A stretch of 64,000 bases of DNA from Candidatus Gemmiger faecavium. Its GTDB lineage: Bacteria > Bacillota > Clostridia > Oscillospirales > Ruminococcaceae. The notes under the pieces were generated by a model. The model ran no database searches and was not told where the DNA came from. It was given only the letters and a program-made list of their open reading frames with translations. How positions within the stretch are numbered: position 1 is the stretch's first letter; each line of letters starts with the position of its first letter. The stretch is from NCBI GenBank assembly GCA_019114415.1, contig DXFO01000040.1:1-64000 (forward strand), given 5' to 3'. The position numbers and the translations under genes are program-made. Positions 1 to 64,000 of the stretch are shown one piece after another.

Positions 1-16
1 CCGCTATACGGCAAGG

Positions 17-66
17 ACGCCGCCCGGAAGAGGGAAAAACTCTCTTCCGGGCGGCGTTTTGTTTTT
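17..66 (+). terminator. Intrinsic terminator of a gene left of the window
   Basis: A perfect 15-bp GC-rich stem (18-32 with 42-56), extended by an A-T pair, is followed directly by TTTTGTTTTT. The first gene inside the window begins about 60 bases later, so this most likely ends a transcript that starts outside. Confidence 0.9.
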
Positions 67-122
67 GCCCTGCCGGGTAAGAAACAGGAACAACCACAGC
101 TGCCGATTGGGAGGATACCGCC

Positions 123-1496
123 ATGGAAAAGCTGCCCCGTTACGTTACCATTGATTATGCCAAATATGCCCCGGATATTCCGGAGGATCAGCTGGAGACC
201 TACTACGGCCTGCCTCGTAAGGTGCAATTCTGCAAGGAATGCGTCATGAGCAACCAGAAGCCCAACTCCTGCTATGAGTTTGAGCACACCATCCACTCCA
301 TCAAAAAGACGATGGTCATTCAGGAGGACGGCGTCTGCGATGCCTGCCACGCCTGCCACAACAAGGCCAACGGTGAGATCGACTGGGCACTGCGGGAGAA
401 GGAACTGCGGGAACTGTGCGACCAGTACCGCAAAAACGACGGCAGCTACGACTGCCTGGTTCCCGGGTCCGGCGGCAAGGACAGCTTTTACGCCGCCCAT
501 CTGCTCAAGTACAAGTACGGCATGCATCCCCTCACGGTCACCTGGGCGCCCCACATCTACACCCCCTGGGGCTGGGAAAATATGCAGGCCTGGATCCATG
601 CCGGCTTTGACAATTACCTCTGCACACCCAACGGCATGACCCACCGCCTGCTCACCCGCCTGGCCACCGAGAACCTGTTCCACCCCTTCCAGCCCTTCAT
701 CCTGGGCCAGAAGCAGCTGGCGCCCAAGATGGCCGCCAAGTTCGGCATTCCTCTGGTGTTCTACGGCGAGAATGAGGCCGAGTTCGGCAACCCCATCGCC
801 GACAACAACTCTGCCCTGCGGGACGAGCACTTCTTTGCCGTCAACGACTACGACCACATCTATCTGGGCGGCGTGAGCCTGCGCCAGCTGGAGGAGGACT
901 ACAAGATCGACAAGGCCGACCTGGCCATCTACCTGCCCTCCGAGACCTCCAACCTGGAGAAGAACCACGTCCAGGTCCGCTACCTGGGCTACTACGAAAA
1001 GTGGCATCCCCAGGGAGCCTACTACTACGCGGTGGAGCACGGCGGCTTCCGTCCGGCTCCCGAGCGTACCCAGGGCACCTACTCCAAGTACAACTCCATC
1101 GATGACAAGATCGATGATTTCTTCTACTACACCACCTATATCAAGTACGGCATCGGCCGCACCACCTACGACGCCGCCCAGGAGATCCGCAACGGCGAGA
1201 TCACTCTGGAGGAGGGCAAGGCCCTGTGCAAGAAGTTTGACGGCGAGTACCCCGACCGCTTTGAGAAGGAGATCATGCAGTACCTGTCCATCGACAAGCA
1301 GCACTTCCCCTGGGCCAGCCAGCTGTTCGAGCAGCCCAAGATGGACCGGGAGTACTTCATGCACCTGGCTGACCGCTTCCGTTCGCCTCATATCTGGAAG
1401 TACGAGGACGGCATCTGGAAGCTGCGCCACACCCCCTACGAGGGTGACAGCGAGGTGCTGTGGGGCGACCCCAAAGGTACTCATCACGAAATGTAA
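123..1496 (+). CDS. N-acetyl sugar amidotransferase (PseA/WbpG/WbuX family)
   Basis: This 457-residue protein matches the ATP-pyrophosphatase (PP-loop) amidotransferases that turn an N-acetyl group on a nucleotide sugar into an acetamidino group. The PP-loop SGGKDS lies at residues 116-121. A cysteine-rich N-terminal part (C37, C40, C72, C75, C78) looks like a zinc-binding knuckle, as is common in this family. A GGGAGG ribosome-binding site sits about 10 bases before the ATG. HisF-like and HisH-like genes follow at 12-base and overlapping spacing, the known partners that would deliver ammonia. The family call is firm; the exact sugar (pseudaminic, legionaminic or a mannuronic-type sugar) cannot be read from sequence. 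No promoter is visible in the short upstream gap. Confidence 0.9.
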   Translation: MEKLPRYVTIDYAKYAPDIPEDQLETYYGLPRKVQFCKECVMSNQKPNSCYEFEHTIHSIKKTMVIQEDGVCDACHACHNKANGEIDWALREKELRELCDQYRKNDGSYDCLVPGSGGKDSFYAAHLLKYKYGMHPLTVTWAPHIYTPWGWENMQAWIHAGFDNYLCTPNGMTHRLLTRLATENLFHPFQPFILGQKQLAPKMAAKFGIPLVFYGENEAEFGNPIADNNSALRDEHFFAVNDYDHIYLGGVSLRQLEEDYKIDKADLAIYLPSETSNLEKNHVQVRYLGYYEKWHPQGAYYYAVEHGGFRPAPERTQGTYSKYNSIDDKIDDFFYYTTYIKYGIGRTTYDAAQEIRNGEITLEEGKALCKKFDGEYPDRFEKEIMQYLSIDKQHFPWASQLFEQPKMDREYFMHLADRFRSPHIWKYEDGIWKLRHTPYEGDSEVLWGDPKGTHHEM

Positions 1497-1508
1497 GGAG
1501 GCGGCGGT

Positions 1509-2273
1509 ATGTCCAAAAAGATCCGCCTGATCGCCCGGCTGGATGTCAAGGACGAAAACCTAGTCAAGGGCATCCAGCTGGAGGGCCTGCGCAAGCTGGG
1601 CGACCCCAACGCCTTTGCCCGCAAATACTACGAGCAGGGCATCGACGAGCTGCTCTATATCGACATTGTTGCCAGCCTGTACAACCGCAATAATCTGTCG
1701 GACATTGTGCGCCGCACGGTGGACGACGTCTATATCCCCGTCTGCGTGGGCGGCGGCCTGCGCAGCGTGGAGGATGTCCGGGCCATCCTGTCCATGGGCG
1801 CCGACAAGGTGGCCATCAACACGGCAGCTATCAAGCGGCCGGAACTGATTTCAGAGGTGGCGGCAGCCTTCGGCAGCCAGTGCATGGTGCTGTCCATCCA
1901 GGCCAAGCGCAGCCGCAACTGGGCCGGAGGCTGGGAAGCCTACTACGACAATGGCCGGGCCCATTCCGGTTATGACGTGGTGGAGTGGGCCAAGCGCGGC
2001 GTGGCGCTGGGGGCGGGGGAAATCCTGCTGACCAGTGTGGACTGCGAGGGCCTGCAGCGGGGCATGGACCTGGAACTGATCGAAGCGGTGACCCGCGCGG
2101 TGGACGTGCCGGTCATCTGCGGCGGCGGTGTGGGCTGCTGCGACGACATTGTGGACGCGGTGCATGCTGGGGCCGATGCTGTGGCCTGCGCGGCGGTGCT
2201 GCATTATGAGAAGGAAACGGTGCCGGAACTGAAGGAAGGCCTGCGTCAGGCCGGTGTGGAGGTGCGCGCATGA
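1509..2273 (+). CDS. HisF-like subunit of the sugar amidination complex
   Basis: This is a 254-residue (beta/alpha)8 barrel of the imidazole-glycerol-phosphate synthase cyclase family. The context is not histidine synthesis: it follows a sugar amidotransferase and overlaps a HisH-like gene by four bases, matching the WbuZ/HisF2-type proteins of glycan clusters. The first HisF catalytic Asp is kept (D12, in LDVK). The position of the second catalytic Asp (D130 in Thermotoga HisF) reads Gln (Q131, in SIQAKR). That argues against cyclase activity and for a role as ammonia conduit. Phosphate-binding glycine patches (CVGGG around 80; CGGGVG near 200) remain. A GGAGG site precedes the ATG by about 9 bases. 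Confidence 0.88.
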   Translation: MSKKIRLIARLDVKDENLVKGIQLEGLRKLGDPNAFARKYYEQGIDELLYIDIVASLYNRNNLSDIVRRTVDDVYIPVCVGGGLRSVEDVRAILSMGADKVAINTAAIKRPELISEVAAAFGSQCMVLSIQAKRSRNWAGGWEAYYDNGRAHSGYDVVEWAKRGVALGAGEILLTSVDCEGLQRGMDLELIEAVTRAVDVPVICGGGVGCCDDIVDAVHAGADAVACAAVLHYEKETVPELKEGLRQAGVEVRA

Positions 2274-2923
2274 AAGTTACAGTCGTTGATTACGGCCTGT
2301 CCAACCTGCTCAGCGTGACCCATGCCTTTGCACATTTCGGCGCCGAGGTGGAAGTTGCCGGAGACCCGGCCGCTGTGCTGGCGGCGGACGCCCTTGTCCT
2401 GCCCGGCGTGGGCGCTTTCCGGGACGGAATGAAAGGCCTGGAAAAGCTGGACCTGGTGGGGCCGCTGCGGGAAAAAGCCGCCCACGGCACCCCGGTCCTG
2501 GGCATCTGCCTGGGGATGCAGATGCTTTTTGACGAGTCGGAGGAATTCGGCTACTGGCCGGGGCTGGGACTCATCCACGGCCGTGTGGTGCGCATCCCCT
2601 CCGCCGCCATGGACGGCAGCCCCCAGCGGGTACCCCATATTGGCTGGGAACCCCTCTACCCGGCGGGCGGACGGATGAACTTCCACGGCACCCCATTGGA
2701 AGCGGTAACACCGGGGCAGGAGTGCTACTTTATCCACTCCTATGAAGCCCTGCCCGCCGCCGATGCCGACCGTCTGGCCGACACCGTCTACGGCGGCCGG
2801 CGCATCTGCGCGGCGGTGGCCCACGGCAATGTGTACGGCACTCAGTTCCATCCCGAAAAGTCGGGACCGGTGGGGCTGTCCATCATTGAAGGGTATCTGG
2901 AGATGTGCGAGAAACTGCGTTGA
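2270..2923 (+). CDS. HisH-like glutamine amidotransferase of the sugar amidination complex
   Basis: This class I glutamine amidotransferase of 217 residues carries an intact triad: nucleophile C80 in GICLGMQ, and H194 with E196 in FHPEKS. It should release ammonia from glutamine and pass it through the HisF-like barrel to the PP-loop amidotransferase. The ATG overlaps the stop of the HisF-like gene (ATGA), so the two are translationally coupled. The gene ends just before a strong bidirectional terminator, closing a three-gene transcript. A true histidine-pathway HisH is less likely, since no other his gene is present. Confidence 0.9.
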   Translation: MKVTVVDYGLSNLLSVTHAFAHFGAEVEVAGDPAAVLAADALVLPGVGAFRDGMKGLEKLDLVGPLREKAAHGTPVLGICLGMQMLFDESEEFGYWPGLGLIHGRVVRIPSAAMDGSPQRVPHIGWEPLYPAGGRMNFHGTPLEAVTPGQECYFIHSYEALPAADADRLADTVYGGRRICAAVAHGNVYGTQFHPEKSGPVGLSIIEGYLEMCEKLR

Positions 2924-2944
2924 CAGACTTTCCCGTGCTGTATA

Positions 2945-3000
2945 AAAAGGACCGGTATTTCCGTTAGCTGCATTTGCAGCCCGGAAATACCGGTCCTTTT
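2945..3000. terminator. Bidirectional terminator between converging genes
   Basis: A perfect 19-bp inverted repeat (2945-2963 with 2982-3000) starts with AAAA and ends with TTTT, so it can act on both strands. The loop holds a second small stem (GCTGC/GCAGC). It serves the amidination cassette on the plus strand and the membrane protein on the minus strand. Confidence 0.93.
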
Positions 3001-3018
3001 CGCGCGTCAGTGGATCAA

Positions 3019-5328
3019 TCAGACCTTAGGTACAGACGGTTTGCGGCGCTTTCTGTATGCACAGCCACCTGCAAGGGCCAGTGCGGTGATAGCAGAGATG
3101 ACGTCGGCAACCATCCAGCGCCGTGCCTCACGGAAAGCCACTGCCACGGTACCGCTGCTTCCGGCGGGGACGGCCACGCCGACCATGCCGTTTGCGGTCA
3201 TGAAAATGGAGCCGCTGCCTTCCACCACCTGATAGCCGGGATAGTAAAGGAGAGGGAATTCAATGTAGCCTTCCTGACCCAGATACTCGTTGTATTCCAC
3301 CGAGGTCACACCTCGCTCCTGCGTAAAATCGCCGAGGGTGACACTGGTAACGATCTCATTGTATACAAAGCCGTCATTGGTCTCAATGGCAGTGGTGGGA
3401 ACGTACAGATTGTCCAGATCCAGCAGTATGTTGCTGTTCGCATTGTATTTATGTTCGTAATACAGCTGGCAGGTGTCCACCAGAGAGGTGGCGTTTATGG
3501 TGGGAATATAAGAGTTCCAGTATAAAAGCGTACTCATAACAGCCATGACGGTGCAGCTGCCCAGAATCACCTGTGCCTTATATTTCTGGCCGGTCCCGGC
3601 CATGGCGGCGGCAGTGGCAAGGGCCGCAATCACCAGGGTCAGTGCGGCAATAGTGGAATATCGCCAGGGAAACTGGATGACCTGCAGGAGGCGCCCGATT
3701 ACAGGGATGCCAGTCAGGCTGTTCCATGGGAAAACGTCGGTGGTGAGGAACAGTGCCACACAGCCGATGCCCAGGGAAAGCATGCACAGCCTGCGCCAGA
3801 CGGGAGCGGATTTCTCGCCGGAAAAGACGAACAATGCTGCAAACACGCCGCACAGAAGCAGGGGAATCCCCACGGAAAAGTCATTGTTGTTATACAGCAG
3901 CTTGGCAAAGGTGGCACCGTTGGATTGGATGTTGATAGTGGAGACCCGGCCGTACAATCCGGTCAGCATATTGCCCAGGAAAGGGACCAGGAACCACAGG
4001 TTGAGCAGCAGCGCCAGCACGCAGGCCTTGATCCAGCTCAGCAGCACCGGACGGCGGAAGGTCTTTCTCCACAACAGGAGACAAACGACAGCGCCCACCA
4101 GAACGGAAAGCTCCAGGGTGATCATGTGGCACTGCAGCAGTGCGCTGTAAGAAAGTGCCAATACCAGGGTGGCTTTGCGGCAGTCTTTGTCTGTCGGTGT
4201 GCCGTGGTAAAGCAGCCATAATCCGTAAACGATGGCAGGCAGAAAGGTCATGGCAGTATATTCGCCCACGGCCATGGGATCGTAGAAGCGGTGGAGACGG
4301 TAGGGCGTGAGCAGGTAGATCACAGTACCGGCCAGGGCAATATTACGGCCGAAGATGGGGCGGAAACTGCGATAGGCAATCACGACGGTGGCGATCTGCA
4401 CGGCGATGGCATAGGCCTTGTAAGCGGACTGGATGCTGACGCCCAGCAACCGCAGGATGGCGGGAAAGTAAAGGAACAACTCACCGTAAAACATGGAGTT
4501 GCCATACCCGTAGCCGCTTTTGGCCATGGGGTTGAGCCGTACCGGGAATTGCCCGCAGCGCAGGCCTTCGGCAATGCCTTCAATGCGCTCCAAATGATAG
4601 ACGCTGTCGGCGCCCCGCAAGTCGACACCTTCGGTCAGCAGGGGGGCACTGGCCAGAACCACGGCACAGGTCAGGACCAGAAAGACAATTGCTGCGCTGC
4701 GGCCCTTGTACAGCGGGCTGGACGGCATGATGCACAGCAGCACGAGATTGACCGCCATGCAGGCCAGCAGCAGGCCAATGGTACACAACGCGGCAAAACC
4801 CATGTCCTGTGTCATCGTGATGCCGCCCACCGTGTAAGTTCCGCCGTCGTTGTGGAAAATAATGCGGGCAGTGTCGGTAGGCTGATAAACGCTCAGGGTG
4901 ATGGTCTGGGTGTTATAGCGGTCATCCAGGACCATGGCGCCGTCAGACACAGACATGACATTACTGGGGTCGGTCAGCTTGATGTTGGAATGATGGATCC
5001 GTCCATCCGCTGTTTTGGTGGGGCTGTATGCATAGGTGACGGTGGCGCGGTAGTTGCCGGGGACCAGTGAGAGCTGCGGTGTTTGCAGGATGTCCTGGCC
5101 TTCGATGTCGTAGGTAATGCCGTAGTAGCCGTTTTCGTCGTAGGTGAGCTCCACACCTTGGGAGATGTCCTCAAGTTCTTCCGGAGTAAAACGGTAGCTG
5201 ACAGGCGGTTGGAGAGCACCCCACAAGGAATACAGGAGCAGCAGCAGTTCCACTGCAAGGACGACCAGAAGAATTGGCGTCCTGCGCCAAAACTGAACTG
5301 CATTTCCTATGGTTTTACGATGTTCCAT
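3019..5328 (-). CDS. Large polytopic membrane protein, PTPS-related/YfhO-like (probable GT-C type glycan enzyme)
   Basis: The 769-residue protein has one N-terminal membrane segment, an extracytoplasmic beta-rich region of about 120 residues, then a dozen or so membrane segments, and a C-terminal beta domain with a final membrane anchor and a basic tail. The loop GADSVYHLERI and the following segment resemble the family labelled 6-pyruvoyl-tetrahydropterin-synthase-related membrane proteins. The C-terminal domain (EFPLLYYPGYQV) resembles YfhO-type lipid-linked sugar transferases. The start chosen is the ATG at 5328, with GAAGGAT about 10 bases upstream; a longer open frame begins at 5514 but runs back past the promoter. 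Position beside glycan genes suggests transfer of sugars or other groups from a polyprenyl donor outside the membrane, which is inference. Confidence 0.75.
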   Translation of the reverse strand: MEHRKTIGNAVQFWRRTPILLVVLAVELLLLLYSLWGALQPPVSYRFTPEELEDISQGVELTYDENGYYGITYDIEGQDILQTPQLSLVPGNYRATVTYAYSPTKTADGRIHHSNIKLTDPSNVMSVSDGAMVLDDRYNTQTITLSVYQPTDTARIIFHNDGGTYTVGGITMTQDMGFAALCTIGLLLACMAVNLVLLCIMPSSPLYKGRSAAIVFLVLTCAVVLASAPLLTEGVDLRGADSVYHLERIEGIAEGLRCGQFPVRLNPMAKSGYGYGNSMFYGELFLYFPAILRLLGVSIQSAYKAYAIAVQIATVVIAYRSFRPIFGRNIALAGTVIYLLTPYRLHRFYDPMAVGEYTAMTFLPAIVYGLWLLYHGTPTDKDCRKATLVLALSYSALLQCHMITLELSVLVGAVVCLLLWRKTFRRPVLLSWIKACVLALLLNLWFLVPFLGNMLTGLYGRVSTINIQSNGATFAKLLYNNNDFSVGIPLLLCGVFAALFVFSGEKSAPVWRRLCMLSLGIGCVALFLTTDVFPWNSLTGIPVIGRLLQVIQFPWRYSTIAALTLVIAALATAAAMAGTGQKYKAQVILGSCTVMAVMSTLLYWNSYIPTINATSLVDTCQLYYEHKYNANSNILLDLDNLYVPTTAIETNDGFVYNEIVTSVTLGDFTQERGVTSVEYNEYLGQEGYIEFPLLYYPGYQVVEGSGSIFMTANGMVGVAVPAGSSGTVAVAFREARRWMVADVISAITALALAGGCAYRKRRKPSVPKV

Positions 5329-5395
5329 AGTTGTTAATATCCTTCTTTTTTGGTTTGGCCAGCCTTTTGCATGGAGATGCAAAAGCCGCAAAAGT

Positions 5396-5424
5396 ATTGT
5401 AGCATTAATGGAGAAATGTGTAAA
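5396..5424 (-). promoter_or_regulatory. Sigma-A type promoter for the large membrane protein
   Basis: On the minus strand TTTACA (5419-5424) and TACAAT (5396-5401) are 17 bases apart. The leader of about 60 bases contains a 9-bp hairpin (5364-5372 with 5377-5385, loop of four). Confidence 0.75.
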
Positions 5425-5533
5425 CAGAAAGCACTGTCTTATCGGAACGGGTCTGCCTTGGCGCGATTTTGAGGGGATAGAGGCGGAATACTTATGTTTG
5501 AACATTGTGGTCAAAGTTGTTCAGTGCGCTCCG

Positions 5534-5562
5534 TTGCTTTTTCGATACGGAATCGGTATAAT
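5534..5562 (+). promoter_or_regulatory. Promoter of the glycan operon (SDR to membrane protein)
   Basis: TTGCTT (5534-5539) and a perfect TATAAT (5557-5562) are separated by 17 bases. This gives a leader of about 115 bases before the SDR gene. It is divergent from the promoter of the membrane protein; the rest of the 357-base gap (5329-5685) shows no gene. Confidence 0.7.
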
Positions 5563-5685
5563 AAACTCGGTATGCCATTTTTTTTGACAACCTTTTTGAA
5601 TCAATTTCCCGCGGCAGAACAGACAGTCCGCGGTGGTTTTGCCCGCCTGCGCGGCGGGTCATGCAGGAAAGTGAGTGCTGCAAGT

Positions 5686-6618
5686 ATGGCAAACGATCTT
5701 CTGGTGGGTTCCACCGGTTTTGTGGGGGGCAACCTGGCGGCAAAGCATGCCTTTGCCGCGGCGCGCCACTCTTCCGATATCGGGCAGAGCTACGGTACCA
5801 AGCCGGACCTCTGCGTTTATGCGGGTATCCCGGCGGCCATGTTTCTGGCCAACGCCGACCCGGAGGCTGATCTGGACGTCATGCGCGACGCGCGGGAAAA
5901 TATTCGTGCCATCGCACCGAAACAGCTGGTCCTGGTATCCTCCATCGCGGTCTACCCGGACAGCCGCGGCTGCACCGAGTCCGATCTGCCCGATCCCTTT
6001 GATGCAGACCTGCCCGCCTACGGCCGCAACCGGCGGACACTGGAACTGTGGGTGCGGGAGGATTTCCCCGACGCCCTCATCGTCCGGCTGCCCGCCTTAT
6101 ACGGAATCGGGCTGAAAAAGAATTTCCTGTTTGATCTGCACACCATCACCCCGGCCATGCTCCGCACCGAAAAATATGAGGAACTGGCCGCCAAGAGCAA
6201 TCTGGTGGGGCAAAGCTACCGCCCGGCGGACAACGGCTTTTACAAGCTGGACCCGGCAGCGGACGCTGCGGCCCTGCGGGATTTCTTTGAACACAACGAT
6301 TTCAACGCCCTGGCCTTTACCGACAGCCGCAGCCGCTACCAGTTCTACGACCTGCGGCGGCTGTGGTCGGACATTGAGACGGCTCTGGCCAACAAGCTGA
6401 CCCTTGTCAACCTGACGCCGCCCCCCGTCTCGGCGGCGGAGGTCTACACCGCGGTGACCGGCCGCACCGACTGGAAAAACGAACTGTCCCGCCCGCCCTT
6501 TGACTACGACCTGCGCAGCGAGCACGCGGCGCTGCTGGGGGGCGCGGAGGGTTACCTTTGCACCCGGGCCGAGGAACTGGACGGCATCTGCCGTTTTATG
6601 CAGGAATGGAGGCATTGA
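5686..6618 (+). CDS. NAD(P)-dependent epimerase/dehydratase-like protein (extended SDR, atypical)
   Basis: The 310-residue protein begins with a Rossmann dinucleotide motif GSTGFVG (8-14) and a VSS strand at 84-86, as in UDP-sugar epimerases and dehydratases. The catalytic YxxxK reads Y112-GRN-R116, so the usual lysine is an arginine. Activity may be changed or lost. The ATG at 5686 is chosen because the Rossmann fold starts right there; the frame extends upstream to 5494 across the promoter. It heads an operon with an isomerase, glycosyltransferases and an oxidoreductase. It likely modifies or binds a nucleotide sugar used by the neighbours; the substrate is unknown. Confidence 0.75.
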   Translation: MANDLLVGSTGFVGGNLAAKHAFAAARHSSDIGQSYGTKPDLCVYAGIPAAMFLANADPEADLDVMRDARENIRAIAPKQLVLVSSIAVYPDSRGCTESDLPDPFDADLPAYGRNRRTLELWVREDFPDALIVRLPALYGIGLKKNFLFDLHTITPAMLRTEKYEELAAKSNLVGQSYRPADNGFYKLDPAADAAALRDFFEHNDFNALAFTDSRSRYQFYDLRRLWSDIETALANKLTLVNLTPPPVSAAEVYTAVTGRTDWKNELSRPPFDYDLRSEHAALLGGAEGYLCTRAEELDGICRFMQEWRH

Positions 6619-6621
6619 CCA

Positions 6622-7413
6622 ATGGCAGACACCATCCGGCTGAGTATCAGCAACATTGCGTGGGATAAGGCCGACGACGAGGCAGTCTACACCGAAATGC
6701 AGGCCCACGGCTTTACCGGGCTGGAGCTGGCCCCCACCCGCATCTTCCCGGAAGCGCCCTATGAACAGCTTTCCTCCGCCGCACTGTTCGGCGGATACCT
6801 GAAAAACCGCTGGGGCTTTTCGGTCCCCAGCATCCAGAGCATCTGGTACGGGCAGACCGGCAGTATTTTCGACGCCGCCCAGGCCGATGAACTGCTGGAA
6901 TATACCGAGGGAGCCTATCAGTTTGCCCACGTGCTCAACTGCCCCAGCCTGGTGTTCGGCTGCCCCAAGAACCGTACCCTGCCGGAAGGCGCCGACCCCG
7001 CCGCGGGGGATGCCTTCTTTGACCGGGCAGGCACCCTGGCGGCCCGCTACGGCGTGCGCCTGGCCGTGGAGGCCAACCCGCCCGTCTACACCAACTACCT
7101 GACCCGCACGGCGGATGCCTTTGCGCTGGTCAAACGGCTGTCCAATCCCGGGCTGGCCGTCAATCTGGACCTGTCCACCATCCTGACCAACGGCGAACGG
7201 TTGCGGGATTTTGCCGCTGACCTGGCCTGGGTCAGCCATGTGCACATCAGCGAGCCGGGCCTGGAACCGGTCCGCCGCCGTCCCGAACACGCCGAACTGG
7301 CCGCCATGCTCCATGCCGTGGGCTACCGTGGCTTTGTCTCGGTGGAGATGCGCCGTGCGCCTCTCGACGATGTGCGCCGTGCCATTGAGGACATTGCGGA
7401 GGTGTTTGCATGA
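6622..7413 (+). CDS. Sugar phosphate isomerase/epimerase (TIM barrel, xylose isomerase-like)
   Basis: This 263-residue protein has the repeating beta-alpha pattern of the AP-endonuclease-2/xylose-isomerase superfamily, with the acidic strand VEANPP near 145, NLDLST in the middle barrel and HVHISEPG followed by VSVEM, which would supply the metal ligands. It starts three bases after the SDR stop and ends overlapping the next ATG by four bases. In glycan clusters such proteins interconvert keto and aldo sugars or epimerise them; the exact substrate is not predictable. Confidence 0.75.
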   Translation: MADTIRLSISNIAWDKADDEAVYTEMQAHGFTGLELAPTRIFPEAPYEQLSSAALFGGYLKNRWGFSVPSIQSIWYGQTGSIFDAAQADELLEYTEGAYQFAHVLNCPSLVFGCPKNRTLPEGADPAAGDAFFDRAGTLAARYGVRLAVEANPPVYTNYLTRTADAFALVKRLSNPGLAVNLDLSTILTNGERLRDFAADLAWVSHVHISEPGLEPVRRRPEHAELAAMLHAVGYRGFVSVEMRRAPLDDVRRAIEDIAEVFA

Positions 7414-8210
7414 ATACTGCCACAGTGAAACACGTTTCCGGCGTGCCGGACTATGAAATCTGCGAACTCGCGCCCCGCCGCGGGGCGTACTGCCTGCTCA
7501 TCCCCGTCATCAACGAGGGCGCCCGCATTCTGACCGAGCTGGGCCGCGCCCAGCGGGCGGGCATCGACAAGGTCTGCGATATCGTGATCTGCGACGGTGG
7601 CTCCACCGACGGCAGCATGAACCCCGATACCCTGGCGCTGTACGGCGTCAATACGCTGCTGACCAAGACTGGCCCTGGCAAGCAGGGCGCCCAGCTGCGC
7701 ATGGGCATCCACTATGCGCTCAAGCGGGGGTATGAGGGGATTCTGACCATCGACGGCAACAACAAGGACTCCATTGAGGATGTACCCAAGTTCATCGCCA
7801 AGCTGAAAGAGGGCTATGACCTGGTCCAGGGCAGCCGCTTTGTCAAGGGCGGCCATGCCGTCAACACCCCCAAGTCCCGCTACTTCGCGGTGCGGCTCAT
7901 CCATGCGCCGGTGATCAGCCTGGCGGCCCATCAGTGGTTCACCGATACCACCAACGCCTACCGGGCGTACAGCCGCGCCTACCTGACCCATCCCCAGGTC
8001 AAACCCCTGCGGGATGTTTTTGCCGGGTATGAACTGCTGGCTTACCTCAGCGTCCGCGCCACCCAGCTGGGCCTCAAGGCCTGCGAGGTCCCCGTGACCC
8101 GCGCCTACCCGGCCACCGGCGCCACCCCCACCAAGATCAGCGGTTTCAAGGGCAACAGCGATCTGCTCAAGATCCTGTTTGCCACGCTGGCGGGAAAGTA
8201 CAATCCGTAA
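7410..8210 (+). CDS. Family 2 glycosyltransferase
   Basis: This is a GT-A fold transferase of 266 residues. The nucleotide-sugar binding region contains CDGGSTDGS near 65 and the acidic pair region TIDGNNKDS near 115. It lacks terminal membrane segments, so it should act at the inner face of the membrane on a lipid-linked acceptor or as a polyprenyl-phosphate glycosyltransferase (the middle part resembles dolichol-phosphate mannose synthases). The ATG overlaps the preceding stop. Expressed with the SDR, isomerase and FAD protein. Confidence 0.8.
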   Translation: MNTATVKHVSGVPDYEICELAPRRGAYCLLIPVINEGARILTELGRAQRAGIDKVCDIVICDGGSTDGSMNPDTLALYGVNTLLTKTGPGKQGAQLRMGIHYALKRGYEGILTIDGNNKDSIEDVPKFIAKLKEGYDLVQGSRFVKGGHAVNTPKSRYFAVRLIHAPVISLAAHQWFTDTTNAYRAYSRAYLTHPQVKPLRDVFAGYELLAYLSVRATQLGLKACEVPVTRAYPATGATPTKISGFKGNSDLLKILFATLAGKYNP

Positions 8211-8229
8211 CACAAAGGAGTTTTCTACC

Positions 8230-9348
8230 ATGACGGTGGACAAGATCATCCTCGGCGCGGGCCTGTACGGCCTGTATGCGGCGCTGCAGTGCGGACGCCG
8301 GGGCCAGCGTGTGCTGGTCTTTGAACGAGATGCCGCACCCTTTATGCGGGCGACCTACATCAATCAGGCGCGGGTGCACATGGGGTATCACTACCCCCGC
8401 AGCTACTCCACTGCCATCAAGAGCGCCCATTACTTTGAGCGCTTCTGCAAGGATTACGGTTTCTGCCTGCGCACCGATTTCGACCAGATCTACGCCACCA
8501 GCGCCCACTTTTCCTGGACCAACGCCGCCGAGTTCCGCCGCTTCTGCAACGCTGCGGGCATCCGCTGCGACGGCGTCGACCCGGAAAAGTACTTCAATCC
8601 CGGCATGTGCGACGGCGCCTTCCTCACCACCGAATATACCTACGATGCCCAGGTGCTGAAGGACTGGTTCCTGAAGGAACTGAGCCAGTGCCCAGACGTG
8701 GAGATCCGCTACGAGCATCCGGTGGAGCGCATCGAGAAGGGAAGCGACACCTGGCGCATTACGGCGGGGGGCGATGTGGCCGAGGCTCCCTTTGTTCTCA
8801 ACGCCACCTACGCGGGAGTCAACGACATCCACGCCATGGCGGGGTTTGAGCCCTTCAAGATCAAGTATGAGCTGTGCGAGATCATCCTCTGTGAGGTGGA
8901 CAAGCGGCTGTACAACACCGGCATCACCGTCATGGACGGGCCCTTTTTCAGCCTGATGCCCTTTGGGCAGACGGGTCTGCACAGCCTGACCAGCGTGACC
9001 TTCACCCCCCACGAGACCAGCTATGACACGGTGGCGACCTTCCCCTGCCAGGCACGCAGCGAGGGTCATTGCCGTCCGGGCAGCCTGTACAACTGCAACG
9101 AATGCCCCGCAAAACCCAAAAGCGCCTGGCCCTACATGGGGCAGCTGGCCCGCAAGTACCTGCGGGAGGAATACGGCTTTACCTACAAAGGCAGCCTGTT
9201 CAGCATGAAACCGATTTTGAAAGCCAGCGAGATCGACGACTCCCGCCCCACTGTGGTGCGCAGGATGTCCGACACGCCGGTCTTTTACAGCGTGCTTTCC
9301 GGCAAGATCAATACGGTATACGATTTGGATGAGGTGCTGGCGCAATGA
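8230..9348 (+). CDS. FAD-dependent oxidoreductase (DAO-like) of the glycan cluster
   Basis: The 372-residue protein opens with the FAD-binding Rossmann motif GAGLYG (9-14) and continues as a D-amino-acid-oxidase-like flavoprotein. A distinctive feature is a four-cysteine segment in the C-terminal half, C273-x7-C281-x7-C289-x2-C292, which could bind a metal or iron-sulfur cluster. AAAGGAG lies eight bases before the ATG at 8230. It sits between two GT2 genes and overlaps the next by four bases, so oxidation or ring rearrangement of a sugar is a reasonable guess. A UDP-galactopyranose-mutase-like role was considered, but the typical mutase motifs were not seen. Confidence 0.78.
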   Translation: MTVDKIILGAGLYGLYAALQCGRRGQRVLVFERDAAPFMRATYINQARVHMGYHYPRSYSTAIKSAHYFERFCKDYGFCLRTDFDQIYATSAHFSWTNAAEFRRFCNAAGIRCDGVDPEKYFNPGMCDGAFLTTEYTYDAQVLKDWFLKELSQCPDVEIRYEHPVERIEKGSDTWRITAGGDVAEAPFVLNATYAGVNDIHAMAGFEPFKIKYELCEIILCEVDKRLYNTGITVMDGPFFSLMPFGQTGLHSLTSVTFTPHETSYDTVATFPCQARSEGHCRPGSLYNCNECPAKPKSAWPYMGQLARKYLREEYGFTYKGSLFSMKPILKASEIDDSRPTVVRRMSDTPVFYSVLSGKINTVYDLDEVLAQ

Positions 9349-10259
9349 CAACAAACAAGGAAAAAAACTTTATCTCCGCGGTGGTCTATCTGCACAATGA
9401 CGGCGTGCGCGCGGTCAAGTTCTTCAAGATGCTGACCGAGCAGCTGGATGCCCACTTTGAGCAATATGAGCTCATTGCGGTGGACGACGCCTGCACCGAC
9501 GACACCATCCCCATGCTGCGGGACTGGGCCAAGGATCTGGACAAGCCCCTGACCTTCCTGCACATGAGCCTGTTTCAGCGCCTGGAACCCTGCATGAACG
9601 CGGGGCTGGACGCTTCCATCGGCGACTATGTCTATGAGTTCGACACCACCGACGTGCCTTACCCGGCGGATATGATCTTTGCCGCCTACCAGACGGCCAT
9701 GACCGGTAGCGACATCGTCTCGGTCTGCCCCAGCCGCACCAGCGGCACCAGTCGGCTGTTCTACGGGGTGTTCAATGCCAATTCCCACTCCGCTTACCGG
9801 CTGCGCACCGACGCTTTCCGCCTGGTCTCCCGCCGCGCCGTCAACCGGGTGCACGCTTCCAGCGAGCATCTGCCTTACCGCAAGGCGGCCTACGCAGCCT
9901 CCGGCCTGAAAATGACCGACCTGACCTTTGAAGGCCGCATCATGGACCGGGGCGCGGGACGTCTCAGCCTTGCAGCGGACAGCCTTGCCCTTTACACCGA
10001 CGCGGGCTTCAAGCTCAGCGCCGGGGTGACGCTGGTCATGATGGTTCTGGCCCTGGCCGAGCTGGTCTACACCCTGGTCATCTTTGCCACCGGCCACCCC
10101 ATCGAGGGCTGGACCACCATGATGTTTGTCCTGACCCTGGGCTTTGCCGGCGTCTTTGCAGTGCTGGCCATCATCGTCAAGTATCTGTCCCTGCTGGTGG
10201 AACTGATTTTCAAAAAGCAGAAGTACCTTATCGAGAGCGTGGAAAAGATCCAGAAATAA
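9345..10259 (+). CDS. Family 2 glycosyltransferase with C-terminal membrane anchor
   Basis: A 304-residue GT2 enzyme. The donor-binding region holds AVDDACTDDT near 45 and the DXD-like EFDTTD near 100. Two hydrophobic segments follow (about 228-250 and 258-285), then a short basic tail, the topology of GtrB/DPM1-type polyprenyl-phosphate glycosyltransferases. It overlaps the FAD gene by four bases and precedes a polytopic membrane protein. Likely makes a lipid-linked sugar used outside the membrane. Confidence 0.8.
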   Translation: MTTNKEKNFISAVVYLHNDGVRAVKFFKMLTEQLDAHFEQYELIAVDDACTDDTIPMLRDWAKDLDKPLTFLHMSLFQRLEPCMNAGLDASIGDYVYEFDTTDVPYPADMIFAAYQTAMTGSDIVSVCPSRTSGTSRLFYGVFNANSHSAYRLRTDAFRLVSRRAVNRVHASSEHLPYRKAAYAASGLKMTDLTFEGRIMDRGAGRLSLAADSLALYTDAGFKLSAGVTLVMMVLALAELVYTLVIFATGHPIEGWTTMMFVLTLGFAGVFAVLAIIVKYLSLLVELIFKKQKYLIESVEKIQK

Positions 10260-10296
10260 TGGCCCCACCGGCCGGGAAAGGAGGGCATTGCGCCCC

Positions 10297-12000
10297 ATGG
10301 AATCTACCAACAAAGGACGGCTGCACTGCCCCCGTCTGCCGGAACTTTCCGTCCGCGGCTTCTGGCTGTGCGTGGCGGCTGTGGTGCTGGTCAAATGTGT
10401 GCTGACCTCCTTCCAGATGGCATATACCTGGGTGGGGGGCGCGCCCCTGGACGATGAACTGATGTTCCGTGCCGCCAACGCCATCTCCAGTGGGGAGTGG
10501 CTGGGAGCCTACGACTATCTGACTCTCTCCAAGAGCATGTTTTTCGCAGTGTGGCTGGCCTTTCTGAATGTCCTGCACCTGCCCTATCTTGTGTCGGGGC
10601 AGTTTTTGTGGTGCGCTGCATCGCTGCTGGCGGCGCTGGCCTTCCGGCCCTGGCTGCGTCATGCCGGGCGGGGCCGCTGGGCAGAGTTTGCCGTGTTTGC
10701 GGTGCTGGCCTTCAACCCGGCATCCACTGCCGCCTACACCCTGCGGGTCTACCGGGATAACATCTTCCCGGCCCTCTGCCTGATCTGCTTCGCGGGCTTC
10801 TGCGGGGCATTGCTGCGGGCGATTTTCACACCGGATACCCGGCGCTGGCCCTGGCTGCTGGCGGCGGGGGCAGGGCTGGTCACCGGCTATCTGGACCGGG
10901 AGGATGCAGGGCTGTTCCTTTTGCCCTTTGCCGCCCTGGCTACGGTGGCCCTGGTCTGGCTGACCCTGCGGGACCGCCGCCCGGTCCGTCTGGCGGCGCT
11001 GGTGCTGCCCTTTGTCATGCTGGGCGCAGGAATTCTGACCTTCTGCGGTCTGAACCAGCATTATTACGGCGTGTTCGCTCTGTCCGATTTCTCCACCGGC
11101 AGCTTTGCCGATGCCATGGGCGCCATGGCCCGAGTGGAGGCCCCCGAGGGCTACACCCCCCTGGTGGCGGTGACCAAGGGCACCAGGGAACTGCTGTATG
11201 AGAACGTCCCCGAGCTTGCCCCCCTGGAATACTGGCTGGAGGAGGACCCCCAGCTGCAAAACGACTTCCGCGACCCGGAGCTGGATGACTACCGGGCGGG
11301 CAGTTTTTACTGGGCCATCCGCCGCGCCGCCCAGTTTGAGGGGCTTTACGACACCGCCCAGGAGGCGGAGGAATACTGGGCCTCGGTGGCGGAGCGCATC
11401 AACGCCCTGTGCGACGACGGCACCCTGCCTTCCTGGACAGGGGAGCGCAGCAGCACCACCCCGCCCATCCGCTCCGAACACGTGCTGCCGGTGCTGGCGG
11501 AAAGCGCCAAGGGTGCACTCTGGGCGCTGACCTTCCAGGACTGCCAGCCCTATGAGGAACTGCGCTCCATCGGCACCGAGGAGGACTTTGCCCAGTGGTC
11601 GTCCTACCTGAACTGCCGGTTCAACGGCGCGGCGGAGGCCGGCAAGGATACCCCCTATTACAGCCCCTATCAGAAGATCGTGTTCGGCTTTTTGCAGGGC
11701 GTGCGCTATGTGTATGCCGCTCTGCTGCCCTTGAGTTTTCTATACGCATTGTATTTGCAAATCAAAAAAATACCTGTTGTATTCAAGACGAGAAAAACAG
11801 AAACCCTGCTGCCCTGGGCGCTCTTACTGGTGCTTTTGGGCATGGCGGCGCTGCGCTGTGCCATGATCGCCTTTGTGGAGGTGTCCAGCTTCGGCATCGG
11901 TACCTCCACCATGTATCTGGCCACGGTGCACCCCCTGCTGCTGCTCTACACCGCGGCAGCGATCCTGACCGAAAGGAGGTCCGGCCATGGCAACGCCTGA
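10297..12000 (+). CDS. Polytopic membrane protein of the glycan operon (possible GT-C glycosyltransferase)
   Basis: The 567-residue protein has about ten hydrophobic segments and a soluble stretch of about 160 residues before the last group. An acidic pair right after the first membrane segment (PLDDELM near residue 52) is where GT-C enzymes such as ArnT-like transferases keep their catalytic Asp. AAAGGAGGG lies 11 bases before the ATG at 10297; a TTG nine bases earlier is too close to that site. Its stop lies inside the start region of the next gene. I do not recognise the family; the GT-C call rests on topology, the acidic loop and the neighbouring lipid-linked-sugar GT2. Confidence 0.6.
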   Translation: MESTNKGRLHCPRLPELSVRGFWLCVAAVVLVKCVLTSFQMAYTWVGGAPLDDELMFRAANAISSGEWLGAYDYLTLSKSMFFAVWLAFLNVLHLPYLVSGQFLWCAASLLAALAFRPWLRHAGRGRWAEFAVFAVLAFNPASTAAYTLRVYRDNIFPALCLICFAGFCGALLRAIFTPDTRRWPWLLAAGAGLVTGYLDREDAGLFLLPFAALATVALVWLTLRDRRPVRLAALVLPFVMLGAGILTFCGLNQHYYGVFALSDFSTGSFADAMGAMARVEAPEGYTPLVAVTKGTRELLYENVPELAPLEYWLEEDPQLQNDFRDPELDDYRAGSFYWAIRRAAQFEGLYDTAQEAEEYWASVAERINALCDDGTLPSWTGERSSTTPPIRSEHVLPVLAESAKGALWALTFQDCQPYEELRSIGTEEDFAQWSSYLNCRFNGAAEAGKDTPYYSPYQKIVFGFLQGVRYVYAALLPLSFLYALYLQIKKIPVVFKTRKTETLLPWALLLVLLGMAALRCAMIAFVEVSSFGIGTSTMYLATVHPLLLLYTAAAILTERRSGHGNA

Positions 12001-13219
12001 TCTGCTCATTGTAGGCGGCGGCGCCGCCGGACTCATGGCCGCCGGGGCCGCCGCGGCGCGGGGACTTTCCGTCGCCGTGCTGGAGCACAACCCCAAAGGC
12101 CCGGGCCAGAAACTGCTCATCACCGGCAAGGGCCGGTGCAACCTGACCAACGACTGCGACGTGCAGGAATTTCTGCCCTTTGTCCGCCGCAATCCCCGGT
12201 TTCTCTATTCGGCACTGTATGCCTTCCCGCCTGCAGCGGCCATGGAACTGTTTGAATCCCTGGGGGTCCCCCTCAAAACTGAGCGGGGCCGCCGGGTCTT
12301 TCCCCAGAGCGACCGCGCTGCCGACGTGCTGGAGGCCCTGCGCCGCTATGCCGCCGACGCCCGGATGATCCACGGCTCCGCCCGCCGCCTTTGCATCGAG
12401 GACGGCCGCTGCACCGGTGTGGAGACTTCCGATGGCCGCATCCTGTCCGCAAAAGCCGTTTTGGTGGCCACGGGTGGCGTCAGCTACCCCGTCACCGGCA
12501 GCGACGGCAGCGGTTACAAGCTGGCCCGCCAGGCGGGGCACCGCATCGTCACCCCCCAGCCCAGCCTGTGCAGCCTGGTCTCCCCGGACCCGGCCTGCCG
12601 CAAAATGATGGGGCTGTCCCTGCGCAACGTCCGCCTGACCCTGCTGGAGGACGGTCGCCCTGTCTTTTCGGAGCAGGGGGAGGCGCTGTTCACCCATTTC
12701 GGCCTGTCGGGGCCGCTGGTGCTGTCGGCGTCCACCTGGATCACCGACTTTGCCCGCCATCGCTATGTCTGCGAGTTCGACCTCAAGCCGGCTCTGGATG
12801 AAAAGACCCTCTATGACCGTCTGACCCGGGACTTTGCCGCCCTGGGGGGACACAGCGCCCAGGGAGCTCTGGAAAAGCTGCTGCCCCGGTCCATGCGCCC
12901 CGTGGCGGTGGAAAAGTGGGGCGTGGACCCCGCCGCCCGGGCCGCCCAGATCACCAAGGCCCAGAAACAGGCTCTGGTGGAGCTGTGCAAGCACTGGCAG
13001 GTACCGGTCAACCAATTGGGAGACCTGCAGCACGCCGTGGTCACGGCGGGGGGCGTGGACTGCGCCCAGGTCAATCCCCGCACCATGGAGAGCAAGCTCT
13101 GTTCCGGGCTTTACTTTGCCGGGGAAGTGCTGGACGTGGACGCCCGGACGGGCGGCTACAACCTGCAGATCGCCTGGGCAACGGCACAGGCTGCGGCCCG
13201 CGCCGCCGCAAATGCATAA
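11987..13219 (+). CDS. HI0933/BaiN-type NAD(P)/FAD flavoprotein
   Basis: This flavoprotein is 410 residues long, typical for the family. The N-terminus has GGGAAGLMA (8-16), the next motif GKGRCNLTN is a family hallmark, and VATGGVSYP near 160 and the C-terminal GEVLDVDARTGGYN complete the two-dinucleotide fold. Members include the BaiN bile-acid 3-oxo reductase and many enzymes of unknown substrate. In Clostridia it commonly precedes cmk, as here. GAAAGGAGG precedes the ATG; the start overlaps the end of the membrane protein gene by 14 bases. Confidence 0.88.
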   Translation: MATPDLLIVGGGAAGLMAAGAAAARGLSVAVLEHNPKGPGQKLLITGKGRCNLTNDCDVQEFLPFVRRNPRFLYSALYAFPPAAAMELFESLGVPLKTERGRRVFPQSDRAADVLEALRRYAADARMIHGSARRLCIEDGRCTGVETSDGRILSAKAVLVATGGVSYPVTGSDGSGYKLARQAGHRIVTPQPSLCSLVSPDPACRKMMGLSLRNVRLTLLEDGRPVFSEQGEALFTHFGLSGPLVLSASTWITDFARHRYVCEFDLKPALDEKTLYDRLTRDFAALGGHSAQGALEKLLPRSMRPVAVEKWGVDPAARAAQITKAQKQALVELCKHWQVPVNQLGDLQHAVVTAGGVDCAQVNPRTMESKLCSGLYFAGEVLDVDARTGGYNLQIAWATAQAAARAAANA

Positions 13220-13255
13220 CACCGCCCTGCGGTATGGAATAAAGGAGTAAGAAAT

Positions 13256-13921
13256 ATGGTTTCGGTTGCGATCGACGGCCCGTCCGGAGCGGGCAAATCC
13301 AGCATGGCCAGGCGTCTGGCCGCTGAGCTGGGCTATACGTATGTGGATACCGGCGCAATGTACCGCGCCGTGGGCCTGTACGCCCTGCGTGCGGGCAAGG
13401 ACCCTGCAGACAACGCAGCGGTGGAGGCACTGCTGCCCCAGGTTCACCTGGACATCCTGCTCAAGGACGGCACCCAGCATGTGCTGCTCAACGGGGAGGA
13501 TGTCTCCGCTGCCATCCGCGCCGAGGAAGTGGGAATGGCGGCCTCTGCGGTGGGGGCAAACCCTGCCGTGCGCGCCTTCCTGCTGGACACCCAGCGTGCC
13601 CTGGCCAAGAGCCGGGACGTGCTCATGGACGGCCGGGACATCGGCACGGTGGTGCTGCCCGACGCAACGGTCAAGATCTTCCTGACCGCCAGCCCCGAAG
13701 CCCGGGCACAGCGTCGCTTTGCCGAGCTGCAGGCCAAGGGGGAGCAGGCCGACTTTGAGACGGTGCTGGCCGACATCCGCCGCCGGGACAATCAGGATAC
13801 CCATCGTGCCGCCGCGCCGCTGCGTCAGGCGGAGGATGCCGTGCTGGTGGACACCAGCGAGCTGGACATTGAACAGAGCTTTGCCCTGCTCAAGAACACC
13901 ATCCTCGACCGTATCGGTTGA
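13256..13921 (+). CDS. cmk: Cytidylate kinase
   Basis: CMP/dCMP kinase of 221 residues, the usual length. The P-loop GPSGAGKSS is at residues 8-16, followed by DTGAMYRA (CMP binding), DGRDIGTVV, and the lid region with QRRFAEL and RRRDNQDT. It makes CDP and dCDP for nucleic acid and phospholipid synthesis. AAAGGAG precedes the ATG, and plsC follows 37 bases later, the usual clostridial order. Confidence 0.97.
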   Translation: MVSVAIDGPSGAGKSSMARRLAAELGYTYVDTGAMYRAVGLYALRAGKDPADNAAVEALLPQVHLDILLKDGTQHVLLNGEDVSAAIRAEEVGMAASAVGANPAVRAFLLDTQRALAKSRDVLMDGRDIGTVVLPDATVKIFLTASPEARAQRRFAELQAKGEQADFETVLADIRRRDNQDTHRAAAPLRQAEDAVLVDTSELDIEQSFALLKNTILDRIG

Positions 13922-13958
13922 GCCGCCGCAGAAAGGGAAGTATAAGAGAGGTACGAAC

Positions 13959-14579
13959 ATGGTACTATATTGGATCCTGCTGCCCATCGTCTGGGTGATC
14001 TGGCATGTCCTGTGGCGCATCCGGGTGGTCGGCAGCGAAAACCTGATCCGCGGCCGGGGCTTTGTCGTCGCCCCCAACCACATCTCCGACCTGGACCCGG
14101 TCTTTGTGGCCATCTCGGTGTTTACCTTCCATCGTATGTGCATCCTCGCCAAGGAGGAGCTGTTCCATAACTGGTTCATCGGCTGGTTTTTGCGCAATAT
14201 GGGCGCAGTGCCCATCGCCCGGGGCAAGGGCGATACCAACACGGTGGGGCAGGTGACCGAGCAGGTCAGCGCCGGGCGCGGCCTGCTGATCTTCCCCGAG
14301 GGCACCCGCACCAAGGACGGCAAGATCGGCGTCATCAAGAGCGGCGCCTTTGTGGTGGCCGGCCAGGCCGGGGTGGATATGATCCCCTGCCGCATCATCT
14401 ACGATACCAAGGACGGCCGCCAGCATCTGTTCTGCCGGGTGCGGATCTGCTTCGGTGAGCCCATCCCCGCTGCGGACCTGAAAATTCAGGACCCGCGCCA
14501 TTCCATGTCTCAGCTGCGCACCCTGAAAAAACGTCTGCGCGACTGCTGGGAAGATCTGTACGAAAAAAATAAATTCTGA
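13959..14579 (+). CDS. plsC: 1-acyl-sn-glycerol-3-phosphate acyltransferase
   Basis: The 206-residue protein starts with one membrane segment and carries the acyltransferase blocks: NHxxxxD (NHISDLD near 35), the G-x-PI-x-R block (AVPIARGKGD) and FPEGTRTKDG near 110. It transfers an acyl chain to lysophosphatidate in phospholipid synthesis at the inner membrane face. The ATG at 13959 follows GAGAGG by 7 bases. The open frame extends to 13719 upstream, but that part overlaps cmk. It sits between cmk and ispH. Confidence 0.92.
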   Translation: MVLYWILLPIVWVIWHVLWRIRVVGSENLIRGRGFVVAPNHISDLDPVFVAISVFTFHRMCILAKEELFHNWFIGWFLRNMGAVPIARGKGDTNTVGQVTEQVSAGRGLLIFPEGTRTKDGKIGVIKSGAFVVAGQAGVDMIPCRIIYDTKDGRQHLFCRVRICFGEPIPAADLKIQDPRHSMSQLRTLKKRLRDCWEDLYEKNKF

Positions 14580-14666
14580 GTTCTTCCGGTTTTTTGCCCG
14601 CCGCCTGTATGAGAAGGCGGGCAAAGGACCATACTGATCGACGAATGCACGGAGGTGCAAACAGCC

Positions 14667-16601
14667 ATGGAGATCCGCCTTGCCAAGACGGCCGGTTTTT
14701 GCTTCGGCGTCAACCGCGCGGTCAAGCTGACCTATGAACTGCTGGACCAGGGCCGCAAGGTTGCCACCCTGGGGCCGTTGATCCATAACCCCCAGGTGGT
14801 GGAGGACCTGCGCAGCCGCGGTGCCGTGACCTGCGACGATGTGGACGATGTCCCCGACGGGTACGAGGTGGTCATCCGCAGCCACGGCGTTGGTGAAAAC
14901 GTTTACGAGAAAATCCGAACACGCGGCCTGGCGTTTCACGACGCCACTTGTCCTTTTGTTGCAAAAATCCATACGATTGCTGCCGAAGCGGGCAAAAACG
15001 GTGCGATTTTGCTCGTGGCGGGGGACAGCGAACACCCCGAAGTACAGGGAATTGTAGGCCATGCAACGGGGCCTGTGGTGGTTTTTGCGGGGCTTTCCGA
15101 ACTGGAAGAGTGGGCGTCGCAAAACGAGCCACAAAAATCCATATATGCGGTGGCTCAGACCACTTTTCGGGTGGAAAGCTGGGAAGCCTGCAAGTCTTTT
15201 CTAAAAAAATGGTGTACAAATCCCAAAATATTTGATACAATATGTAGTGCAACGTGGACGAGGCAGCAGGAAGCGGAAGACCTCAGCCAAAAATGCGATC
15301 ATATGGTCGTCATTGGCGGTCATCATTCTTCCAATACCCAAAAGCTGTTGCAGGTCGCCGCCAGGCACACCAATGCCGTCAGCATCGAGACAGCCGCAGA
15401 GCTGGACCGCAGCTGGCTGCGGGGTGCAAAGGTAGTGGGCGTGACAGCCGGGGCTTCAACGCCTTCGTCTATAATTGAGGAGGTACTTAACTGTATGAGT
15501 GAAGAAATTCGTGACGACATGAGTTTTGCCGAGATGCTGGAGGCCTCTGAGGCAAAGCCCCTGTTTGCTGGTAAAATCGTGAAAGCCAAAGTCATCAGCG
15601 TCAGCCCCACCGAGTGCACCGTCAGCGTTGACGGCTCCAAGCACACCGGCGTTGTCAAGCTGAGCGAGATGACCAACGATCCTTCCGCCCGCATGGAGGA
15701 TCTGGTCAAGGTCGACGACGAGCTGGATCTCGTTGTCCTCAAGACCAACGACCAGGAAGGCGTTGACACCCTGTCCCGCGTCCGTTTTGAGGCGCAGAAG
15801 GGCATGAAGGACGTTTCCGAAGCCTGCGAGAACGGCACCGTCATGGAAGGCGACGTTGTCGAGTCCAACAAGGGCGGCGTTGTCGTTATGGTCAAGGGCG
15901 TCCGCGTCTTTGTTCCCCGCAGCCAGGCTACCATGCGCCGTGACGAGGACTACACCAAGCTGGTCGGCCAGCATGTCCGCCTTGTCATCACCGAGTGCGC
16001 CGGCCGCAAGATCGTCGGCAGCATCAACAAGGTCACTGCCGAGGAGAACAAGGTCAAGCGCGAGGAGTTCTGGGCCAATGTTGAAGTTGGCAAGAAGTAC
16101 ACCGGCGTGGTCAAGAGCCTGACCAGCTACGGCGCCTTTGTTGACATCGGCGGCGTGGACGGTCTGTGCCACATCAGCGAGCTGAGCTGGTCCAACATCA
16201 AGCATCCCTCCGAGGTCGTCAATGTCGGCGATACCATCGAGGTTTACGTCAAGAGCTACGATCCTGAGAACCAGAAGGTTTCCCTCGGCTACAAGAAGGA
16301 AGAGGACAACCCCTGGGAGCAGCTCAAGACCGAGTATCCCATCGGCAGCGAGTTTGTTGCTCCGGTCGTTTCCATCACCAAGTTCGGTGCGTTCGTTCGC
16401 ATCCTGCCCGGTGTTGACGGCCTGGTCCACATCAGCGAGATCAGCAACGAGCGCGTCAACAAGGTCAGCGATGTCCTGAAGGTTGGCGACGAGGTCAAGG
16501 TCAAGCTGATCGACGTCGACTTCGACCGTAAGCGCATCAGCCTGTCCATGAAGGCTTGCCTCAATGAGGAAGCTGAGGGCGAGGAGACCGACGCCGAGTA
16601 A
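14667..16601 (+). CDS. ispH: IspH (HMBPP reductase) fused to ribosomal protein S1
   Basis: Residues 1-275 are 4-hydroxy-3-methylbut-2-enyl diphosphate reductase, last step of the MEP isoprenoid pathway, with the three [4Fe-4S] ligands C12, C95 and C193 and the SEHPEV substrate loop. Residues 277-644 contain four S1 RNA-binding domains and an acidic tail. Such fusions are known in Clostridia. GGAGG lies 11 bases before the ATG at 14667. The stretch 14890-15240 is visibly richer in A and T than its surroundings, while the S1 part has the codon choice of a highly expressed gene. A strong internal ribosome-binding site and ATG lie exactly at the junction (15477-15497), so free S1 may also be made. 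Confidence 0.95.
15477..15497 (+). promoter_or_regulatory. Internal ribosome-binding site and start codon for the S1 part
   Basis: GAGGAGG (15477-15483) is followed 11 bases later by an in-frame ATG (15495), codon 277 of the fusion and the first residue before the S1 domains. A TATAAT hexamer at 15470-15475 lies just upstream but has no -35 at proper distance. Initiation here would give an S1 protein of 368 residues. Confidence 0.55.
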
Positions 16602-16634
16602 TCGAGCGCTGTCCCCGGACTGTTCGTAACACAG

Positions 16635-16672
16635 ACGGAGCCTGCCTGGCAAACAGGCGGGCTCCGTTTTCT
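16635..16672 (+). terminator. Intrinsic terminator after ispH-S1
   Basis: A 14-bp stem with one G-T wobble (16635-16648 with 16654-16667) is followed by TTTTCTGTTG. It separates ispH-S1 from the GtrA-like gene. Confidence 0.85.
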
Positions 16673-16726
16673 GTTGCTGTCACTTTTTGAGCGCCGCGCC
16701 TGCCGCGGCGGGGAATCCGATCTGTT

Positions 16727-17179
16727 ATGGAAAAAATCAAAGCCATCATTGAAAAGTACTACGAGCAGCTGGCCTACCTGGTATTCGGCGGGCTGGCCAC
16801 CCTGCTCAACCTGGTGATCTTCGCCGTCAACCAGATCGTCTTTGGTGTGGATTTTGCCACCGGACTGGGCAATATCATCGACAACATCATCTGCATCCTG
16901 TTTGCCTACTGGACCAACCGCACCTTCGTGTTCAAAAGCCAGAACAAGGGTGCCAGCTCCCTGCGGGAGTTCGGTGAGTTCATCTTCTTCCGCCTGGTAA
17001 CGCTGCTTATGGACCAGGCCATCATCTGGCTGGGCGTCAGCATCGTCGGTCCCATGATCGGCTTTGCCAGCGATACCGCCGGCCTGTGGCCCATGGGCGT
17101 CAAGCTGTTCAGCCAGGTGGTCGTCATTCTCTCCAACTACGTATTTTCTAAGGTGTTCATCTTCAAAAAGAAAAACTGA
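16727..17179 (+). CDS. GtrA-like membrane protein
   Basis: A 150-residue protein with four membrane segments, the N-terminal YLVFGGLATLLNLVIF block and the second block NRTFVFKSQ, both typical of the GtrA/DPMS-like domain. GtrA proteins are thought to flip or help present polyprenyl-phosphate sugars made by GtrB-type GT2 enzymes; candidate partners here are the anchored GT2 genes at 9345 and 23253. Translation signals are weak (no clear GGAGG before the ATG). It is 34 bases upstream of a small membrane peptide. Confidence 0.85.
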   Translation: MEKIKAIIEKYYEQLAYLVFGGLATLLNLVIFAVNQIVFGVDFATGLGNIIDNIICILFAYWTNRTFVFKSQNKGASSLREFGEFIFFRLVTLLMDQAIIWLGVSIVGPMIGFASDTAGLWPMGVKLFSQVVVILSNYVFSKVFIFKKKN

Positions 17180-17213
17180 TCACGGACATCGTCCGGGAAA
17201 GGAGAACATTGCC

Positions 17214-17369
17214 ATGAGAAAAGTACGGGGTAAGGGCCTGCGCATTGCAGGTCTGGTGCTGGGCATCGTGGGCATTGTGACGTCGGTGACGGCGGTAATT
17301 CTGTCTGCCTGCGGCATGTACCAGGCGCGCATGTGCAAAAATTGCAAGAAAGGGGCTGAGTTCCGTTGA
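17214..17369 (+). CDS. Small single-pass membrane protein upstream of deoC
   Basis: This is a 51-residue gene with a good site (AAAGGAG, nine bases before the ATG at 17214). It has a basic N-terminus, one membrane segment (about 10-32) and a C-terminal tail with a CKNCKK pair of cysteines. Its TGA overlaps the TTG start of deoC, suggesting translational coupling. I do not recognise the family. The hydrophobic part could also be a cleaved signal with a lipobox-like SAC at 31-33, so a small lipoprotein is possible. Confidence 0.6.
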   Translation: MRKVRGKGLRIAGLVLGIVGIVTSVTAVILSACGMYQARMCKNCKKGAEFR

Positions 17370-18022
17370 GTCACTATTCCAAGGAAGAAATCCTGTCCAA
17401 AGTTGACCACACGCTGCTCAAACCGGAAGCCACCTGGCCGCAGATCCAGAAACTCTGCGACGAGGCCATGGAATACCACACCGCCTCGGTGTGCATCAAC
17501 ACCTGCTACGTCCGTCAGGCCGTGGAGTATATGGCGGGCCGGGTGCCGGTCTGCTGCGTGGTGGGCTTCCCTCTGGGAGCCATGGACACCAAGAGCAAGG
17601 CCTTTGAAGCCAGGACCGCCGTGGAAAACGGTGCGGCTGAGGTGGATATGGTCATCAACATCGGCTGGCTGAAAAACAAGCAGTACGACGACGTCCGCGC
17701 AGACATTGCGGCGGTCAAGGCGGCTGTGGGGGACAAGATCCTCAAGGTCATCATCGAGACCTGCCTGCTCACCGACGAGGAAAAGGAAAAGATGTGCGAC
17801 ATCGTGGTGGAGGCGGGTGCCGATTTCATCAAGACCAGCACCGGCTTTTCCACCGCCGGCGCGACCTTCCACGACATCGAGCTGTTTGCCCGCTGTGTCA
17901 ACGGCCGCTGCAAGATCAAGGCAGCGGGCGGCATTTCCACCGTTGAGGATATGGAGACCTTCCTCGACCTGGGCGCCGACCGTCTGGGCACCAGCCGCGC
18001 CGTGAACCTGCTGACCAAATAA
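17366..18022 (+). CDS. deoC: Deoxyribose-phosphate aldolase
   Basis: A 218-residue TIM-barrel class I aldolase, the usual length. It splits 2-deoxyribose 5-phosphate into glyceraldehyde 3-phosphate and acetaldehyde in nucleoside salvage. Signature elements are DHTLLKPEAT at the N-terminus, KVIIETCLL, and FIKTSTGFS with the Schiff-base lysine, then IKAAGGI. The start is a TTG (17366) with AAAGGGG about 10 bases upstream, overlapping the preceding TGA. No other deo gene is adjacent. Confidence 0.95.
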   Translation: MSHYSKEEILSKVDHTLLKPEATWPQIQKLCDEAMEYHTASVCINTCYVRQAVEYMAGRVPVCCVVGFPLGAMDTKSKAFEARTAVENGAAEVDMVINIGWLKNKQYDDVRADIAAVKAAVGDKILKVIIETCLLTDEEKEKMCDIVVEAGADFIKTSTGFSTAGATFHDIELFARCVNGRCKIKAAGGISTVEDMETFLDLGADRLGTSRAVNLLTK

Positions 18023-18074
18023 AAAAGCCCTGTCATGCCCGGATGGGCAACGGACAAGGCTGTCATAAAGACAA

Positions 18075-18122
18075 AACACCGCGCCCCGGTACTGGTTCTG
18101 AACCGTACCGGGGCGCGGTGTT
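18075..18122. terminator. Strong bidirectional terminator between deoC and the phosphofructokinase
   Basis: An 18-bp perfect stem (18075-18092 with 18105-18122) encloses a further GGTT/AACC stem. On the minus strand it is followed by TTTTGTCTTT, serving the convergent phosphofructokinase gene. A smaller hairpin at 18028-18061 lies directly behind the deoC stop and may end that transcript first. Confidence 0.88.
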
Positions 18123-18201
18123 CGTTTGGCAGAGAGCCCCTTGGGAGGCGGGGTCGGAATACTGTCCGCCGGACCGAGAAAACCGGCGGGCGGGAAATGG
18201 C

Positions 18202-19434
18202 TTATTCGGGCAGGTAGATGTGATGGGGCAGGCCTTCCACGTAAATGGGGGTCAGCTCAGCCTGGATCAGGGGCAGGGCATAGGAGATGAACTCAGGCAT
18301 CATGCCGGTGTGGTCGGCGTTGATCCATTCCAGGGGAACTTTCTTTTCCAGGTTGGCAACCTCACTGATGGGGTGCAGCTCGGTGGTGCACTGGTAGGGG
18401 GCGTTGGAGATGCGCTTGAGGGCGACCATCTCGCCGGTGTGGCCCTCAAAGGCGGCCTTGACCGCAGCGCCGCCCACCTGGTAGGCCTCGGTGATGTCGG
18501 TGCGGCTGGTCAGATGCCCGGCGCAGCGCTGCAGGGTGGACAGCTCGATGCAGCGGGTCTTGGTGTCCAGGCGGCGGGCCACCGTGTTGGCCAGGAAGCG
18601 GGCGGTGCCGGTCAGGGCTTTGTGGCCGAAGGCATCCACCGCGTGAACGTCGTCCGCCAGCTCGCAGACATAGCGGCCGTCCTCCAGCTTGACGCCTTCG
18701 GACACGGCAATGACGATGCTGGGCTTTTCGGCCTGCATGCGCTCCACCTTCTCCACAAAGTGATCCACGTTGAAGGGGATCTCGGGCAGGCAGATCATGT
18801 CCACGCCCTCGCAGTCCTCGGCCTTGGCCAGGGCTGCCGCGGCGGTCAGCCAGCCGGCGTTGCGGCCCATGATCTCCACGATGGTGACGTACTTGGTGCC
18901 GTAGACGGTGGCGTCCCGGATGATCTCCTTCATGACCACGCCGATGTACTTGGCGGCACTGCCGTAGCCGGGGGTGTGGTCGGTGACCATCAGGTCGTTG
19001 TCGATGGTCTTGGGCACGCCCATAAAGCGGATGTCGCTGCCCACGTGCTGGCCGTAGTCCGCCAGCTTGCCGATGGTATCCATGCTGTCGTTGCCGCCGA
19101 TGTAGAAGAAATAGCCGATGTTCAGCTCTTTCAGAATGTCGAACAGCTTGACATAGACGGCCTCGCCCTCGGGGGTGTGCCAGTCGGGCAGCTTGTAGCG
19201 GCAGCTGCCCAGATAGCTGGACGGGGTGCGCTTGAGCAGCTCAATGTCCATGGCGGTTTTGAGGTCGTCGTCCAGCACGGTCCAGCGGCGCTCCAGCAGC
19301 CCGGCCACGCCGTGCATCATGCCGTAGACCTTGTCCGCGCCGCGGCGCTTGGCGCTTTCAAAAACGCCTGCAAGGCTGGCGTTGATGACCGAGGTGGGGC
19401 CGCCGGACTGGCCGACGATTGCGTTCTTTGCCAT
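18202..19434 (-). CDS. 6-phosphofructokinase, probably diphosphate-dependent (copy 1)
   Basis: The 410-residue enzyme has the N-terminal phosphate site GQSGGPTSVIN (8-18), GGNDS at 113-117 and PKTIDNDL at 141-148. In this superfamily, Asp in the GGxDS loop and Lys in PKTIDND mark diphosphate users, whereas ATP enzymes have GGDGS and PGTIDND. It phosphorylates fructose 6-phosphate, reversibly if diphosphate-linked. AGGAGGAC lies 8 bases before the ATG at 19434; the frame continues upstream but without homology. A close paralogue lies directly upstream on the same strand with identical residue numbering for these motifs. Confidence 0.92.
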   Translation of the reverse strand: MAKNAIVGQSGGPTSVINASLAGVFESAKRRGADKVYGMMHGVAGLLERRWTVLDDDLKTAMDIELLKRTPSSYLGSCRYKLPDWHTPEGEAVYVKLFDILKELNIGYFFYIGGNDSMDTIGKLADYGQHVGSDIRFMGVPKTIDNDLMVTDHTPGYGSAAKYIGVVMKEIIRDATVYGTKYVTIVEIMGRNAGWLTAAAALAKAEDCEGVDMICLPEIPFNVDHFVEKVERMQAEKPSIVIAVSEGVKLEDGRYVCELADDVHAVDAFGHKALTGTARFLANTVARRLDTKTRCIELSTLQRCAGHLTSRTDITEAYQVGGAAVKAAFEGHTGEMVALKRISNAPYQCTTELHPISEVANLEKKVPLEWINADHTGMMPEFISYALPLIQAELTPIYVEGLPHHIYLPE

Positions 19435-19765
19435 AAATTCGTCCTCCTGCCTGATGTTGGTCTGGCGTGCGGATGCCCCGTGCCGGGGCGGACGACGGGC
19501 GCCATCCGTACGATTTATCGTTGTATTGAGTGTAACATACCCTTTCGGGGTTGACCATTGCGGCGGTTGCCGACCGGGGCAGGGAAGAACAAAATCCGGG
19601 TTCCGCTGGGCGGAATCCTGCCCGGAAATACCGTGACATAACAAGGAACCGGGTTCCGACATGCGGAACCTCCGTGCGAAAGCACCAAAGGAAAGATTGC
19701 AAAAATTGCGAAAATCTGTCTGTTTGATGCATTGTGATAGAAAAAACGATCATGGTTGTAAGGGC
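19435..19765 (-). other. Leader region between the two phosphofructokinase genes, with repeated hairpins
   Basis: This gap holds no gene. Two similar hairpins sharing CCGGGTTCCG and CGGAA lie at 19596-19618 and 19649-19670. A GCCCCG/CGGGGC hairpin at 19475-19489 lies about 40 bases before the start codon of copy 1. No convincing promoter was found: TATGTT at 19537-19542 (minus) lacks a good -35 partner. Confidence 0.5.
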
Positions 19766-19807
19766 AAAAAAATCCCCCGGAGCGGGGAAATTCCGGCTCC
19801 GGGGGAA
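19766..19807 (-). terminator. Intrinsic terminator of phosphofructokinase copy 2
   Basis: On the minus strand an 11-bp stem (19796-19806 with 19773-19783) is followed by seven T (19766-19772). It lies 14 bases behind the stop of copy 2, so copy 1 should need its own promoter or readthrough. Confidence 0.88.
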
Positions 19808-19820
19808 GGGATGCGGTAAA

Positions 19821-21059
19821 TCAGACGTTGTCCAGATGGATGTGACGGGGCACGCCGTTGATATAGATGGGGGTCAGCTCCGCCTGGATGAGGGGACGGG
19901 CGTAACGCTCGAAGTCCTCGGTGACCTGCATGCCGTCGGGGGTGATCCACTCTTCGGGCACGCGCTTTTCCAGGTTGGCCACCTGGTTCACGTCCACCAG
20001 CTCGGTGGTGACCTGATAGGGCTGGTTGGACAGGCGGCGGATGGCGCACATGCGGCCGGTCTCGCCATTGGCGGCGGCTTCCACAGCGGCGCCGCCCACC
20101 TGGTAGGCCTCGGTCACGTCGGTGCGGCTGGCCAGATGGCTGGCGCAGCGCTGCAGGGTGGAGAACTCGATGGCGCGGGTCTTGCAGCCCAGGCGGACGC
20201 GGATCAGGTCGGCCAGGTAACGGCTGGTGCCGGACAGGATGGCCTTGTGGCCGAAAGCGTCCAGCTGGCCGGCGGTGGAGACCAGATCGCACAGGAACAC
20301 GCCGTCCTGGTTTTTGACGCCCTCGGACACGGCGATGGTGACGTTGTGGCGGGTGGCGGTGAGCTTGCTGACGCGGGCCAGGAAAGCGGCCTCGTCAAAG
20401 CGGCGCTCGGGCAGCAGAATGATGTCGGGGCCGTCGGAGTCGGTACCCTTGGCCAGGGAAGCCGCGCCGGCCAGCCAGCCGGTGTGGCGGCCCATGATCT
20501 CGGCCACGGTGACGCTGCGGATGTTGTAGACGCTGGCGTCGCAGATGACTTCCTTGAGGATGGTGGCCACGTACTTGGCGGCGCTGCCGTAACCGGGGGT
20601 GTGGTCGGTCAGGGCCAGGTCGTTGTCGATGGTCTTGGGCACGCCGATGAAGCGGATGGGGCTGTTGATGGACGCGCCGTAGCCGGACAGCTTGGCAATG
20701 GTATCCATGCTGTCGTTGCCGCCGATGTAGAACACCGCGCCGATGGCGTGCTGCTCAAACAGCTCGAACAGCTTGCGGTAGGGGCGGTCGTCCACGCTGG
20801 CTTCGGGCAGCTTGAAGCGGCAGCTGCCCAGGAAGCTGGACGGCGTGCGCTTGAGCAGCTCGATCTGCATTTTGTCGGAGAAATACTGGTCCAGGTCCAC
20901 GAAATGGCCCTGCAGAAGGCCCTCGATGCCGTACTGCATGCCGTAGACGTGGGGAGCGCCCAGACTCTTGGCCGACTCATACACACCGGCCAGACTGGAG
21001 TTGATGACGGCAGTCGGGCCGCCCGACTGACCGACCAGAACGTTGGTTGTCCATGCCAT
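19821..21059 (-). CDS. 6-phosphofructokinase, probably diphosphate-dependent (copy 2)
   Basis: A 412-residue paralogue of the downstream enzyme, with GGNDS at 113-117 and PKTIDNDL at 141-148. Differences between copies are spread over the whole length, so this is not a recent duplication. The ATG at 21059 is the first residue of the conserved fold; AGGCAGGTG lies about 12 bases upstream. It is 114 bases downstream of a HAD gene on the same strand, with a 7-bp GC hairpin (21092-21109) in between. Confidence 0.92.
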   Translation of the reverse strand: MAWTTNVLVGQSGGPTAVINSSLAGVYESAKSLGAPHVYGMQYGIEGLLQGHFVDLDQYFSDKMQIELLKRTPSSFLGSCRFKLPEASVDDRPYRKLFELFEQHAIGAVFYIGGNDSMDTIAKLSGYGASINSPIRFIGVPKTIDNDLALTDHTPGYGSAAKYVATILKEVICDASVYNIRSVTVAEIMGRHTGWLAGAASLAKGTDSDGPDIILLPERRFDEAAFLARVSKLTATRHNVTIAVSEGVKNQDGVFLCDLVSTAGQLDAFGHKAILSGTSRYLADLIRVRLGCKTRAIEFSTLQRCASHLASRTDVTEAYQVGGAAVEAAANGETGRMCAIRRLSNQPYQVTTELVDVNQVANLEKRVPEEWITPDGMQVTEDFERYARPLIQAELTPIYINGVPRHIHLDNV

Positions 21060-21173
21060 AAGGAAATTACACCTGCCTGTTTGTATTGTTTCGCCGCGGT
21101 GACGCGGCGCAGCAGGCACACAGACCGGGGCCGGTGTGCCGGAACTCAAAAGAATGCGGGGCGATGGGTCTGG

Positions 21174-22001
21174 TCAGAGACCCAGGATAAAGCGGTCAAT
21201 GGCCTCGGCCACGCCGTCGTGGTTGTTGTCGGCCACAATGGCGTCGGCGGCCTGCTTGACCTCCGGTTCGGCGTTGCCCATGGCCACGCCCAGACCCGCC
21301 ATGCGCAGCATGGCCAGATCGTTGTCCGAGTCGCCGCAGGCCATGACCTGATCCCTGGAAAAGCCCAGGGTCTCGGCCAGGGTCAGCAGAGCCTGACCCT
21401 TGGTCACGCCGGGAGCGTTGAGCTCCAGGTTGCAGCCCAGGCTGGAGGTCGCCTCCACCCGGCAGCAGGAGGTCACCGCCTTCCGGGCGGCGTCCCGGGT
21501 GGCGTAGTCGGCATACAGGATGCTGAACTTCTCAATGCCGTGGGCATGCCGGCGCATAAAGCCGTGCATGTCGTCCACACCCATGCGGCTCTCCTTCAGA
21601 TAGGGCAGCAGGGCCGGGGGACAGAACTTCTCCAGCCGTTCCAGATTTTCGGTGGAGGTATAGGTCTTGCCGTCGATGAAAATGCTCATGGCACATTCAA
21701 AGGGGCTGAGCACATCATAGATGCGCATGGCCTCCTCGGCGTCAAAGGTCAGCTCCACCAAGCGCCGTCCGGTGGCCAGCTCGGTCACGGTGGCGCCGTT
21801 GGACGTCAGAGCGTAGCGGACGCCCTGCATGTGAAGAAACTGTTCGGGCACGCCGCTGACCGGGCGTCCCGTCGCGGGCAGAACGATGACCCCGCGGTCG
21901 ATGGCCGCACGCATGGCAGCCAGTGTGCGCGGCGTGATCTCCTTCCGGTCGTCAAAGACGGTGCCGTCCAGATCCAGCCCCAGGATACGAATATCCTGCA
22001 T
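21174..22001 (-). CDS. Cof-type HAD-superfamily phosphatase
   Basis: This is a HAD hydrolase of class IIB, 275 residues. The nucleophile motif is DLDGTVFDD near 9-17, motif II appears as LTSNGA, and the C-terminal motif GDSDNDLAML (near 222) is characteristic. Such enzymes dephosphorylate sugar phosphates or cofactors such as pyridoxal phosphate; the substrate is not predictable. GGGAGGGAG precedes the ATG. It is first in the minus-strand transcript ahead of phosphofructokinase copy 2. Confidence 0.9.
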   Translation of the reverse strand: MQDIRILGLDLDGTVFDDRKEITPRTLAAMRAAIDRGVIVLPATGRPVSGVPEQFLHMQGVRYALTSNGATVTELATGRRLVELTFDAEEAMRIYDVLSPFECAMSIFIDGKTYTSTENLERLEKFCPPALLPYLKESRMGVDDMHGFMRRHAHGIEKFSILYADYATRDAARKAVTSCCRVEATSSLGCNLELNAPGVTKGQALLTLAETLGFSRDQVMACGDSDNDLAMLRMAGLGVAMGNAEPEVKQAADAIVADNNHDGVAEAIDRFILGL

Positions 22002-22051
22002 ATTCTCCCTCCCCTGAATCGTTCCCCGTACCTGTGGGGAAGCCTACCAAG

Positions 22052-22080
22052 ATTGTAGCCTATTTTCCGCCATATTGCAA
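22052..22080 (-). promoter_or_regulatory. Promoter for the HAD gene and phosphofructokinase copy 2
   Basis: On the minus strand TTGCAA (22075-22080) and TACAAT (22052-22057) lie 17 bases apart, about 50 bases before the HAD start. Confidence 0.7.
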
Positions 22081-22216
22081 CAAAATCCAGGTAAAATCCG
22101 CCCGCGGTGCGGCTCCGGACAAGGTGCTGCGGGCAATGCGGCTTTTCCCGCACAAAAGCCCGGAACCATTCCGGGAAAAAGGCGGAAACAGGGCAGTCCT
22201 GCCGCTTTGGTACGGC

Positions 22217-22245
22217 TCGACTTTACCCCGGCGGCGTGGTATCAT
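22217..22245 (+). promoter_or_regulatory. Promoter for the DUF1624 membrane protein
   Basis: TCGACT (22217-22222) and TATCAT (22240-22245) are 17 bases apart, about 50 bases before the ATG at 22294. The -35 is weak. Confidence 0.5.
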
Positions 22246-22293
22246 AAAACGGTAAGAGCGCGGGGAAACACCGCGCCCGGGGAGGGGAAAACC

Positions 22294-23061
22294 ATGGCGG
22301 AACATACGGCAAAACGCATCTGGCAGATCGACGCCCTGCGGGGGCTGGCACTTCTGAACATGCTGGTCTATCACGGCATGTACGACTGGGTCTATGTCTT
22401 TGGGCGGCCCAGCGGCTGGTATGACATCGGCTCGGCGGGGTGCCATGTGTGGCAGCAGTATATCTGCTGGAGTTTCATCCTGCTGTCAGGGGCCAGCTTC
22501 TGCCTGGGACGCCGCCAGCTGAAAAACGGCCTGGTGACGGCGGTCTGCGCCCTGGTGCTCACGGCGGTCACGGCGCTGGTCATGCCGTCGGAACTCATCC
22601 TGTTCGGGGTGCTGCACTTCAACGCCTGTGCGGTTCTGCTGTCCTGCCTGCTGCGCCCGTTGCTGGAAAAGATCCACCCGGCCGCGGGCCTTGCGGGCAG
22701 TGCGGTGCTGTTTGCGTTGTTCAATCAGCTGCCGTGGGGGTTCCTCGGTTTTGAGGGACTGCACCTGGCCCGGGTGCCGGACAGTCTGTACAAGGCCAAT
22801 CTCTTTTGGCTGGGCCTGCCCGATTTGAGCCGCTTTTCCTCGGCGGATTACTTCCCGCTGCTGCCCTGGCTGTTTTTGTTCTGGTGCGGGTATTTCGGCT
22901 GGAAATGTCTGGTCCGGTATCATGCGGCCCCCGCGGCATCCCATGCCCCGGCGGCGCTGCGCCCGCTGTGCGCCGTGGGCAGCCGGACGCTGCTGGTCTA
23001 CATGCTCCATCAGCCGGTCCTTTACGGCGTGCTGTTTGGGGTGAACGCCCTGCTGGGATAA
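22294..23061 (+). CDS. DUF1624 (heparan-alpha-glucosaminide N-acetyltransferase-like) membrane protein
   Basis: The 255-residue protein starts RIWQIDALRGLALLNM, the first-helix signature of the DUF1624/HGSNAT family, and has about seven membrane segments ending in SRTLLVYMLHQPVLYG. Related proteins move acyl groups across the membrane to sugars. GGAGGGG lies 7 bases before the ATG at 22294. The gene stands alone between a divergent HAD gene and a promoter for the next gene, so its acceptor is unknown. Confidence 0.82.
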   Translation: MAEHTAKRIWQIDALRGLALLNMLVYHGMYDWVYVFGRPSGWYDIGSAGCHVWQQYICWSFILLSGASFCLGRRQLKNGLVTAVCALVLTAVTALVMPSELILFGVLHFNACAVLLSCLLRPLLEKIHPAAGLAGSAVLFALFNQLPWGFLGFEGLHLARVPDSLYKANLFWLGLPDLSRFSSADYFPLLPWLFLFWCGYFGWKCLVRYHAAPAASHAPAALRPLCAVGSRTLLVYMLHQPVLYGVLFGVNALLG

Positions 23062-23152
23062 GGCGGAAGGTGCGCCGCGTGCTGCGGCCCTGCCGTTGAG
23101 TGCCCCCCCCCGGCGGGGGAACTCCATTGTGCCGTCTGCCGCAGTGCCGCCC

Positions 23153-23181
23153 TTGTCAGGCAATGGCAAAGGCGCTATAAT
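23153..23181 (+). promoter_or_regulatory. Strong promoter for the anchored glycosyltransferase
   Basis: TTGTCA (23153-23158) and TATAAT (23176-23181) are 17 bases apart, giving a leader of about 65 bases. Just upstream lies a nested inverted repeat (CTGCGGC 23082-23088 with GCCGCAG 23138-23144, enclosing a C5/G5 hairpin within a nine-C run). Confidence 0.85.
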
Positions 23182-23252
23182 ATACTAAATAAGCAAAAAA
23201 AAGCGTCGGACGGAAGTTTGCCCGGCGAATCCATACAGAGAGGATGGGCCAT

Positions 23253-24203
23253 ATGCTGATCAGTCTGGTCGTGCCCTGTTATAACGAGGAAGAGGCAATG
23301 CCTCTGTTCTACAAGGAAGTCTGCAAGGTCGCCGAGCAGATGCGCCAGAGCCACGGCGCCGAGTTCGAGTTTATTTTTGTGGATGACGGCTCCAAGGACG
23401 GCACCCTGCGGGTGGCGCGGGAACTGCACGACCGTGACCCCCGGGTGCGGTATGTTTCCTTCAGCCGCAATTTCGGCAAGGAGGCAGGCATCTACGCGGG
23501 GCTTCAGGCCGCCAAGGGCGATTACGTCGCCACCATGGACGCCGATCTGCAGGACCCGCCCGCCCTTTTGCCCCAGATGCTGGACGCCCTGCTGTCCGGG
23601 GACTGGGACTGTGCCGCCACCCGCCGCACCACCCGCAAGGGGGAGCCGCCGGTGCGCAGCTGGTTTGCCCGCAAGTTTTACCAGATCATCAACCGCATGG
23701 GCGAGACCGAGATCGTGGACGGTGCCCGGGATTTCCGCCTGATGAGCCGCCGCATGACCGACGCCGTGCTGGAAATGTCGGAGTACAACCGTTTCTCCAA
23801 AGGCATTTTCAGCTGGGTGGGTTTCCGCACCAAGTGGTTCGATTATGAGAACATCGAGCGTGTGGCGGGTCAGACCAAGTGGAATTTCTGGGGCCTGTTC
23901 AAGTATTCCATCGAGGGCATTGTGGGCTTTTCCACGGCGCCCCTGGTGTTTGCCGCTCTGATGGGCGTGATCTTCTGCATCGCGGCCTTTGTGGGCATTG
24001 TGTTTGTGGTGGTGCGGGCGCTGATGTTCGGCGATCCCACCTCCGGCTGGCCCAGCATGATCTGCATCATGCTGCTGTGCAGCGGTGTTCAGCTGTTCTG
24101 CCTGGGCATTGTGGGCGAGTACCTGTCCAAGACCTATCTGGAGGTCAAGCACCGCCCCATCTATATTGCCCGGGAGACCGAGGCCGACCGCGACAAGCAC
24201 TGA
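23253..24203 (+). CDS. GtrB/DPM1-type family 2 glycosyltransferase, membrane-anchored
   Basis: A 316-residue GT2 with VVPCYNEEE at the N-terminus, FVDDGSKDGT near 40 and DADLQDPP near 95, all typical of polyprenyl-phosphate glycosyltransferases. Two C-terminal membrane segments (about 225-255 and 265-290) match bactoprenol glucosyltransferases. The ATG at 23253 is preferred because AGAGAGG lies about 9 bases upstream; the in-frame ATG at 23244 abuts that site. It probably makes undecaprenyl-phosphate-hexose, which a GtrA protein could flip. Confidence 0.88.
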   Translation: MLISLVVPCYNEEEAMPLFYKEVCKVAEQMRQSHGAEFEFIFVDDGSKDGTLRVARELHDRDPRVRYVSFSRNFGKEAGIYAGLQAAKGDYVATMDADLQDPPALLPQMLDALLSGDWDCAATRRTTRKGEPPVRSWFARKFYQIINRMGETEIVDGARDFRLMSRRMTDAVLEMSEYNRFSKGIFSWVGFRTKWFDYENIERVAGQTKWNFWGLFKYSIEGIVGFSTAPLVFAALMGVIFCIAAFVGIVFVVVRALMFGDPTSGWPSMICIMLLCSGVQLFCLGIVGEYLSKTYLEVKHRPIYIARETEADRDKH

Positions 24204-24223
24204 CCGTTTCCGTTTTTTTGTTT

Positions 24224-24313
24224 GCCATGCCGCCCCGCAACTGTGCGGATGCGTTGAACAGGGGAGAACTTCTCCGTTCCCGCAGCCGTGCGTAAGTGGG
24301 GCGGATGCTTTTT
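24224..24313 (+). terminator. Structured terminator or leader between the GT2 and MATE genes
   Basis: A GC-rich outer stem (about 24226-24236 with 24298-24307, one bulge) is followed by TTTTT (24309-24313). It encloses two further helices: GCA/TGC (24237-24246) and a longer arm, 24251-24283, with GAAC/GTTC and GGAGA/TCTCC. The open, branched form is unusual for a simple terminator and could be a regulated element for the MATE gene 60 bases downstream. No known riboswitch family fits. Confidence 0.5.
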
Positions 24314-24374
24314 CATTTCAGCTCCCGACAACCGCGGCGGCTGCCGGGTCCAAAAAAGGAGGCTTCCTCACATC

Positions 24375-25781
24375 ATGCAACACCATGCATCTGCCGCGAC
24401 ACAGGGCGGCGCAGACCTGGGCAGCGGCAGCGTCGGCGGTCTGCTGTTCCGTCTGGCTATGCCGGCCATTGTGGCCCAGCTCATCAACGTACTGTACAAT
24501 ATGGTGGACCGTATGTACATCGGCCACCTGCCCGAGATCGGCGAGACCGCCCTTACCGGCGTCGGCGTCTGCTTCCCGCTCATCACCGCCATCTCGGCCT
24601 TTGCAGCGCTGGTGGCTATGGGCGGCGCACCCCGTGCCTCCATCTTTCTGGGCAAGGGGGACAAGGAAACGGCAGAGAAGATCCTGGGCAACTGTGCCAC
24701 TGCCCTGGTGGCGGTGGGCCTGATCCTGACCGTCGTGTTCTATCTCTTCGGGTATCAGCTTTTGCAGATGTTCGGCGCCTCGCCGGAGACCATCGGCTAT
24801 TCCTGGGAGTATTTCAGGATCTACCTGGTGGGCACCATCTTTGTCCAGATGTCTTTGGGCCTCAACGCTTTCATCAACGCCCAGGGCTATGCCATGGTGG
24901 GCATGATGACCGTCATCATCGGCGCGGTGCTCAACATCATCCTGGACCCCATCTTTATGTTCGCACTGGATATGGGCGTCTCGGGCGCGGCGCTGGCCAC
25001 CATCCTTTCCCAGGCGGTGTCGGCCTACTTTACGGTGTGGTTCCTGTGCGGCAAGCGCAGCTACCTGCGCCTGCAGGCCAAGAACCTGCGCCCCATTCCC
25101 CGCATCCTGCTGCCCAGCATTGCCCTGGGCCTTTCGCCCTTCGTCATGCAGCTCACCGAGAGCGTTATCCAGATCTGCTTCAACACCCAGCTGCAGATCT
25201 ACGGCGGTGACGTGGCGGTGGGGGCCATGACCATCCTGTCCAGTGTCATGCAGTTCTCCCTGCTGCCCATCCAGGGCCTGACCCAGGGCGCACAGCCCAT
25301 TTCCAGCTTCAACTTCGGCGCCGGCAAGATCGACCGCGTGGTCAAGACCTTCCGGGTGTTGCTGCTGTCCTGCCTGATCTACGCCACGGCCCTGTGGGCG
25401 GTGTGTGAGTTTGCACCCCAGCTGGTCATCGGCATCTTTACGCCGCCGGACGGTTCTCTGGGCGTCTATACCAAGACGGCGCTGCGCATCTACATGGCTG
25501 CCAGCTGCCTGTTCGGCGCGCAGGTGGCCTGCCAGCAGACCTTTGTGGCTCTGGGCAAGGCAGGCGTCAGCCTGTTTTTGGCCGTGCTGCGCAAGATCAT
25601 TCTGCTGGTGCCGCTGATCTTCCTGCTGCCCCGGGTGCTGCCCATCTCTCAGGACATTGCCGTCTTTGCGGCCGAGCCGGTGGCGGATACCCTGGCGGTC
25701 ATCACCACCTCCATTATCTTTGGCATCTCCTTCAGCCGGATCGTCCGGGACTGGAAAGCCAAACAGAACACCCCGGTCTGA
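24375..25781 (+). CDS. MATE family efflux transporter
   Basis: A 468-residue protein with twelve membrane segments. The first helix (FRLAMPAIVAQLINVLYNMVDR) and the repeat of that pattern in the second half are typical of the multidrug and toxin extrusion family. It probably exports a drug or metabolite against a Na+ or H+ gradient. The ATG at 24375 follows AAAAAAGGAGG by about 12 bases. A branched hairpin with a T-run precedes it, so expression may be attenuated. It is followed 24 bases later by a DUF1294 gene. Confidence 0.9.
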   Translation: MQHHASAATQGGADLGSGSVGGLLFRLAMPAIVAQLINVLYNMVDRMYIGHLPEIGETALTGVGVCFPLITAISAFAALVAMGGAPRASIFLGKGDKETAEKILGNCATALVAVGLILTVVFYLFGYQLLQMFGASPETIGYSWEYFRIYLVGTIFVQMSLGLNAFINAQGYAMVGMMTVIIGAVLNIILDPIFMFALDMGVSGAALATILSQAVSAYFTVWFLCGKRSYLRLQAKNLRPIPRILLPSIALGLSPFVMQLTESVIQICFNTQLQIYGGDVAVGAMTILSSVMQFSLLPIQGLTQGAQPISSFNFGAGKIDRVVKTFRVLLLSCLIYATALWAVCEFAPQLVIGIFTPPDGSLGVYTKTALRIYMAASCLFGAQVACQQTFVALGKAGVSLFLAVLRKIILLVPLIFLLPRVLPISQDIAVFAAEPVADTLAVITTSIIFGISFSRIVRDWKAKQNTPV

Positions 25782-25805
25782 TCCCCAAACGGAAAGGAGT
25801 CTGCC

Positions 25806-26093
25806 ATGCCCCGTGACCTGCTGCCGATTGCCGCCGTCTGGCTGGCCGCCATGAACCTTACCGCGTTCTGCATGATGGGGCTGGACAAGACCTTCGCCCG
25901 CAGACGGATGCGGCGTATCCCGGAGGCGGTCCTGTTCCTGCCCGCCGTGCTGGGCGGTGCCGCCGGGGGATGGGCGGGAATGTATCTGTTCCGCCACAAG
26001 ACCCGCCACTGGTATTTTGTGGCGGGGATGCCCCTGCTGCTGGCCTGCCATGTGGTGCTGGGCCTCTGGCTGGCGGGAATCCTGCCGGTGTGA
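25806..26093 (+). CDS. DUF1294 small membrane protein
   Basis: A 95-residue protein with the DUF1294 pattern: GLDKTFARR near 24, RRIPEAVLF, a glycine-rich helix and GMYLFRHKTRHWYF. It has three membrane segments. The function of the family is not known. AAAGGAG precedes the ATG, and it is probably co-transcribed with the MATE gene. Confidence 0.85.
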   Translation: MPRDLLPIAAVWLAAMNLTAFCMMGLDKTFARRRMRRIPEAVLFLPAVLGGAAGGWAGMYLFRHKTRHWYFVAGMPLLLACHVVLGLWLAGILPV

Positions 26094-26124
26094 GACGTTT
26101 GTCGCACATATTTATAGGCAACAT

Positions 26125-26161
26125 AGAAAAAGCCCCCGCCGGGCGAACCCGGCGGGGGCTT
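26125..26161. terminator. Bidirectional terminator between DUF1294 and fba
   Basis: A perfect 13-bp stem (26131-26143 with 26148-26160) with loop CGAA. On the minus strand it is followed by five T, making it a good terminator for fba; on the plus strand the T-run is short. Confidence 0.88.
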
Positions 26162-26186
26162 TGCTGTGCTTGCTTTTTAAGAAAAA

Positions 26187-27050
26187 TCAGGCTTTGTTGG
26201 CGCTGCCGAACAGCTCGATCTTCTCGCGGACCTTCTCCATGATGGCGTCGGCGCCGGGCTTGAGCAGCTTGCGGGGGTCGTAGCCCTTGCCCTGCTGATC
26301 CTTGCCGGCCTCGATGTAGGCGCGGGTGGCCTCAGCAAAGACGAGCTGGCAGTCGGTGTTGACGTTGATCTTGCAGACGCCCAGGCTGATGGCCTTCTGG
26401 ACCATCTCGTCGGGGATGCCGGTGCCGCCGTGCAGGACCAGAGGGATGTTGTTGGTGGCCTTGTGGATGCGGTCCAGAGCCTCGAAGTCCAGGCCCTTCC
26501 AGTTGTCGGGGTAGATGCCGTGGATGTTGCCGATGCCGGCAGCCAGGAAGTCAACGCCCAGAGCGGTGATGCGGGCGCACTCCTCGGGATCGGCGATCTC
26601 GCCGGAACCGACAACGCCGTCCTCGACGCCGCCGATGGAACCGACCTCGGCCTCGATGGACAGGCCCTTGTCGTGAGCGTACTCAACCAGTTCCTTGGTC
26701 TTGGCAACGTTCTCGTCGATGGGGTAGTGAGAACCGTCGAACATGATGGAGGTGAAGCCGGCATCGATGCAGGCCTTGGCGCCCTCGTAGGTGCCGTGAT
26801 CCAGGTGCAGAGCCACGGGAACGGTGATGCCCAGGCTCTCATCCATGGCGCGGACCATGGCGGCGACGGTCTTGAAACCGGTCATATACTTGCCGGCGCC
26901 CTCGGAAACACCCAGGATGACCGGGCTGTTCATGGCCTGAGCCTGGAGCAGGATGCACTTGGTCCATTCCAGGTTGTTGATGTTGAACTGCCCGACGCCG
27001 TAATGGCCGTCACGAGCCTTGAGCAGCATATTGGTTGCGTTTACCAGCAT
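26187..27050 (-). CDS. fba: Class II fructose-bisphosphate aldolase
   Basis: This is a zinc-dependent aldolase of 287 residues. HLDHG at 82-86 supplies the catalytic Asp84 and a zinc histidine; later histidines in GNIHGIYP and VLHGGTG complete the site, and INVNTDCQ is the phosphate-binding strand. It splits fructose 1,6-bisphosphate in glycolysis, acting next to the phosphofructokinases encoded 5-8 kb away. GGGAGG precedes the ATG at 27050, and strong codon bias suggests high expression. Confidence 0.97.
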   Translation of the reverse strand: MLVNATNMLLKARDGHYGVGQFNINNLEWTKCILLQAQAMNSPVILGVSEGAGKYMTGFKTVAAMVRAMDESLGITVPVALHLDHGTYEGAKACIDAGFTSIMFDGSHYPIDENVAKTKELVEYAHDKGLSIEAEVGSIGGVEDGVVGSGEIADPEECARITALGVDFLAAGIGNIHGIYPDNWKGLDFEALDRIHKATNNIPLVLHGGTGIPDEMVQKAISLGVCKINVNTDCQLVFAEATRAYIEAGKDQQGKGYDPRKLLKPGADAIMEKVREKIELFGSANKA

Positions 27051-27187
27051 AATAAAAACCTCCCTGCGATCTTTGCCGGAACATGACACAGCCGGCCCCG
27101 TCCGCGCAATGCGGCCGAAACCGTGCCGCCGTCCGGCATTTGGAGCCAAACGGATCGAAAAGCGCGTTTGTGCGCTTGTCTGGTCTC

Positions 27188-27216
27188 ATTATATCCCGGC
27201 ATTGACAAAAAATCAA
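27188..27216 (-). promoter_or_regulatory. Promoter for fba
   Basis: On the minus strand TTGATT (27211-27216) and TATAAT (27188-27193) are 17 bases apart, giving a leader of about 130 bases. The -35 lies inside the last codons of the upstream glycosylase gene. Confidence 0.82.
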
Positions 27217-28133
27217 CAGCTTTGCTCAGGTTCGTGGGGTAAAGTTTTTCCGGCGGCGGACAAGCCCCTTTTTGCCGGGCTTTTTTTGCCCTTCCGGGAT
27301 GGCTTGGGCTGGCCTTTGGGCAGGTGGGTGCGGGCATATTCAAAGATGTACTGCTGGGCAATGCCCTCCAGTCCTCTGGCCGCCCGGGGCATGCCCCGGG
27401 GGAACAGCCGCGCCATGGCGCGCTTCATCCAGACGTCCATGGGGCAGGCGTCCGCAAAGCCCAGCCCGTACAGCAGCACGCAGTCGGCCACCTTGGGGCC
27501 GACGCCTTTCGTCGTCATCAGAACGGCGCGGGCCTCCTGCGTTTTGAGGGACGCCAGGAGCCCGGGGTCAAGGCTGCCGTCGCATACCCGGCGGGCGGCG
27601 TCCAGCAGGTAGTCGCTGCGCCAGCCCGCCCGCAGCACGGCCATGGTCTCGGGGGTCTGGGCAGCCAGGGCTTCCGGGGTGGGGAAGGCTCTGCCGTCCC
27701 CGGCCACCGGTTCCCCGCACAGCAGACACAGCCGCTCCACGATGCCCCGGATGCGGGGAATGTTGTTGTTCTGGCTGATGATGAAGGTGCAGAGCACCTC
27801 AAAGAAGGGCTGGTTCAACACCCGCAGTCCCGGGGTGGCCGCCACACAGGCAGTCAGCCGTTTGCTGGCGGAAAAGCGGTCCTGGATGGCTGCGTAATCG
27901 GTGTCCAGGGCAAAATAATGATGCCAGAAGCCATCCGCCTCCGGGGGGCAGAACAGGCAGAGCTGCCCCGCGTCATCCACCCGGGCGGTGACAGAACGCC
28001 CGGCGGCAATGCCGTGCCAGCCGTCCTCCTGTTTTTCCCAGCGAAAACACTGTCCGCTGGACAGCGTCTGATCCAGGTCCATTCCCCCTGCGCTGCCGAT
28101 GCTGTGCCATACGGGTGCGGTGCATGGTTCCAT
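27213..28133 (-). CDS. 8-oxoguanine DNA glycosylase/AP lyase (OGG1 type)
   Basis: A 306-residue base-excision repair enzyme. It has an N-terminal OGG-type beta domain, then helix-hairpin-helix GVGPKVADC with the catalytic lysine K214 and the conserved Asp D233 in PMDVW, matching K249 and D268 of human OGG1. The last 35 residues are a lysine-rich tail that may bind DNA. It should remove 8-oxoguanine paired with cytosine. GGGAGG lies 9 bases before the ATG at 28133; the frame upstream of that is not conserved. Confidence 0.92.
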   Translation of the reverse strand: MEPCTAPVWHSIGSAGGMDLDQTLSSGQCFRWEKQEDGWHGIAAGRSVTARVDDAGQLCLFCPPEADGFWHHYFALDTDYAAIQDRFSASKRLTACVAATPGLRVLNQPFFEVLCTFIISQNNNIPRIRGIVERLCLLCGEPVAGDGRAFPTPEALAAQTPETMAVLRAGWRSDYLLDAARRVCDGSLDPGLLASLKTQEARAVLMTTKGVGPKVADCVLLYGLGFADACPMDVWMKRAMARLFPRGMPRAARGLEGIAQQYIFEYARTHLPKGQPKPSRKGKKSPAKRGLSAAGKTLPHEPEQSC

Positions 28134-28194
28134 CTGTCGGGCCTCCCTGCCGCCGGGGAGCGCTGCGGCCCGCCCGGCAAAAATTCCTGTCCGT

Positions 28195-28203
28195 ATTATA
28201 GCA
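28195..28203 (-). promoter_or_regulatory. Extended -10 promoter for the OGG1-type gene
   Basis: On the minus strand TGC directly precedes a perfect TATAAT (28195-28200), the extended -10 form, and no -35 of note is present. The start codon follows about 60 bases later. Confidence 0.65.
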
Positions 28204-28328
28204 TGTTTTGACGCCCCGGGAAGAGGTCTGTCACCTGCTGCCGCGGCCTTGGCATGCCTGTCGAAACGGTGGGAGCAAGGGGACAAAAGGGCGGAAAAAT
28301 CGGCAGTTTGCCAACTTGACACGAAAGC

Positions 28329-28476
28329 TTATCCACTCTGTTATGTTGAAAAGTTTTCCACAATTTGTGCAAAACGGGGCTGAAAACTTTCCTGCGAGAG
28401 GGCAAAAAGCCGCTTTGCGGGCGGGTTATCAACCTTTTCCACAGGGTTTTCAACATGTGGAAACCGCTTTTCCACG
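28329..28476. repeat. Cluster of DnaA-box-like 9-mers
   Basis: Within 148 bases there are TTATCCACT (28329), TTTTCCACA (28354), TTATCAACC (28426), TTTTCCACA (28435), TTTTCAACA (28447), TTTTCCACG (28468) and, on the minus strand, GTTTCCACA (28456-28464). Three match the TTATCCACA consensus at eight of nine positions. The 28435-28464 boxes abut, two of them inverted. This could be a replication origin, a DnaA-titration site, or a DnaA-regulated promoter for rlmB. No dnaA or dnaN gene lies in the window. Confidence 0.65.
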
Positions 28477-28581
28477 TCTACGGTTTGTATAAACCCTGTT
28501 TTTGCCCCTGCGCGGCCTGGGGAAAGCTGTCAAAAAACACCGGCAAAAGGGGGATGGACGGTAGCAAAAAGTGCGGAAGTG

Positions 28582-28590
28582 TGATATACT
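28582..28590 (+). promoter_or_regulatory. Extended -10 promoter for rlmB
   Basis: TGA followed by TATACT (28585-28590) forms an extended -10 element about 155 bases before the rlmB start. The -35 position is poor. The DnaA boxes lie 100-260 bases upstream. Confidence 0.5.
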
Positions 28591-28744
28591 ACTACCGTGT
28601 ATTTTATGATGCCGGTACTGTGCGCCTTTGCGGGCGCGGAGGGGGCCGGTGTGGACCTGCCCGCCTGTCCGCGGACCGCGGACGGTGTCGGGGCAAAATA
28701 GAGAGGATATGCCGGTTTTGCCCGGCATGTGTCGGAGGAAAGAA

Positions 28745-29566
28745 ATGGACAGATACGACCGCGACCGCCGTGAACCGCGCCAGAACCGCGAACCCCGTGA
28801 ACCCAGAGAAAACCGGGAATCCATGGACACGCTGATCTACGGCAAAAATCCCGTGGCCGAACTTTTGAAGAGCGGCAAGCCGGTGGACACCGTCCTGCTG
28901 GCGGACACCATGCCGGAGGCGGCGGTGGGGTATTACACCGCCCTGGCGCGCCAGGCGGGCGCCGTGACCAAGCGGGTGCCTGCGGGCAAGCTGCGCCAGA
29001 TGTGCGGCGGAGCCGAGCACCAGGGCGTGGCGGCCAGAGCCGCCCAGATCGAGTATGCCTCGCTGGAGGACCTGCTCCAGGCGGCCTGCCAGAAGGACGA
29101 GCCGCCTTTCCTGGTCCTGTGCGACGGCATCGAGGACCCGCATAACCTGGGGGCCATCATCCGGTCGGCCCTTTTGTGCGGCGCCCACGGCGTGGTCATT
29201 CCCCGCCGGGGCGGCGTGGGCGTCAGCGGCACCGTCATGAAAGCCAGCGCCGGGGCGGCGGCACGCCTGCCTGTGGCGCGGGTGCCCAACATGGCCCAGG
29301 CGGTGCGCACACTGAAAGAAAACAACGTTTTTGTATACTGTGCCGATATGGGCGGCGAACCGCTCAGCCGCACCGACCTTTCGGGCGCGGTGGCGCTGGT
29401 CATGGGCAGCGAGGGCAGCGGCGTCAGCGCGCTGGTGCGCAAGCTGTGCGACGGCGTCGTCAGCCTGGACATGGCGGCGCGCAGCACCGGCGTGGACAGC
29501 TACAATGTCTCTGTGGCGGCGGGCATCCTGATGTACGATGTCATGCGCCGCCGGTCCAACGGGTGA
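28745..29566 (+). CDS. rlmB: 23S rRNA (guanosine-2'-O)-methyltransferase, TrmH/RlmB family
   Basis: A 273-residue SPOUT methyltransferase. Residues 1-25 form a repetitive Arg/Glu/Pro-rich tail, then an RNA-substrate-binding domain (DTLIYGKNPVAELL), then the knotted catalytic domain with DGIEDPHNLGAIIRSA, LVMGSEGSGVS and LDMAARSTGVDSYNVSVAAG. It is expected to methylate a 23S rRNA guanosine from S-adenosylmethionine; a tRNA target cannot be excluded. GGAGG lies 6 bases before the ATG. Confidence 0.92.
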   Translation: MDRYDRDRREPRQNREPREPRENRESMDTLIYGKNPVAELLKSGKPVDTVLLADTMPEAAVGYYTALARQAGAVTKRVPAGKLRQMCGGAEHQGVAARAAQIEYASLEDLLQAACQKDEPPFLVLCDGIEDPHNLGAIIRSALLCGAHGVVIPRRGGVGVSGTVMKASAGAAARLPVARVPNMAQAVRTLKENNVFVYCADMGGEPLSRTDLSGAVALVMGSEGSGVSALVRKLCDGVVSLDMAARSTGVDSYNVSVAAGILMYDVMRRRSNG

Positions 29567-29610
29567 CAGGGATACGGACGGTTACACAGTAAGAGGGAGA
29601 GAAACACACC

Positions 29611-32600
29611 ATGCCAAGCAAGCGGACGAATGATTCGGTGGAGCGGATCTTGCAGGAGCTCAACCAGCAGCAGGAGGCCAAGGGAATTCGTGACGGCGTT
29701 ACCGAACGCAACGTGGACGAGATCCTGCGCAGCATCCCGCGTTCCGGTGCTCATCCTGACGACGCCACCGTGCAGCTTGGGCCGATCCCCCAGAGCGAAA
29801 TGCCGAAAGTTGAGGTCAGCGCCGATGTAGCCGACCCGGAATCGCGTTTTTCCACCCAGGCCATCGACGCTTTGCTGGCCGACCTGCCCATCTTCCGCAG
29901 TGAGGAAGTGGTGCGGCATCCGTCGTCGGCGGTCACGGCAAAGCCCGCCCCGGCCAGACGTACCGCGCCCGCGGCCCCGGCGGCACAGCCCAAGAGCAGC
30001 GCCCGCCCCGCGCAGCAGCCTGCCTACCGGGAGGAAACTCCGGTCCAGCGCACCGAACCTGCGCCCCGGACGGAACAGACCGTCCGCGCGCCGGAACCCG
30101 AACCCCGGCAGGATGCCGGTCAGGACCGGGAACAGCCCGAGAACACGCTGGTCGATACTACCCGCACCGGCATCATCAAAAACTTCCTGCGCCAGATGAG
30201 CGGGGAGGATACCGAGGACCTTTCCCAGCGCAAGAACCAGTTCCAGCGCTTCTTTGAGGAGAGCGTCGCTGTGGTGCCCGATGACAAGGGCAAACTGCCT
30301 TCCGAGAAAAAACGGGGCAAAAAGCGTGGCCTGTTCGGGCGCGGGGACGATACCGGTGAGATCACCGATGAATTTGTACCCATCAACGTCTCCATCATGG
30401 GACGGAACAATACCCAGGACCAGCCCGAGGAACAACCGGAGGAGGACAGCGCGTCCCGCAGGGAAGCCCCCCGCAAAAAGCGGGGCCTGTTCGGGCTGTT
30501 CGGCGGACGGGATGAATCGGAGGAGATGGAGCCGGAGAGCGATCTGACGGCATACCCCGAGGAAGAACCCGCCCTCCGCCAGGAGCCGGAAGAACCTGCG
30601 CCCATGCCGGAACCGGAGCCGGACATCCCGGAGGAGGAACCGGAATATCAGCCGCAGCCCCAGCCGGAGCCGGAACCCGGACCCCAGAAATACGTCTATC
30701 GTTCCAAATATGCGGGGACCCGGCGGGTCCATGGCTCCCTGGCCGATACCCTGTCCTCCCTGGGACTGTACCATACCGATGCTTCCCGCATCCGTGCCCA
30801 GGCGGACGCCGTGCGTACCGATCCGACCCCGGCGGCCCCGGTGCGTTCGCAGCCTGCCGTCCGGGAGGAGACGCCCGTGCAGGAGCAGCCCGCTCCGGCC
30901 GAGACCTTCCCGCAGGAGGAAGCCCCCCGCAAAAAGCGGGACACGGTGGAATTCATGCCGGGCAAAAAGCCCCATGAACCGCCGGCAGAGGAAGCGCGCA
31001 CCCAGACCTTCCACGCCAGTGAGCCGGTGGGCGAGCCGGTGATGACCCCGGCGGACACGCTGGCATCGGGCTTTACGGTGGATATGTCGGAACGGGACGA
31101 GAAAGAAGATACCCAGGACTTCCTGAAATCGGTGGAGCCCGCCCTGCCGCGGACACAGCGGACAGGGGACACTGCCCGCTCCCGCACGGCGGCCCGGACC
31201 GACCCGGCCATGACCGTGGAGCAGCCTTCCCTCGACCACACCATGACCGGTCAGGTCAAGCTGGATCTGGCGTCGGAGGCCACCCGGCCGGTGGACCGCA
31301 CCATGACGGGACAGGTGCGCCTGGATGCTCCCGCCCAGCCCAGCGATACCCGTGATTTCGACCTGGATATCCTGGGCCCCCAGATCGAGGAAAAGCCCAA
31401 CACCGAACAGTTCGTGCGCGGCATTGCCCAGACCCTGAATGCCGGGGTGGATGCCGCACAGGAGGAGACGGCTTCCGACCGCTATGCGGAAGCCGCCGCC
31501 CGCCTGACGGCTCAGGAGCCGGACGACGAGGCCGAGCAGCCCCGCAAAAAGCGCGGCCGCATGCGGTTTGCGGGCAATGCCGACGATGAGCACGAGGGCG
31601 GAGAGTCCGGCGGGCCGTTCGCCGCAGCCGAGCACCGTCATAAGCTGGACTACGAGACCACCGAGGACGCCCCTAAGGTGCGGCAGGAACTGGACAAACA
31701 GAACCTGCTGGCTACCGTTGTGGCCATCGTGTCCGGTGCGGCGGCCCTGGTCATGCTTTACCTGGGAACCGCGGTCGTGGGCAGCCTGCCCATGCCCGCA
31801 CCCCTCAACCCCGATGTGTCGGCGGCGCCGCTGCTGGTCGTCATGCTGGTGCTGCTGCTTGTCACCTGTGCACTGAACTGGAAAACCCTGCTGGACGGCT
31901 GCATCGGTCTGGTGCGTTCGCCTACCCCCGATACCATGCCGTCGCTGGCGGCTTTGGGGGCGCTGATCCAGCTGCTGGTGTTCCTCATTCAGCCCGAGTG
32001 GTACGACCCGGCCAAATTCTGCCTGATGTCCGGCCCGGCGGCGCTGCTGCTCTGCTTCAACGCCGTGGGCAAAATGCTGGATGCCCGCACCGTCCGTGCC
32101 AACTTTGACCTGGTCAGCGCCGGGGTGGACCACGCGGTGGCCTACCGCCTGCGGGATGCCGCCGTGCTGCGCACCGTCACCCGCGGCCTGGGTGAGACCA
32201 AGCCCTGCCTGCTGGTCAGCCGTCCCACCGTCCTGCTCAAAAACTTCCTGGCCGGCAGCGGCGCGCACCGCACGTCCGACAAGAGCCAGCAGCAGTTCAG
32301 CTGGGCGCTGGGCGTCTGCGGCCTGCTCAGCCTGGTGTTCACCCTGCTTTACCGCGGTGACCCGGGCATGGCGTTCTCTGCCATGGCGGCGGTGTTCTGC
32401 CTGGGCACCCCCCTGTCCGGCACCCTGATCTCGGCACTGCCTGCCCAGCTCATGCAGCGCAGTGCCGCCCGCGTGGGTGCGGTCATTCCCGGCTGGAAGG
32501 ATATCCGCCAGCTGGGCCGCACCAACATCATCCAGATCACCGCCCGGGATCTCTTCCCCTCCGGGTGCGTCACGCTGACGGGCATCCGTCCCATCGGCAA

Positions 32601-33369
32601 GGAGCGCATCGACCTGGCCATCCCCATCGCCGCCTCGGTCCTGGCCGAGGGCAGCACCACCCTGCGGGATGTGTTCCTGGGGATGATCGGCAACGACCGC
32701 AAACTGCTGTTGAAAGTGGACGACCTCAAGACCGTCTACGGCAAGGGCTATGTGGCCTGGGTCAACGGCAGCCGGGTGCTGGTGGGCAACCGTGCGCTCA
32801 TGGAGGAATATGAGATCCATGTCCCCAGCATGGACTTTGAGCGCCGCCACTCGGTGAACCAGCGGCGGGTGATCTATCTGGCCGTGTCCGGCAACCTGAC
32901 CGCCATGTTCCAGGTCAGCTACCAGCGCGACCCCGACACCGCCGCCGTGCTGGAAAGCCTGCGCCGTGCCGGTATGTCCATCATCGTCGACTGCGACGAC
33001 TTCAACTGCGACGTCAACCTGGTGGAGACGGTCTACGGCCTGCCGGGTGATTCGGTCAAGGTGCTCAACGCCGAGGAGCGGGAGGCTCTGGCCCCAGCCA
33101 CCGCCTGGCTGCCCGAAAGCGAGGGCAACATGCTGCATCTGGGCAGCTTTGCCAGCTTTGTAGGCGGTCTGGAAGCCGCCGCCGGTGCAGCCGAAGGCGA
33201 ACACCGGGCCAGCATCGTGCTGGCCGCGTCGGTGCTCATCAGCTGCGTGCTGGCGGTCATCATGTCGCTGGCGGGCGGCATCGTCTCGCTGCCGCTGCCC
33301 GCCATGGTGCTGTACCAGGCAGGCTGGGCGGTGCTGGCACTGGTGTTCCCCATGACCCAGCGCTACTGA
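29611..33369 (+). CDS. Degenerate P1B-type ATPase-like membrane protein with a long disordered N-terminus
   Basis: The 1252-residue protein has two parts. Residues 1 to about 690 are low-complexity, rich in Glu, Pro, Arg and Gln, with four basic PRKKR-like motifs (three of them in the forms KKRGLFG or PRKKRG) and two DxTMTGQVxLD repeats. Residues about 699-1252 follow the order of a P1B-type metal ATPase: paired membrane helices, a helix with CLGTP at 930-934 where CPC normally lies, then D980-LFPSG in place of DKTGT, a nucleotide-domain-like GKGYVAWVNG and VLVGNRALMEE from 1044, C1128-DDFN where TGDN stands, and two final membrane helices. Phosphorylation and metal motifs are all altered, so transport by the usual cycle is unlikely. 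It follows rlmB by 44 bases. No described function is known to me; a membrane scaffold or sensor is possible. Confidence 0.8.
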   Translation: MPSKRTNDSVERILQELNQQQEAKGIRDGVTERNVDEILRSIPRSGAHPDDATVQLGPIPQSEMPKVEVSADVADPESRFSTQAIDALLADLPIFRSEEVVRHPSSAVTAKPAPARRTAPAAPAAQPKSSARPAQQPAYREETPVQRTEPAPRTEQTVRAPEPEPRQDAGQDREQPENTLVDTTRTGIIKNFLRQMSGEDTEDLSQRKNQFQRFFEESVAVVPDDKGKLPSEKKRGKKRGLFGRGDDTGEITDEFVPINVSIMGRNNTQDQPEEQPEEDSASRREAPRKKRGLFGLFGGRDESEEMEPESDLTAYPEEEPALRQEPEEPAPMPEPEPDIPEEEPEYQPQPQPEPEPGPQKYVYRSKYAGTRRVHGSLADTLSSLGLYHTDASRIRAQADAVRTDPTPAAPVRSQPAVREETPVQEQPAPAETFPQEEAPRKKRDTVEFMPGKKPHEPPAEEARTQTFHASEPVGEPVMTPADTLASGFTVDMSERDEKEDTQDFLKSVEPALPRTQRTGDTARSRTAARTDPAMTVEQPSLDHTMTGQVKLDLASEATRPVDRTMTGQVRLDAPAQPSDTRDFDLDILGPQIEEKPNTEQFVRGIAQTLNAGVDAAQEETASDRYAEAAARLTAQEPDDEAEQPRKKRGRMRFAGNADDEHEGGESGGPFAAAEHRHKLDYETTEDAPKVRQELDKQNLLATVVAIVSGAAALVMLYLGTAVVGSLPMPAPLNPDVSAAPLLVVMLVLLLVTCALNWKTLLDGCIGLVRSPTPDTMPSLAALGALIQLLVFLIQPEWYDPAKFCLMSGPAALLLCFNAVGKMLDARTVRANFDLVSAGVDHAVAYRLRDAAVLRTVTRGLGETKPCLLVSRPTVLLKNFLAGSGAHRTSDKSQQQFSWALGVCGLLSLVFTLLYRGDPGMAFSAMAAVFCLGTPLSGTLISALPAQLMQRSAARVGAVIPGWKDIRQLGRTNIIQITARDLFPSGCVTLTGIRPIGKERIDLAIPIAASVLAEGSTTLRDVFLGMIGNDRKLLLKVDDLKTVYGKGYVAWVNGSRVLVGNRALMEEYEIHVPSMDFERRHSVNQRRVIYLAVSGNLTAMFQVSYQRDPDTAAVLESLRRAGMSIIVDCDDFNCDVNLVETVYGLPGDSVKVLNAEEREALAPATAWLPESEGNMLHLGSFASFVGGLEAAAGAAEGEHRASIVLAASVLISCVLAVIMSLAGGIVSLPLPAMVLYQAGWAVLALVFPMTQRY

Positions 33370-33427
33370 TCCCGTTTGCCGGGGGCCTTGCGCCCTTTGA
33401 TACCATGTGAAGGAGGGCCTTGCCGCC

Positions 33428-33841
33428 GTGTACCGTGTCAAAGACCGCCAGATGAGCGTTTACGATTATATCCCGCCGTATCATGGGGAATTGTCGCACA
33501 AAAACCGCTGGGTGCGCCTGGCGTCTGCCATAGACTGGGATGCCTTTGAGCATGAGTACAGTGCTCTGTTTGCCCGGGGCGGCAAGGTGGCCATCCCGGC
33601 GCGGGTGGCTCTGGGCAGCCTGATCATCCGGGAAGCCTGCGGCGTCTCCGACCGGGAGACGGTGGCCCTTGTGCGGGAAAGTCCCTACCTGCAATACTTT
33701 CTGGGGCTGAAAGCCTTTGCCGACGAAGCCCCCTTCTCGGCCCGGAGCATGGAGATGTTCCGGCGCCGCATTCCCCGCGCCGTGGTGCGGGATGCCGTGC
33801 GGCTTCTGCGCGGCTTTGAACGCGAGGACCGCCCGGACTGA
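33428..33841 (+). pseudogene. IS1182/IS5-type transposase fragment (N-terminal domain only)
   Basis: The 137 residues match the N-terminal DUF772 domain of IS1182-type transposases (YIPPYHGELSHKNRWV, LGSLIIREACGVSDRET, SPYLQYFLGL). The DDE catalytic core is absent and the frame ends cleanly at a TGA, with no terminal inverted repeats seen. A good site (AAGGAGGG) 10 bases before a GTG at 33428 means it may still be translated. It is either a remnant of an insertion or a domesticated DNA-binding domain. Confidence 0.75.
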
Positions 33842-33885
33842 ACCGTCCCGGCGTCCGAACAATTTTGATGACATAGAGGGTGTAT

Positions 33886-34752
33886 ATGGAAATTCTTTTG
33901 CATTCTGTCATCCACGCGCTGGAGGACAGCGTGCGGATGCTGCCGTTTTTGTATCTTGCCTACCTGCTGATCGAGTGGCTGGAACGCCACCACGGCCAGC
34001 GCATCGAGAATGCTCTGGCCGGCGGCGGGCGATGGGGCTTTGCCCCCGGCGCTCTGCTGGGCTGTGTGCCGCAGTGCGGCTTTTCCGCCGTGGCCTCCAA
34101 CCTGTATGCCAGCCGGGTCATCACCCCCGGCACGCTGCTGGCGGTGTTTATCGCCACCTCCGACGAGGCCATTCCTCTGCTGGCGGCGGAGCCCGGCCAG
34201 TGGGCGTCTTTGCTGGCCCTGCTGGTGCTGAAAGTCCTGTTCGCCATGGTGGCGGGCTTTGTGCTGGATGTGCCCCTGCGCCGGTTCCTGCCCAAGTCGC
34301 TGTACGGCGGCTACTCCGGCAGCGCCGAGGAGATCGACTGCCACGAGGAGCACGAACCTCACAGCGGCATCTGGCTGGCCGCCCTGCGCCATACCCTGGA
34401 GATCTTTGCCTTTATCCTGATCTTCAGCTTTGCCATCGGTCTGGTGTTTGAGTTGGTGGGCGAGGATACCGTGGCCGGCGTCTTTACCGGGCTGGGCATC
34501 TTCCAGCCCATGGTGGCCGCGCTGCTGGGCCTGGTCCCCAACTGCGTATCCAGCGTGCTGCTGACCCAGCTGTATGTGGAGGGGGTCATCTCCTTCGGCA
34601 GCCTGTTCGGCGGTCTGTGCGCCGGTGCTGGCATCGGCCTGGCCGTGCTGTGGCGGGTCAACCGCAGCGTCAAACAGAATCTGTTCATGACGGGCCTGCT
34701 GTGGGCTGTGGGCGCGGTGTGCGGCATCGTGCTGCAGTTCTTGCCTTTGTGA
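33886..34752 (+). CDS. ArsP_2/putative manganese exporter-like membrane protein
   Basis: A 288-residue protein with about eight to ten membrane segments arranged in two repeats. Each repeat holds a conserved motif: GCVPQCGFSAVASNLYA (around 60) and GLVPNCVSSVLLTQLY (around 215), the pattern of the putative 10-TM heavy-metal exporter family (ArsP_2). A His/Glu-rich loop (CHEEHEPH) separates the halves. The ATG at 33886 follows AGAGGG by 6 bases. A metal or metalloid exporter is likely; the manganese label given to the family is not proven here. Confidence 0.78.
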   Translation: MEILLHSVIHALEDSVRMLPFLYLAYLLIEWLERHHGQRIENALAGGGRWGFAPGALLGCVPQCGFSAVASNLYASRVITPGTLLAVFIATSDEAIPLLAAEPGQWASLLALLVLKVLFAMVAGFVLDVPLRRFLPKSLYGGYSGSAEEIDCHEEHEPHSGIWLAALRHTLEIFAFILIFSFAIGLVFELVGEDTVAGVFTGLGIFQPMVAALLGLVPNCVSSVLLTQLYVEGVISFGSLFGGLCAGAGIGLAVLWRVNRSVKQNLFMTGLLWAVGAVCGIVLQFLPL

Positions 34753-34776
34753 CCCGCCTGCAAGGAGGCATTTCTT

Positions 34777-35472
34777 ATGCTGGAAGCACTGAAACAACAG
34801 GTCTGTGACGCCAACCGGCAGCTGCCCGCCCTGGGTCTTGTGACCCATACCTGGGGCAATGTCTCGGGCATCGACCGGGAAGCCGGACTGTTTGTCATCA
34901 AGCCGTCGGGCGTGGAATACGATGACCTGACCCCGGAAAGCATGGTGGTCCTGGATATGGACGGCAACCGGGTGGAAGGGACCCTCAATCCCTCCTCCGA
35001 CACCAAGACCCATCTGGAACTGTACCGGGCTTTCCCGGCCATCGGGGCCATCGTGCATACCCACAGCACCTTTGCCACATCCTGGGCCCAGGCCGGGCGG
35101 GACATTCCCTGCTTCGGCACCACCCAGGCGGACTACTTTTACGGTTCGGTCCCCTGCGCCCGGGCGCTGACCCAGGCAGAGCTGGACCTGGACTATGAAA
35201 AGAGCACCGGCCTTGTCATTGCCGAGCTGTTCCGGGAACAGGGCCTCGACCCTGCCGCCGTGCCGGGGGCGCTCTGCCGCTGCCACGGTCCCTTTGCCTG
35301 GGGCAAGGACCCGGCGCAGGCCGTCTACCATGCCTCGGTGATGGAGGAGTGTGCCAAAATGGCGCTTTACACCCTCCAGCTGGACCCGGCCGCCCGGCCG
35401 GTCCCCCAGTATCTGCTGGACAAACATTACTTCCGCAAGCACGGGCCGGGGGCCTACTACGGCCAGAACTGA
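34777..35472 (+). CDS. araD: L-ribulose-5-phosphate 4-epimerase
   Basis: A 231-residue class II aldolase-family enzyme, the usual AraD length. TWGNVSGIDRE, KPSGVEYDDL, SSDTKTHLELYR and IVHTHSTFAT (zinc histidines) are all present, as is the C-terminal HYFRKHGPGAYYGQ that separates AraD from fuculose aldolases. It converts L-ribulose 5-phosphate to D-xylulose 5-phosphate in pentose use. GGAGG precedes the ATG. No other arabinose gene is nearby. Confidence 0.94.
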   Translation: MLEALKQQVCDANRQLPALGLVTHTWGNVSGIDREAGLFVIKPSGVEYDDLTPESMVVLDMDGNRVEGTLNPSSDTKTHLELYRAFPAIGAIVHTHSTFATSWAQAGRDIPCFGTTQADYFYGSVPCARALTQAELDLDYEKSTGLVIAELFREQGLDPAAVPGALCRCHGPFAWGKDPAQAVYHASVMEECAKMALYTLQLDPAARPVPQYLLDKHYFRKHGPGAYYGQN

Positions 35473-35503
35473 CCCGCGCTGCCATGATAACGACCGAAAA
35501 TCG

Positions 35504-35690
35504 CCGCAAGGTGCCCGGGGCCTGAGCCAGGCCGGCCGGGAGAATAGGGAAGCGGGTGCAAAGCCCGCGCGGGACCGCCGCCGTAAGGGAGCAGCCCCGG
35601 CCAACACAGCCACTGTGCGCGGGGAACATCCCTGCGGGCGGGAAGGCGGGCCGGGACGCCGATGCCCGAGCCGGAAGACCTGCCCTGCGG
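35504..35690 (+). promoter_or_regulatory. Cobalamin (B12) riboswitch
   Basis: The conserved core is clear: GGGAAGCGGGTGCAAAGCCC (from 35537), then the paired CCGC arms with GTAAGGGAGC, the B12 box GCCACTG at 35609-35615, and GCCGGAAGACCTGCC near the 3' end. The closing helix pairs CCGCA plus AGGT (35504-35512) with ACCT plus TGCGG (35678-35690). Bound adenosylcobalamin should favour the downstream terminator and shut the cobalamin operon. Confidence 0.95.
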
Positions 35691-35803
35691 TGCATACTGC
35701 CGGAAAATCGGGCAGAAACCGCGCCGCGGACGGACAAAACGCAGGCACGGCACGCATGCTGCGGACGGGGATTTCTGTGCCCCTCCGCCAGACCATGCAT
35801 CCC

Positions 35804-35842
35804 GGCCCTTTTCCGCAAATCCGGCGGAAAGGGGCCTTTTTT
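35804..35842 (+). terminator. Riboswitch-controlled terminator before cbiK
   Basis: A 13-bp stem with one G-T wobble (35804-35816 with 35824-35836) is followed by six T (35837-35842). It lies 112 bases behind the riboswitch and 40 bases before the cbiK start, the usual place for a transcription-terminating expression platform. The 411-base gap 35473-35883 is thus fully used by the riboswitch and this terminator. Confidence 0.93.
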
Positions 35843-35883
35843 CTGCCCACTTTCCCTCGATCTGACAGGAGGTTTCCCAACCC

Positions 35884-36645
35884 ATGAAACAGGCGCTTTT
35901 GCTGGTCAGCTTCGGCACCGCGGCCCCCGGCGCGCAAAACAGCATCACGGCGGTGGAAAACGCCCTCATTGCCGCGGCCCCCGGCCGGGCGGTGTTCCGG
36001 GCCTACACCAGCCCCACCATCCGGCGCATCCTCGCCCGGCGGGGCGTGGAGATCCCCGACCTGACCACGGCGCTGGAGACTCTGGCCGCCGAAGGCTACG
36101 AGGATGTGGCCCTCCAGCCCACCCACGTCATCCCCGGCTTTGAGTACGACCGCATCCGGGCCGAGGCGGAGCGCTTTGCCCCAAAATTTACCCACCTGCG
36201 GCTGGGCACGCCCCTTCTCTATGATGTGGCGGACGTCACCGAGCTGGCGGAGCATGCGGCACAGTGCTGGCTGCCGGAGGAAGGCGCTCTGGTCCTGCTG
36301 GGCCACGGCACCGAGCACCGGGCCGATCTGATCTATCCGGCCCTGGCCGGGGCGCTGCGCTGCGCCGGGGCGGACAATGCTCTGGTGGGCACGGTGGAGG
36401 GCTGGCCCGGCTTTGACAGGGTGCTCTCCATGCTGCGCCGGGGCGGCTGGCAGAAGGTCTGCCTGCGCCCTCTGCTGCTGACTGCCGGGGAGCACGCCCG
36501 CAACGACATGGCAGGGGACCACCCCGACAGCTGGAAGAGCCGCCTAGAAGCCGCTGGTTTTACCGTGGATTGCTGCCTGGAGGGCATGGGCAGCGATGAG
36601 GCGGTGCAGCAAATGTACTGCCGCCACCTGCGGGCCATTCTGTGA
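35884..36645 (+). CDS. cbiK: Sirohydrochlorin cobaltochelatase
   Basis: A 253-residue class II chelatase that inserts cobalt into sirohydrochlorin, the entry step of the anaerobic cobalamin path. The metal-binding histidines lie in GHGTEH (near 140) and GEHARND (near 200). It starts LLLVSFGTAAPGA, typical of CbiK rather than CbiX. CAGGAGG precedes the ATG. No signal peptide is present, unlike some periplasmic CbiK. First gene behind the riboswitch. Confidence 0.95.
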   Translation: MKQALLLVSFGTAAPGAQNSITAVENALIAAAPGRAVFRAYTSPTIRRILARRGVEIPDLTTALETLAAEGYEDVALQPTHVIPGFEYDRIRAEAERFAPKFTHLRLGTPLLYDVADVTELAEHAAQCWLPEEGALVLLGHGTEHRADLIYPALAGALRCAGADNALVGTVEGWPGFDRVLSMLRRGGWQKVCLRPLLLTAGEHARNDMAGDHPDSWKSRLEAAGFTVDCCLEGMGSDEAVQQMYCRHLRAIL

Positions 36646-36674
36646 CGTTTTTCAGGAAAGGAGGGGCCAGCCCC

Positions 36675-37802
36675 GTGTTTGAACATTACATCCAGTCGGG
36701 CGGGCGGCAGCTGCGCTGCGGCTACACCACCGGAACCTGCGCGGCTCTGGCGGCCTGGGGGGTGGTTACTCTGCTGCTGACCGGGCGCGCCCCGGCTCAG
36801 GCATCCCTCCTTACTCCCAAGGGCCTGCAAGTTACCGTACCCCTGCTGGACTGCCGAACCGACGGCCGCACCGCCCAATGTTCCGTGGCCAAGGATGCCG
36901 GGGACGACGCCGACGTGACCGACGGCATGCCCATCACCGCCACGGTGGAAAGGACCGACACCCCCGGCATCTCCATCGACGGTGGGGAGGGGGTCGGCCG
37001 GGTAACACTGCCCGGCCTGGACCAACCTGTGGGGGCTGCCGCCATCAATTCGGTGCCCCGCAAAATGATCGCCGAGGCCGCCGGCCGCGCCGCCCGGGAT
37101 GCCGGGTATGCCGGCGGGCTGAAAGTGGTCATCTCGGTGGCCGGGGGCGAGCAGGCCGCGGCAAAAACCTTTAACCCCCGGCTGGGCATTGTGGGGGGCA
37201 TCTCCATTCTGGGGACCTCCGGCATTGTGGAGCCTATGAGCGAGCAGGCTCTTATTGACACCATCGCTCTGGAACTGCGCCAGGCCGCCGCAAAAGGGGC
37301 AAAACGGGTCATTCTGACCCCCGGCAACTACGGCATGGACTTTTTGCAGGTCCAGGGGATGGACCGGCTGGCCCCGGTGGTCAAGTGCTCCAACTACATC
37401 GGGGACGCCCTGGACGCCGCCAGAGCCGCAGGCTTTGGGGAAATTTTGCTGGTGGGCCACGCGGGCAAACTGGTCAAGCTGGCAGCGGGGGTCATGAACA
37501 CTCATAGCCGGGTGGCCGATGCCCGGGCAGAGATCTTCTGCGCCCATGCGGCCCTCTGCGGCGGGGATGGAACCCTCTGCCGCGCCCTCATGGCAGCCCC
37601 CACCAGCGATGCCTGCCTGGACCTGCTGGACGCTGCAAATCTGCGGCAGCCGGTCATGGAGAGCATCCTTACAGCGATCGATACAAAACTCACCGCCCGC
37701 CTTTGTGCAGACTGCCGGGCCGGGGCGGTGCTGTTCACCAATCAACACGGACTTTTGGGTCAGACCCAACAGGCAAAGGAGATTTTGAAGGCATGGCAAT
37801 AA
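36675..37802 (+). CDS. cbiD: Cobalt-precorrin-5B (C1)-methyltransferase
   Basis: A 375-residue CbiD. The start FEHYIQSGGRQLRCGYTTGTCA is the family N-terminus, SIDGGEGVGRVT and NYGMDFLQVQG are further blocks. It methylates C1 of the corrin ring with SAM. The GTG at 36675 is chosen: AAAGGAGGGG lies 8 bases upstream and homology starts there, although the frame stays open to 36642. It overlaps cbiL by ten bases. Confidence 0.94.
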   Translation: MFEHYIQSGGRQLRCGYTTGTCAALAAWGVVTLLLTGRAPAQASLLTPKGLQVTVPLLDCRTDGRTAQCSVAKDAGDDADVTDGMPITATVERTDTPGISIDGGEGVGRVTLPGLDQPVGAAAINSVPRKMIAEAAGRAARDAGYAGGLKVVISVAGGEQAAAKTFNPRLGIVGGISILGTSGIVEPMSEQALIDTIALELRQAAAKGAKRVILTPGNYGMDFLQVQGMDRLAPVVKCSNYIGDALDAARAAGFGEILLVGHAGKLVKLAAGVMNTHSRVADARAEIFCAHAALCGGDGTLCRALMAAPTSDACLDLLDAANLRQPVMESILTAIDTKLTARLCADCRAGAVLFTNQHGLLGQTQQAKEILKAWQ

Positions 37803-38482
37803 CTGGCGTTTTTTACGGCGTGGGCATCGGCCCCGGCGACCCCGAACTCATCACCGTCAAGGCGGTGCGCATCCTGCAGCGCTGCCCGGTCATCGCCGCG
37901 CCGCGCACCGCAAACGGCAATATGCTGGCGCTGGATATTGCCCGGCAGGCCGTGGACCTGGAGGGGAAAACCATTCTGCCACTGGACTTCACCATGGCCC
38001 CCGACCCCGTCGACCGGCAGGGCGCCCACCGCGCTGCCGCCCAGGCCATCGCCCGGGAACTGGCGGCAGGCCGGGATGTGGCCATGCTCAACCTGGGGGA
38101 TGTGGCCCTGTTTTCCACCTTCGGCCACCTGAAAAAGCGACTGACCGCGAAAGGGTTTGACACCGTCATGGTGCCCGGGGTGCCCAGCTTCTGCGCCATC
38201 GCCGCCCGCCTGGGGGAGACCCTCACCGATGGCGACACCCCCCTCCATGTGCTCACCGCCGCCGATGCCGATCTGGACAATGCCCTGCGCCTGCCCGGCA
38301 CGAAAGTTCTGATGAAGAGCGGCCGCACGGCAAAGGTCCGTCAGGCGCTGGAGGAGCAGGAACTTCTCGATCACGCGGCCCTGGTCACCAACTGCGGCCT
38401 GCCCGGAGAAGCCGTCTGCCCCGGCCTGGAGGGCGCTCCCGACCGGGCGGGATATTTCTCCACCATTGTGGTAAAGGAGTGA
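37793..38482 (+). CDS. cbiL: Cobalt-factor II C20-methyltransferase
   Basis: A tetrapyrrole methylase of 229 residues with GVGIGPGDPELITVKAVR at the N-terminus, LNLGDVALFSTF and VMVPGVPSFCAIAARLG, the CbiL/CobI pattern. It adds the C20 methyl group that is later lost with ring contraction. The ATG at 37793 lies inside the end of cbiD with AAAGGAG 11 bases upstream. Confidence 0.94.
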   Translation: MAITGVFYGVGIGPGDPELITVKAVRILQRCPVIAAPRTANGNMLALDIARQAVDLEGKTILPLDFTMAPDPVDRQGAHRAAAQAIARELAAGRDVAMLNLGDVALFSTFGHLKKRLTAKGFDTVMVPGVPSFCAIAARLGETLTDGDTPLHVLTAADADLDNALRLPGTKVLMKSGRTAKVRQALEEQELLDHAALVTNCGLPGEAVCPGLEGAPDRAGYFSTIVVKE

Positions 38483-38487
38483 GGACC

Positions 38488-39243
38488 ATGGTTCATTTTG
38501 TGGGCGCCGGACCCGGTGCGACCGATCTCATCACGGTGCGGGGCGCGGAACTGCTGCGCGCCGCCGACGTAGTCATCTACGCGGGCAGCCTGGTCAACCC
38601 GGCCCTGCTGGGGCTTTGCCGTCCCGGCGCGGCCCTTTACAACAGCGCCGAATTGACCCTGGAACAGGTGCTGGACATTACCCAAAAAGCCGACGCCGCC
38701 GGGCAACAGGTCGTTCGCCTGCACACCGGCGACCCCTGCCTGTACGGGGCCATCCGGGAGCAGATGGACGCTTTGCAAAAGCTGGGCATTTCCTTTGACC
38801 TGACCCCTGGGGTGTCCAGCTTCTGCGGGGCAGCGGCGGCCGCTCAGGCGGAGTACACCCTCCCCGGCGTCAGCCAGACGGTCATCATCACCCGTATGGC
38901 GGGGCGCACACCCGTCCCAGAGCGGGAGAACATTGCATCCCTGGCCGCCCACGGCGCCACTATGGTGATCTTTTTGTCGGCGGGGCTGCTGGACGGATTG
39001 CAGGCGGAACTTCTCAAGGGCGCCTATACCGAACAGACCCCCGCGGCTCTCGTCTACAAGGCCACCTGGCCGGAGGAAAAGGTCCTGCGCTGCCCCTTAG
39101 GCGAACTGGCGGAGACCGGCCGCCGCCATGGCATCAAAAACACGGCCCTGGTTCTGGTGGGAGATTTTCTGGCGGCGGGGTATGACCGCAGCCGCCTGTA
39201 TGACCCGACTTTTACCACCGGCTTCCGGGAGGCATCCCGATGA
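38488..39243 (+). CDS. cbiF: Cobalt-precorrin-4 C11-methyltransferase
   Basis: A 251-residue tetrapyrrole methylase with FVGAGPGATDLITVRGAELL, YAGSLVNPALL, LHTGDPCLYGAIREQM and TPGVSSFCGAAAA, typical of CbiF/CobM. It methylates C11 of cobalt-precorrin-4. AAAGGAG lies 8 bases before the ATG; the end overlaps the cbiG start by four bases. Confidence 0.95.
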   Translation: MVHFVGAGPGATDLITVRGAELLRAADVVIYAGSLVNPALLGLCRPGAALYNSAELTLEQVLDITQKADAAGQQVVRLHTGDPCLYGAIREQMDALQKLGISFDLTPGVSSFCGAAAAAQAEYTLPGVSQTVIITRMAGRTPVPERENIASLAAHGATMVIFLSAGLLDGLQAELLKGAYTEQTPAALVYKATWPEEKVLRCPLGELAETGRRHGIKNTALVLVGDFLAAGYDRSRLYDPTFTTGFREASR

Positions 39244-40244
39244 CCGCCCTGCGGTGCATCGCCTTCACCGAAAAAGGCTTTGCCCTGGCCCGGCGTCTGG
39301 CGGCCGCTCTGGACGGCACCGCCGTGCGCTGCGGCGGGGACATCACCCTGGCGGGCTGGACGGAGGAGGGCTTTGAACAGGCAAAGGCACTGGTCTTTGT
39401 GGGGGCGGCGGGCATCGCGGTGCGGGCCTGTGCGCCGTATCTGAAAGGCAAGGACAAAGACCCGGCGGTGGTGGCGGTGGACGAGTGCGCCCGCTTTGCC
39501 GTGCCGCTGGTGTCGGGGCATCTGGGCGGAGCCAACGACCTTGCCCGGCAGATCGCGGCCCTGTGCGGGGCCCAGGCGGTCATCACCACCGCCACCGATA
39601 CCAACGGTGTTTTCGCGGTGGACAGCTGGGCGGTGCGGCAGGGATGTACCGTCAGCCCGGTAAAAGGCATCAAGGCGGTCAGTGCCAAACTGCTGGCGGG
39701 GGAACCCATCCGCCTGCGCAGCGACTGGCCCATCCCGGGCACGCCCCCGGCGGGGGTCCTGCCTGTGGAGGATGGCCCCTGTGATGTCCATCTCACCCTT
39801 GCCGCCCCGGCGGAGGGGGAGAATGGACCCTTGCGGGTCATCCCCAAAATTTTACTGGCGGGCATTGGCTGCCGCAAAGGCACTCCCATGGCGGACATTG
39901 AGGCCGCTGTGCTGGCAGCTTTGCAAAGGGCGGATGCCGACCCTCTGGCGGTGCGGGGCGTGACTTCCATCGACTGCAAGGGGCAGGAGCCCGGCCTGTT
40001 GGAACTCTGCCGGGTCCATGGGTGGGATTTTACCACCTTCTCCCCGGAGGTCCTGGCAGCCCAGCAGGGCAATTTTTCCGATTCCGAATTTGTGCGCAAA
40101 ACCGTCGGCACCGGCAACGTCTGCGAGCGCAGCGCCGTGGCGGCGGGGGGCACACTGATCTTACAAAAACAGGCGGGAAAGGGCGTCACCGTGGCATTGG
40201 CCCGGCTGCCCTTCTCGCCGGACTGGCGGTGGCAATATGAGTAA
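39240..40244 (+). CDS. cbiG: Cobalt-precorrin 5A hydrolase
   Basis: This 334-residue CbiG opens the delta-lactone of cobalt-precorrin-5A and releases acetaldehyde. Its N-terminal part has FVGAAGIAVRACAPYL and SGHLGGANDLARQIA, the central part carries ATDTNGVFAVDSWA, and the C-terminal part has GIGCRKGTPM with SIDCKGQEPGL. It is a stand-alone CbiG, not fused to CbiH. It overlaps both neighbours by four to eight bases. Confidence 0.95.
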   Translation: MTALRCIAFTEKGFALARRLAAALDGTAVRCGGDITLAGWTEEGFEQAKALVFVGAAGIAVRACAPYLKGKDKDPAVVAVDECARFAVPLVSGHLGGANDLARQIAALCGAQAVITTATDTNGVFAVDSWAVRQGCTVSPVKGIKAVSAKLLAGEPIRLRSDWPIPGTPPAGVLPVEDGPCDVHLTLAAPAEGENGPLRVIPKILLAGIGCRKGTPMADIEAAVLAALQRADADPLAVRGVTSIDCKGQEPGLLELCRVHGWDFTTFSPEVLAAQQGNFSDSEFVRKTVGTGNVCERSAVAAGGTLILQKQAGKGVTVALARLPFSPDWRWQYE

Positions 40245-40971
40245 ACTGTTTGTGGTGGGCCTTGGCCCCGGGGAAGCCTCCCAGCTCACCGGCGCGGCCC
40301 GGGCGGCGCTGGAACAGGCCGACCTGCTGTGCGGCTATACTACCTATATCCAGCTGGCCCGGGCAGTCTGCCCGGACACCCCCACCCTCTCCACCCCCAT
40401 GACGAAGGAAATCGAGCGCTGCCGCATGGCACTGGATGCGGCGTCCAAAGGGCAGACGGTGGCCATGGTGTGCAGCGGTGACGCGGGGGTCTACGGTATG
40501 GCGGGGCCTATTTTGCAGCTGGCCCCGGAATACCCCGGCGTGGACATCGAAGTCATCCCCGGCGTGACGGCAGCCCTCTCGGGGGCGGCGGTGTTGGGGG
40601 TGCCGCTGGCAAACGATTTCTGCGTCATCTCCCTGTCCGACCTGCTCACCCCCTGGCCGGTCATCGAGCGCCGCCTGGACGCGGCAGCCCGGGGGGACTT
40701 TTCCATCTGCCTGTATAACCCCGCTTCCCGGCGGCGCACCGGCCATCTGCGCCGGGCCTGCGACATTTTGCTCCAGACCCGCCGCCCGGATACCGTCTGC
40801 GGCTGGGTGAAAAACATCGGCCGGGAGGGCCAGCAAAGCCGGGTCCTCACCCTGGCCGAGCTGCGGGAGGAGACCCTGGACATGTTCACTACCGTCTTTA
40901 TCGGGTCGGACGCAACGCAGGTAATCGACGGCCGCATGGTCACCCCCAGGGGATACGAGGCCAAACAATGA
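40237..40971 (+). CDS. cbiH: Cobalt-precorrin-3B C17-methyltransferase
   Basis: A 244-residue tetrapyrrole methylase that adds the C17 methyl group and drives ring contraction. VVGLGPGEASQLT, GYTTYIQL, VCSGDAGVYGMAGPI, VIPGVTAALSGAAVLG and YNPASRRRTGHL are the CbiH/CobJ hallmarks. No iron-sulfur extension is present. The start overlaps the end of cbiG by eight bases. Confidence 0.95.
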   Translation: MSKLFVVGLGPGEASQLTGAARAALEQADLLCGYTTYIQLARAVCPDTPTLSTPMTKEIERCRMALDAASKGQTVAMVCSGDAGVYGMAGPILQLAPEYPGVDIEVIPGVTAALSGAAVLGVPLANDFCVISLSDLLTPWPVIERRLDAAARGDFSICLYNPASRRRTGHLRRACDILLQTRRPDTVCGWVKNIGREGQQSRVLTLAELREETLDMFTTVFIGSDATQVIDGRMVTPRGYEAKQ

Positions 40972-41735
40972 GACTGATGATTTTCGGCGGCACCACCGAG
41001 GGCCGTGTGCTGGCCCAGCGGCTGGCGGAGGCGGGGGCACAGGTCACCGTCAGCGTGGCCACCGATATGGGGGCGGAGGAATTGGCGGACATTCCCGGCC
41101 TTACCGTTCTCACCGGACGGCGGGATGCCGTGGCCATGCAGGCGCTTTTGCAGGATTTTGACCTCTGTATCGACGCCACTCACCCCTATGCGGCCGAGGC
41201 CAGTGCCAATATCCGTGCTGCCTGTACCGCCGCCGGGATACCCCTGCGGCGGGCCGCCCGCCCCGCTTCCACCGCCGCAGATGCCGCCTTCACGGCGGAA
41301 AATACGGCGGAAGCGGCGGATTTTCTGACTGGGCAGGAGGGCAATATCCTGCTCACCACCGGCGCCAAGGAACTGCCCGCTTTTGCCGCCCTGGACAAGA
41401 CCCGCCTGTTTGCCCGGGTGCTGCCAACCCATGAGGGCATTTCTGCCTGCGAGGCCCTGGGCATCCCCCACCGCAACATCATCGCCATGCAGGGACCCTT
41501 CGGCACGGCCCTCAACTGCGCGATCATCGAACAGTACCGCATTGCCTGGCTGGTGACCAAGGACGGCGGCCGGGCGGGAGGCTTTGCCGAAAAGCTGGAG
41601 GCCGCCCGCCGTACCGGGACAAAAGTGGTGCTCATCCGTCGCCCTGCCGATGCGGGGGAGGACCCGGAACAGCTTTTGCAGGAGCTTCTGGCCGCTCTGG
41701 CCGACCAAAATCCTGAGAGGAGGACAACCCAATGA
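40968..41735 (+). CDS. cbiJ: Cobalt-precorrin-6A reductase
   Basis: A 255-residue NAD(P)H-dependent reductase that reduces the macrocycle before the last methylations. IFGGTTEGRVLAQRL at the N-terminus, DATHPYAAEASANI near 70 and GPFGTALNCAII near 180 are conserved in CbiJ/CobK. It shares four-base overlaps with cbiH and cbiET. Confidence 0.95.
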   Translation: MRLMIFGGTTEGRVLAQRLAEAGAQVTVSVATDMGAEELADIPGLTVLTGRRDAVAMQALLQDFDLCIDATHPYAAEASANIRAACTAAGIPLRRAARPASTAADAAFTAENTAEAADFLTGQEGNILLTTGAKELPAFAALDKTRLFARVLPTHEGISACEALGIPHRNIIAMQGPFGTALNCAIIEQYRIAWLVTKDGGRAGGFAEKLEAARRTGTKVVLIRRPADAGEDPEQLLQELLAALADQNPERRTTQ

Positions 41736-42928
41736 CTGTGACCCTTGCGGGGATGGGCGGCGGCACCGCCGCCACCATGACGGAGGAACTGCGCCGGGCC
41801 ATGGAGCGCGCCCAGCTGATTGTGGGAGCCCAGCGCCTGCTGGACGCTCTGCCTGCGGACCTTACCGCTGCCAGGGCCGCCGCCGTCGCGCCGGGGGAGA
41901 TCCTCCGCCTGCTCAAGGCTTCGGACTGCAAGGAGGTCCTCGTTCTGTACAGCGGGGACAGTGGGTTTTACTCGGGGGCGCGGGGGTTGCTGGCTCTTTT
42001 GCAGGAGGAACACATCCCCGCCCGGGTATTGCCGGGGCTTTCCAGCGTGCAGCTGCTGGCCGCAAAACTGGGACGCCCCTGGCAGGACTGGAACCTCTGC
42101 TCCGCCCATGGGGTGGACTGCGACCCGGTGGCCGAGGTCTGCACCGCCGGAGGGCCTGTCTGCTTCCTCACCGGAGGGGCAGGAAACAACGCCGCCGACC
42201 TCTGCCGCCGCCTGGCCGATGCCGGTCTTGGAGAACTGCCCGTCACGGTGGGGGAGAACCTCTCCTACCCGGAAGAACGAATCACCACCGGCACCGCCGC
42301 CCAGCTGGCAGAGGAACCGTTTGCCTCCCTGGCCCTGCTGCTGACTGAGACGGTCAAACGCCCCCGCCGCACGCCGGGCATCCCGGATGAAAAGTTCATC
42401 CGGGATAAGACCCCCATGACCAAGCAGGAGGTGCGCTGTGCCGTGCTGTCCAAGCTGGCCCTGCGCCCCGGGGACGTTTGCTGGGACGTGGGCGCCGGAA
42501 CGGGCAGCGTCTCGGTGGAGATGGCCCTTTTTGCCAGAAAAGTTTATGCCGTGGAGCGGGATGCCGACGCTTGTGAGCTGATCGAACAGAACCGGGCGGC
42601 CTTCGGGGCGTGGAACTTGACTTTGGTGCAGGGCTTTGCCCCCGAAGCGTTGAACGGCCTGCCCGCCCCCGACGCCGTCTTTGTGGGGGGCAGCGGGGGA
42701 GAGCTGGGGGCTATTCTGAAGGCCGCCGTAGCCGCCAACCCCAAGGTGCGGCTGTGCGTGTCCGCCATTGCGCTGGAGACGCTGGACGCCGCCCGCCATG
42801 CCTTTGAGGAGCTGGGCATCGACTGGGAAGTCACACAGATTTCAGTAGCCCGGTCCAGAGCCGCGGGCAAGCTCCATCTCATGATGGCCCAGAACCCGGT
42901 CTTTCTCATCTCGGGAGGCGGGGCATGA
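41732..42928 (+). CDS. cbiET: Fused CbiE-CbiT, cobalt-precorrin-6B/7 methyltransferase and decarboxylase
   Basis: A 398-residue bifunctional enzyme (CobL-like). Residues 1 to about 205 are the CbiE methylase (C5), with YSGDSGFYSGA and LPGLSSVQLLAAKLG. From about 215 the CbiT part has a class I SAM fold with WDVGAGTGSVSVEMA near 252, which methylates C15 and removes the C12 acetate carboxyl. Fusion is common in other lineages. The ATG overlaps the cbiJ stop. Confidence 0.94.
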   Translation: MTVTLAGMGGGTAATMTEELRRAMERAQLIVGAQRLLDALPADLTAARAAAVAPGEILRLLKASDCKEVLVLYSGDSGFYSGARGLLALLQEEHIPARVLPGLSSVQLLAAKLGRPWQDWNLCSAHGVDCDPVAEVCTAGGPVCFLTGGAGNNAADLCRRLADAGLGELPVTVGENLSYPEERITTGTAAQLAEEPFASLALLLTETVKRPRRTPGIPDEKFIRDKTPMTKQEVRCAVLSKLALRPGDVCWDVGAGTGSVSVEMALFARKVYAVERDADACELIEQNRAAFGAWNLTLVQGFAPEALNGLPAPDAVFVGGSGGELGAILKAAVAANPKVRLCVSAIALETLDAARHAFEELGIDWEVTQISVARSRAAGKLHLMMAQNPVFLISGGGA

Positions 42929-44286
42929 GGGCGCTGATGCTGGCCGCCATGCAGAGCGGCAGCGGCAAGACCGCCGTGACCTGTGCCCTGCTGGCGGCGG
43001 CACGGCGGCGGGGGCTGGAGGTCCACCCCTTCAAGACGGGCCCCGACTACATTGACCCCATGTTCCACACCCGGGCGGCGGGACGGCCCAGCCGCAACCT
43101 CGACCTGTTCTTGCAGGGGGAGGCGGGCGTCCGCCGCACATTGGCCACTGCGGGGGCCACCGCCGGGGATGGCCTTGCCCTCATCGAGGGGGCCATGGGC
43201 TACTACGACGGTATGGCGGGCGGCACCGACGCCGGGGCCTGGGCGGTGGCGGATGCTCTGGGCATCCCCGCCGTTCTGGTGCTGCGCCCGGCGGGTCAGG
43301 GAGTGACCCTGGCGGCCCAGCTGTACGGTATGCTGCACTTCCGCAGCCCCAGCCACATTGCCGGGGTGCTGTTCAGCGGCTGCAAGGCGTCCCTGGCCGA
43401 CTATCTGGCCCCCATCGTGACAAGGGAGACAGGGCTGCCGGTGCTGGGCACCCTGCCCCCCTGCGACGCCGCAAAATTCGACAGCCGTCACCTGGGCCTG
43501 CAGATCCCCGGGGAGATTGACGGCCTGGACGCCCGCTTTGCCGCCCTGGCCGAGATCTTGGAGCAAAATGCCGACCTGGACAAACTGTTGGCCCTGGCCG
43601 CCGACCTGCCAGTTGAGCAGTCCGGCCAAACGGGGACCCCGAAGCCTACCTGCCGCATTGCCGTGGCCCGGGACGAAGCCTTCTGCTTCACCTACGCCGA
43701 CAACCTGGACGCCCTGCAAAGGGCGGGGGCGGAACTCTGCTTTTTCAGCCCGCTGCACGACGGGGCACTGCCCAAAGACTGCGACGCCCTCTATCTCTGC
43801 GGCGGCTACCCGGAACTCCACACCGGGGCGCTGGCCCGAAACGCCTCCATGCGGCAAGCCGTGCGGCAGGCGGTGACTTCCGGCATGCCTACCGTGGCCG
43901 AGTGCGGAGGTTTTCTCTACCTGGGTCAGGCGCTGGATGATTCCGACGGCAACAGCTTCCCCATGGCGGGAGCGCTGCCGGGGGAGGGCTACCGCACCGA
44001 CCGGCTGCGGCGGTTCGGCTACCTGACCCTGACGGCGGACGCGGACAGCCTGCTTTTCCGCAAGGATGACACGCTGCCCGCCCACGAGTTCCACTACTGG
44101 GAGGCCCGGCAGCCCGGCGGAGGCCTGACCGCCCGCAAACCCGGCCGGGACAAAAGCTGGCAGTGCTGTTTCGCAGGCCCGACCCTCTACGCCGGGTTCC
44201 CGCACCTGCATTTCGGGGGCAGCCTGCCCCTGGCAGAACGCTTTGTGGCGGCGGCTGCCGCCTACCGCCAAAGAAAGGCTGAATAA
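42925..44286 (+). CDS. cbiA: Cobyrinate a,c-diamide synthase
   Basis: A 453-residue ATP- and glutamine-dependent amidase. The N-terminal half has a P-loop (QSGSGKTAV, 10-18), FKTGPDYIDPMFH and EGAMGYYDG; the C-terminal half is a glutamine amidotransferase domain with LCGGYPELH and the nucleophile region VAECGGFLYLG. It makes the a and c side-chain amides. It overlaps cbiET by four bases. Confidence 0.95.
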   Translation: MRALMLAAMQSGSGKTAVTCALLAAARRRGLEVHPFKTGPDYIDPMFHTRAAGRPSRNLDLFLQGEAGVRRTLATAGATAGDGLALIEGAMGYYDGMAGGTDAGAWAVADALGIPAVLVLRPAGQGVTLAAQLYGMLHFRSPSHIAGVLFSGCKASLADYLAPIVTRETGLPVLGTLPPCDAAKFDSRHLGLQIPGEIDGLDARFAALAEILEQNADLDKLLALAADLPVEQSGQTGTPKPTCRIAVARDEAFCFTYADNLDALQRAGAELCFFSPLHDGALPKDCDALYLCGGYPELHTGALARNASMRQAVRQAVTSGMPTVAECGGFLYLGQALDDSDGNSFPMAGALPGEGYRTDRLRRFGYLTLTADADSLLFRKDDTLPAHEFHYWEARQPGGGLTARKPGRDKSWQCCFAGPTLYAGFPHLHFGGSLPLAERFVAAAAAYRQRKAE

Positions 44287-44288
44287 TC

Positions 44289-45365
44289 ATGAAATTTCCT
44301 TCGATCTCCTCCCTAGTAAAAGCCATCCCCGCCCCGGACGAAACCGCCCGGGCGGCGGCCCTGGCCCACTGGGACGCCCTGGCAAAGCCGCTGGGGAGCC
44401 TGGGCGCATTGGAGGAGGACATCGCCCGCATCGCCGCCGTCACCGGTAACGCCGACGTCCGCCTGCAAAGCCGCACCCTGCTGGTGCTCTGTGCCGACAA
44501 CGGCGTGGTGGCTCAGGGAGTTACCCAGACAGACAGCAGCGTCACCGCCGTGGTGGCAAAGGCCCTGGCGGAAGGCAACAGCACCGTCTGCCACATGGCC
44601 CGACAGGCAAATTGCCGGGTAGTGCCGGTGGATATGGGCATGCTGCCCCACACACCCATCCCCGGCCTTGTAGACTGCTGTGTCCGCCCGGGGACCGACG
44701 ACATTACCCAAGGTCCCGCCATGACCCGCGCCCAGTGTGAGCAGGCGGTACTGGCCGGGGCCAGCCTGGCCGCCCGGGCGGCGGAGCAGAAAACGGATAT
44801 TCTCGCTACCGGGGAGATGGGCATCGGCAACACCACCACCTCGGCAGCGGTGGCCTGCGCCCTGCTGGGCCTTGCCCCCGAGGAGGCCGTGGGCCGTGGG
44901 GCAGGCCTTTCCGACGCAGGCCTTGCCCGCAAGCGGACGACTGTGAAAGAAGCACTGGCCCTCAATCAGCCCGACCCTGCCGACCCCCTGGATGTCCTTG
45001 CCAAGGTGGGCGGGCTGGACATTGCCGGGCTGTGCGGCGTATTCCTCGGGGCGGCGGCCTGCCGGGTGCCGGTGCTTATCGACGGCGTCATCAGCGCGGT
45101 GGCGGCCCTGTGCGCGGCAGGACTCTGCCCCAATGCCCGCCAGGCTATGCTGGCCAGCCATGTCTCGGCGGAACCCTGCGGCCGGCGGCTGCTGGAAGCC
45201 CTGGAACTCCATCCCCTCATCTGCGCCGGCATGCGCCTGGGGGAGGGCAGCGGCGCAGTGGCGGCCCTGCCGCTTCTGGACCTGGCGTTGGCTGTTTACC
45301 ACGGCGGGCGGACCTTCGGCGCTCTGGGCATGGAGGCCTACACGCCCCAGGAGGATAAGCCATGA
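44289..45365 (+). CDS. cobT: Nicotinate-nucleotide-dimethylbenzimidazole phosphoribosyltransferase
   Basis: A 358-residue CobT that makes the alpha-ribotide of the lower base. AHWDALAKPLGSLGALEE, CADNGVVAQGVTQT, GEMGIGNTTTSAAVA and the catalytic-glutamate region MRLGEGSGA near 315 are present. No bluB or bza genes for the base are in the window, so dimethylbenzimidazole or another base must come from elsewhere. The ATG follows the cbiA stop by two bases. Confidence 0.96.
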   Translation: MKFPSISSLVKAIPAPDETARAAALAHWDALAKPLGSLGALEEDIARIAAVTGNADVRLQSRTLLVLCADNGVVAQGVTQTDSSVTAVVAKALAEGNSTVCHMARQANCRVVPVDMGMLPHTPIPGLVDCCVRPGTDDITQGPAMTRAQCEQAVLAGASLAARAAEQKTDILATGEMGIGNTTTSAAVACALLGLAPEEAVGRGAGLSDAGLARKRTTVKEALALNQPDPADPLDVLAKVGGLDIAGLCGVFLGAAACRVPVLIDGVISAVAALCAAGLCPNARQAMLASHVSAEPCGRRLLEALELHPLICAGMRLGEGSGAVAALPLLDLALAVYHGGRTFGALGMEAYTPQEDKP

Positions 45366-45883
45366 TGACGCTGGTGATCGGCGGCGCGGCCTCGGGCAAG
45401 AGCGAATTTGCGGAGGGGCTGTCCCTGCGGTTTTCCGGCCCTCGGGTCTATATCGCCACCATGCAGCCCTTCGGGGAGGAGGCCCTGGCCCGCATCCAAA
45501 AGCACCGGGACCGCCGCGCCCGTATGGGCTTTGACACTCTGGAATGCTACACCGGCCTTGCCGCCGCCTGCGACACCCTGCCGGAGGGCGCGTCGGTATT
45601 GCTGGAATGCCTGGGCAATCTGGTGGCCAACGAGCGGTACAGCCCCGACGGCGGCGGGGAGGGCGCCGCCCTGGCCGGGGTGCTGCGCCTGGCTGACCGC
45701 TGCCGGGACCTGGTGGTGGTGACCAACGAGGTCTTTTCCGGCGGGTCGGACTACGAGGGGGACACTCTCGGCTATCTGCGGGAACTGGCTGCCGCCAACC
45801 GCGCCCTGGCCGCCCGGGCCGACCAGGTGGTGGAACTGACGGCGGGCCTGCCTAACTGGCTCAAGAGCGGGCCGACGGACTGA
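45362..45883 (+). CDS. cobU: Adenosylcobinamide kinase/guanylyltransferase
   Basis: A 173-residue CobU. The P-loop is GGAASGKSE (7-15), the guanylyl-acceptor region is IQKHRDRR near 45-52, and LLECLGNLVANE follows. The C-terminal motif that usually reads NEVGxGIVP is here NEVFSGGSDYEG, a clear departure. A second, shorter CobU-like protein 1.4 kb downstream keeps that motif but has lost the rest. It overlaps cobT by four bases. Confidence 0.9.
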   Translation: MMTLVIGGAASGKSEFAEGLSLRFSGPRVYIATMQPFGEEALARIQKHRDRRARMGFDTLECYTGLAAACDTLPEGASVLLECLGNLVANERYSPDGGGEGAALAGVLRLADRCRDLVVVTNEVFSGGSDYEGDTLGYLRELAAANRALAARADQVVELTAGLPNWLKSGPTD

Positions 45884-45912
45884 GCGCTGTCCCCATACGG
45901 CAAGGAGAAAAA

Positions 45913-46389
45913 ATGATGCAAAATACTTCAGCGGTGAGCGGGAAACTGACCGTCCGGTTTTACGACCGAGTGGAGGATGCCCGTCTCAAATTTGCAGTGA
46001 TCATTTCCAAGTCGGAAGGGAAATGGGTGTTCTGCAAGCATAAGGAGCGGGATACCTTTGAAATCCCCGGCGGACACCGGGAACCCGGGGAGACCATCGA
46101 GGCCGCTGCCCGGCGGGAATTGCAGGAGGAAACCGGCGCGCTGGAGTTTTCCATTGCCCCGGTGTGCGTCTATTCGGTCACGGGCAAAAACCGGGTCAAC
46201 GCCACCGGCGAGGAGACCTGGGGTATGCTGTACGCGGCGGAGATCACTGCCTTCGCAGGCGAGCTGCACAGCGAGATGGAGAAGGTCGTCCTTTCGGACA
46301 AGCTGCCGGACGCCTGGACCTATCCCCTGATCCAGCCGCTGCTCATTTCAGAGTATGAGCGCCGGTGCCCCACATTTGGCGCCAAATAA
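45913..46389 (+). CDS. Nudix hydrolase inside the cobalamin operon
   Basis: A 158-residue protein with an intact Nudix box, GGHREPGETIEAAARREL then QEETGAL (about 53-77). The resemblance is to 8-oxo-dGTP diphosphatases such as YtkD. AAGGAG lies 8 bases before the ATG. It sits between cobU and cobS, all on one strand, so it is co-expressed with them; no Nudix step is known in cobalamin synthesis. A role in cleaning nucleotides or clearing a dead-end nucleotide intermediate is speculation. Confidence 0.85.
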   Translation: MMQNTSAVSGKLTVRFYDRVEDARLKFAVIISKSEGKWVFCKHKERDTFEIPGGHREPGETIEAAARRELQEETGALEFSIAPVCVYSVTGKNRVNATGEETWGMLYAAEITAFAGELHSEMEKVVLSDKLPDAWTYPLIQPLLISEYERRCPTFGAK

Positions 46390-46453
46390 AATCCAACAAC
46401 AGCGGGAGCGCTGCCTGTACAAAGCAGCTTCCCCGCAAAAAGGAGTAACCACG

Positions 46454-47227
46454 TTGAAGCAGGCTCTGCGCGCGGTGGCTGCCGCGTTTTCCATGTTTTC
46501 GGCCATCCCCATGCCCCAGGTGGACTGGGACAAGGGCGGGCTCAAATATATGCTGTGGGCCTTCCCCCTCATTGGGGCGGTCATGGGCGGGCTGTGCACC
46601 CTGTGGGCGCTGGCGGCGGATGCTCTGGCTCTGCCCTCGGTGCTGCGGGGGGCGGGCTTCTGCCTGATTCCCCTGGTAGTGACAGGCGGGGTACATCTGG
46701 ACGGCTTTGCTGACACCTGCGACGCCCTGGCGAGCTATGCCCCGCCGGAAAAGCGCCGCCAGATTTTGAAAGATCCTCATATGGGCGCCTTTGCGGCCAT
46801 CCGGCTGTGCGGATGGTTTGTGGCGGACTTTGCCCTGTGGGCGGCCCTGCCGGAGTTTCCCGCTGCCGCCGTGACGCTGGGGTTCTGCCTGTCCCGGGCA
46901 CTGTCCGGGCTGGCGGTGGCCCGCTGGTCGCTGGCCAGCGATACGGGGCTGGTCCACACCTTTGCCGAGGCCAGCGACCGCACCGCCACCGGGCGGTTTC
47001 TGGCCGCTGTTGCCCTGCTGCTCACGGCGGGGCTGGCAGCCTGCGGCGTGCAGGGCGTGGCCATGGCCGTGGCCGCCTACGGGGTATGGCTCTATTACCG
47101 GCGGATGGCCCGGGTGCAGTTCGGAGGCATCTCGGGGGATTTGGCCGGATGGTTTGTGCAGACCTGCGAGGTCTGGATGCTGGGGGCCTTGTGCGCGGTG
47201 CAGTATTTTGCCGCCGCATGGCATTGA
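46454..47227 (+). CDS. cobS: Adenosylcobinamide-GDP ribazoletransferase (cobalamin synthase)
   Basis: A 257-residue polytopic membrane enzyme joining adenosylcobinamide-GDP with alpha-ribazole (phosphate). FSMFSAIPMPQVDWD at the N-terminus and the acidic active-site motif HLDGFADTCDALASY near 78 identify it. A TTG at 46454 is chosen as start, because AAAAAGGAG lies 9 bases before it and family homology begins right there. The frame is open back to 46355, inside the Nudix gene. Confidence 0.92.
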   Translation: MKQALRAVAAAFSMFSAIPMPQVDWDKGGLKYMLWAFPLIGAVMGGLCTLWALAADALALPSVLRGAGFCLIPLVVTGGVHLDGFADTCDALASYAPPEKRRQILKDPHMGAFAAIRLCGWFVADFALWAALPEFPAAAVTLGFCLSRALSGLAVARWSLASDTGLVHTFAEASDRTATGRFLAAVALLLTAGLAACGVQGVAMAVAAYGVWLYYRRMARVQFGGISGDLAGWFVQTCEVWMLGALCAVQYFAAAWH

Positions 47228-47240
47228 CAGGGAGGAAAAA

Positions 47241-47603
47241 GTGGCTATGATGTTTGTGACGGGTCCGCTGTTTGCAGGCAAGCGGGACTATGTCTGCCGC
47301 GCCATGGGCTGGACACAGGAACAACTGGCCGCCCGGGCGGTGTGGGATGTGCAGTATCTTGCCGCCGACGCACCGGATGCCGGGGCGCTGGCCGAGCTGG
47401 CCGACCGCCTGGCCGGGTACGAGGTGGTCATCGCCACCGAGGTGGGCGGCGGGGTCGTGCCCGTGGACGCCCATGAGCGCGCCGCCCGGGAAGCTGCCGG
47501 ACGCCTTGCCTGCCTGCTGGCCCAGCGGGCCGAGACTGTTGTAAGGGTGGTCTGCGGTTTGCCCCAGACCCTGAAAGGAGATTCATCATGCTGGTCTATC
47601 TGA
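47241..47603 (+). CDS. Short CobU-like protein with degenerate P-loop
   Basis: The roughly 120-residue protein has the CobU C-terminal signature (TEVGGGVVPVDAHERAAREA, then VVRVVCGLP) but only a reduced N-terminus. Its P-loop reads TGPLFAGKRD, and the segment with the guanylylated histidine is missing. GGAGG precedes a GTG at 47241 (5 bases) and an ATG at 47247 (11 bases); either could be used. It lies between cobS and cobC. It may assist the first CobU or be on the way to loss. Confidence 0.7.
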   Translation: MAMMFVTGPLFAGKRDYVCRAMGWTQEQLAARAVWDVQYLAADAPDAGALAELADRLAGYEVVIATEVGGGVVPVDAHERAAREAAGRLACLLAQRAETVVRVVCGLPQTLKGDSSCWSI

Positions 47604-48196
47604 TCCGTCATGGACAAACCGTATACAATGCTGAAAAACGTTACCAGGGCACCCGGGACATCCCCCTGTCCGACGCCGGCCGCGCCGGGCTGCACAAGGC
47701 CGATTTCATCCCCGACGCCCTTTATGTCTCGCCTTTGACCCGGGCCCGCCAGACGGCGGAGATCTTGTTCCCCGGCGTTGCCCAGATCCCGGTGCAGGAC
47801 CTGCGGGAAATGTGCTTCGGCAGCTTTGAGGGCCGCAACTACATTGAGATGGAGCACGACCCCGAATACCTGGCCTGGGTGGCATCCAACAGCGAGACCG
47901 CCTGCCCCGACGGCGAGCGCAAGGCGGAGTTCTGTGAGCGCACCTGCAAGGCCTTTGCCGGGGTCGTGGATGAAGCCCTGGCCAAAGGGGTACAGCGCCT
48001 TGCCATCGTGGCCCACGGCGGCACCCAGATGGCCTCCCTGGAACGGTTTGCCCGTCCGGCCCGGGGCTACTACGACTGGTGTGCGGGCAATGGCGGCGGC
48101 TTTGTGCTGGACGCCTCCCGCTGGAACACCGACCGGGTGCTGGACCTGGTGGGAACGGTGGATTACGGCAGCACTCCCGCCAAGGAGGCAAAGTGA
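47588..48196 (+). CDS. cobC: Histidine phosphatase, probable alpha-ribazole phosphatase
   Basis: A 202-residue phosphoglycerate-mutase-like phosphatase. The catalytic LIRHGQTVYN is at 5-14 (H8), with PLTRARQTAE and VAHGGTQM carrying the second histidine. In this operon it should remove the 5'-phosphate of alpha-ribazole phosphate or of cobalamin phosphate. AAAGGAG precedes the ATG, and the start lies inside the end of the CobU-like gene. Confidence 0.88.
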   Translation: MLVYLIRHGQTVYNAEKRYQGTRDIPLSDAGRAGLHKADFIPDALYVSPLTRARQTAEILFPGVAQIPVQDLREMCFGSFEGRNYIEMEHDPEYLAWVASNSETACPDGERKAEFCERTCKAFAGVVDEALAKGVQRLAIVAHGGTQMASLERFARPARGYYDWCAGNGGGFVLDASRWNTDRVLDLVGTVDYGSTPAKEAK

Positions 48197-49161
48197 CGGT
48201 GGTATATGCCGCGCTCTGCGGTTTTGTCATCGACCTTTTGCTGGGAGACCCGGCCTGGATGCCCCATCCGGTGGTGTTCATGGGCCGGTGCATCTCGGCA
48301 CTGGAAAAATTGCTGCGCCGTATCTTCCCCAAAACACCAAAAGGAGAGCTGGCCGGCGGTGTCATTCTGGCGGCAGTGCTGCCCCTGGGAACATTGGCTT
48401 TTACCGGGCTCTGCGTGTGGGGGCTGGGCCTTGTCCACCCGGTTCTCGGCTTTGCCTTGCAGGTGCTCTGGTGCTGGCAGGCATTGGCCGCCAAGGGACT
48501 GCGTCAGGAGAGCGAGAACGTCCGCCGCGCCCTGGACACCGGTACTCTGGACGACGCCCGCAAGGCGGTCAGCCGCATTGTGGGGCGGGACACCGCCGCC
48601 CTCAGCCGGGAGGGCGTCATCCGCGCCGCGGTGGAAACGGTGGCGGAAAATTTCTCCGATGGCGTGGTGGCGCCCATGTTCTGGATGCTTATCGGCGGGG
48701 CGCCCCTGGCCCTGGCCTACAAGGCGGTCAACACCATGGACAGCATGGTGGGCTACAAAAACGACCGCTATCTCTACTTCGGCCGGGCGGCGGCAAAGCT
48801 GGACGATGCTGCCAACTGGCTGCCTTCCCGGCTGGCGGCGCTTCTGCTGGTGGCGGCAGCGCCCCTCACCGGCCAGAACGCCAAGCGCGCCTTTGCCATC
48901 TGGCGGCGGGACCACCGCAAACACGCCAGCCCCAACTCCGCCCAGACCGAATCCGCCATGGCGGGGGCCCTAGGCGTGCAGCTGGCGGGGCCTGCCAGCT
49001 ACTTTGGCAAGGTCCACCAAAAACCCTGGATCGGGGACGATACCCGGCCCATCGAGCCCCAGGACATCACCCGGGCGGGGCGGATGCTCTATGCGGGCAG
49101 CGGCCTGGCCCTGCTGCTTTTCTGCGGGGTGCGGCTGGGCATCCTGGCCCTGATCCTGTAA
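48193..49161 (+). CDS. cbiB: Adenosylcobinamide-phosphate synthase
   Basis: A 322-residue membrane enzyme that attaches aminopropanol phosphate to adenosylcobyrate. The N-terminus reads GFVIDLLLGDPAWMPHPVVFMGR, followed by ETVAENFSDGVVAPMFW and VNTMDSMVGYKNDRY, all CbiB blocks. The GTG at 48193 overlaps the cobC TGA, with GGAGG 4 bases upstream; the in-frame GTG at 48199 is an alternative. Confidence 0.94.
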   Translation: MTVVYAALCGFVIDLLLGDPAWMPHPVVFMGRCISALEKLLRRIFPKTPKGELAGGVILAAVLPLGTLAFTGLCVWGLGLVHPVLGFALQVLWCWQALAAKGLRQESENVRRALDTGTLDDARKAVSRIVGRDTAALSREGVIRAAVETVAENFSDGVVAPMFWMLIGGAPLALAYKAVNTMDSMVGYKNDRYLYFGRAAAKLDDAANWLPSRLAALLLVAAAPLTGQNAKRAFAIWRRDHRKHASPNSAQTESAMAGALGVQLAGPASYFGKVHQKPWIGDDTRPIEPQDITRAGRMLYAGSGLALLLFCGVRLGILALIL

Positions 49162-49197
49162 TGCCGTAAGAAAATCACACACCGAAAGGAGACCGCC

Positions 49198-50277
49198 ATG
49201 CAGCTGACCCACGGAGGAGACTGGGAGGGCTTTCGCCGGGAATACGGCGGGATGCCGCTGGATTTTTCGGCCAACGTCAGTCCCCTGGGCATGCCGGAGG
49301 CCGTGCGCCAGGCCGCCGCAGATGCCATGGCCGACGCCTGGCGCTATCCCGATTCCCTCTGCCGGGAGCTGCGGGACGCACTGGCCGCCTATCATCAGGT
49401 GGATGCCGGGCAGATCGTCTGCGGGGCGGGGGCGGCGGACCTGATATTCCGCCTGGTGCTGGCCCGCCGGCCCCGGCGGGCCCTCGTCACCGCCCCCACC
49501 TTTGCCGAGTATGAGCAGGCCCTGGCCCTGGCGGGCTGTGAGGTGGAGCACCTGTCCCTGCGGGAACAAACCGGCTTTGTGCCGGGGCAGGACCTGCTGG
49601 ACGCCGTGCACCCCGGTATCGACATGGTCTTTCTGTGTGAGCCCAACAACCCCACCGGCCGCACCTCCCCCAGGGCCATTTTGCAGCAGGTGCTGGCCCG
49701 CTGTGCCGGGTGCGGGGCGCTGCTGGTGGTGGACGAGTGCTTCAACGAATTCCTGCCCGACCCGGCGGGGCATACTCTCCTGGGAGAGCTGTCCGGGCCA
49801 TACGGTAAAAATCTGGCTGTGCTGCGGGCCTTCACCAAGAGCTTTGCCATGGCCGGACTGCGTCTGGGCTATGTGCTGTGCGGGGACGCGGGGCTGGCGG
49901 AGCGCCTTTACCACTGCGGCCCGCCCTGGGCCGTGTCCGGGCCTGCCCAGGCGGCGGGCGTGGCGGCTTTGCAGGCCGCCCCCGACTGCCTGCCAAAACT
50001 GCGGGCGGTCATCGGGGCGGAGCGCCCCAGGCTGGCCGCGGCCCTGGAAGCAATGGGCTGCAGGGTCATCCCCGGGGAGGCAAACTATCTGCTCTTTTAT
50101 CACGCCCTGCCCGACGGCAGCCCCGACGCTACCCTGGCCGCACGATTGCGGACAAAAGGCGTTTTGCTGCGGGACTGCTCCAACTATTTAGGGCTCGGTC
50201 CCGGCTGGTACCGCACGGCGGTGCGCGGGGCGGAGGAAAATAAGGAAATGCTCAGACGACTGAGGGAGGTTCTGTGA
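49198..50277 (+). CDS. cobD: L-threonine-O-3-phosphate decarboxylase
   Basis: A 359-residue fold-type I PLP enzyme of the histidinol-phosphate aminotransferase group. The PLP lysine is K214 in AFTKSFAMAGLRLGY; HGGDWEG and DFSANVSPLG at the N-terminus are CobD hallmarks, as is CEPNNPTGR. It produces (R)-1-amino-2-propanol phosphate, the substrate of the CbiB encoded just before it. AAAGGAG precedes the ATG. Confidence 0.93.
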   Translation: MQLTHGGDWEGFRREYGGMPLDFSANVSPLGMPEAVRQAAADAMADAWRYPDSLCRELRDALAAYHQVDAGQIVCGAGAADLIFRLVLARRPRRALVTAPTFAEYEQALALAGCEVEHLSLREQTGFVPGQDLLDAVHPGIDMVFLCEPNNPTGRTSPRAILQQVLARCAGCGALLVVDECFNEFLPDPAGHTLLGELSGPYGKNLAVLRAFTKSFAMAGLRLGYVLCGDAGLAERLYHCGPPWAVSGPAQAAGVAALQAAPDCLPKLRAVIGAERPRLAAALEAMGCRVIPGEANYLLFYHALPDGSPDATLAARLRTKGVLLRDCSNYLGLGPGWYRTAVRGAEENKEMLRRLREVL

Positions 50278-51767
50278 TGGCAAAGTGCATCATGGTGCAG
50301 GGCACCATGTCCGGGGCGGGCAAAAGCCTGCTGGTGACGGGGCTTTGCCGGGCCTTTCTCCGCCGGGGGCTGCGGGTGGCGCCCTTCAAGAGCCAGAACA
50401 TGGCCCTCAACAGCTATATCACCAGGGACGGGCTTGAGATCGGCCGTGCCCAGGCTGCCCAGGCTGAGGCCGCCGGGGTGGAGCCGGATGTACGCATGAA
50501 CCCCATCCTCCTCAAACCCAGCAGTGACACCGGCAGCCAGCTTATCGTCAACGGAGAGGTCCGGGGCGACTACCGGGCCGCCGACTATTTCAAGCTGAAA
50601 AAGTCGCTGGTGCCGGACATTCTCGCCGCCTACCAAAGCCTTGCCGCCGAGAACGACGTCATCGTCATTGAGGGTGCAGGAAGCCCGGCGGAGATCAACC
50701 TGCGGGAGGGCGACATTGTCAACATGGGCCTGGCGGAACTGGTGGATGCTCCGGTGCTGCTGGCCGGGGACATTGACCGGGGCGGGGTGTTTGCCCAGCT
50801 CTACGGCACGGTAGCCCTGCTGGCTCCCGAGGAAAAAGCCCGGCTCATCGGCACCGTCATCAACAAATTCCGGGGGGATTTGTCCCTTTTGCAGCCGGGG
50901 CTGACCCAGCTGGAGGCCCTCACCGGCCTGCCGGTGCTGGGGGTAGTGCCCTGGCTGGATGTGGATATTGATGACGAGGACAGCCTGTCCCAGCGCCTTG
51001 CCCGGCGGGAGGGCGGCCGCCCTGTGGACATTGCGGTCATCCGCCTGCCCCGCATCTCCAACTTTACCGACTTCTCCCCCCTGGAGGAACACCCTGCCCT
51101 GGGGGTTCGGTATGTGGGGGCGGTGAAAGAACTGGGCCGCCCAGATCTCGTCATTCTGCCCGGAACCAAGAGCACCATGGCCGATCTGGCCTGGATGCGG
51201 CAAAACGGGCTGGAAGCCGCCGTCCGCAGGCTGGCGGCCTCCGGCGTGCCGGTGCTGGGGGTCTGCGGCGGCTATCAGATGCTGGGCCAGACCCTGGACG
51301 ACCCCGACGGTGTGGAAGGCGGCGGCAGCATGGCGGGCATGGGCCTTTTGCCATGTGCCACCGTCTTTGCGGGCAGCAAGACCCGCACCCGGGTCACCGC
51401 CGCCGTGGAGGCAGGCCCCTTTGCCGGTGCCAAACTGGACGGCTACGAGATCCACATGGGCCGCACCCGGCCTCTGACCGACGATGCCGCCCCCTTTGCC
51501 CGCCTGTCCGACGGCAGGGCGGAAGGCACGATGTCCGGGCAGGTGTTCGGCACTTACCTGCACGGGCTGTTTGATACGGGGGAACTCACCGCCGCCCTGG
51601 CCCGCTGGCTTCTCAGCCGCAAGGGCCTGGACCCGGCGGCTGTGGGAAAACCCATCGACCGGAACACCTACCGCCAGCAGCAGTATGACCGGCTGGCGGA
51701 GGCGCTGGAACAACATCTGGACCTGACCGCCATCTGGCGGGCAATGGAGGAACGCTGCCATGGATAA
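50277..51767 (+). CDS. cbiP: Cobyric acid synthase
   Basis: A 496-residue glutamine- and ATP-dependent amidase that makes four side-chain amides. The P-loop region is VQGTMSGAGKSLLVTG; then FKSQNMALNSY, EGAGSPAEINLREGDIVNMG and DIDRGGVFAQLYG follow. The amidotransferase half has VCGGYQMLG and GTYLHGLFD. GGAGG lies 7 bases before the ATG at 50277; the GTG three bases earlier is too close. It overlaps the cobD stop by one base. Confidence 0.96.
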   Translation: MAKCIMVQGTMSGAGKSLLVTGLCRAFLRRGLRVAPFKSQNMALNSYITRDGLEIGRAQAAQAEAAGVEPDVRMNPILLKPSSDTGSQLIVNGEVRGDYRAADYFKLKKSLVPDILAAYQSLAAENDVIVIEGAGSPAEINLREGDIVNMGLAELVDAPVLLAGDIDRGGVFAQLYGTVALLAPEEKARLIGTVINKFRGDLSLLQPGLTQLEALTGLPVLGVVPWLDVDIDDEDSLSQRLARREGGRPVDIAVIRLPRISNFTDFSPLEEHPALGVRYVGAVKELGRPDLVILPGTKSTMADLAWMRQNGLEAAVRRLAASGVPVLGVCGGYQMLGQTLDDPDGVEGGGSMAGMGLLPCATVFAGSKTRTRVTAAVEAGPFAGAKLDGYEIHMGRTRPLTDDAAPFARLSDGRAEGTMSGQVFGTYLHGLFDTGELTAALARWLLSRKGLDPAAVGKPIDRNTYRQQQYDRLAEALEQHLDLTAIWRAMEERCHG

Positions 51768-52272
51768 AGGACTCATCCATCTCTACACCGGGGAGGGCAA
51801 GGGCAAGACCACGGCCGCCATGGGCCTGGCTTTGCGCGCCCTGGGAAGCGGTCTGCGGGTGACGGTGGTGCAGTTTCTGAAAGATGGCCGCAGCGGGGAA
51901 CTGGACCCCCTGCGCCGGTTGGGAGCGACGGTCTACACCGGCCGCCCGGGGACGAAATTCGTCTTTCAGATGAACGAGGCGGAAAAGGCCGAGGTCCGCG
52001 CCCTGCAAAACGCCCAGCTGGCCGAGGCGCTGGAAACGGACTGTGACCTGCTGGTGCTGGATGAAGCCTGCGCCGCCCTGCGGCTGGGCATGGTGGAGGA
52101 GAACCTTCTCCGCCGGGCGGTGCTGGACCGTCCCGAGGGCCGGGAAGTGGTCCTGACCGGCCGGGACCCGGCCCCCTGGCTGATGGAAGCAGCCGACTAT
52201 ATCACCGAGATGCGTTGTGAGCGTCACCCCTACCAGAAGGGCATCCCGGCCAGAAAGGGCGTGGAATACTGA
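51760..52272 (+). CDS. cobO: Cob(I)yrinic acid a,c-diamide adenosyltransferase
   Basis: A 170-residue CobA/CobO/BtuR-type adenosyltransferase. The P-loop GEGKGKTT is at 11-18, with VVQFLKDG and LVLDEACAALRLGM following. It adds the adenosyl group to cobalt. The C-terminus ends PYQKGIPARKGVEY, the family ending. It overlaps the cbiP end by eight bases and the cbiC start by one. Confidence 0.95.
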   Translation: MDKGLIHLYTGEGKGKTTAAMGLALRALGSGLRVTVVQFLKDGRSGELDPLRRLGATVYTGRPGTKFVFQMNEAEKAEVRALQNAQLAEALETDCDLLVLDEACAALRLGMVEENLLRRAVLDRPEGREVVLTGRDPAPWLMEAADYITEMRCERHPYQKGIPARKGVEY

Positions 52273-52940
52273 TGGTACAGCACAAAACCCCCGGTGACAT
52301 CGAGCGCACCAGCATGGGCATTATTCTGGAAGAACTGGCTGAACAGGGCCTGACCCCGCCCCCGGAGCACCAGGCCGTCGTCTGCCGGGTGGTGCACGCC
52401 ACGGCGGATTTCGACTATGCCCGCAATCTGGTCTTTACCCCCGACGCGGTGCAAAAGGGCATCGACGCCCTGCTGGCGGGAGCGCCCGTCATCACCGACA
52501 CCAACATGGCAAAGGCGGGGGTCAGCCGCCCCTGCCTGCAAAAGCTGGGGGGAGAAGCCCTCTGCTTTATGGCGGACGCGGAAGTCGCCGCGACGGCCCG
52601 GGAAAAGGGCACTACCCGGGCTGTGGCGGCGGTGGACAAGGCTGCGGCGCAGTATCCCGGCGCGGTACTGGCCTTTGGCAACGCTCCCACGGGATTGCTG
52701 CGTCTGGCGGACTGGATCGAGCAGGGCTACCGGCCCGCCCTTGTCATTGGCGCGCCGGTGGGCTTTGTCAACGTGGTGGAAAGCAAGGAGCACGCCCTGG
52801 AAGTCTGCCGCAAGGCAGGCGTCCCCGCCATTCTGGCCATGGGCCGGAAAGGCGGCAGCGGTGTGGCGGCGGCCATCTGCAACGCATTGCTCTACACCGC
52901 CTGCGGCACCCTGGACCCCGCCGCCCGGGGTTGGAACTGA
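52272..52940 (+). CDS. cbiC: Cobalt-precorrin-8 methylmutase
   Basis: A 222-residue mutase that moves the methyl group from C11 to C12, giving cobyrinate. The catalytic histidine lies in VVHATADFDYA near 43, and TDTNMAKAGV, FGNAPTGLLRL and IGAPVGFVNVVESKE follow. The gene is last in the operon although its reaction comes in the middle of the path. A terminator follows. Confidence 0.95.
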   Translation: MVQHKTPGDIERTSMGIILEELAEQGLTPPPEHQAVVCRVVHATADFDYARNLVFTPDAVQKGIDALLAGAPVITDTNMAKAGVSRPCLQKLGGEALCFMADAEVAATAREKGTTRAVAAVDKAAAQYPGAVLAFGNAPTGLLRLADWIEQGYRPALVIGAPVGFVNVVESKEHALEVCRKAGVPAILAMGRKGGSGVAAAICNALLYTACGTLDPAARGWN

Positions 52941-52961
52941 ATCAAAAACAACTACAAAAAT

Positions 52962-53008
52962 ACCCCGGAACGGGCCGTAACCGGCAAACCGTTCCGGGGT
53001 GTTGTTTT
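52962..53008. terminator. Terminator ending the cobalamin operon
   Basis: A perfect 12-bp stem (52962-52973 with 52989-53000) is followed by GTTGTTTT. It lies 21 bases behind cbiC and also faces the end of the convergent MATE gene. Confidence 0.85.
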
Positions 53009-53022
53009 GCTCAGAAAAGGTT

Positions 53023-54345
53023 TCAGCGCAGGGGCGGGGGCAGGTGCCGGGCGCGGCGGTAAAGGACGATGCTCACCACCGAGACAACGGCTTCCGTGAC
53101 GGGGAAAGCGCACCAGACGCCGGTCAGCCCAAAGGCCGCCGCCAGGGCAAAGGCCATGGGCAAAATCACCGCAAAGCCCCGCAGAAGGGCAATGACCTGG
53201 CCGGGGACCGGCTGCTCGATGGAGGCAAAATATACCGACAAAATGATGTTGACCCCCGCAAAGGGACAGCCGATAAAATACAGCCGAAGGCCCGCCTCGG
53301 CGATCTCTTGCAGCTGGGCGTTGCCCTCGCTGTTGAATAGGGTAGTCACCGGCCCCGCCCAGAGGAAGGTGACGACGTAGACCGCCGCCGCAATGACAAT
53401 GGCGGACACCAGGGCATAGCGCAGGATGGCGGTCAGTTCCCGGTGCTGGCCGGAACCGTAGCGGCGGCTGAGCAAGGGCTGGATGCCCTGGGAGATGCCG
53501 GTGAAGATGGCGATGACCACCAGGGACAGGTTGGCAATGACGCCGTAAGCCGCCACCCCCACACTGCCGCAGATGGAGAGCAGAATGGCGTTGAAGGCGA
53601 TCATGACCACACCGGAGGAAAGCTCCGTGATGAGGGAAGGCACTCCCGCCGAGCAGATGCCCCCCAGCAGCCGGGCTTTGGGCAGAACCCGCCGCAGATG
53701 AAAGCGGCAGTGCCCCTGGATGCGGTGGGCGGACAAGATCATCATGCTGACGATGGGGGCCACGCCGGTGGCCAGCGCCGCACCGAAGATGCCCAGCCCA
53801 AAGGGGAAGATGAACACATAGTCCAGCACCACATTGGACAGGCTGCCCAGCACCATGGCGGCCATGGCCAGCTGGGGTGCGCCGTCGTTGCGGACAAAGC
53901 AGAGAAACAGGTTGTTGAACAAGAACATGGGGGCGAACAGCAAAATGACCTGCAGGTAGGTGGCGGTCATTTCAAACACGGCGCCGTCGGCACCCAGCAG
54001 GCGGGCCAGGGTGCCGGGCAGCAGCAGGCCCGCCAGAAAAAAGACCACCGCAAACCCTGCGGCCAGCAATACCGATGCGGAGAATGCCCGGTTGGCTTCC
54101 TCCGGTTCTCCCTGGTTCTGGCGGATGGAGTACTTGGTGCCGCCGCCCATGCCCACCATCAGGCCGCTGCCGTGGATAAAGCTGTACACCGGGATGGCCA
54201 GATTGAGGGCCGCCAGACCGTCGGCGCCCATCCCCAGGGAGATAAAGTAGGTATCCGCCAGGATATAGCAGGACAGGCCGATCATACCCAGCACATTGAG
54301 GGATGCGTAGCGTGCGAACTCCCGAAAACAGGACGGTTGTTTCAC
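53023..54345 (-). CDS. MATE family efflux transporter (second)
   Basis: A 440-residue MATE protein with twelve membrane segments; the first repeat begins FREFARYASLNVLGMIGLSCYILADTYFIS. It is a different subgroup from the MATE at 24375. The start is a GTG at 54345 with AAGGAGG 8 bases upstream; the frame extends a little further but without a start signal. It stands alone behind its own strong promoter and a leader with an intrinsic terminator, so expression is probably controlled by attenuation, as for some drug-export genes. Confidence 0.9.
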   Translation of the reverse strand: MKQPSCFREFARYASLNVLGMIGLSCYILADTYFISLGMGADGLAALNLAIPVYSFIHGSGLMVGMGGGTKYSIRQNQGEPEEANRAFSASVLLAAGFAVVFFLAGLLLPGTLARLLGADGAVFEMTATYLQVILLFAPMFLFNNLFLCFVRNDGAPQLAMAAMVLGSLSNVVLDYVFIFPFGLGIFGAALATGVAPIVSMMILSAHRIQGHCRFHLRRVLPKARLLGGICSAGVPSLITELSSGVVMIAFNAILLSICGSVGVAAYGVIANLSLVVIAIFTGISQGIQPLLSRRYGSGQHRELTAILRYALVSAIVIAAAVYVVTFLWAGPVTTLFNSEGNAQLQEIAEAGLRLYFIGCPFAGVNIILSVYFASIEQPVPGQVIALLRGFAVILPMAFALAAAFGLTGVWCAFPVTEAVVSVVSIVLYRRARHLPPPLR

Positions 54346-54391
54346 AGGCTGAACCTCCTTTGCATTTTTGAAAATCCGCAGACCGCCGCAC

Positions 54392-54447
54392 AAAAAAACG
54401 CCTCATCCCTCTCTCTTCTAAAGGCCTACGAGAGAGGGAAAAGGCGT
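54392..54447 (-). terminator. Attenuator hairpin in the leader of the MATE gene
   Basis: On the minus strand a two-part stem (ACGCCT/AGGCGT outer, nine pairs of CCCTCTCTC/GAGAGAGGG inner) is followed by seven T (54392-54398). It lies between the promoter and the gene, about 25 bases after the start of transcription. CCGCCG before it can pair with CGGCGG after the T-run, giving an alternative closing helix. A short frame starting ATGAGGCGT with a purine-rich site lies in the 3' arm. Confidence 0.8.
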
Positions 54448-54477
54448 TTGCCCGGCGGCAATTGATTCAATGCCACG

Positions 54478-54506
54478 ATTGTACCAGCCCGGAAAAGTCC
54501 TGTCAA
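54478..54506 (-). promoter_or_regulatory. Strong promoter for the attenuated MATE gene
   Basis: On the minus strand a perfect TTGACA (54501-54506) and TACAAT (54478-54483) are 17 bases apart. The leader is about 125 bases long. Confidence 0.9.
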
Positions 54507-54527
54507 GCCCGGGCCGTCGAAAAGCTG

Positions 54528-56018
54528 TTACAGAGAATACAATTCGGAATATTTTTTAGTCAAATACTCTGTGTAATATTTCGGGTCGAAGGCACCGCCG
54601 CACAGGCTTTCGGTCAGCCAGGCGGGTTCCTTCATGCAGCCGTAGCGCCACAGGCGGTTGGTCAGGGCGGTTTTGAGCGGGGTCAGGTCGCCCTCCGCCA
54701 GCATGGCGTCGAAGTCGATCTCGGCGGAAAGGCTGGCCATGGCCTGGGCCGCGTAAGCGCTGCCCAGCGCGTAGCTGGGGAAGTAGCCGAACTCGCCCCA
54801 GGACCAGTGGATGTCCTGCAATACGCCGTGGGCGTCGTCGGGAACGTCCACGCCCAGGTATTCCTTGTACTTGGCGTTCCAGGCGGCGGGCAGCTCGGAC
54901 ACTGCCAATTCACCGTGGAACAGAGCCTTTTCCAGCTCATAGCGGACCAGGACGTGCAGGCCGTAGGTCAGCTCGTCGGCCTCGGTGCGGATGAGGCTGG
55001 GCTCCACACGGCAGGCCGCACGGTAGAAGTCCTCCTCGCTGACGCCGGACAGCTGGGCGGGAAACAGGGTGCGCAGGGTGGGCCACAAAAGATGCACAAA
55101 TCCACGGCTGCGGCCGATCATGTTCTCAAACAGGCGGCTCTGGCTCTCGTGCAGGCCCATGGTGGAGCCGCCCGCCAGCACCGTGTAGTTCAGGGCCGGG
55201 TCGATGTTCAGCTCATACAGGGCATGTCCGCCCTCGTGGGCCACCGAGTACAGGCTGGACAGCACGTCCCGGGGCATATAGTGGGTGGTGATGCGCACAT
55301 CCTTGCTGTTGAAGCCGTTGGTAAAGGGATGCTCGCTTTCCGCCAGGGCGCAGTGGGCGGGGTCCAGACCCCACAGAGACATGACCTTGTAGGCCAGGGC
55401 GCGCTGGCCGTCCACCGGCCAGTCCTGATCCAGAAAATCCGTGCGGATGGGCGTGCCGTGGTCGGCAATGGCCTTGAGCAGCGGCACGATGGCGGCACGC
55501 AGCTGGGCAAAGAAAGCGTCGCAGCGCTCAATGGTCAGGCCGCGCTCAAACTGGTCCAGCAGCACCTCGTAGGGGTCGCGGTCAGGCGCGATCTGGGATG
55601 CCTGACGGCGGCGGGCTGCCACCAGACGCTCCAGATAGGGGGCAAAGAGAGAAAAGTCATTGCTGCGCTTGGCCTTGCCCCACACCGACACCGATTCCTG
55701 GGTCAGGCGGGTAAAGGCGGCAAATTCATCGGCGGGGATGGGACGGATGCGGGCCAGGTTGATGCGCAGTTCCCGCACCTCGGCCTGCTCCTGCTCGGTG
55801 TCGGCCTCGGCGGCAGCGGCGTCCAGCAAAGCATCGGTGGAGGGCTGCACCAGCGTGTCAAACTGGGCGCGGCTCAAAACCTCGGCGGCTTCGGCCCGGC
55901 CCTCGGCGCTTTCGGCGGGGGCGGCGGTGGCCTCGTCATAGGTGATGAGACCCAGGGCATAATTATAGGCGTAGAGATTGCGCTCCAAAGTGCGCAGCTC
56001 GGCAATATGTTCTTTCAT
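54528..56018 (-). CDS. M32 family metallocarboxypeptidase
   Basis: A 496-residue carboxypeptidase Taq-type enzyme, the usual length. The zinc motif HEGGH is at 261-265 in a family-typical SVAHEGGHALYE, with later blocks MGLHESQSRLFEN and the C-terminal YALGSAYAAQ. It is a cytosolic peptidase trimming C-terminal residues from peptides. The ATG at 56018 is set by AGGAGAA 6 bases upstream and by homology; the frame continues open far upstream without similarity. Confidence 0.94.
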   Translation of the reverse strand: MKEHIAELRTLERNLYAYNYALGLITYDEATAAPAESAEGRAEAAEVLSRAQFDTLVQPSTDALLDAAAAEADTEQEQAEVRELRINLARIRPIPADEFAAFTRLTQESVSVWGKAKRSNDFSLFAPYLERLVAARRRQASQIAPDRDPYEVLLDQFERGLTIERCDAFFAQLRAAIVPLLKAIADHGTPIRTDFLDQDWPVDGQRALAYKVMSLWGLDPAHCALAESEHPFTNGFNSKDVRITTHYMPRDVLSSLYSVAHEGGHALYELNIDPALNYTVLAGGSTMGLHESQSRLFENMIGRSRGFVHLLWPTLRTLFPAQLSGVSEEDFYRAACRVEPSLIRTEADELTYGLHVLVRYELEKALFHGELAVSELPAAWNAKYKEYLGVDVPDDAHGVLQDIHWSWGEFGYFPSYALGSAYAAQAMASLSAEIDFDAMLAEGDLTPLKTALTNRLWRYGCMKEPAWLTESLCGGAFDPKYYTEYLTKKYSELYSL

Positions 56019-56090
56019 GATCGTTCTCCTGTATGGCCGGTAAAACCGGCATCGGGCGGCGCAATGCCGCGGAAAATAGCGAATGACAAC

Positions 56091-56119
56091 AGTATACCAC
56101 GTTGCCTTTTTCAGAGCAA
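56091..56119 (-). promoter_or_regulatory. Promoter for the M32 carboxypeptidase
   Basis: On the minus strand TATACT (56091-56096) has the extended TGG in front and a weak TTGCTC (56114-56119) 17 bases away. It overlaps the divergent promoter of the GT2 gene. Confidence 0.6.
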
Positions 56120-56130
56120 TGCGGTATGAT
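56102..56130 (+). promoter_or_regulatory. Promoter for the GT2 gene at 56241
   Basis: TTGCCT (56102-56107) and TATGAT (56125-56130) are 17 bases apart. The two divergent promoters interleave, so both cannot be occupied at once. Confidence 0.6.
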
Positions 56131-56240
56131 AGAAAACAAGAAAGAGAAGCCGTCTGCCGGGAAACGGAGTAAGCATAAGGAAGCGTCCTGATGCGGGCTC
56201 TGCTAAAAAATCCCGGCAATTTTCGGGGAGGAGGAGCCCA

Positions 56241-57134
56241 ATGGCACAGCCCCTTGTCAGCGTGATCGTGCCGATCTATAACGCCAAAAATCATATTGCG
56301 CGCTGCGTCGAGAGCATCCGCAAGCAGAGCTATCCCAACCTGGAGATCCTGTTGGTGAACGACGGCTCCAAGGACGTCAGCCTGCAGGTGTGCGAGATGT
56401 ACGCCAAGGTGGACCCGCGGATCCTGCTGGTGGACAAACCCAACAGCGGCGTGGCGGCCACCCGCAACCTGGGGCTGCGCCTGGCATCGGGCAAGTACCT
56501 GCAGTTTGTGGATGCCGACGATACCCTGCAGCCCGACGCCACCCGCCTGATGGTGGAAAAGGCGGAGGAACACCAGGCCGACCTGGTCATTGCCCACTAC
56601 AACCGGGTCACGCCCCCGCCGGAAAAGCCCAACCTGCCCAAGGCCATGCGGGACACCGCCTTTGCGGAAAAGTTTGACGAGACCTTTGAGCGGCTGATGC
56701 CCTCCGACGACCGGGTCAAGACCTTCGGTTTTCTGCATGAGGGCTTTATGACCAAGGCGGAGTTTGCCAAGGGCCTGATGCAGGAACCGGCGTCCTTTTA
56801 CTACGGCGTCATGTGGAACAAGCTCTACCGGGCGGACATTGTGCGGGAGCATGAGGACGTGGTTTGCAGCGAGGAACTGAACTGGAGCGAGGACCTTTAC
56901 TTCAACCTCAGCTTCATCCGCTATGCGGAGCGGTTCTATGCGCTGGCGGTGCCGGTGTACAACTACCTGCAAAACAAGGAGAGCATCTGCCACACGGCCC
57001 TCAACCCCATCAACGTGGTGACCACCCGGGCGTCGCTGTTCAAGTATTACAAGGAACTGTACGAGTCCATGGGCCTGTATGAACAGTACAAGCCCCAGAT
57101 CTACAAATATCTCGTATCCATTGCGGAAAGCTGA
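56241..57134 (+). CDS. Family 2 glycosyltransferase (EpsJ/SunS-like, soluble)
   Basis: A 297-residue GT2. SVIVPIYNAKNHIARCVESI at the N-terminus, VNDGSKDVS near 42 and the DXD region FVDADDTLQPDA near 92 are standard for bacterial cell-surface glycosyltransferases. The later part has the NKLYR and WSEDLYFNL motifs often found in capsule and exopolysaccharide enzymes. GGAGGAG precedes the ATG. It stands alone between terminators and divergent genes; the acceptor is unknown. Confidence 0.88.
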   Translation: MAQPLVSVIVPIYNAKNHIARCVESIRKQSYPNLEILLVNDGSKDVSLQVCEMYAKVDPRILLVDKPNSGVAATRNLGLRLASGKYLQFVDADDTLQPDATRLMVEKAEEHQADLVIAHYNRVTPPPEKPNLPKAMRDTAFAEKFDETFERLMPSDDRVKTFGFLHEGFMTKAEFAKGLMQEPASFYYGVMWNKLYRADIVREHEDVVCSEELNWSEDLYFNLSFIRYAERFYALAVPVYNYLQNKESICHTALNPINVVTTRASLFKYYKELYESMGLYEQYKPQIYKYLVSIAES

Positions 57135-57145
57135 CCGCATACCGC

Positions 57146-57196
57146 AAAAAAGCCCGCCCCGGCAGCCTGGAAACAGGATCTGCCGGGGCGGGTTTT
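57146..57196. terminator. Bidirectional terminator between GT2 and the aminopeptidase
   Basis: A 12-bp GC stem (57153-57164 with 57181-57192) has an A-run in front and TTTTGTTG behind, with a small CCTG/CAGG stem inside the loop. It serves both convergent genes. Confidence 0.88.
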
Positions 57197-57218
57197 GTTG
57201 TGATTTTGGGGCGACCGG

Positions 57219-59009
57219 TCAGCGGGCGATGGGCGCGGTCTTGGCGGCCAGCCAGCTGCGTTCCTCGTCGGTCAGGCGGGGGGACAGCACGTCGTAGACG
57301 GTCTTGTGATAGGCGTTGATCCAGTCGATCTCGCTGCGGGTCAGCTCATCCACCACGACGGGGGACAGATCGATGGGCACAAAGGTCATGGGCTCAAAGC
57401 CCAGCCAGTGACCGTACTGGTTTTCGCCCTTGTCCACGCAGACCAGCTCGTTCTCAATGCGGATGCCCACCTCGTCGGTCTCGTAGACGCCGGGCTCGTC
57501 GGTGATGGTCATGCCGGGGCGGAACACCACGGGGTTATTGGGACGCAGGCTCTGGGGGCCTTCGTGCACGCTGGACATAAAGCCCACGCTGTGGCCGGTG
57601 CCGCAGCGGTAGTTGATCTTGTGCTTCCACAGGGGACCGCGGGCAAAGCTGTCCAGGGCAAAGCCGGTGCAGTAGTCCAGCCAGATCGCCTGGGCCACAC
57701 CGATGTGGCTCTGCAGCGTCCAGGTGTAGTACAGGCGCTCGTTTTCGGTCAGGGGGCCCATGGGATAGGTGCGGGTGATATCGGTGGTGCCGCAGTCATA
57801 CTGACCGCCGCAGTCCACCAGCAAAAAGCCCTTGGGCTCAATGGCGCTGTCGGCGCCGGGTTTGGCCTGATAGTGCATCATGGCCGCGTTGGGGCCGTAG
57901 GCGGCAATGGTCTCAAAACTCTCCTCGTCAAAGCCGGGCTGCTCGGCACGGCGGCGGTGGAGCATGGTGTCGATGTCGCACTCCCGCAGGGATTTCCCCT
58001 CCGCCAGGGCTTTTTCCAGGTCCATCTCAAAGCGGACCATGGCAACGCCGTCACGGACATGGCTCTCCCGCAGGTTGGCCAGCTCAACCTCGTTCTTGAC
58101 ACCCTTGAGGGCGGTGATGGGATCAACGCCGGGCAGGACGGTGAGGGCGGGGTTAGCGGTCAGTGCGGCATACAGGTCGTAGTTGGTGGCTTCCGGCGCG
58201 ATGAGCACCGTCTCCTTGCCGGTCAGGCCGCGGACAAAGTCCAGAAGTGCGTCATAGGGGCGGATCTCCACACCCTCGGCGGCCAGAACGGCCTCGTCAT
58301 CGGCGCACAGGCGGCCGGGGGCCAAAAACAGGATGCAGTGCTCCATGGTCACAAAGGCGTAGGCGATGGCCAGGGGCGTGCAGGGCAGGTCATGGGCCCG
58401 CAGATTGAGCAGCCAGCCCACGCAGTCCAGCTGGGTCACCGCCAGAGCGGTGGCGCCGGCTTTCTGCAGCTGGGCGCGCACGGCGTTGAGCTTTTCGGCA
58501 GGGGTGGCGCCGGTCTGCTCCCGGCTGAGCAAAAAGCAGGGAGTGTCCGGCAGGGCGGGGCGGTCATCGGCCCACAGCGGGCTGACCACGTCGGTGCTCT
58601 TGAGGGTGGCACCGCAGGCAGCCAGGGCGTCGCGGTACTGCTCAAACACCTTGGTGGGCATGCAGGAGCCGTCGGTCAGGTAGGTCTGGCCCTCCCCGGC
58701 GTTGGCTTTCAGGTAGGCTTCCACCGTGGGGACGCCCGCTGCCCCGGCGTGCATGGACTGGATCTCGGTGCCGGCCAGCTGTTTGTCGGCCTGGACGTAA
58801 AAACGGCCGTCCACCCACAGGGCGCTGCCGCTGCCGGCGACCACCAGGGTGGCGTTCTCACCGGTAAAGCCGGAGAAGTGGGTCAGGCTGCAATAATGGG
58901 CGGGCAGATACTCCCCGGAATGGGGATCGCTGGTCATGAGGATGACGCCGTCGGCGCCCGCGGCCTTTGCGGCGGCGCGCAGTGCGGCGATCTTTTCGTT
59001 GGTCGTCAA
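57219..59009 (-). CDS. M24B Xaa-Pro aminopeptidase (long, three-domain form)
   Basis: A 596-residue enzyme with two creatinase-like N-terminal domains and a pita-bread catalytic domain. The metal ligands are visible: two Asp in VDCGGQYDCGTTDITRTY, His in GTGHSVGF, and two Glu in TDEPGVY and RIENELV. It removes an N-terminal residue before proline. The start is a TTG at 59009 with AGGAAGGG 6 bases upstream, matching where homology begins. Its own promoter lies about 80 bases upstream. Confidence 0.92.
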   Translation of the reverse strand: MTTNEKIAALRAAAKAAGADGVILMTSDPHSGEYLPAHYCSLTHFSGFTGENATLVVAGSGSALWVDGRFYVQADKQLAGTEIQSMHAGAAGVPTVEAYLKANAGEGQTYLTDGSCMPTKVFEQYRDALAACGATLKSTDVVSPLWADDRPALPDTPCFLLSREQTGATPAEKLNAVRAQLQKAGATALAVTQLDCVGWLLNLRAHDLPCTPLAIAYAFVTMEHCILFLAPGRLCADDEAVLAAEGVEIRPYDALLDFVRGLTGKETVLIAPEATNYDLYAALTANPALTVLPGVDPITALKGVKNEVELANLRESHVRDGVAMVRFEMDLEKALAEGKSLRECDIDTMLHRRRAEQPGFDEESFETIAAYGPNAAMMHYQAKPGADSAIEPKGFLLVDCGGQYDCGTTDITRTYPMGPLTENERLYYTWTLQSHIGVAQAIWLDYCTGFALDSFARGPLWKHKINYRCGTGHSVGFMSSVHEGPQSLRPNNPVVFRPGMTITDEPGVYETDEVGIRIENELVCVDKGENQYGHWLGFEPMTFVPIDLSPVVVDELTRSEIDWINAYHKTVYDVLSPRLTDEERSWLAAKTAPIAR

Positions 59010-59089
59010 GGGAAACCCTTCCTTTCTGAAAAACGGGCCGGGGCGGCTCACAGGTCCGCCGGATGGCCCGCAGTGATTTTTCTGTCTGT

Positions 59090-59117
59090 ATTGTAGCACG
59101 TTTTGCCAAAACGTCAA
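59090..59117 (-). promoter_or_regulatory. Promoter for the Xaa-Pro aminopeptidase
   Basis: On the minus strand TTGACG (59112-59117) and TACAAT (59090-59095) are 16 bases apart with an extended TGC. The -35 overlaps the tail of the terminator of the preceding ABC gene. Confidence 0.78.
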
Positions 59118-59148
59118 ATGGCGGGCCTGCTTGGACACAGGCCCGCCA
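59112..59148 (-). terminator. Terminator of the ABC permease gene
   Basis: On the minus strand an 11-bp perfect stem (59138-59148 with 59119-59129, loop of eight) is followed by TTTGACGTTTT. The T-run is broken, so efficiency may be partial, and the same bases form the -35 of the next promoter. Confidence 0.7.
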
Positions 59149-59169
59149 TAGGGGATGGGACGGGGAAAA

Positions 59170-61176
59170 TCAACGCTTGACGATGCTGTAATATTTGCGG
59201 GAGGTCAGGGCGTAGACGGCCACATAGCACAGGGCAAAGCCCGCCAGTGTGACCAGGCAGCAGAGGAAGAACAGCTGGCTGTTGGTCACGCCGAACACCG
59301 ACACCATACGCATCAGCATGGGGGAGGCGGCGGCCAGATGCACCGCCGCCATGACCAGGGGCAGGAAAAAGACCATGAGCACCTGCACCCGGATGGTGCT
59401 GCGCACTTCGTCGGCGCTCATGCCCACCTGCTGGAGGATGACAAAGCGGGTGCGGTCCTCGTACCCTTCGCTGAGCTGCTTGTAGTAGATGATGAGCACG
59501 GTGGCCATGGTGAACATGACCGCCAGGAAAATGCCCAGAAAGACAAAGCTGCCGTTCATGTTGTACAGTTCCATCCGCATGCCCTCCCGGGTGTTGACAT
59601 AGGTGCGGGAGGTCAGATACTCGGGGTCGGGGTCGGGGTTGGCCGCGGCCTGCATGGCGGTGGCACAGGCATCCATGGTGTCGGCGTCCAGCTTGTCGGT
59701 ATTGACGTTGAGATAGCGCCGGACGGTGGGGGCGTAATCACTGACCTGCGTAAGGAGGGCCCGCAGGCTGACCAGCGTGTCGGTATCCGGAACCACAAGA
59801 TAAATGGTATAGGGGCTGTATCCGCCGTTGACGGCGGGAAATTCCTCCGCCTGGCCCACAATGCGGTATACCGTATCGCCGATGGTCAGCGTGTCGGCGG
59901 GATCTTTCTGCCCCAGGGCCAGCACCTCCCCCTCGGCCAGGGTGACGGCCTGCCCGGTCACGCGGTTATAGTCCGCGGCGGTCATGAGGGTGAGGGTGGG
60001 GGAATCCGTGGTCTGGGAATCGGCGCCCAGGGCGGGGGTATAGACGTTGCCGGAAGCGACTGTTGCCCCGAAGTCAAAGAGATAGAAACTTTGCAGTTCC
60101 TCGTCGGAGAGCCCGTATTCGGCGGCTACTTCCCGGATGGGTGCTTCCCAGGCCTGGGCGTTTTCCTCGGACAGACCATCGTCACTGAAACTCACCGACA
60201 GAGTCACGTCGTTGGGGTACATCCGCTCCACGGTGCCCTCGGTGCCGGCGTAGAGACATACGGTGGTGGCCACGCTGACCAGCACCGTGGTGGCCAGAAT
60301 GCAGATGTTTGCCAGGCCCCGGGCGTTCTGGTTCATGCGGTAGATCAGGCCGGAGATGGCCGTGAAATTGCGGGGCCGGTAGTACAGGGCCTTGTTTTTG
60401 CGCAGTGCCTTGAGCACCACCACACTGCCCGCGCCGAACAGGCAGTGGGTGCCCACAATGACCAGGGCCACCGCTGCAAAGAACAGCAGAAGAACATACA
60501 GGAAATTGGTGGTGAAAAAGGAGATGGCATAGCCGGCGCCCAGCGTCACCAGGCCGAACAGGGCCAGCAGCCAGCGGCTTTTGGGTTCCCGCTCGCCCAT
60601 GGAGTCGGAATGGAGCAGTTCAATGGGGCTGGACTTGCGCACCTGGCGCAGGTTGCGCAGGTACATGAGCAGAAACAGCACCGCAAAAGCAACAAACGTT
60701 TCCGCCGCGCCCGTGGTGCAGAAAGAAAAGCCCAGGGTCACCTCAAACCGGATCAGCCGCAAAAGCAGCAGCAAAACCAATTTGGAGACCAGCGCGCCGC
60801 CCAGCACGCCTGCCGCCGTTCCTGCCAGGCAGAGAAACAGCGTCTCAAAGCCCAGCACGGCGGCAATGTTGCCTTTTTCCATGCCCAGAATGCCGTACAG
60901 CGCCAGCTCCTTTGTCCGGCGCCGGATGACAAAGCCGTTGGCGTAGGCCATGATCCAGACCACCAGGAACACCATGATGATGCTGCCCAGGGCCAGCATG
61001 AGCTGCACATAGGCGGCGCCGCGCATGGTGGAGACCAGTTCGTTGTAATTCAGAAACCGCATGATATAGCACATGGCGGCGCATCCGGCGGTGGTCAGGA
61101 AAAAAGGACCGTAATACTGCCGGTTCTTGAAGAGGTTGCGGGCCGCCAGACGCAGGTAAAGGGCCAGCTTACTCAT
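59170..61176 (-). CDS. ABC transporter permease, FtsX/BceB type
   Basis: A 668-residue permease with ten membrane segments in the BceB arrangement: four segments, a large extracytoplasmic domain of about 200 residues (roughly 310-520), then the rest. The N-terminus LRLAARNLFKNRQYYGPFFL and the RRTKELALYGILGMEK coupling helix are typical. Such permeases sense and remove antimicrobial peptides with a paired sensor kinase. The ATG at 61176 follows GGGAGG; the first bases overlap the ATPase gene. Confidence 0.9.
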   Translation of the reverse strand: MSKLALYLRLAARNLFKNRQYYGPFFLTTAGCAAMCYIMRFLNYNELVSTMRGAAYVQLMLALGSIIMVFLVVWIMAYANGFVIRRRTKELALYGILGMEKGNIAAVLGFETLFLCLAGTAAGVLGGALVSKLVLLLLLRLIRFEVTLGFSFCTTGAAETFVAFAVLFLLMYLRNLRQVRKSSPIELLHSDSMGEREPKSRWLLALFGLVTLGAGYAISFFTTNFLYVLLLFFAAVALVIVGTHCLFGAGSVVVLKALRKNKALYYRPRNFTAISGLIYRMNQNARGLANICILATTVLVSVATTVCLYAGTEGTVERMYPNDVTLSVSFSDDGLSEENAQAWEAPIREVAAEYGLSDEELQSFYLFDFGATVASGNVYTPALGADSQTTDSPTLTLMTAADYNRVTGQAVTLAEGEVLALGQKDPADTLTIGDTVYRIVGQAEEFPAVNGGYSPYTIYLVVPDTDTLVSLRALLTQVSDYAPTVRRYLNVNTDKLDADTMDACATAMQAAANPDPDPEYLTSRTYVNTREGMRMELYNMNGSFVFLGIFLAVMFTMATVLIIYYKQLSEGYEDRTRFVILQQVGMSADEVRSTIRVQVLMVFFLPLVMAAVHLAAASPMLMRMVSVFGVTNSQLFFLCCLVTLAGFALCYVAVYALTSRKYYSIVKR

Positions 61177-61933
61177 CCTGCTCACCTCCCGAAAGGGCGG
61201 TCAGCGTGTCGGAAATGCGGGCGAACATGGACTCGGTGCTCATGCCGGAACGGTAGAGCTGGTGGTAGACCTGGCCGTCCCGCAAAAACAGCACCCGGCT
61301 CGCGTGGCTGGCGGCGCGGACGCTGTGGGTGACCATGACGATGGTCTGCCCGCCCTCGTTGATCTTGCCGAACAGATGGAGCAGGCTGTCGGAGGAGCGG
61401 GAGTCCAGCGCGCCGGTGGGCTCGTCGGCCAGGATCAGCTCCGGCCGGGTGATGAGCGCCCGGGCCACGGCAGCCCGCTGTTTCTGGCCGCCGGAGACCT
61501 CATACGGGTATTTGTCCAGCAGTTCGGCAATGCCCAGCTGGCGGGCGATGGGACCCAGCCGCAGGGACATCTCCCGGTAGGGGGTGCCTGCCAGGACCAG
61601 GGGCAGGAAGATGTTGTCTTTCAGGGAGAAGGTGTCCAGCAGGTTGAAGTCCTGAAAGACAAAGCCCAGATGATCCCGGCGGAAGGCGGACAGCTCCCGG
61701 TCGCTGATCTTGGTGATGTCCCGGCCGTTCAGACAGACGGAACCGCCGGTGGGCCGGTCCAGAGCGGCCAGGATATTCAAAAGGGTGGTCTTGCCCGCAC
61801 CGGACTCGCCCATGATGGCCAGGTATTCTCCCTGCTCCACCGTGAAGCTGACGTCGGACAAGGCCTCTACTTTCACGCCGCCGAAGCGGGTGGAGTAGGT
61901 TTTTTGCAGATGGCTGATCTCCAGCAATGACAT
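61169..61933 (-). CDS. ABC transporter ATP-binding protein, BceA type
   Basis: A 254-residue ATPase. Walker A GESGAGKTT is at 42-50, the signature is VSGGQKQR, Walker B is LILADEPTGALD, and the switch His follows in VMVTHS. This is the MacB/BceA family that works with FtsX-type permeases. AGAGGAG lies 8 bases before the ATG at 61933. It overlaps the permease by eight bases and lies 207 bases downstream of the sensor kinase gene. Confidence 0.93.
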   Translation of the reverse strand: MSLLEISHLQKTYSTRFGGVKVEALSDVSFTVEQGEYLAIMGESGAGKTTLLNILAALDRPTGGSVCLNGRDITKISDRELSAFRRDHLGFVFQDFNLLDTFSLKDNIFLPLVLAGTPYREMSLRLGPIARQLGIAELLDKYPYEVSGGQKQRAAVARALITRPELILADEPTGALDSRSSDSLLHLFGKINEGGQTIVMVTHSVRAASHASRVLFLRDGQVYHQLYRSGMSTESMFARISDTLTALSGGEQDE

Positions 61934-62140
61934 GGTACATGCTCCTCTTGCAAAGGCCCCGCGGGAAACGAAACAAAGCGGGGCAGTTTCTCTTACATGG
62001 CGGAGGGAGGGGACCCTGTTCCTCCATCCTGCCATTAGTGTACCGCCCGGCGGGGGTCTGCCGCCATGGATGTACCTTACAAAAGGCAGGGCGTACCTAA
62101 CAGTTTTGTCACATTGCCTGTCACGGACCGTCCGGGCCGG
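61934..62140 (-). promoter_or_regulatory. Gap between kinase and ABC genes with candidate operator
   Basis: Two direct TGTCAC repeats (62107-62112 and 62119-62124 on the plus strand) are spaced 12 bases apart, fitting an OmpR-family dimer site. A GCCCCGC/GCGGGGC hairpin (61956-61984) lies nearer the ATPase start. No clear promoter hexamers were found, though GTGACA on the minus strand within the repeats could serve as a -35. Confidence 0.4.
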
Positions 62141-63136
62141 TTACTCATACAGGGGCGGTTCCGGCGGGAAGAGCAGTTCCACCCGGGTGCCTTCCCCCGG
62201 CGTGCTGGCCGCATGGATGGTGCAGCCCAGTTTTTTTGCTGCCTGGGCGCAGAGATACAGCCCCAGTCCCGAGGAGGAGGCCTCCGCCCGGCCGTTGCAG
62301 CCGGTGTAGCCTTTCTCAAAGATGCGGGGCAGGTCCTCCGGACGGATGCCCACCCCGGTGTCGGACACAATCAGACGGCGGTCGTCCGCCGTCACGGTGA
62401 CGCAGCCCCCCGACGGGGTGTACTTGACCGCGTTGGAAAGCAGCTGCTCCAGAATGAACCCCACCCATTTGCCGTCGGTGACGGGACGGGCGCTGGTGCC
62501 TTCATAGCGGAAAGAAAGCTTTTTCAGAATGAACATCCGGGCAAAGCGCCGTGCCCCCGCCCGGATCACCGGGTCCAGGGCCGTGGGGGAGAGCACCAGG
62601 TCATTGCTGTCGCTGCCCAGGCGCAGGTATCCCAGCACCATGCCCACATAGCGCTCGGTCTGGAACAGCTCCCCCTCCAGCTCCGACCGGGGCGGAAGGT
62701 CCTCCCCCTGCAAAAGCAGGCGCATGGCGGCCAGGGGCGTCTTGACCTGGTGGGCCCACATGGTAAAGTAGTCCAGCATATCGTCCCGCTGATCCCGGGC
62801 GGTGCGGTGGGCTTCGTCGCAGGCAGCAGTCAGCGCCCGCAGGCTCTGCTGGTAGGCACCCTCCAACCCCGCGGGACCGCCCTCGGGCGGGGCAAGGTCG
62901 GGGAAAGCACCGGGGTCCTCGGCGGCAAGCTCGGCATCCCGGCAGCGCCGGGCATAGGCGGGATAGCCCGTCCCCAGCAGAAGCAGCCCCGCCGCGCCGG
63001 ACAATACCGCCGCGTACCCGAAGGGCTCAAGGGGCAGGCGGTACAGATAGGTGATCATGACCAGCAGCGCCGCCGTCACCGCCCAGAGAAAAAACACCCG
63101 GCGCTGGGTGTACAGATAAGCAAAAAAACGGCTCAT
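62141..63136 (-). CDS. Sensor histidine kinase, BceS-like (intramembrane-sensing)
   Basis: A 331-residue kinase with two membrane segments joined by a very short outer loop (about 14-55), so it has no sensor domain of its own. That is the mark of BceS-type kinases that read the state of their ABC partner. The phospho-acceptor is H129 in AHQVKTPLAAMRL; the ATPase part has EQLLSNAVKYT, VSDTGVGI and SSGLGLYLC. Its ATG overlaps the regulator stop by four bases. Confidence 0.9.
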   Translation of the reverse strand: MSRFFAYLYTQRRVFFLWAVTAALLVMITYLYRLPLEPFGYAAVLSGAAGLLLLGTGYPAYARRCRDAELAAEDPGAFPDLAPPEGGPAGLEGAYQQSLRALTAACDEAHRTARDQRDDMLDYFTMWAHQVKTPLAAMRLLLQGEDLPPRSELEGELFQTERYVGMVLGYLRLGSDSNDLVLSPTALDPVIRAGARRFARMFILKKLSFRYEGTSARPVTDGKWVGFILEQLLSNAVKYTPSGGCVTVTADDRRLIVSDTGVGIRPEDLPRIFEKGYTGCNGRAEASSSGLGLYLCAQAAKKLGCTIHAASTPGEGTRVELLFPPEPPLYE

Positions 63137-63807
63137 TGGATGCAGTACCCCTCGCCTTTTTTGGTATGGATCAGCCCCGGCAGCCCGGCGGCTTCCAGCT
63201 TTTTGCGCAGCCGCCCCACATTGACGGTCAGCGTGTTCTCGTCCACAAAACAGTCGGTGGCCCACAGCGCTGTCATCAGGGTGTCACGGGAGACGGTGCG
63301 GCCCCGCCGCGCCAGCAGCGTCTGCAAAATGCGCAGCTCGTTCTTGGTCAGCTCCACCGTTGTCTCGCCGTTTTTCACCACACCTGCGCCCAGGTCCAGC
63401 ACCGCCCCGCCGCCGCAGTCCACCAGGTCGGCGGGTTTTGCGTAGGCGTAGGCTCGCCGCAGAATGGCCTGCACCTTGGCGGCCAATACTTCCAGGTCAA
63501 AGGGCTTGGAAATGTAATCGTCCGCCCCCAGGTCCATGGCCGTGACAATGTTCAGATTGTCCGCCGCCGAGGACAAAAACAGGATGGGAACGTCGGTGAC
63601 TTCCCGCAGGCGGCGGCACCAGTGGTAGCCGTTATGGTAGGGCAGGGACAGGTCCAGCAGCACCAGCTGGGGGGCAAAGGCGGTGAACTCGGGCAGAATA
63701 TCCTGCAGTTGCTCCGCACAGGCAGTCTCGTACCCCAGCGCCGTCAGATGGCGGGTCACGCCCCGGGCAATGACAGGGTCGTCCTCCACAACAAAAATGC
63801 GATACAA
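63133..63807 (-). CDS. Response regulator, OmpR/PhoB family (BceR-like)
   Basis: A 224-residue regulator. The receiver has D9, D10 and the phospho-acceptor D52 (LLDLSLP), then SSAADN and ISKPFDLE with the conserved Lys near 101. The winged-helix domain (from about 130) has LTKNELRILQTLLARRG and ENTLTVNVGRLRKKL. The start is a TTG at 63807 with AAAGGAG about 9 bases upstream. It likely controls the ABC genes downstream. Confidence 0.93.
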   Translation of the reverse strand: MYRIFVVEDDPVIARGVTRHLTALGYETACAEQLQDILPEFTAFAPQLVLLDLSLPYHNGYHWCRRLREVTDVPILFLSSAADNLNIVTAMDLGADDYISKPFDLEVLAAKVQAILRRAYAYAKPADLVDCGGGAVLDLGAGVVKNGETTVELTKNELRILQTLLARRGRTVSRDTLMTALWATDCFVDENTLTVNVGRLRKKLEAAGLPGLIHTKKGEGYCIQ

Positions 63808-63969
63808 ACCGGTCGGCTCCTTTCCAGCGTGCCTGCTCCGGGAAAGCCGGATACAGATCAGGGAGTAAGATACAATCAGTATATCATCTGATACGCATGG
63901 GCTGCGTCAAATTTTGCAAAAAGTTCAAAAATGCCCCCGAAAAACAGCCCCGAAACCCCTTGACGACTT

Positions 63970-63978
63970 TGTTATAAT
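63970..63978 (+). promoter_or_regulatory. Extended -10 promoter reading out of the window
   Basis: TGT followed by a perfect TATAAT (63973-63978) forms an extended -10. No -35 sits at 17 bases. The target gene lies beyond the right edge. Confidence 0.6.
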
Positions 63979-64000
63979 AGAGTTAGCAGTTAAATACTGA

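Follow-up and report, generated by a model that had tools for sequence, protein, structure and literature searches.

The 64,000-nucleotide stretch analyzed here as a whole (the window) carries a real and intact gene of 1252 codons. Its product joins a long N-terminus, probably disordered to judge from its composition, to a ∼565-residue body of the P1B (copper-pump) P-type ATPase kind. It is not a decayed copy and is best explained as a pseudo-P1B-ATPase of ancient origin that has been passed down within the order. The view that it does not pump is well supported by the state of its motifs. A membrane-anchored, non-pumping platform, possibly nucleotide binding, with a tail that docks partners has an even chance of describing its function correctly.

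The sequence shows the losses from a copper-pump-like ancestor: the two Cys of the metal site, the motif that carries the aspartyl phosphate, the TGE loop of dephosphorylation, SEHP, and the Mg loop are all gone. These losses most likely make a phosphoenzyme pump cycle impossible. Retained from the ancestor, by sequence, are the bundle of membrane helices and the headpiece with its N and P domains. With its GxG/GN core, the headpiece may hold a partner or a ligand such as a nucleotide, and the flexible cytoplasmic tail would recruit at least one partner to the membrane. This putative recruiting tail starts with SVxxIL and VDxIL in the genus and with VDDILxE in many relatives. Since the pump parts are lost and the gene is nevertheless near-universal in its order, the protein probably has another job, perhaps holding proteins at the membrane. 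Its presence in almost every order genome sampled points to a housekeeping job, probably in the envelope or in membrane-linked growth. The features of the gene are listed in Table 1.

Table 1. Location of the pseudo-P1B-ATPase gene, its parts, and its upstream neighbor in the window
Feature	Residues	Position	Strand	Basis
Pseudo-P1B-ATPase, whole gene (P0001)	1-1252	29611..33369	+	ORF, 1252 aa
Candidate N-terminal docking motif: SVERIL at 9, VDEIL at 35	1-40	29611..29730	+	
Conserved tail island DTTRTGIIKxFL...KNQFQxFF...AVVP...KRGLFG...PINVS	181-260	30151..30390	+	Consensus, 21 genus members
Conserved tail island RKKRxTVEFxPGxK...EPVGEP	436-480	30916..31050	+	Consensus, genus members
Juxtamembrane DYxxPxDAxxV, ahead of first membrane helix	670-695	31618..31695	+	A3 majority consensus
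Four predicted membrane helices (as MA, MB, M1, M2 of P1B pumps)	696-823	31696..32079	+	Hydropathy
Short loop at A-domain place, without TGE, without PF00122 match	824-894	32080..32292	+	
Two predicted membrane helices (as M3, M4)	895-945	32293..32445	+	Hydropathy, alignments
TPL at CPC metal-binding columns; Pro kept, both Cys absent	933-935	32407..32415	+	
TARDL at DKTGT columns; continues into family motif DLFPxG (980-985)	977-981	32539..32553	+	
GKG, GxG of nucleotide domain	1044-1046	32740..32748	+	Alignment columns
GNR, GN of nucleotide domain	1059-1061	32785..32793	+	Alignment columns
CDDF at TGDN columns; Asp1130 in 36/36 rows	1128-1131	32992..33003	+	
Two predicted C-terminal membrane helices	1198-1249	33202..33357	+	Hydropathy
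rlmB-type rRNA methyltransferase (SpoU_methylase), conserved upstream neighbor		28628..29566	+	Pfam

Relationship to P1B-type ATPases

The single protein matches TIGR01525 with an E value of 4.9e-8, the CopA model with 1.3e-7 (32.9 bits, where the cut-off is 1316), and LpCopA (3rfu) with 5.3e-7. The best match of the 48-row profile is to the P1B copper ATPases (CopA; LpCopA 3rfu) at 6.2e-31, and the CopA model matches all 48 alignment rows at E ≤ 0.01, with a best value of 7.2e-21. These matches confirm that the C-terminal half follows the order of a heavy-metal ATPase, as an earlier note made from the DNA letters had claimed. The profile search proposed there succeeds with these models and fails with Pfam, which gives no match for the single protein at E ≤ 10, the metal-binding HMA domain included, so that homology has to be established by other models or profiles. 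Pfam finds no model in 43 of 48 relatives and a weak HAD hydrolase match (PF00702, best E value of 6.5e-5) in the other five; with this broad model as the only one that matches, the core membrane protein is apparently undescribed.

Eleven raw hydropathy peaks, merged by hand to eight, fit the P1B layout of 4+2+2 helices. The segment of the first four helices shows a weak match to residues 116 to 207 of LpCopA that is not significant alone. In a quick tree with long-branch warnings, the family forms one side of a branch opposite 10 canonical pumps (SH-aLRT of 100). The window's genome has four P-type ATPases, of which L002 and L004 were not matched by the A3 profile and are therefore absent from the canonical controls. 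With the P1B copper ATPases, the protein shares the helix layout predicted by hydropathy, the P1 segment, the GxG and GN of the N domain, and the TGDN Asp. In contrast to them, it lacks CPC, DKTGT, SEHP, GDGxND, a TGE in its short A-domain loop, and a Pfam-detected HMA domain, and it carries ∼690 residues before the first helix.

The earlier statement that no pseudo-P-type ATPase had been described does not hold, as human TMEM94 is a eukaryotic parallel, albeit a disputed one (PMC12134183, PMC13322241). Likened by its published motif description, TMEM94 is the nearest known parallel. These two sources describe TMEM94/ERMA as having a P-type-like architecture with DKTGT changed to DKQGI, GDGVND changed to GSSANL, and no TGES, and the two sources disagree about pumping. 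It differs from the window protein in being human, in its 10 helices, and in keeping the D and K of DKTGT. The apicomplexan guanylate cyclase-linked P4-ATPase likewise joins a P-type ATPase module to another part but keeps the Asp of DKTGT (PMC6592433); the ATPase-domain activity of the Plasmodium protein is called essential in the title of one paper (PMC7858053). A literature search short on subscription papers found no bacterial pseudo-P-type ATPase. Dead ion-pump relatives seem rarely described, the human case being disputed. An order-wide bacterial family with a kept core and lost catalytic motifs would offer a genetic test of P-type headpiece roles beyond pumping.

Nucleotide Domain

The nucleotide core GKGYVAW and VLVGNR is present in the window protein with its glycines conserved, in agreement with the earlier reading. 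In alignment A4, the second Gly of GxG (G1046) and the Gly of GN (G1059) are found in 36/36 rows each, the first Gly of GxG (G1044) in 19/36, and the Asn of GN (N1060) in 17/36. Constraint is highest in this domain, where 22 of 100 columns fall below 1.5 bits when the domain borders are set by hand. SEHP occurs in one family row (L072) at aligned residue 885, outside the N domain, compared to 9 of 11 controls; at the SEHP columns of the N domain, Glu and His are lost, which makes nucleotide binding doubtful.

The two invariant glycines would fit a sensor of nucleotides or small ligands, in which ATP/ADP or a different ligand would bind to the headpiece, stay unhydrolyzed, and trigger a change of shape that is passed on via the tail, with docking as a secondary role. 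TMEM94, which is also without the motifs, is reported to bind AMPPCP with micromolar affinity but to show no detectable ATPase activity (PMC12134183). Such a sensor is nevertheless unlikely given the missing Glu and His and the poorly kept Asn of GN. The glycines may be kept merely for folding, and the canonical pocket is described as occluded in TMEM94/ERMA cryo-EM (PMC13322241).

Loss of the Pump Motifs

Three overlapping family alignments of 29, 48, and 36 rows (the last being A4) were compared with 11 canonical controls. CPC, DKTG, and GDGxND are each found in 0/29, 0/48, and 0/36 family rows and in 11/11 controls. Relatives with an intact DKTGT, suggested earlier as a check, were not found: DKTG is absent from the aligned segment of all 70 distinct orthologues. 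Of the DKTGT residues, the K and the second T are missing from every one of them, the first T is present in 4, and the G is present in 1. The altered state is itself conserved among homologues, with DLFPxG as the replacement motif.

The earlier note was right about the absence of CPC and DKTG; the register that it gave to the replacements has to be corrected from the MAFFT alignment of the window protein with canonical pumps. The catalytic-Asp column is occupied by T977. D980 lies in the column of the DKTGT Gly and therefore does not stand at the phosphorylated Asp; its candidacy as catalytic Asp was rejected. CPC falls on T933-P934-L935, so that the C of CLGTP precedes the first of the two Cys columns by three residues. 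CPH and SPC are also absent from the protein, and Cys occupies the first CPC column in 4/36 and the last in 1/36 rows of A4. At the TGDN columns, T, G, and N are replaced in the window protein and the Asp, part of a motif given earlier as replaced, is kept. The sole TGE of the protein lies at residue 248, in the tail, compared to TGE in 11/11 controls; in relatives, TGE is scattered over the aligned positions, with a few occurrences within the loop (842, 845, 860, 862, and 888) and no fixed column.

An unorthodox transporter could still move an ion via a non-canonical acceptor (D977 of relatives or D980) or without phosphorylation. Asp stands at the catalytic column in 15/36 rows of A4, in 16/19 relatives of families f21 and f22, and in 17/51 of the window's family, so that unusual chemistry is possible. 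The invariant D1130, the M4 proline in 27/36 rows, and the putative heavy-metal exporter gene ArsP_2 near the window gene are in line with transport. Mg2+ uptake is claimed for ERMA even with its DKQGI and GSSANL (PMC13322241), a claim that is itself disputed (PMC12134183). Against these points, which leave transport by the window protein improbable, stand the T, S, or A that 29/29 members of its genus have in place of the catalytic Asp and the complete absence of the DKTGT K and second T in orthologues and of GDGxND and CPC in the alignments.

N-Terminal Tail

The repeated elements singled out earlier in the N-terminus are not those that the genus keeps. TMTGQV-like repeats occur in 3/21 full-length genus members and were rejected as conserved motifs, and PRKKR occurs in 5/21. 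Other elements are conserved (Table 1), among them SV[DE][RKQ]IL at 9 and VDxIL at 35 in 21/21 members. The juxtamembrane segment is weaker in A4 than in A3. A looser form of the tail motif is found in 15/20 family relatives and 12/20 order relatives, compared to 0.2/20 predicted by shuffles, and is absent from 5/20 and 8/20, respectively. Many relatives carry a VDDILxE-like N-terminal motif, of which SVERIL/VDEIL of the window protein is likely the counterpart. Open frames range from 544 to 1488 aa among the matches listed in the order search; those of G271, G336, and G463 (544 to 554 aa) leave no room for a tail, which is thus not universal.

Pattern searches for the motif gave 11 matches in 13 genomes (control, 1), of which 7 were pseudo-P1B-ATPases by eye, two of them in one genome, and 4 were unrelated. 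A search of 12 genomes gave 4 matches (control, 0), namely, 3 pseudo-P1B-ATPase genes and 1 LspA. In 78 order genomes, 26 matches (control, 3) fell in 23 genomes: 14 pseudo-P1B-ATPases, 1 LspA (the same site as in the 12-genome search), 1 ABC-2 permease, and 10 judged unrelated, four of which look like EF-Ts (named by eye). The window's own genome has no match to the strict patterns of the 13- and 78-genome searches.

The ABC-2 permease and signal peptidase II, both membrane proteins with a long extension, carry a like motif, which would suit a subunit that regulates or partners a different transporter or an envelope enzyme, such as the ABC-2 exporter or LspA. This role is quite improbable, as each carries the motif in one genome only and no neighborhood is shared with either among the loci compared. 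A wider proposal is that F/Y-S-V/I/L-D/E-D/E-I-L-x-E on the pseudo-ATPase, the ABC-2 exporter permease, and signal peptidase II docks all three to one common cytoplasmic partner, which would make the dead copper pump the base of an order-specific envelope-organizing system; this is a speculative extension with a small chance of being correct. The preferred reading remains the membrane-anchored, non-pumping platform, to which the like motif on these two other membrane proteins also lends support.

Distribution, Selection, and Gene Neighborhood

Faecalibacterium, Ruminococcus, and further bacteria abundant in the gut belong to the order that carries the gene. Within the genus, 32 of 35 genomes, the window's own included, show a match at E ≤ 1e-100. 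The A4 profile matches 287 of 297 sampled order genomes at E ≤ 1e-45 (rows counted by hand), covering all 22 family codes, with full-length coverage among the matches listed; it replaced a narrow A1 profile that had found 196 of 297 at E ≤ 1e-3. Nine of the ten remaining genomes match at 2.4e-40 to 6.4e-20 and one has no match, which may reflect gene loss, assembly gaps, or divergence alike. In the class sample, 21 of 22 order genomes match at E ≤ 1e-36, compared to 1 of 371 outside the order, 351 of the 371 class genomes being counted as outside from the list order by kinship. This sole match (G854) is partial and belongs to a canonical pump with DKTG.

The gene is under purifying selection, with dN/dS values against the near relative L035 of 0.116 for residues 688 to 1252 and 0.291 for residues 1 to 687. 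The earlier description of a frame open over 1252 codons and maintained is borne out by these values and by the distribution. A decaying or recently mutated pump gene, to which the lost catalytic motifs and an in-frame TGA in the copy of one relative (G248) might point, is rejected as having a negligible chance, contradicted by the presence of the gene in nearly all sampled order genomes, the low dN/dS, and the conserved DLFPxG.

As a rule, rlmB closely precedes the gene. It is found upstream in 21 of 22 genus loci; in 18 of 20 family loci and 16 of 20 order loci, it shares the strand of the gene and lies within four genes upstream. The putative exporter gene ArsP_2 also lies near the window gene.

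Homology to heavy-metal pumps

The 1252-codon frame of the pseudo-ATPase, a degenerate relative of the P1B-type copper pumps, is uninterrupted, as the earlier note had it. The window protein searched alone shows no match in Pfam. NCBIfam weakly matches its residues 887-1124 to heavy-metal P-type ATPase models and its residues 1030-1135 to CopA, and the protein's top match among PDB sequences is the copper ATPase LpCopA. Pooling 48 relatives in alignment A3 gives LpCopA an E value of 6.2e-31; all 47 sequences matched by A3 bear P-type ATPase names, and 48/48 of its rows match the CopA model (E <= 0.01). The P-type homology proposed earlier is thus found with NCBIfam, PDB and the A3 profile, but not with Pfam. 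Hydropathy peaks, merged by hand into eight, lie near residues 696-732, 730-765, 774-797, 801-823, 895-916, 921-945, 1196-1235, and 1224-1249. The antisense strand contains an open frame that appears to be a mere shadow of the gene, arising from G+C-rich codons.

Features of the pseudo-ATPase locus and of related loci
Feature	Position or locus	Strand	Remarks
Pseudo-ATPase ORF	29611-33369	+	intact, 1252 aa
Antisense open frame	29500-33441	-	1313 aa
144-aa ORF directly downstream	33407-33841	+	DUF772, E 2.1e-11
Putative 10-TM heavy-metal exporter	33880-34752	+	ArsP_2, E 4.9e-19
Signal peptidase II (LspA)	L196/L207 (genome G306)		long Ala/Pro-rich tail ending in EYSLEDILAEFRDI
ABC-2 permease	L224 (genome G144)		long N-terminal extension carrying FSIDDILAEI
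Small upstream protein, examples	L090 4539-4799; L092 10906-11280; L097 5230-5577; others		

Loss of the pump motifs

CPC and SEHP are P1B motifs, and both are seen in the canonical controls. PMC6592433 defines DKTG, TGDN, and GDGxND as P-type ATPase motifs. In a MAFFT alignment with canonical pumps from the window's own genome (L001 and L003) and from other Clostridia (L155-L163), the CPC columns hold T933-P934-L935, the DKTGT columns T977-A-R-D-L981, and the TGDN columns C1128-D-D1130-F. The loss of DKTGT described in the earlier note therefore stands, but its register, D980-LFPSG, shifts to T977-L981. No row of three overlapping alignments (0/29, genus; 0/48, A3; 0/36, A4) contains CPC, DKTG, or GDGxND, and 11/11 controls contain all three, so the altered motifs are not peculiar to the window copy.

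Among 29 genus members, column 977 contains T (21), S (7), or A (1); 28 members have D at position 980, and L981, F982, P983, and G985 are invariant. Asp occupies column 977 in 17/51 distinct relatives of the window's family, 16/19 relatives of families f21 and f22, and 15/36 rows of A4, which additionally takes in the deepest branches; the ancestor may have carried it. Of 70 distinct orthologues, none has the K or the second T of DKTGT, 4 have the first T, and 1 has the G. G1046, G1059, and D1130 are kept in 36/36 A4 rows. The N domain shows the lowest mean entropy (2.21 bits; 22/100 columns below 1.5 bits), followed by the P1 segment (2.26 bits).

Judged by sequence, the pseudo-ATPase has lost the motifs that serve phosphorylation, dephosphorylation, and copper coordination; it keeps its homology to the pumps and is strongly maintained. 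It probably runs no pump cycle and may act as a membrane platform or sensor, possibly binding nucleotide, with a tail that would dock partners. The human P-type-like protein TMEM94 (ERMA) is reported to bind AMPPCP with undetectable ATPase activity (PMC12134183), and another group claims Mg2+ uptake by it (PMC13322241). TMEM94 is a disputed eukaryotic pseudo-P-type ATPase, whereas the protein described here is bacterial and order-wide. The claim that no pseudo-P-type ATPase of this build had been described agrees, for bacteria, with the literature searched, where no order-wide example was found, but must allow for this eukaryotic case. Pseudoenzymes in general are an already known kind.

The N-terminal tail

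Residues 1-687 contain much E, P, A, and R and carry a net charge of -45. In 21 genus members, residues 1-40, 181-260, and 436-480 stand out as conserved islands, as does the stretch just ahead of the first helix. Tail length varies widely, from 120 to 899 residues in 40 family and order loci, and among the matches listed in the order search, a few relatives are tail-less (frames of 544-554 aa). The loose motif [VLIF][DE]x[IL][LMI]x[ED] falls within the first 130 tail residues in 15/20 family and 12/20 order loci, against about 0.2/20 in shuffles, a somewhat flattering contrast because the expression was picked after inspection of the N-termini. Strict motif patterns match the pseudo-ATPase gene more often than any other gene, with no match in the window's own genome where searched. 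Two further matches are to membrane proteins, an ABC-2 permease and LspA, and sit in their long extensions; they offer a lead rather than proof.

Distribution and selection

Genome searches cover one GTDB order, which we take to be Oscillospirales, with families given as codes. Within the genus, 34/35 genomes match at E <= 1e-3 and 32/35 at E <= 1e-100 (counted by hand); of the remaining three, one matches weakly through a short frame resembling a pump, one has an N-terminal fragment where its contig ends, and one has no match. In the order, A4 matches 296/297 genomes at E <= 1e-15, a threshold that can let in canonical pumps, and 287 of 297 at E <= 1e-45 (counted by hand), with all 22 family codes represented. 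In the class, at E <= 1e-36, 21/22 order genomes match, compared to 1/371 outside the order (G854), a partial match to a canonical pump with DKTG. The family forms one side of a branch with SH-aLRT 100 in a 46-row tree, built by a quick method with long-branch warnings.

Pairwise dN/dS values for residues 688-1252 and 1-687 are 0.116 and 0.291 against locus L035 and 0.149 and 0.302 against L036. Against L037, L041, and L050, at synonymous distances of 0.52 to 1.51, they are 0.27-0.47 (C-terminal part) and 0.31-0.45 (N-terminal part). The earlier view of a maintained gene is supported.

Neighboring genes

The rRNA methyltransferase gene rlmB lies upstream in 21/22 genus loci, the remaining locus beginning inside the gene. 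It is found on the same strand, at most 4 genes upstream, in 18/20 family loci, with a contig start accounting for one of the two exceptions, and in 16/20 order loci. An EF-G-like gene follows within 3 genes in 6/20 family and 7/20 order loci. The sole domain of the 144-aa downstream ORF is a transposase N-terminal domain; as an open DUF772 frame (136-181 aa, 64-95% identical) stands just after the pseudo-ATPase in 21/21 genus loci (L035-L055), the ORF appears to be a transposase domain that has been domesticated. An ArsP_2-type gene is nearby in at least 8/22 genus loci compared, which leaves some small possibility of a metal link. A small protein of about 90-120 aa with a C-terminal hydrophobic stretch, whose L090 copy shows no Pfam match, is encoded at most 4 genes upstream in 12/20 family loci and 1/20 order loci.
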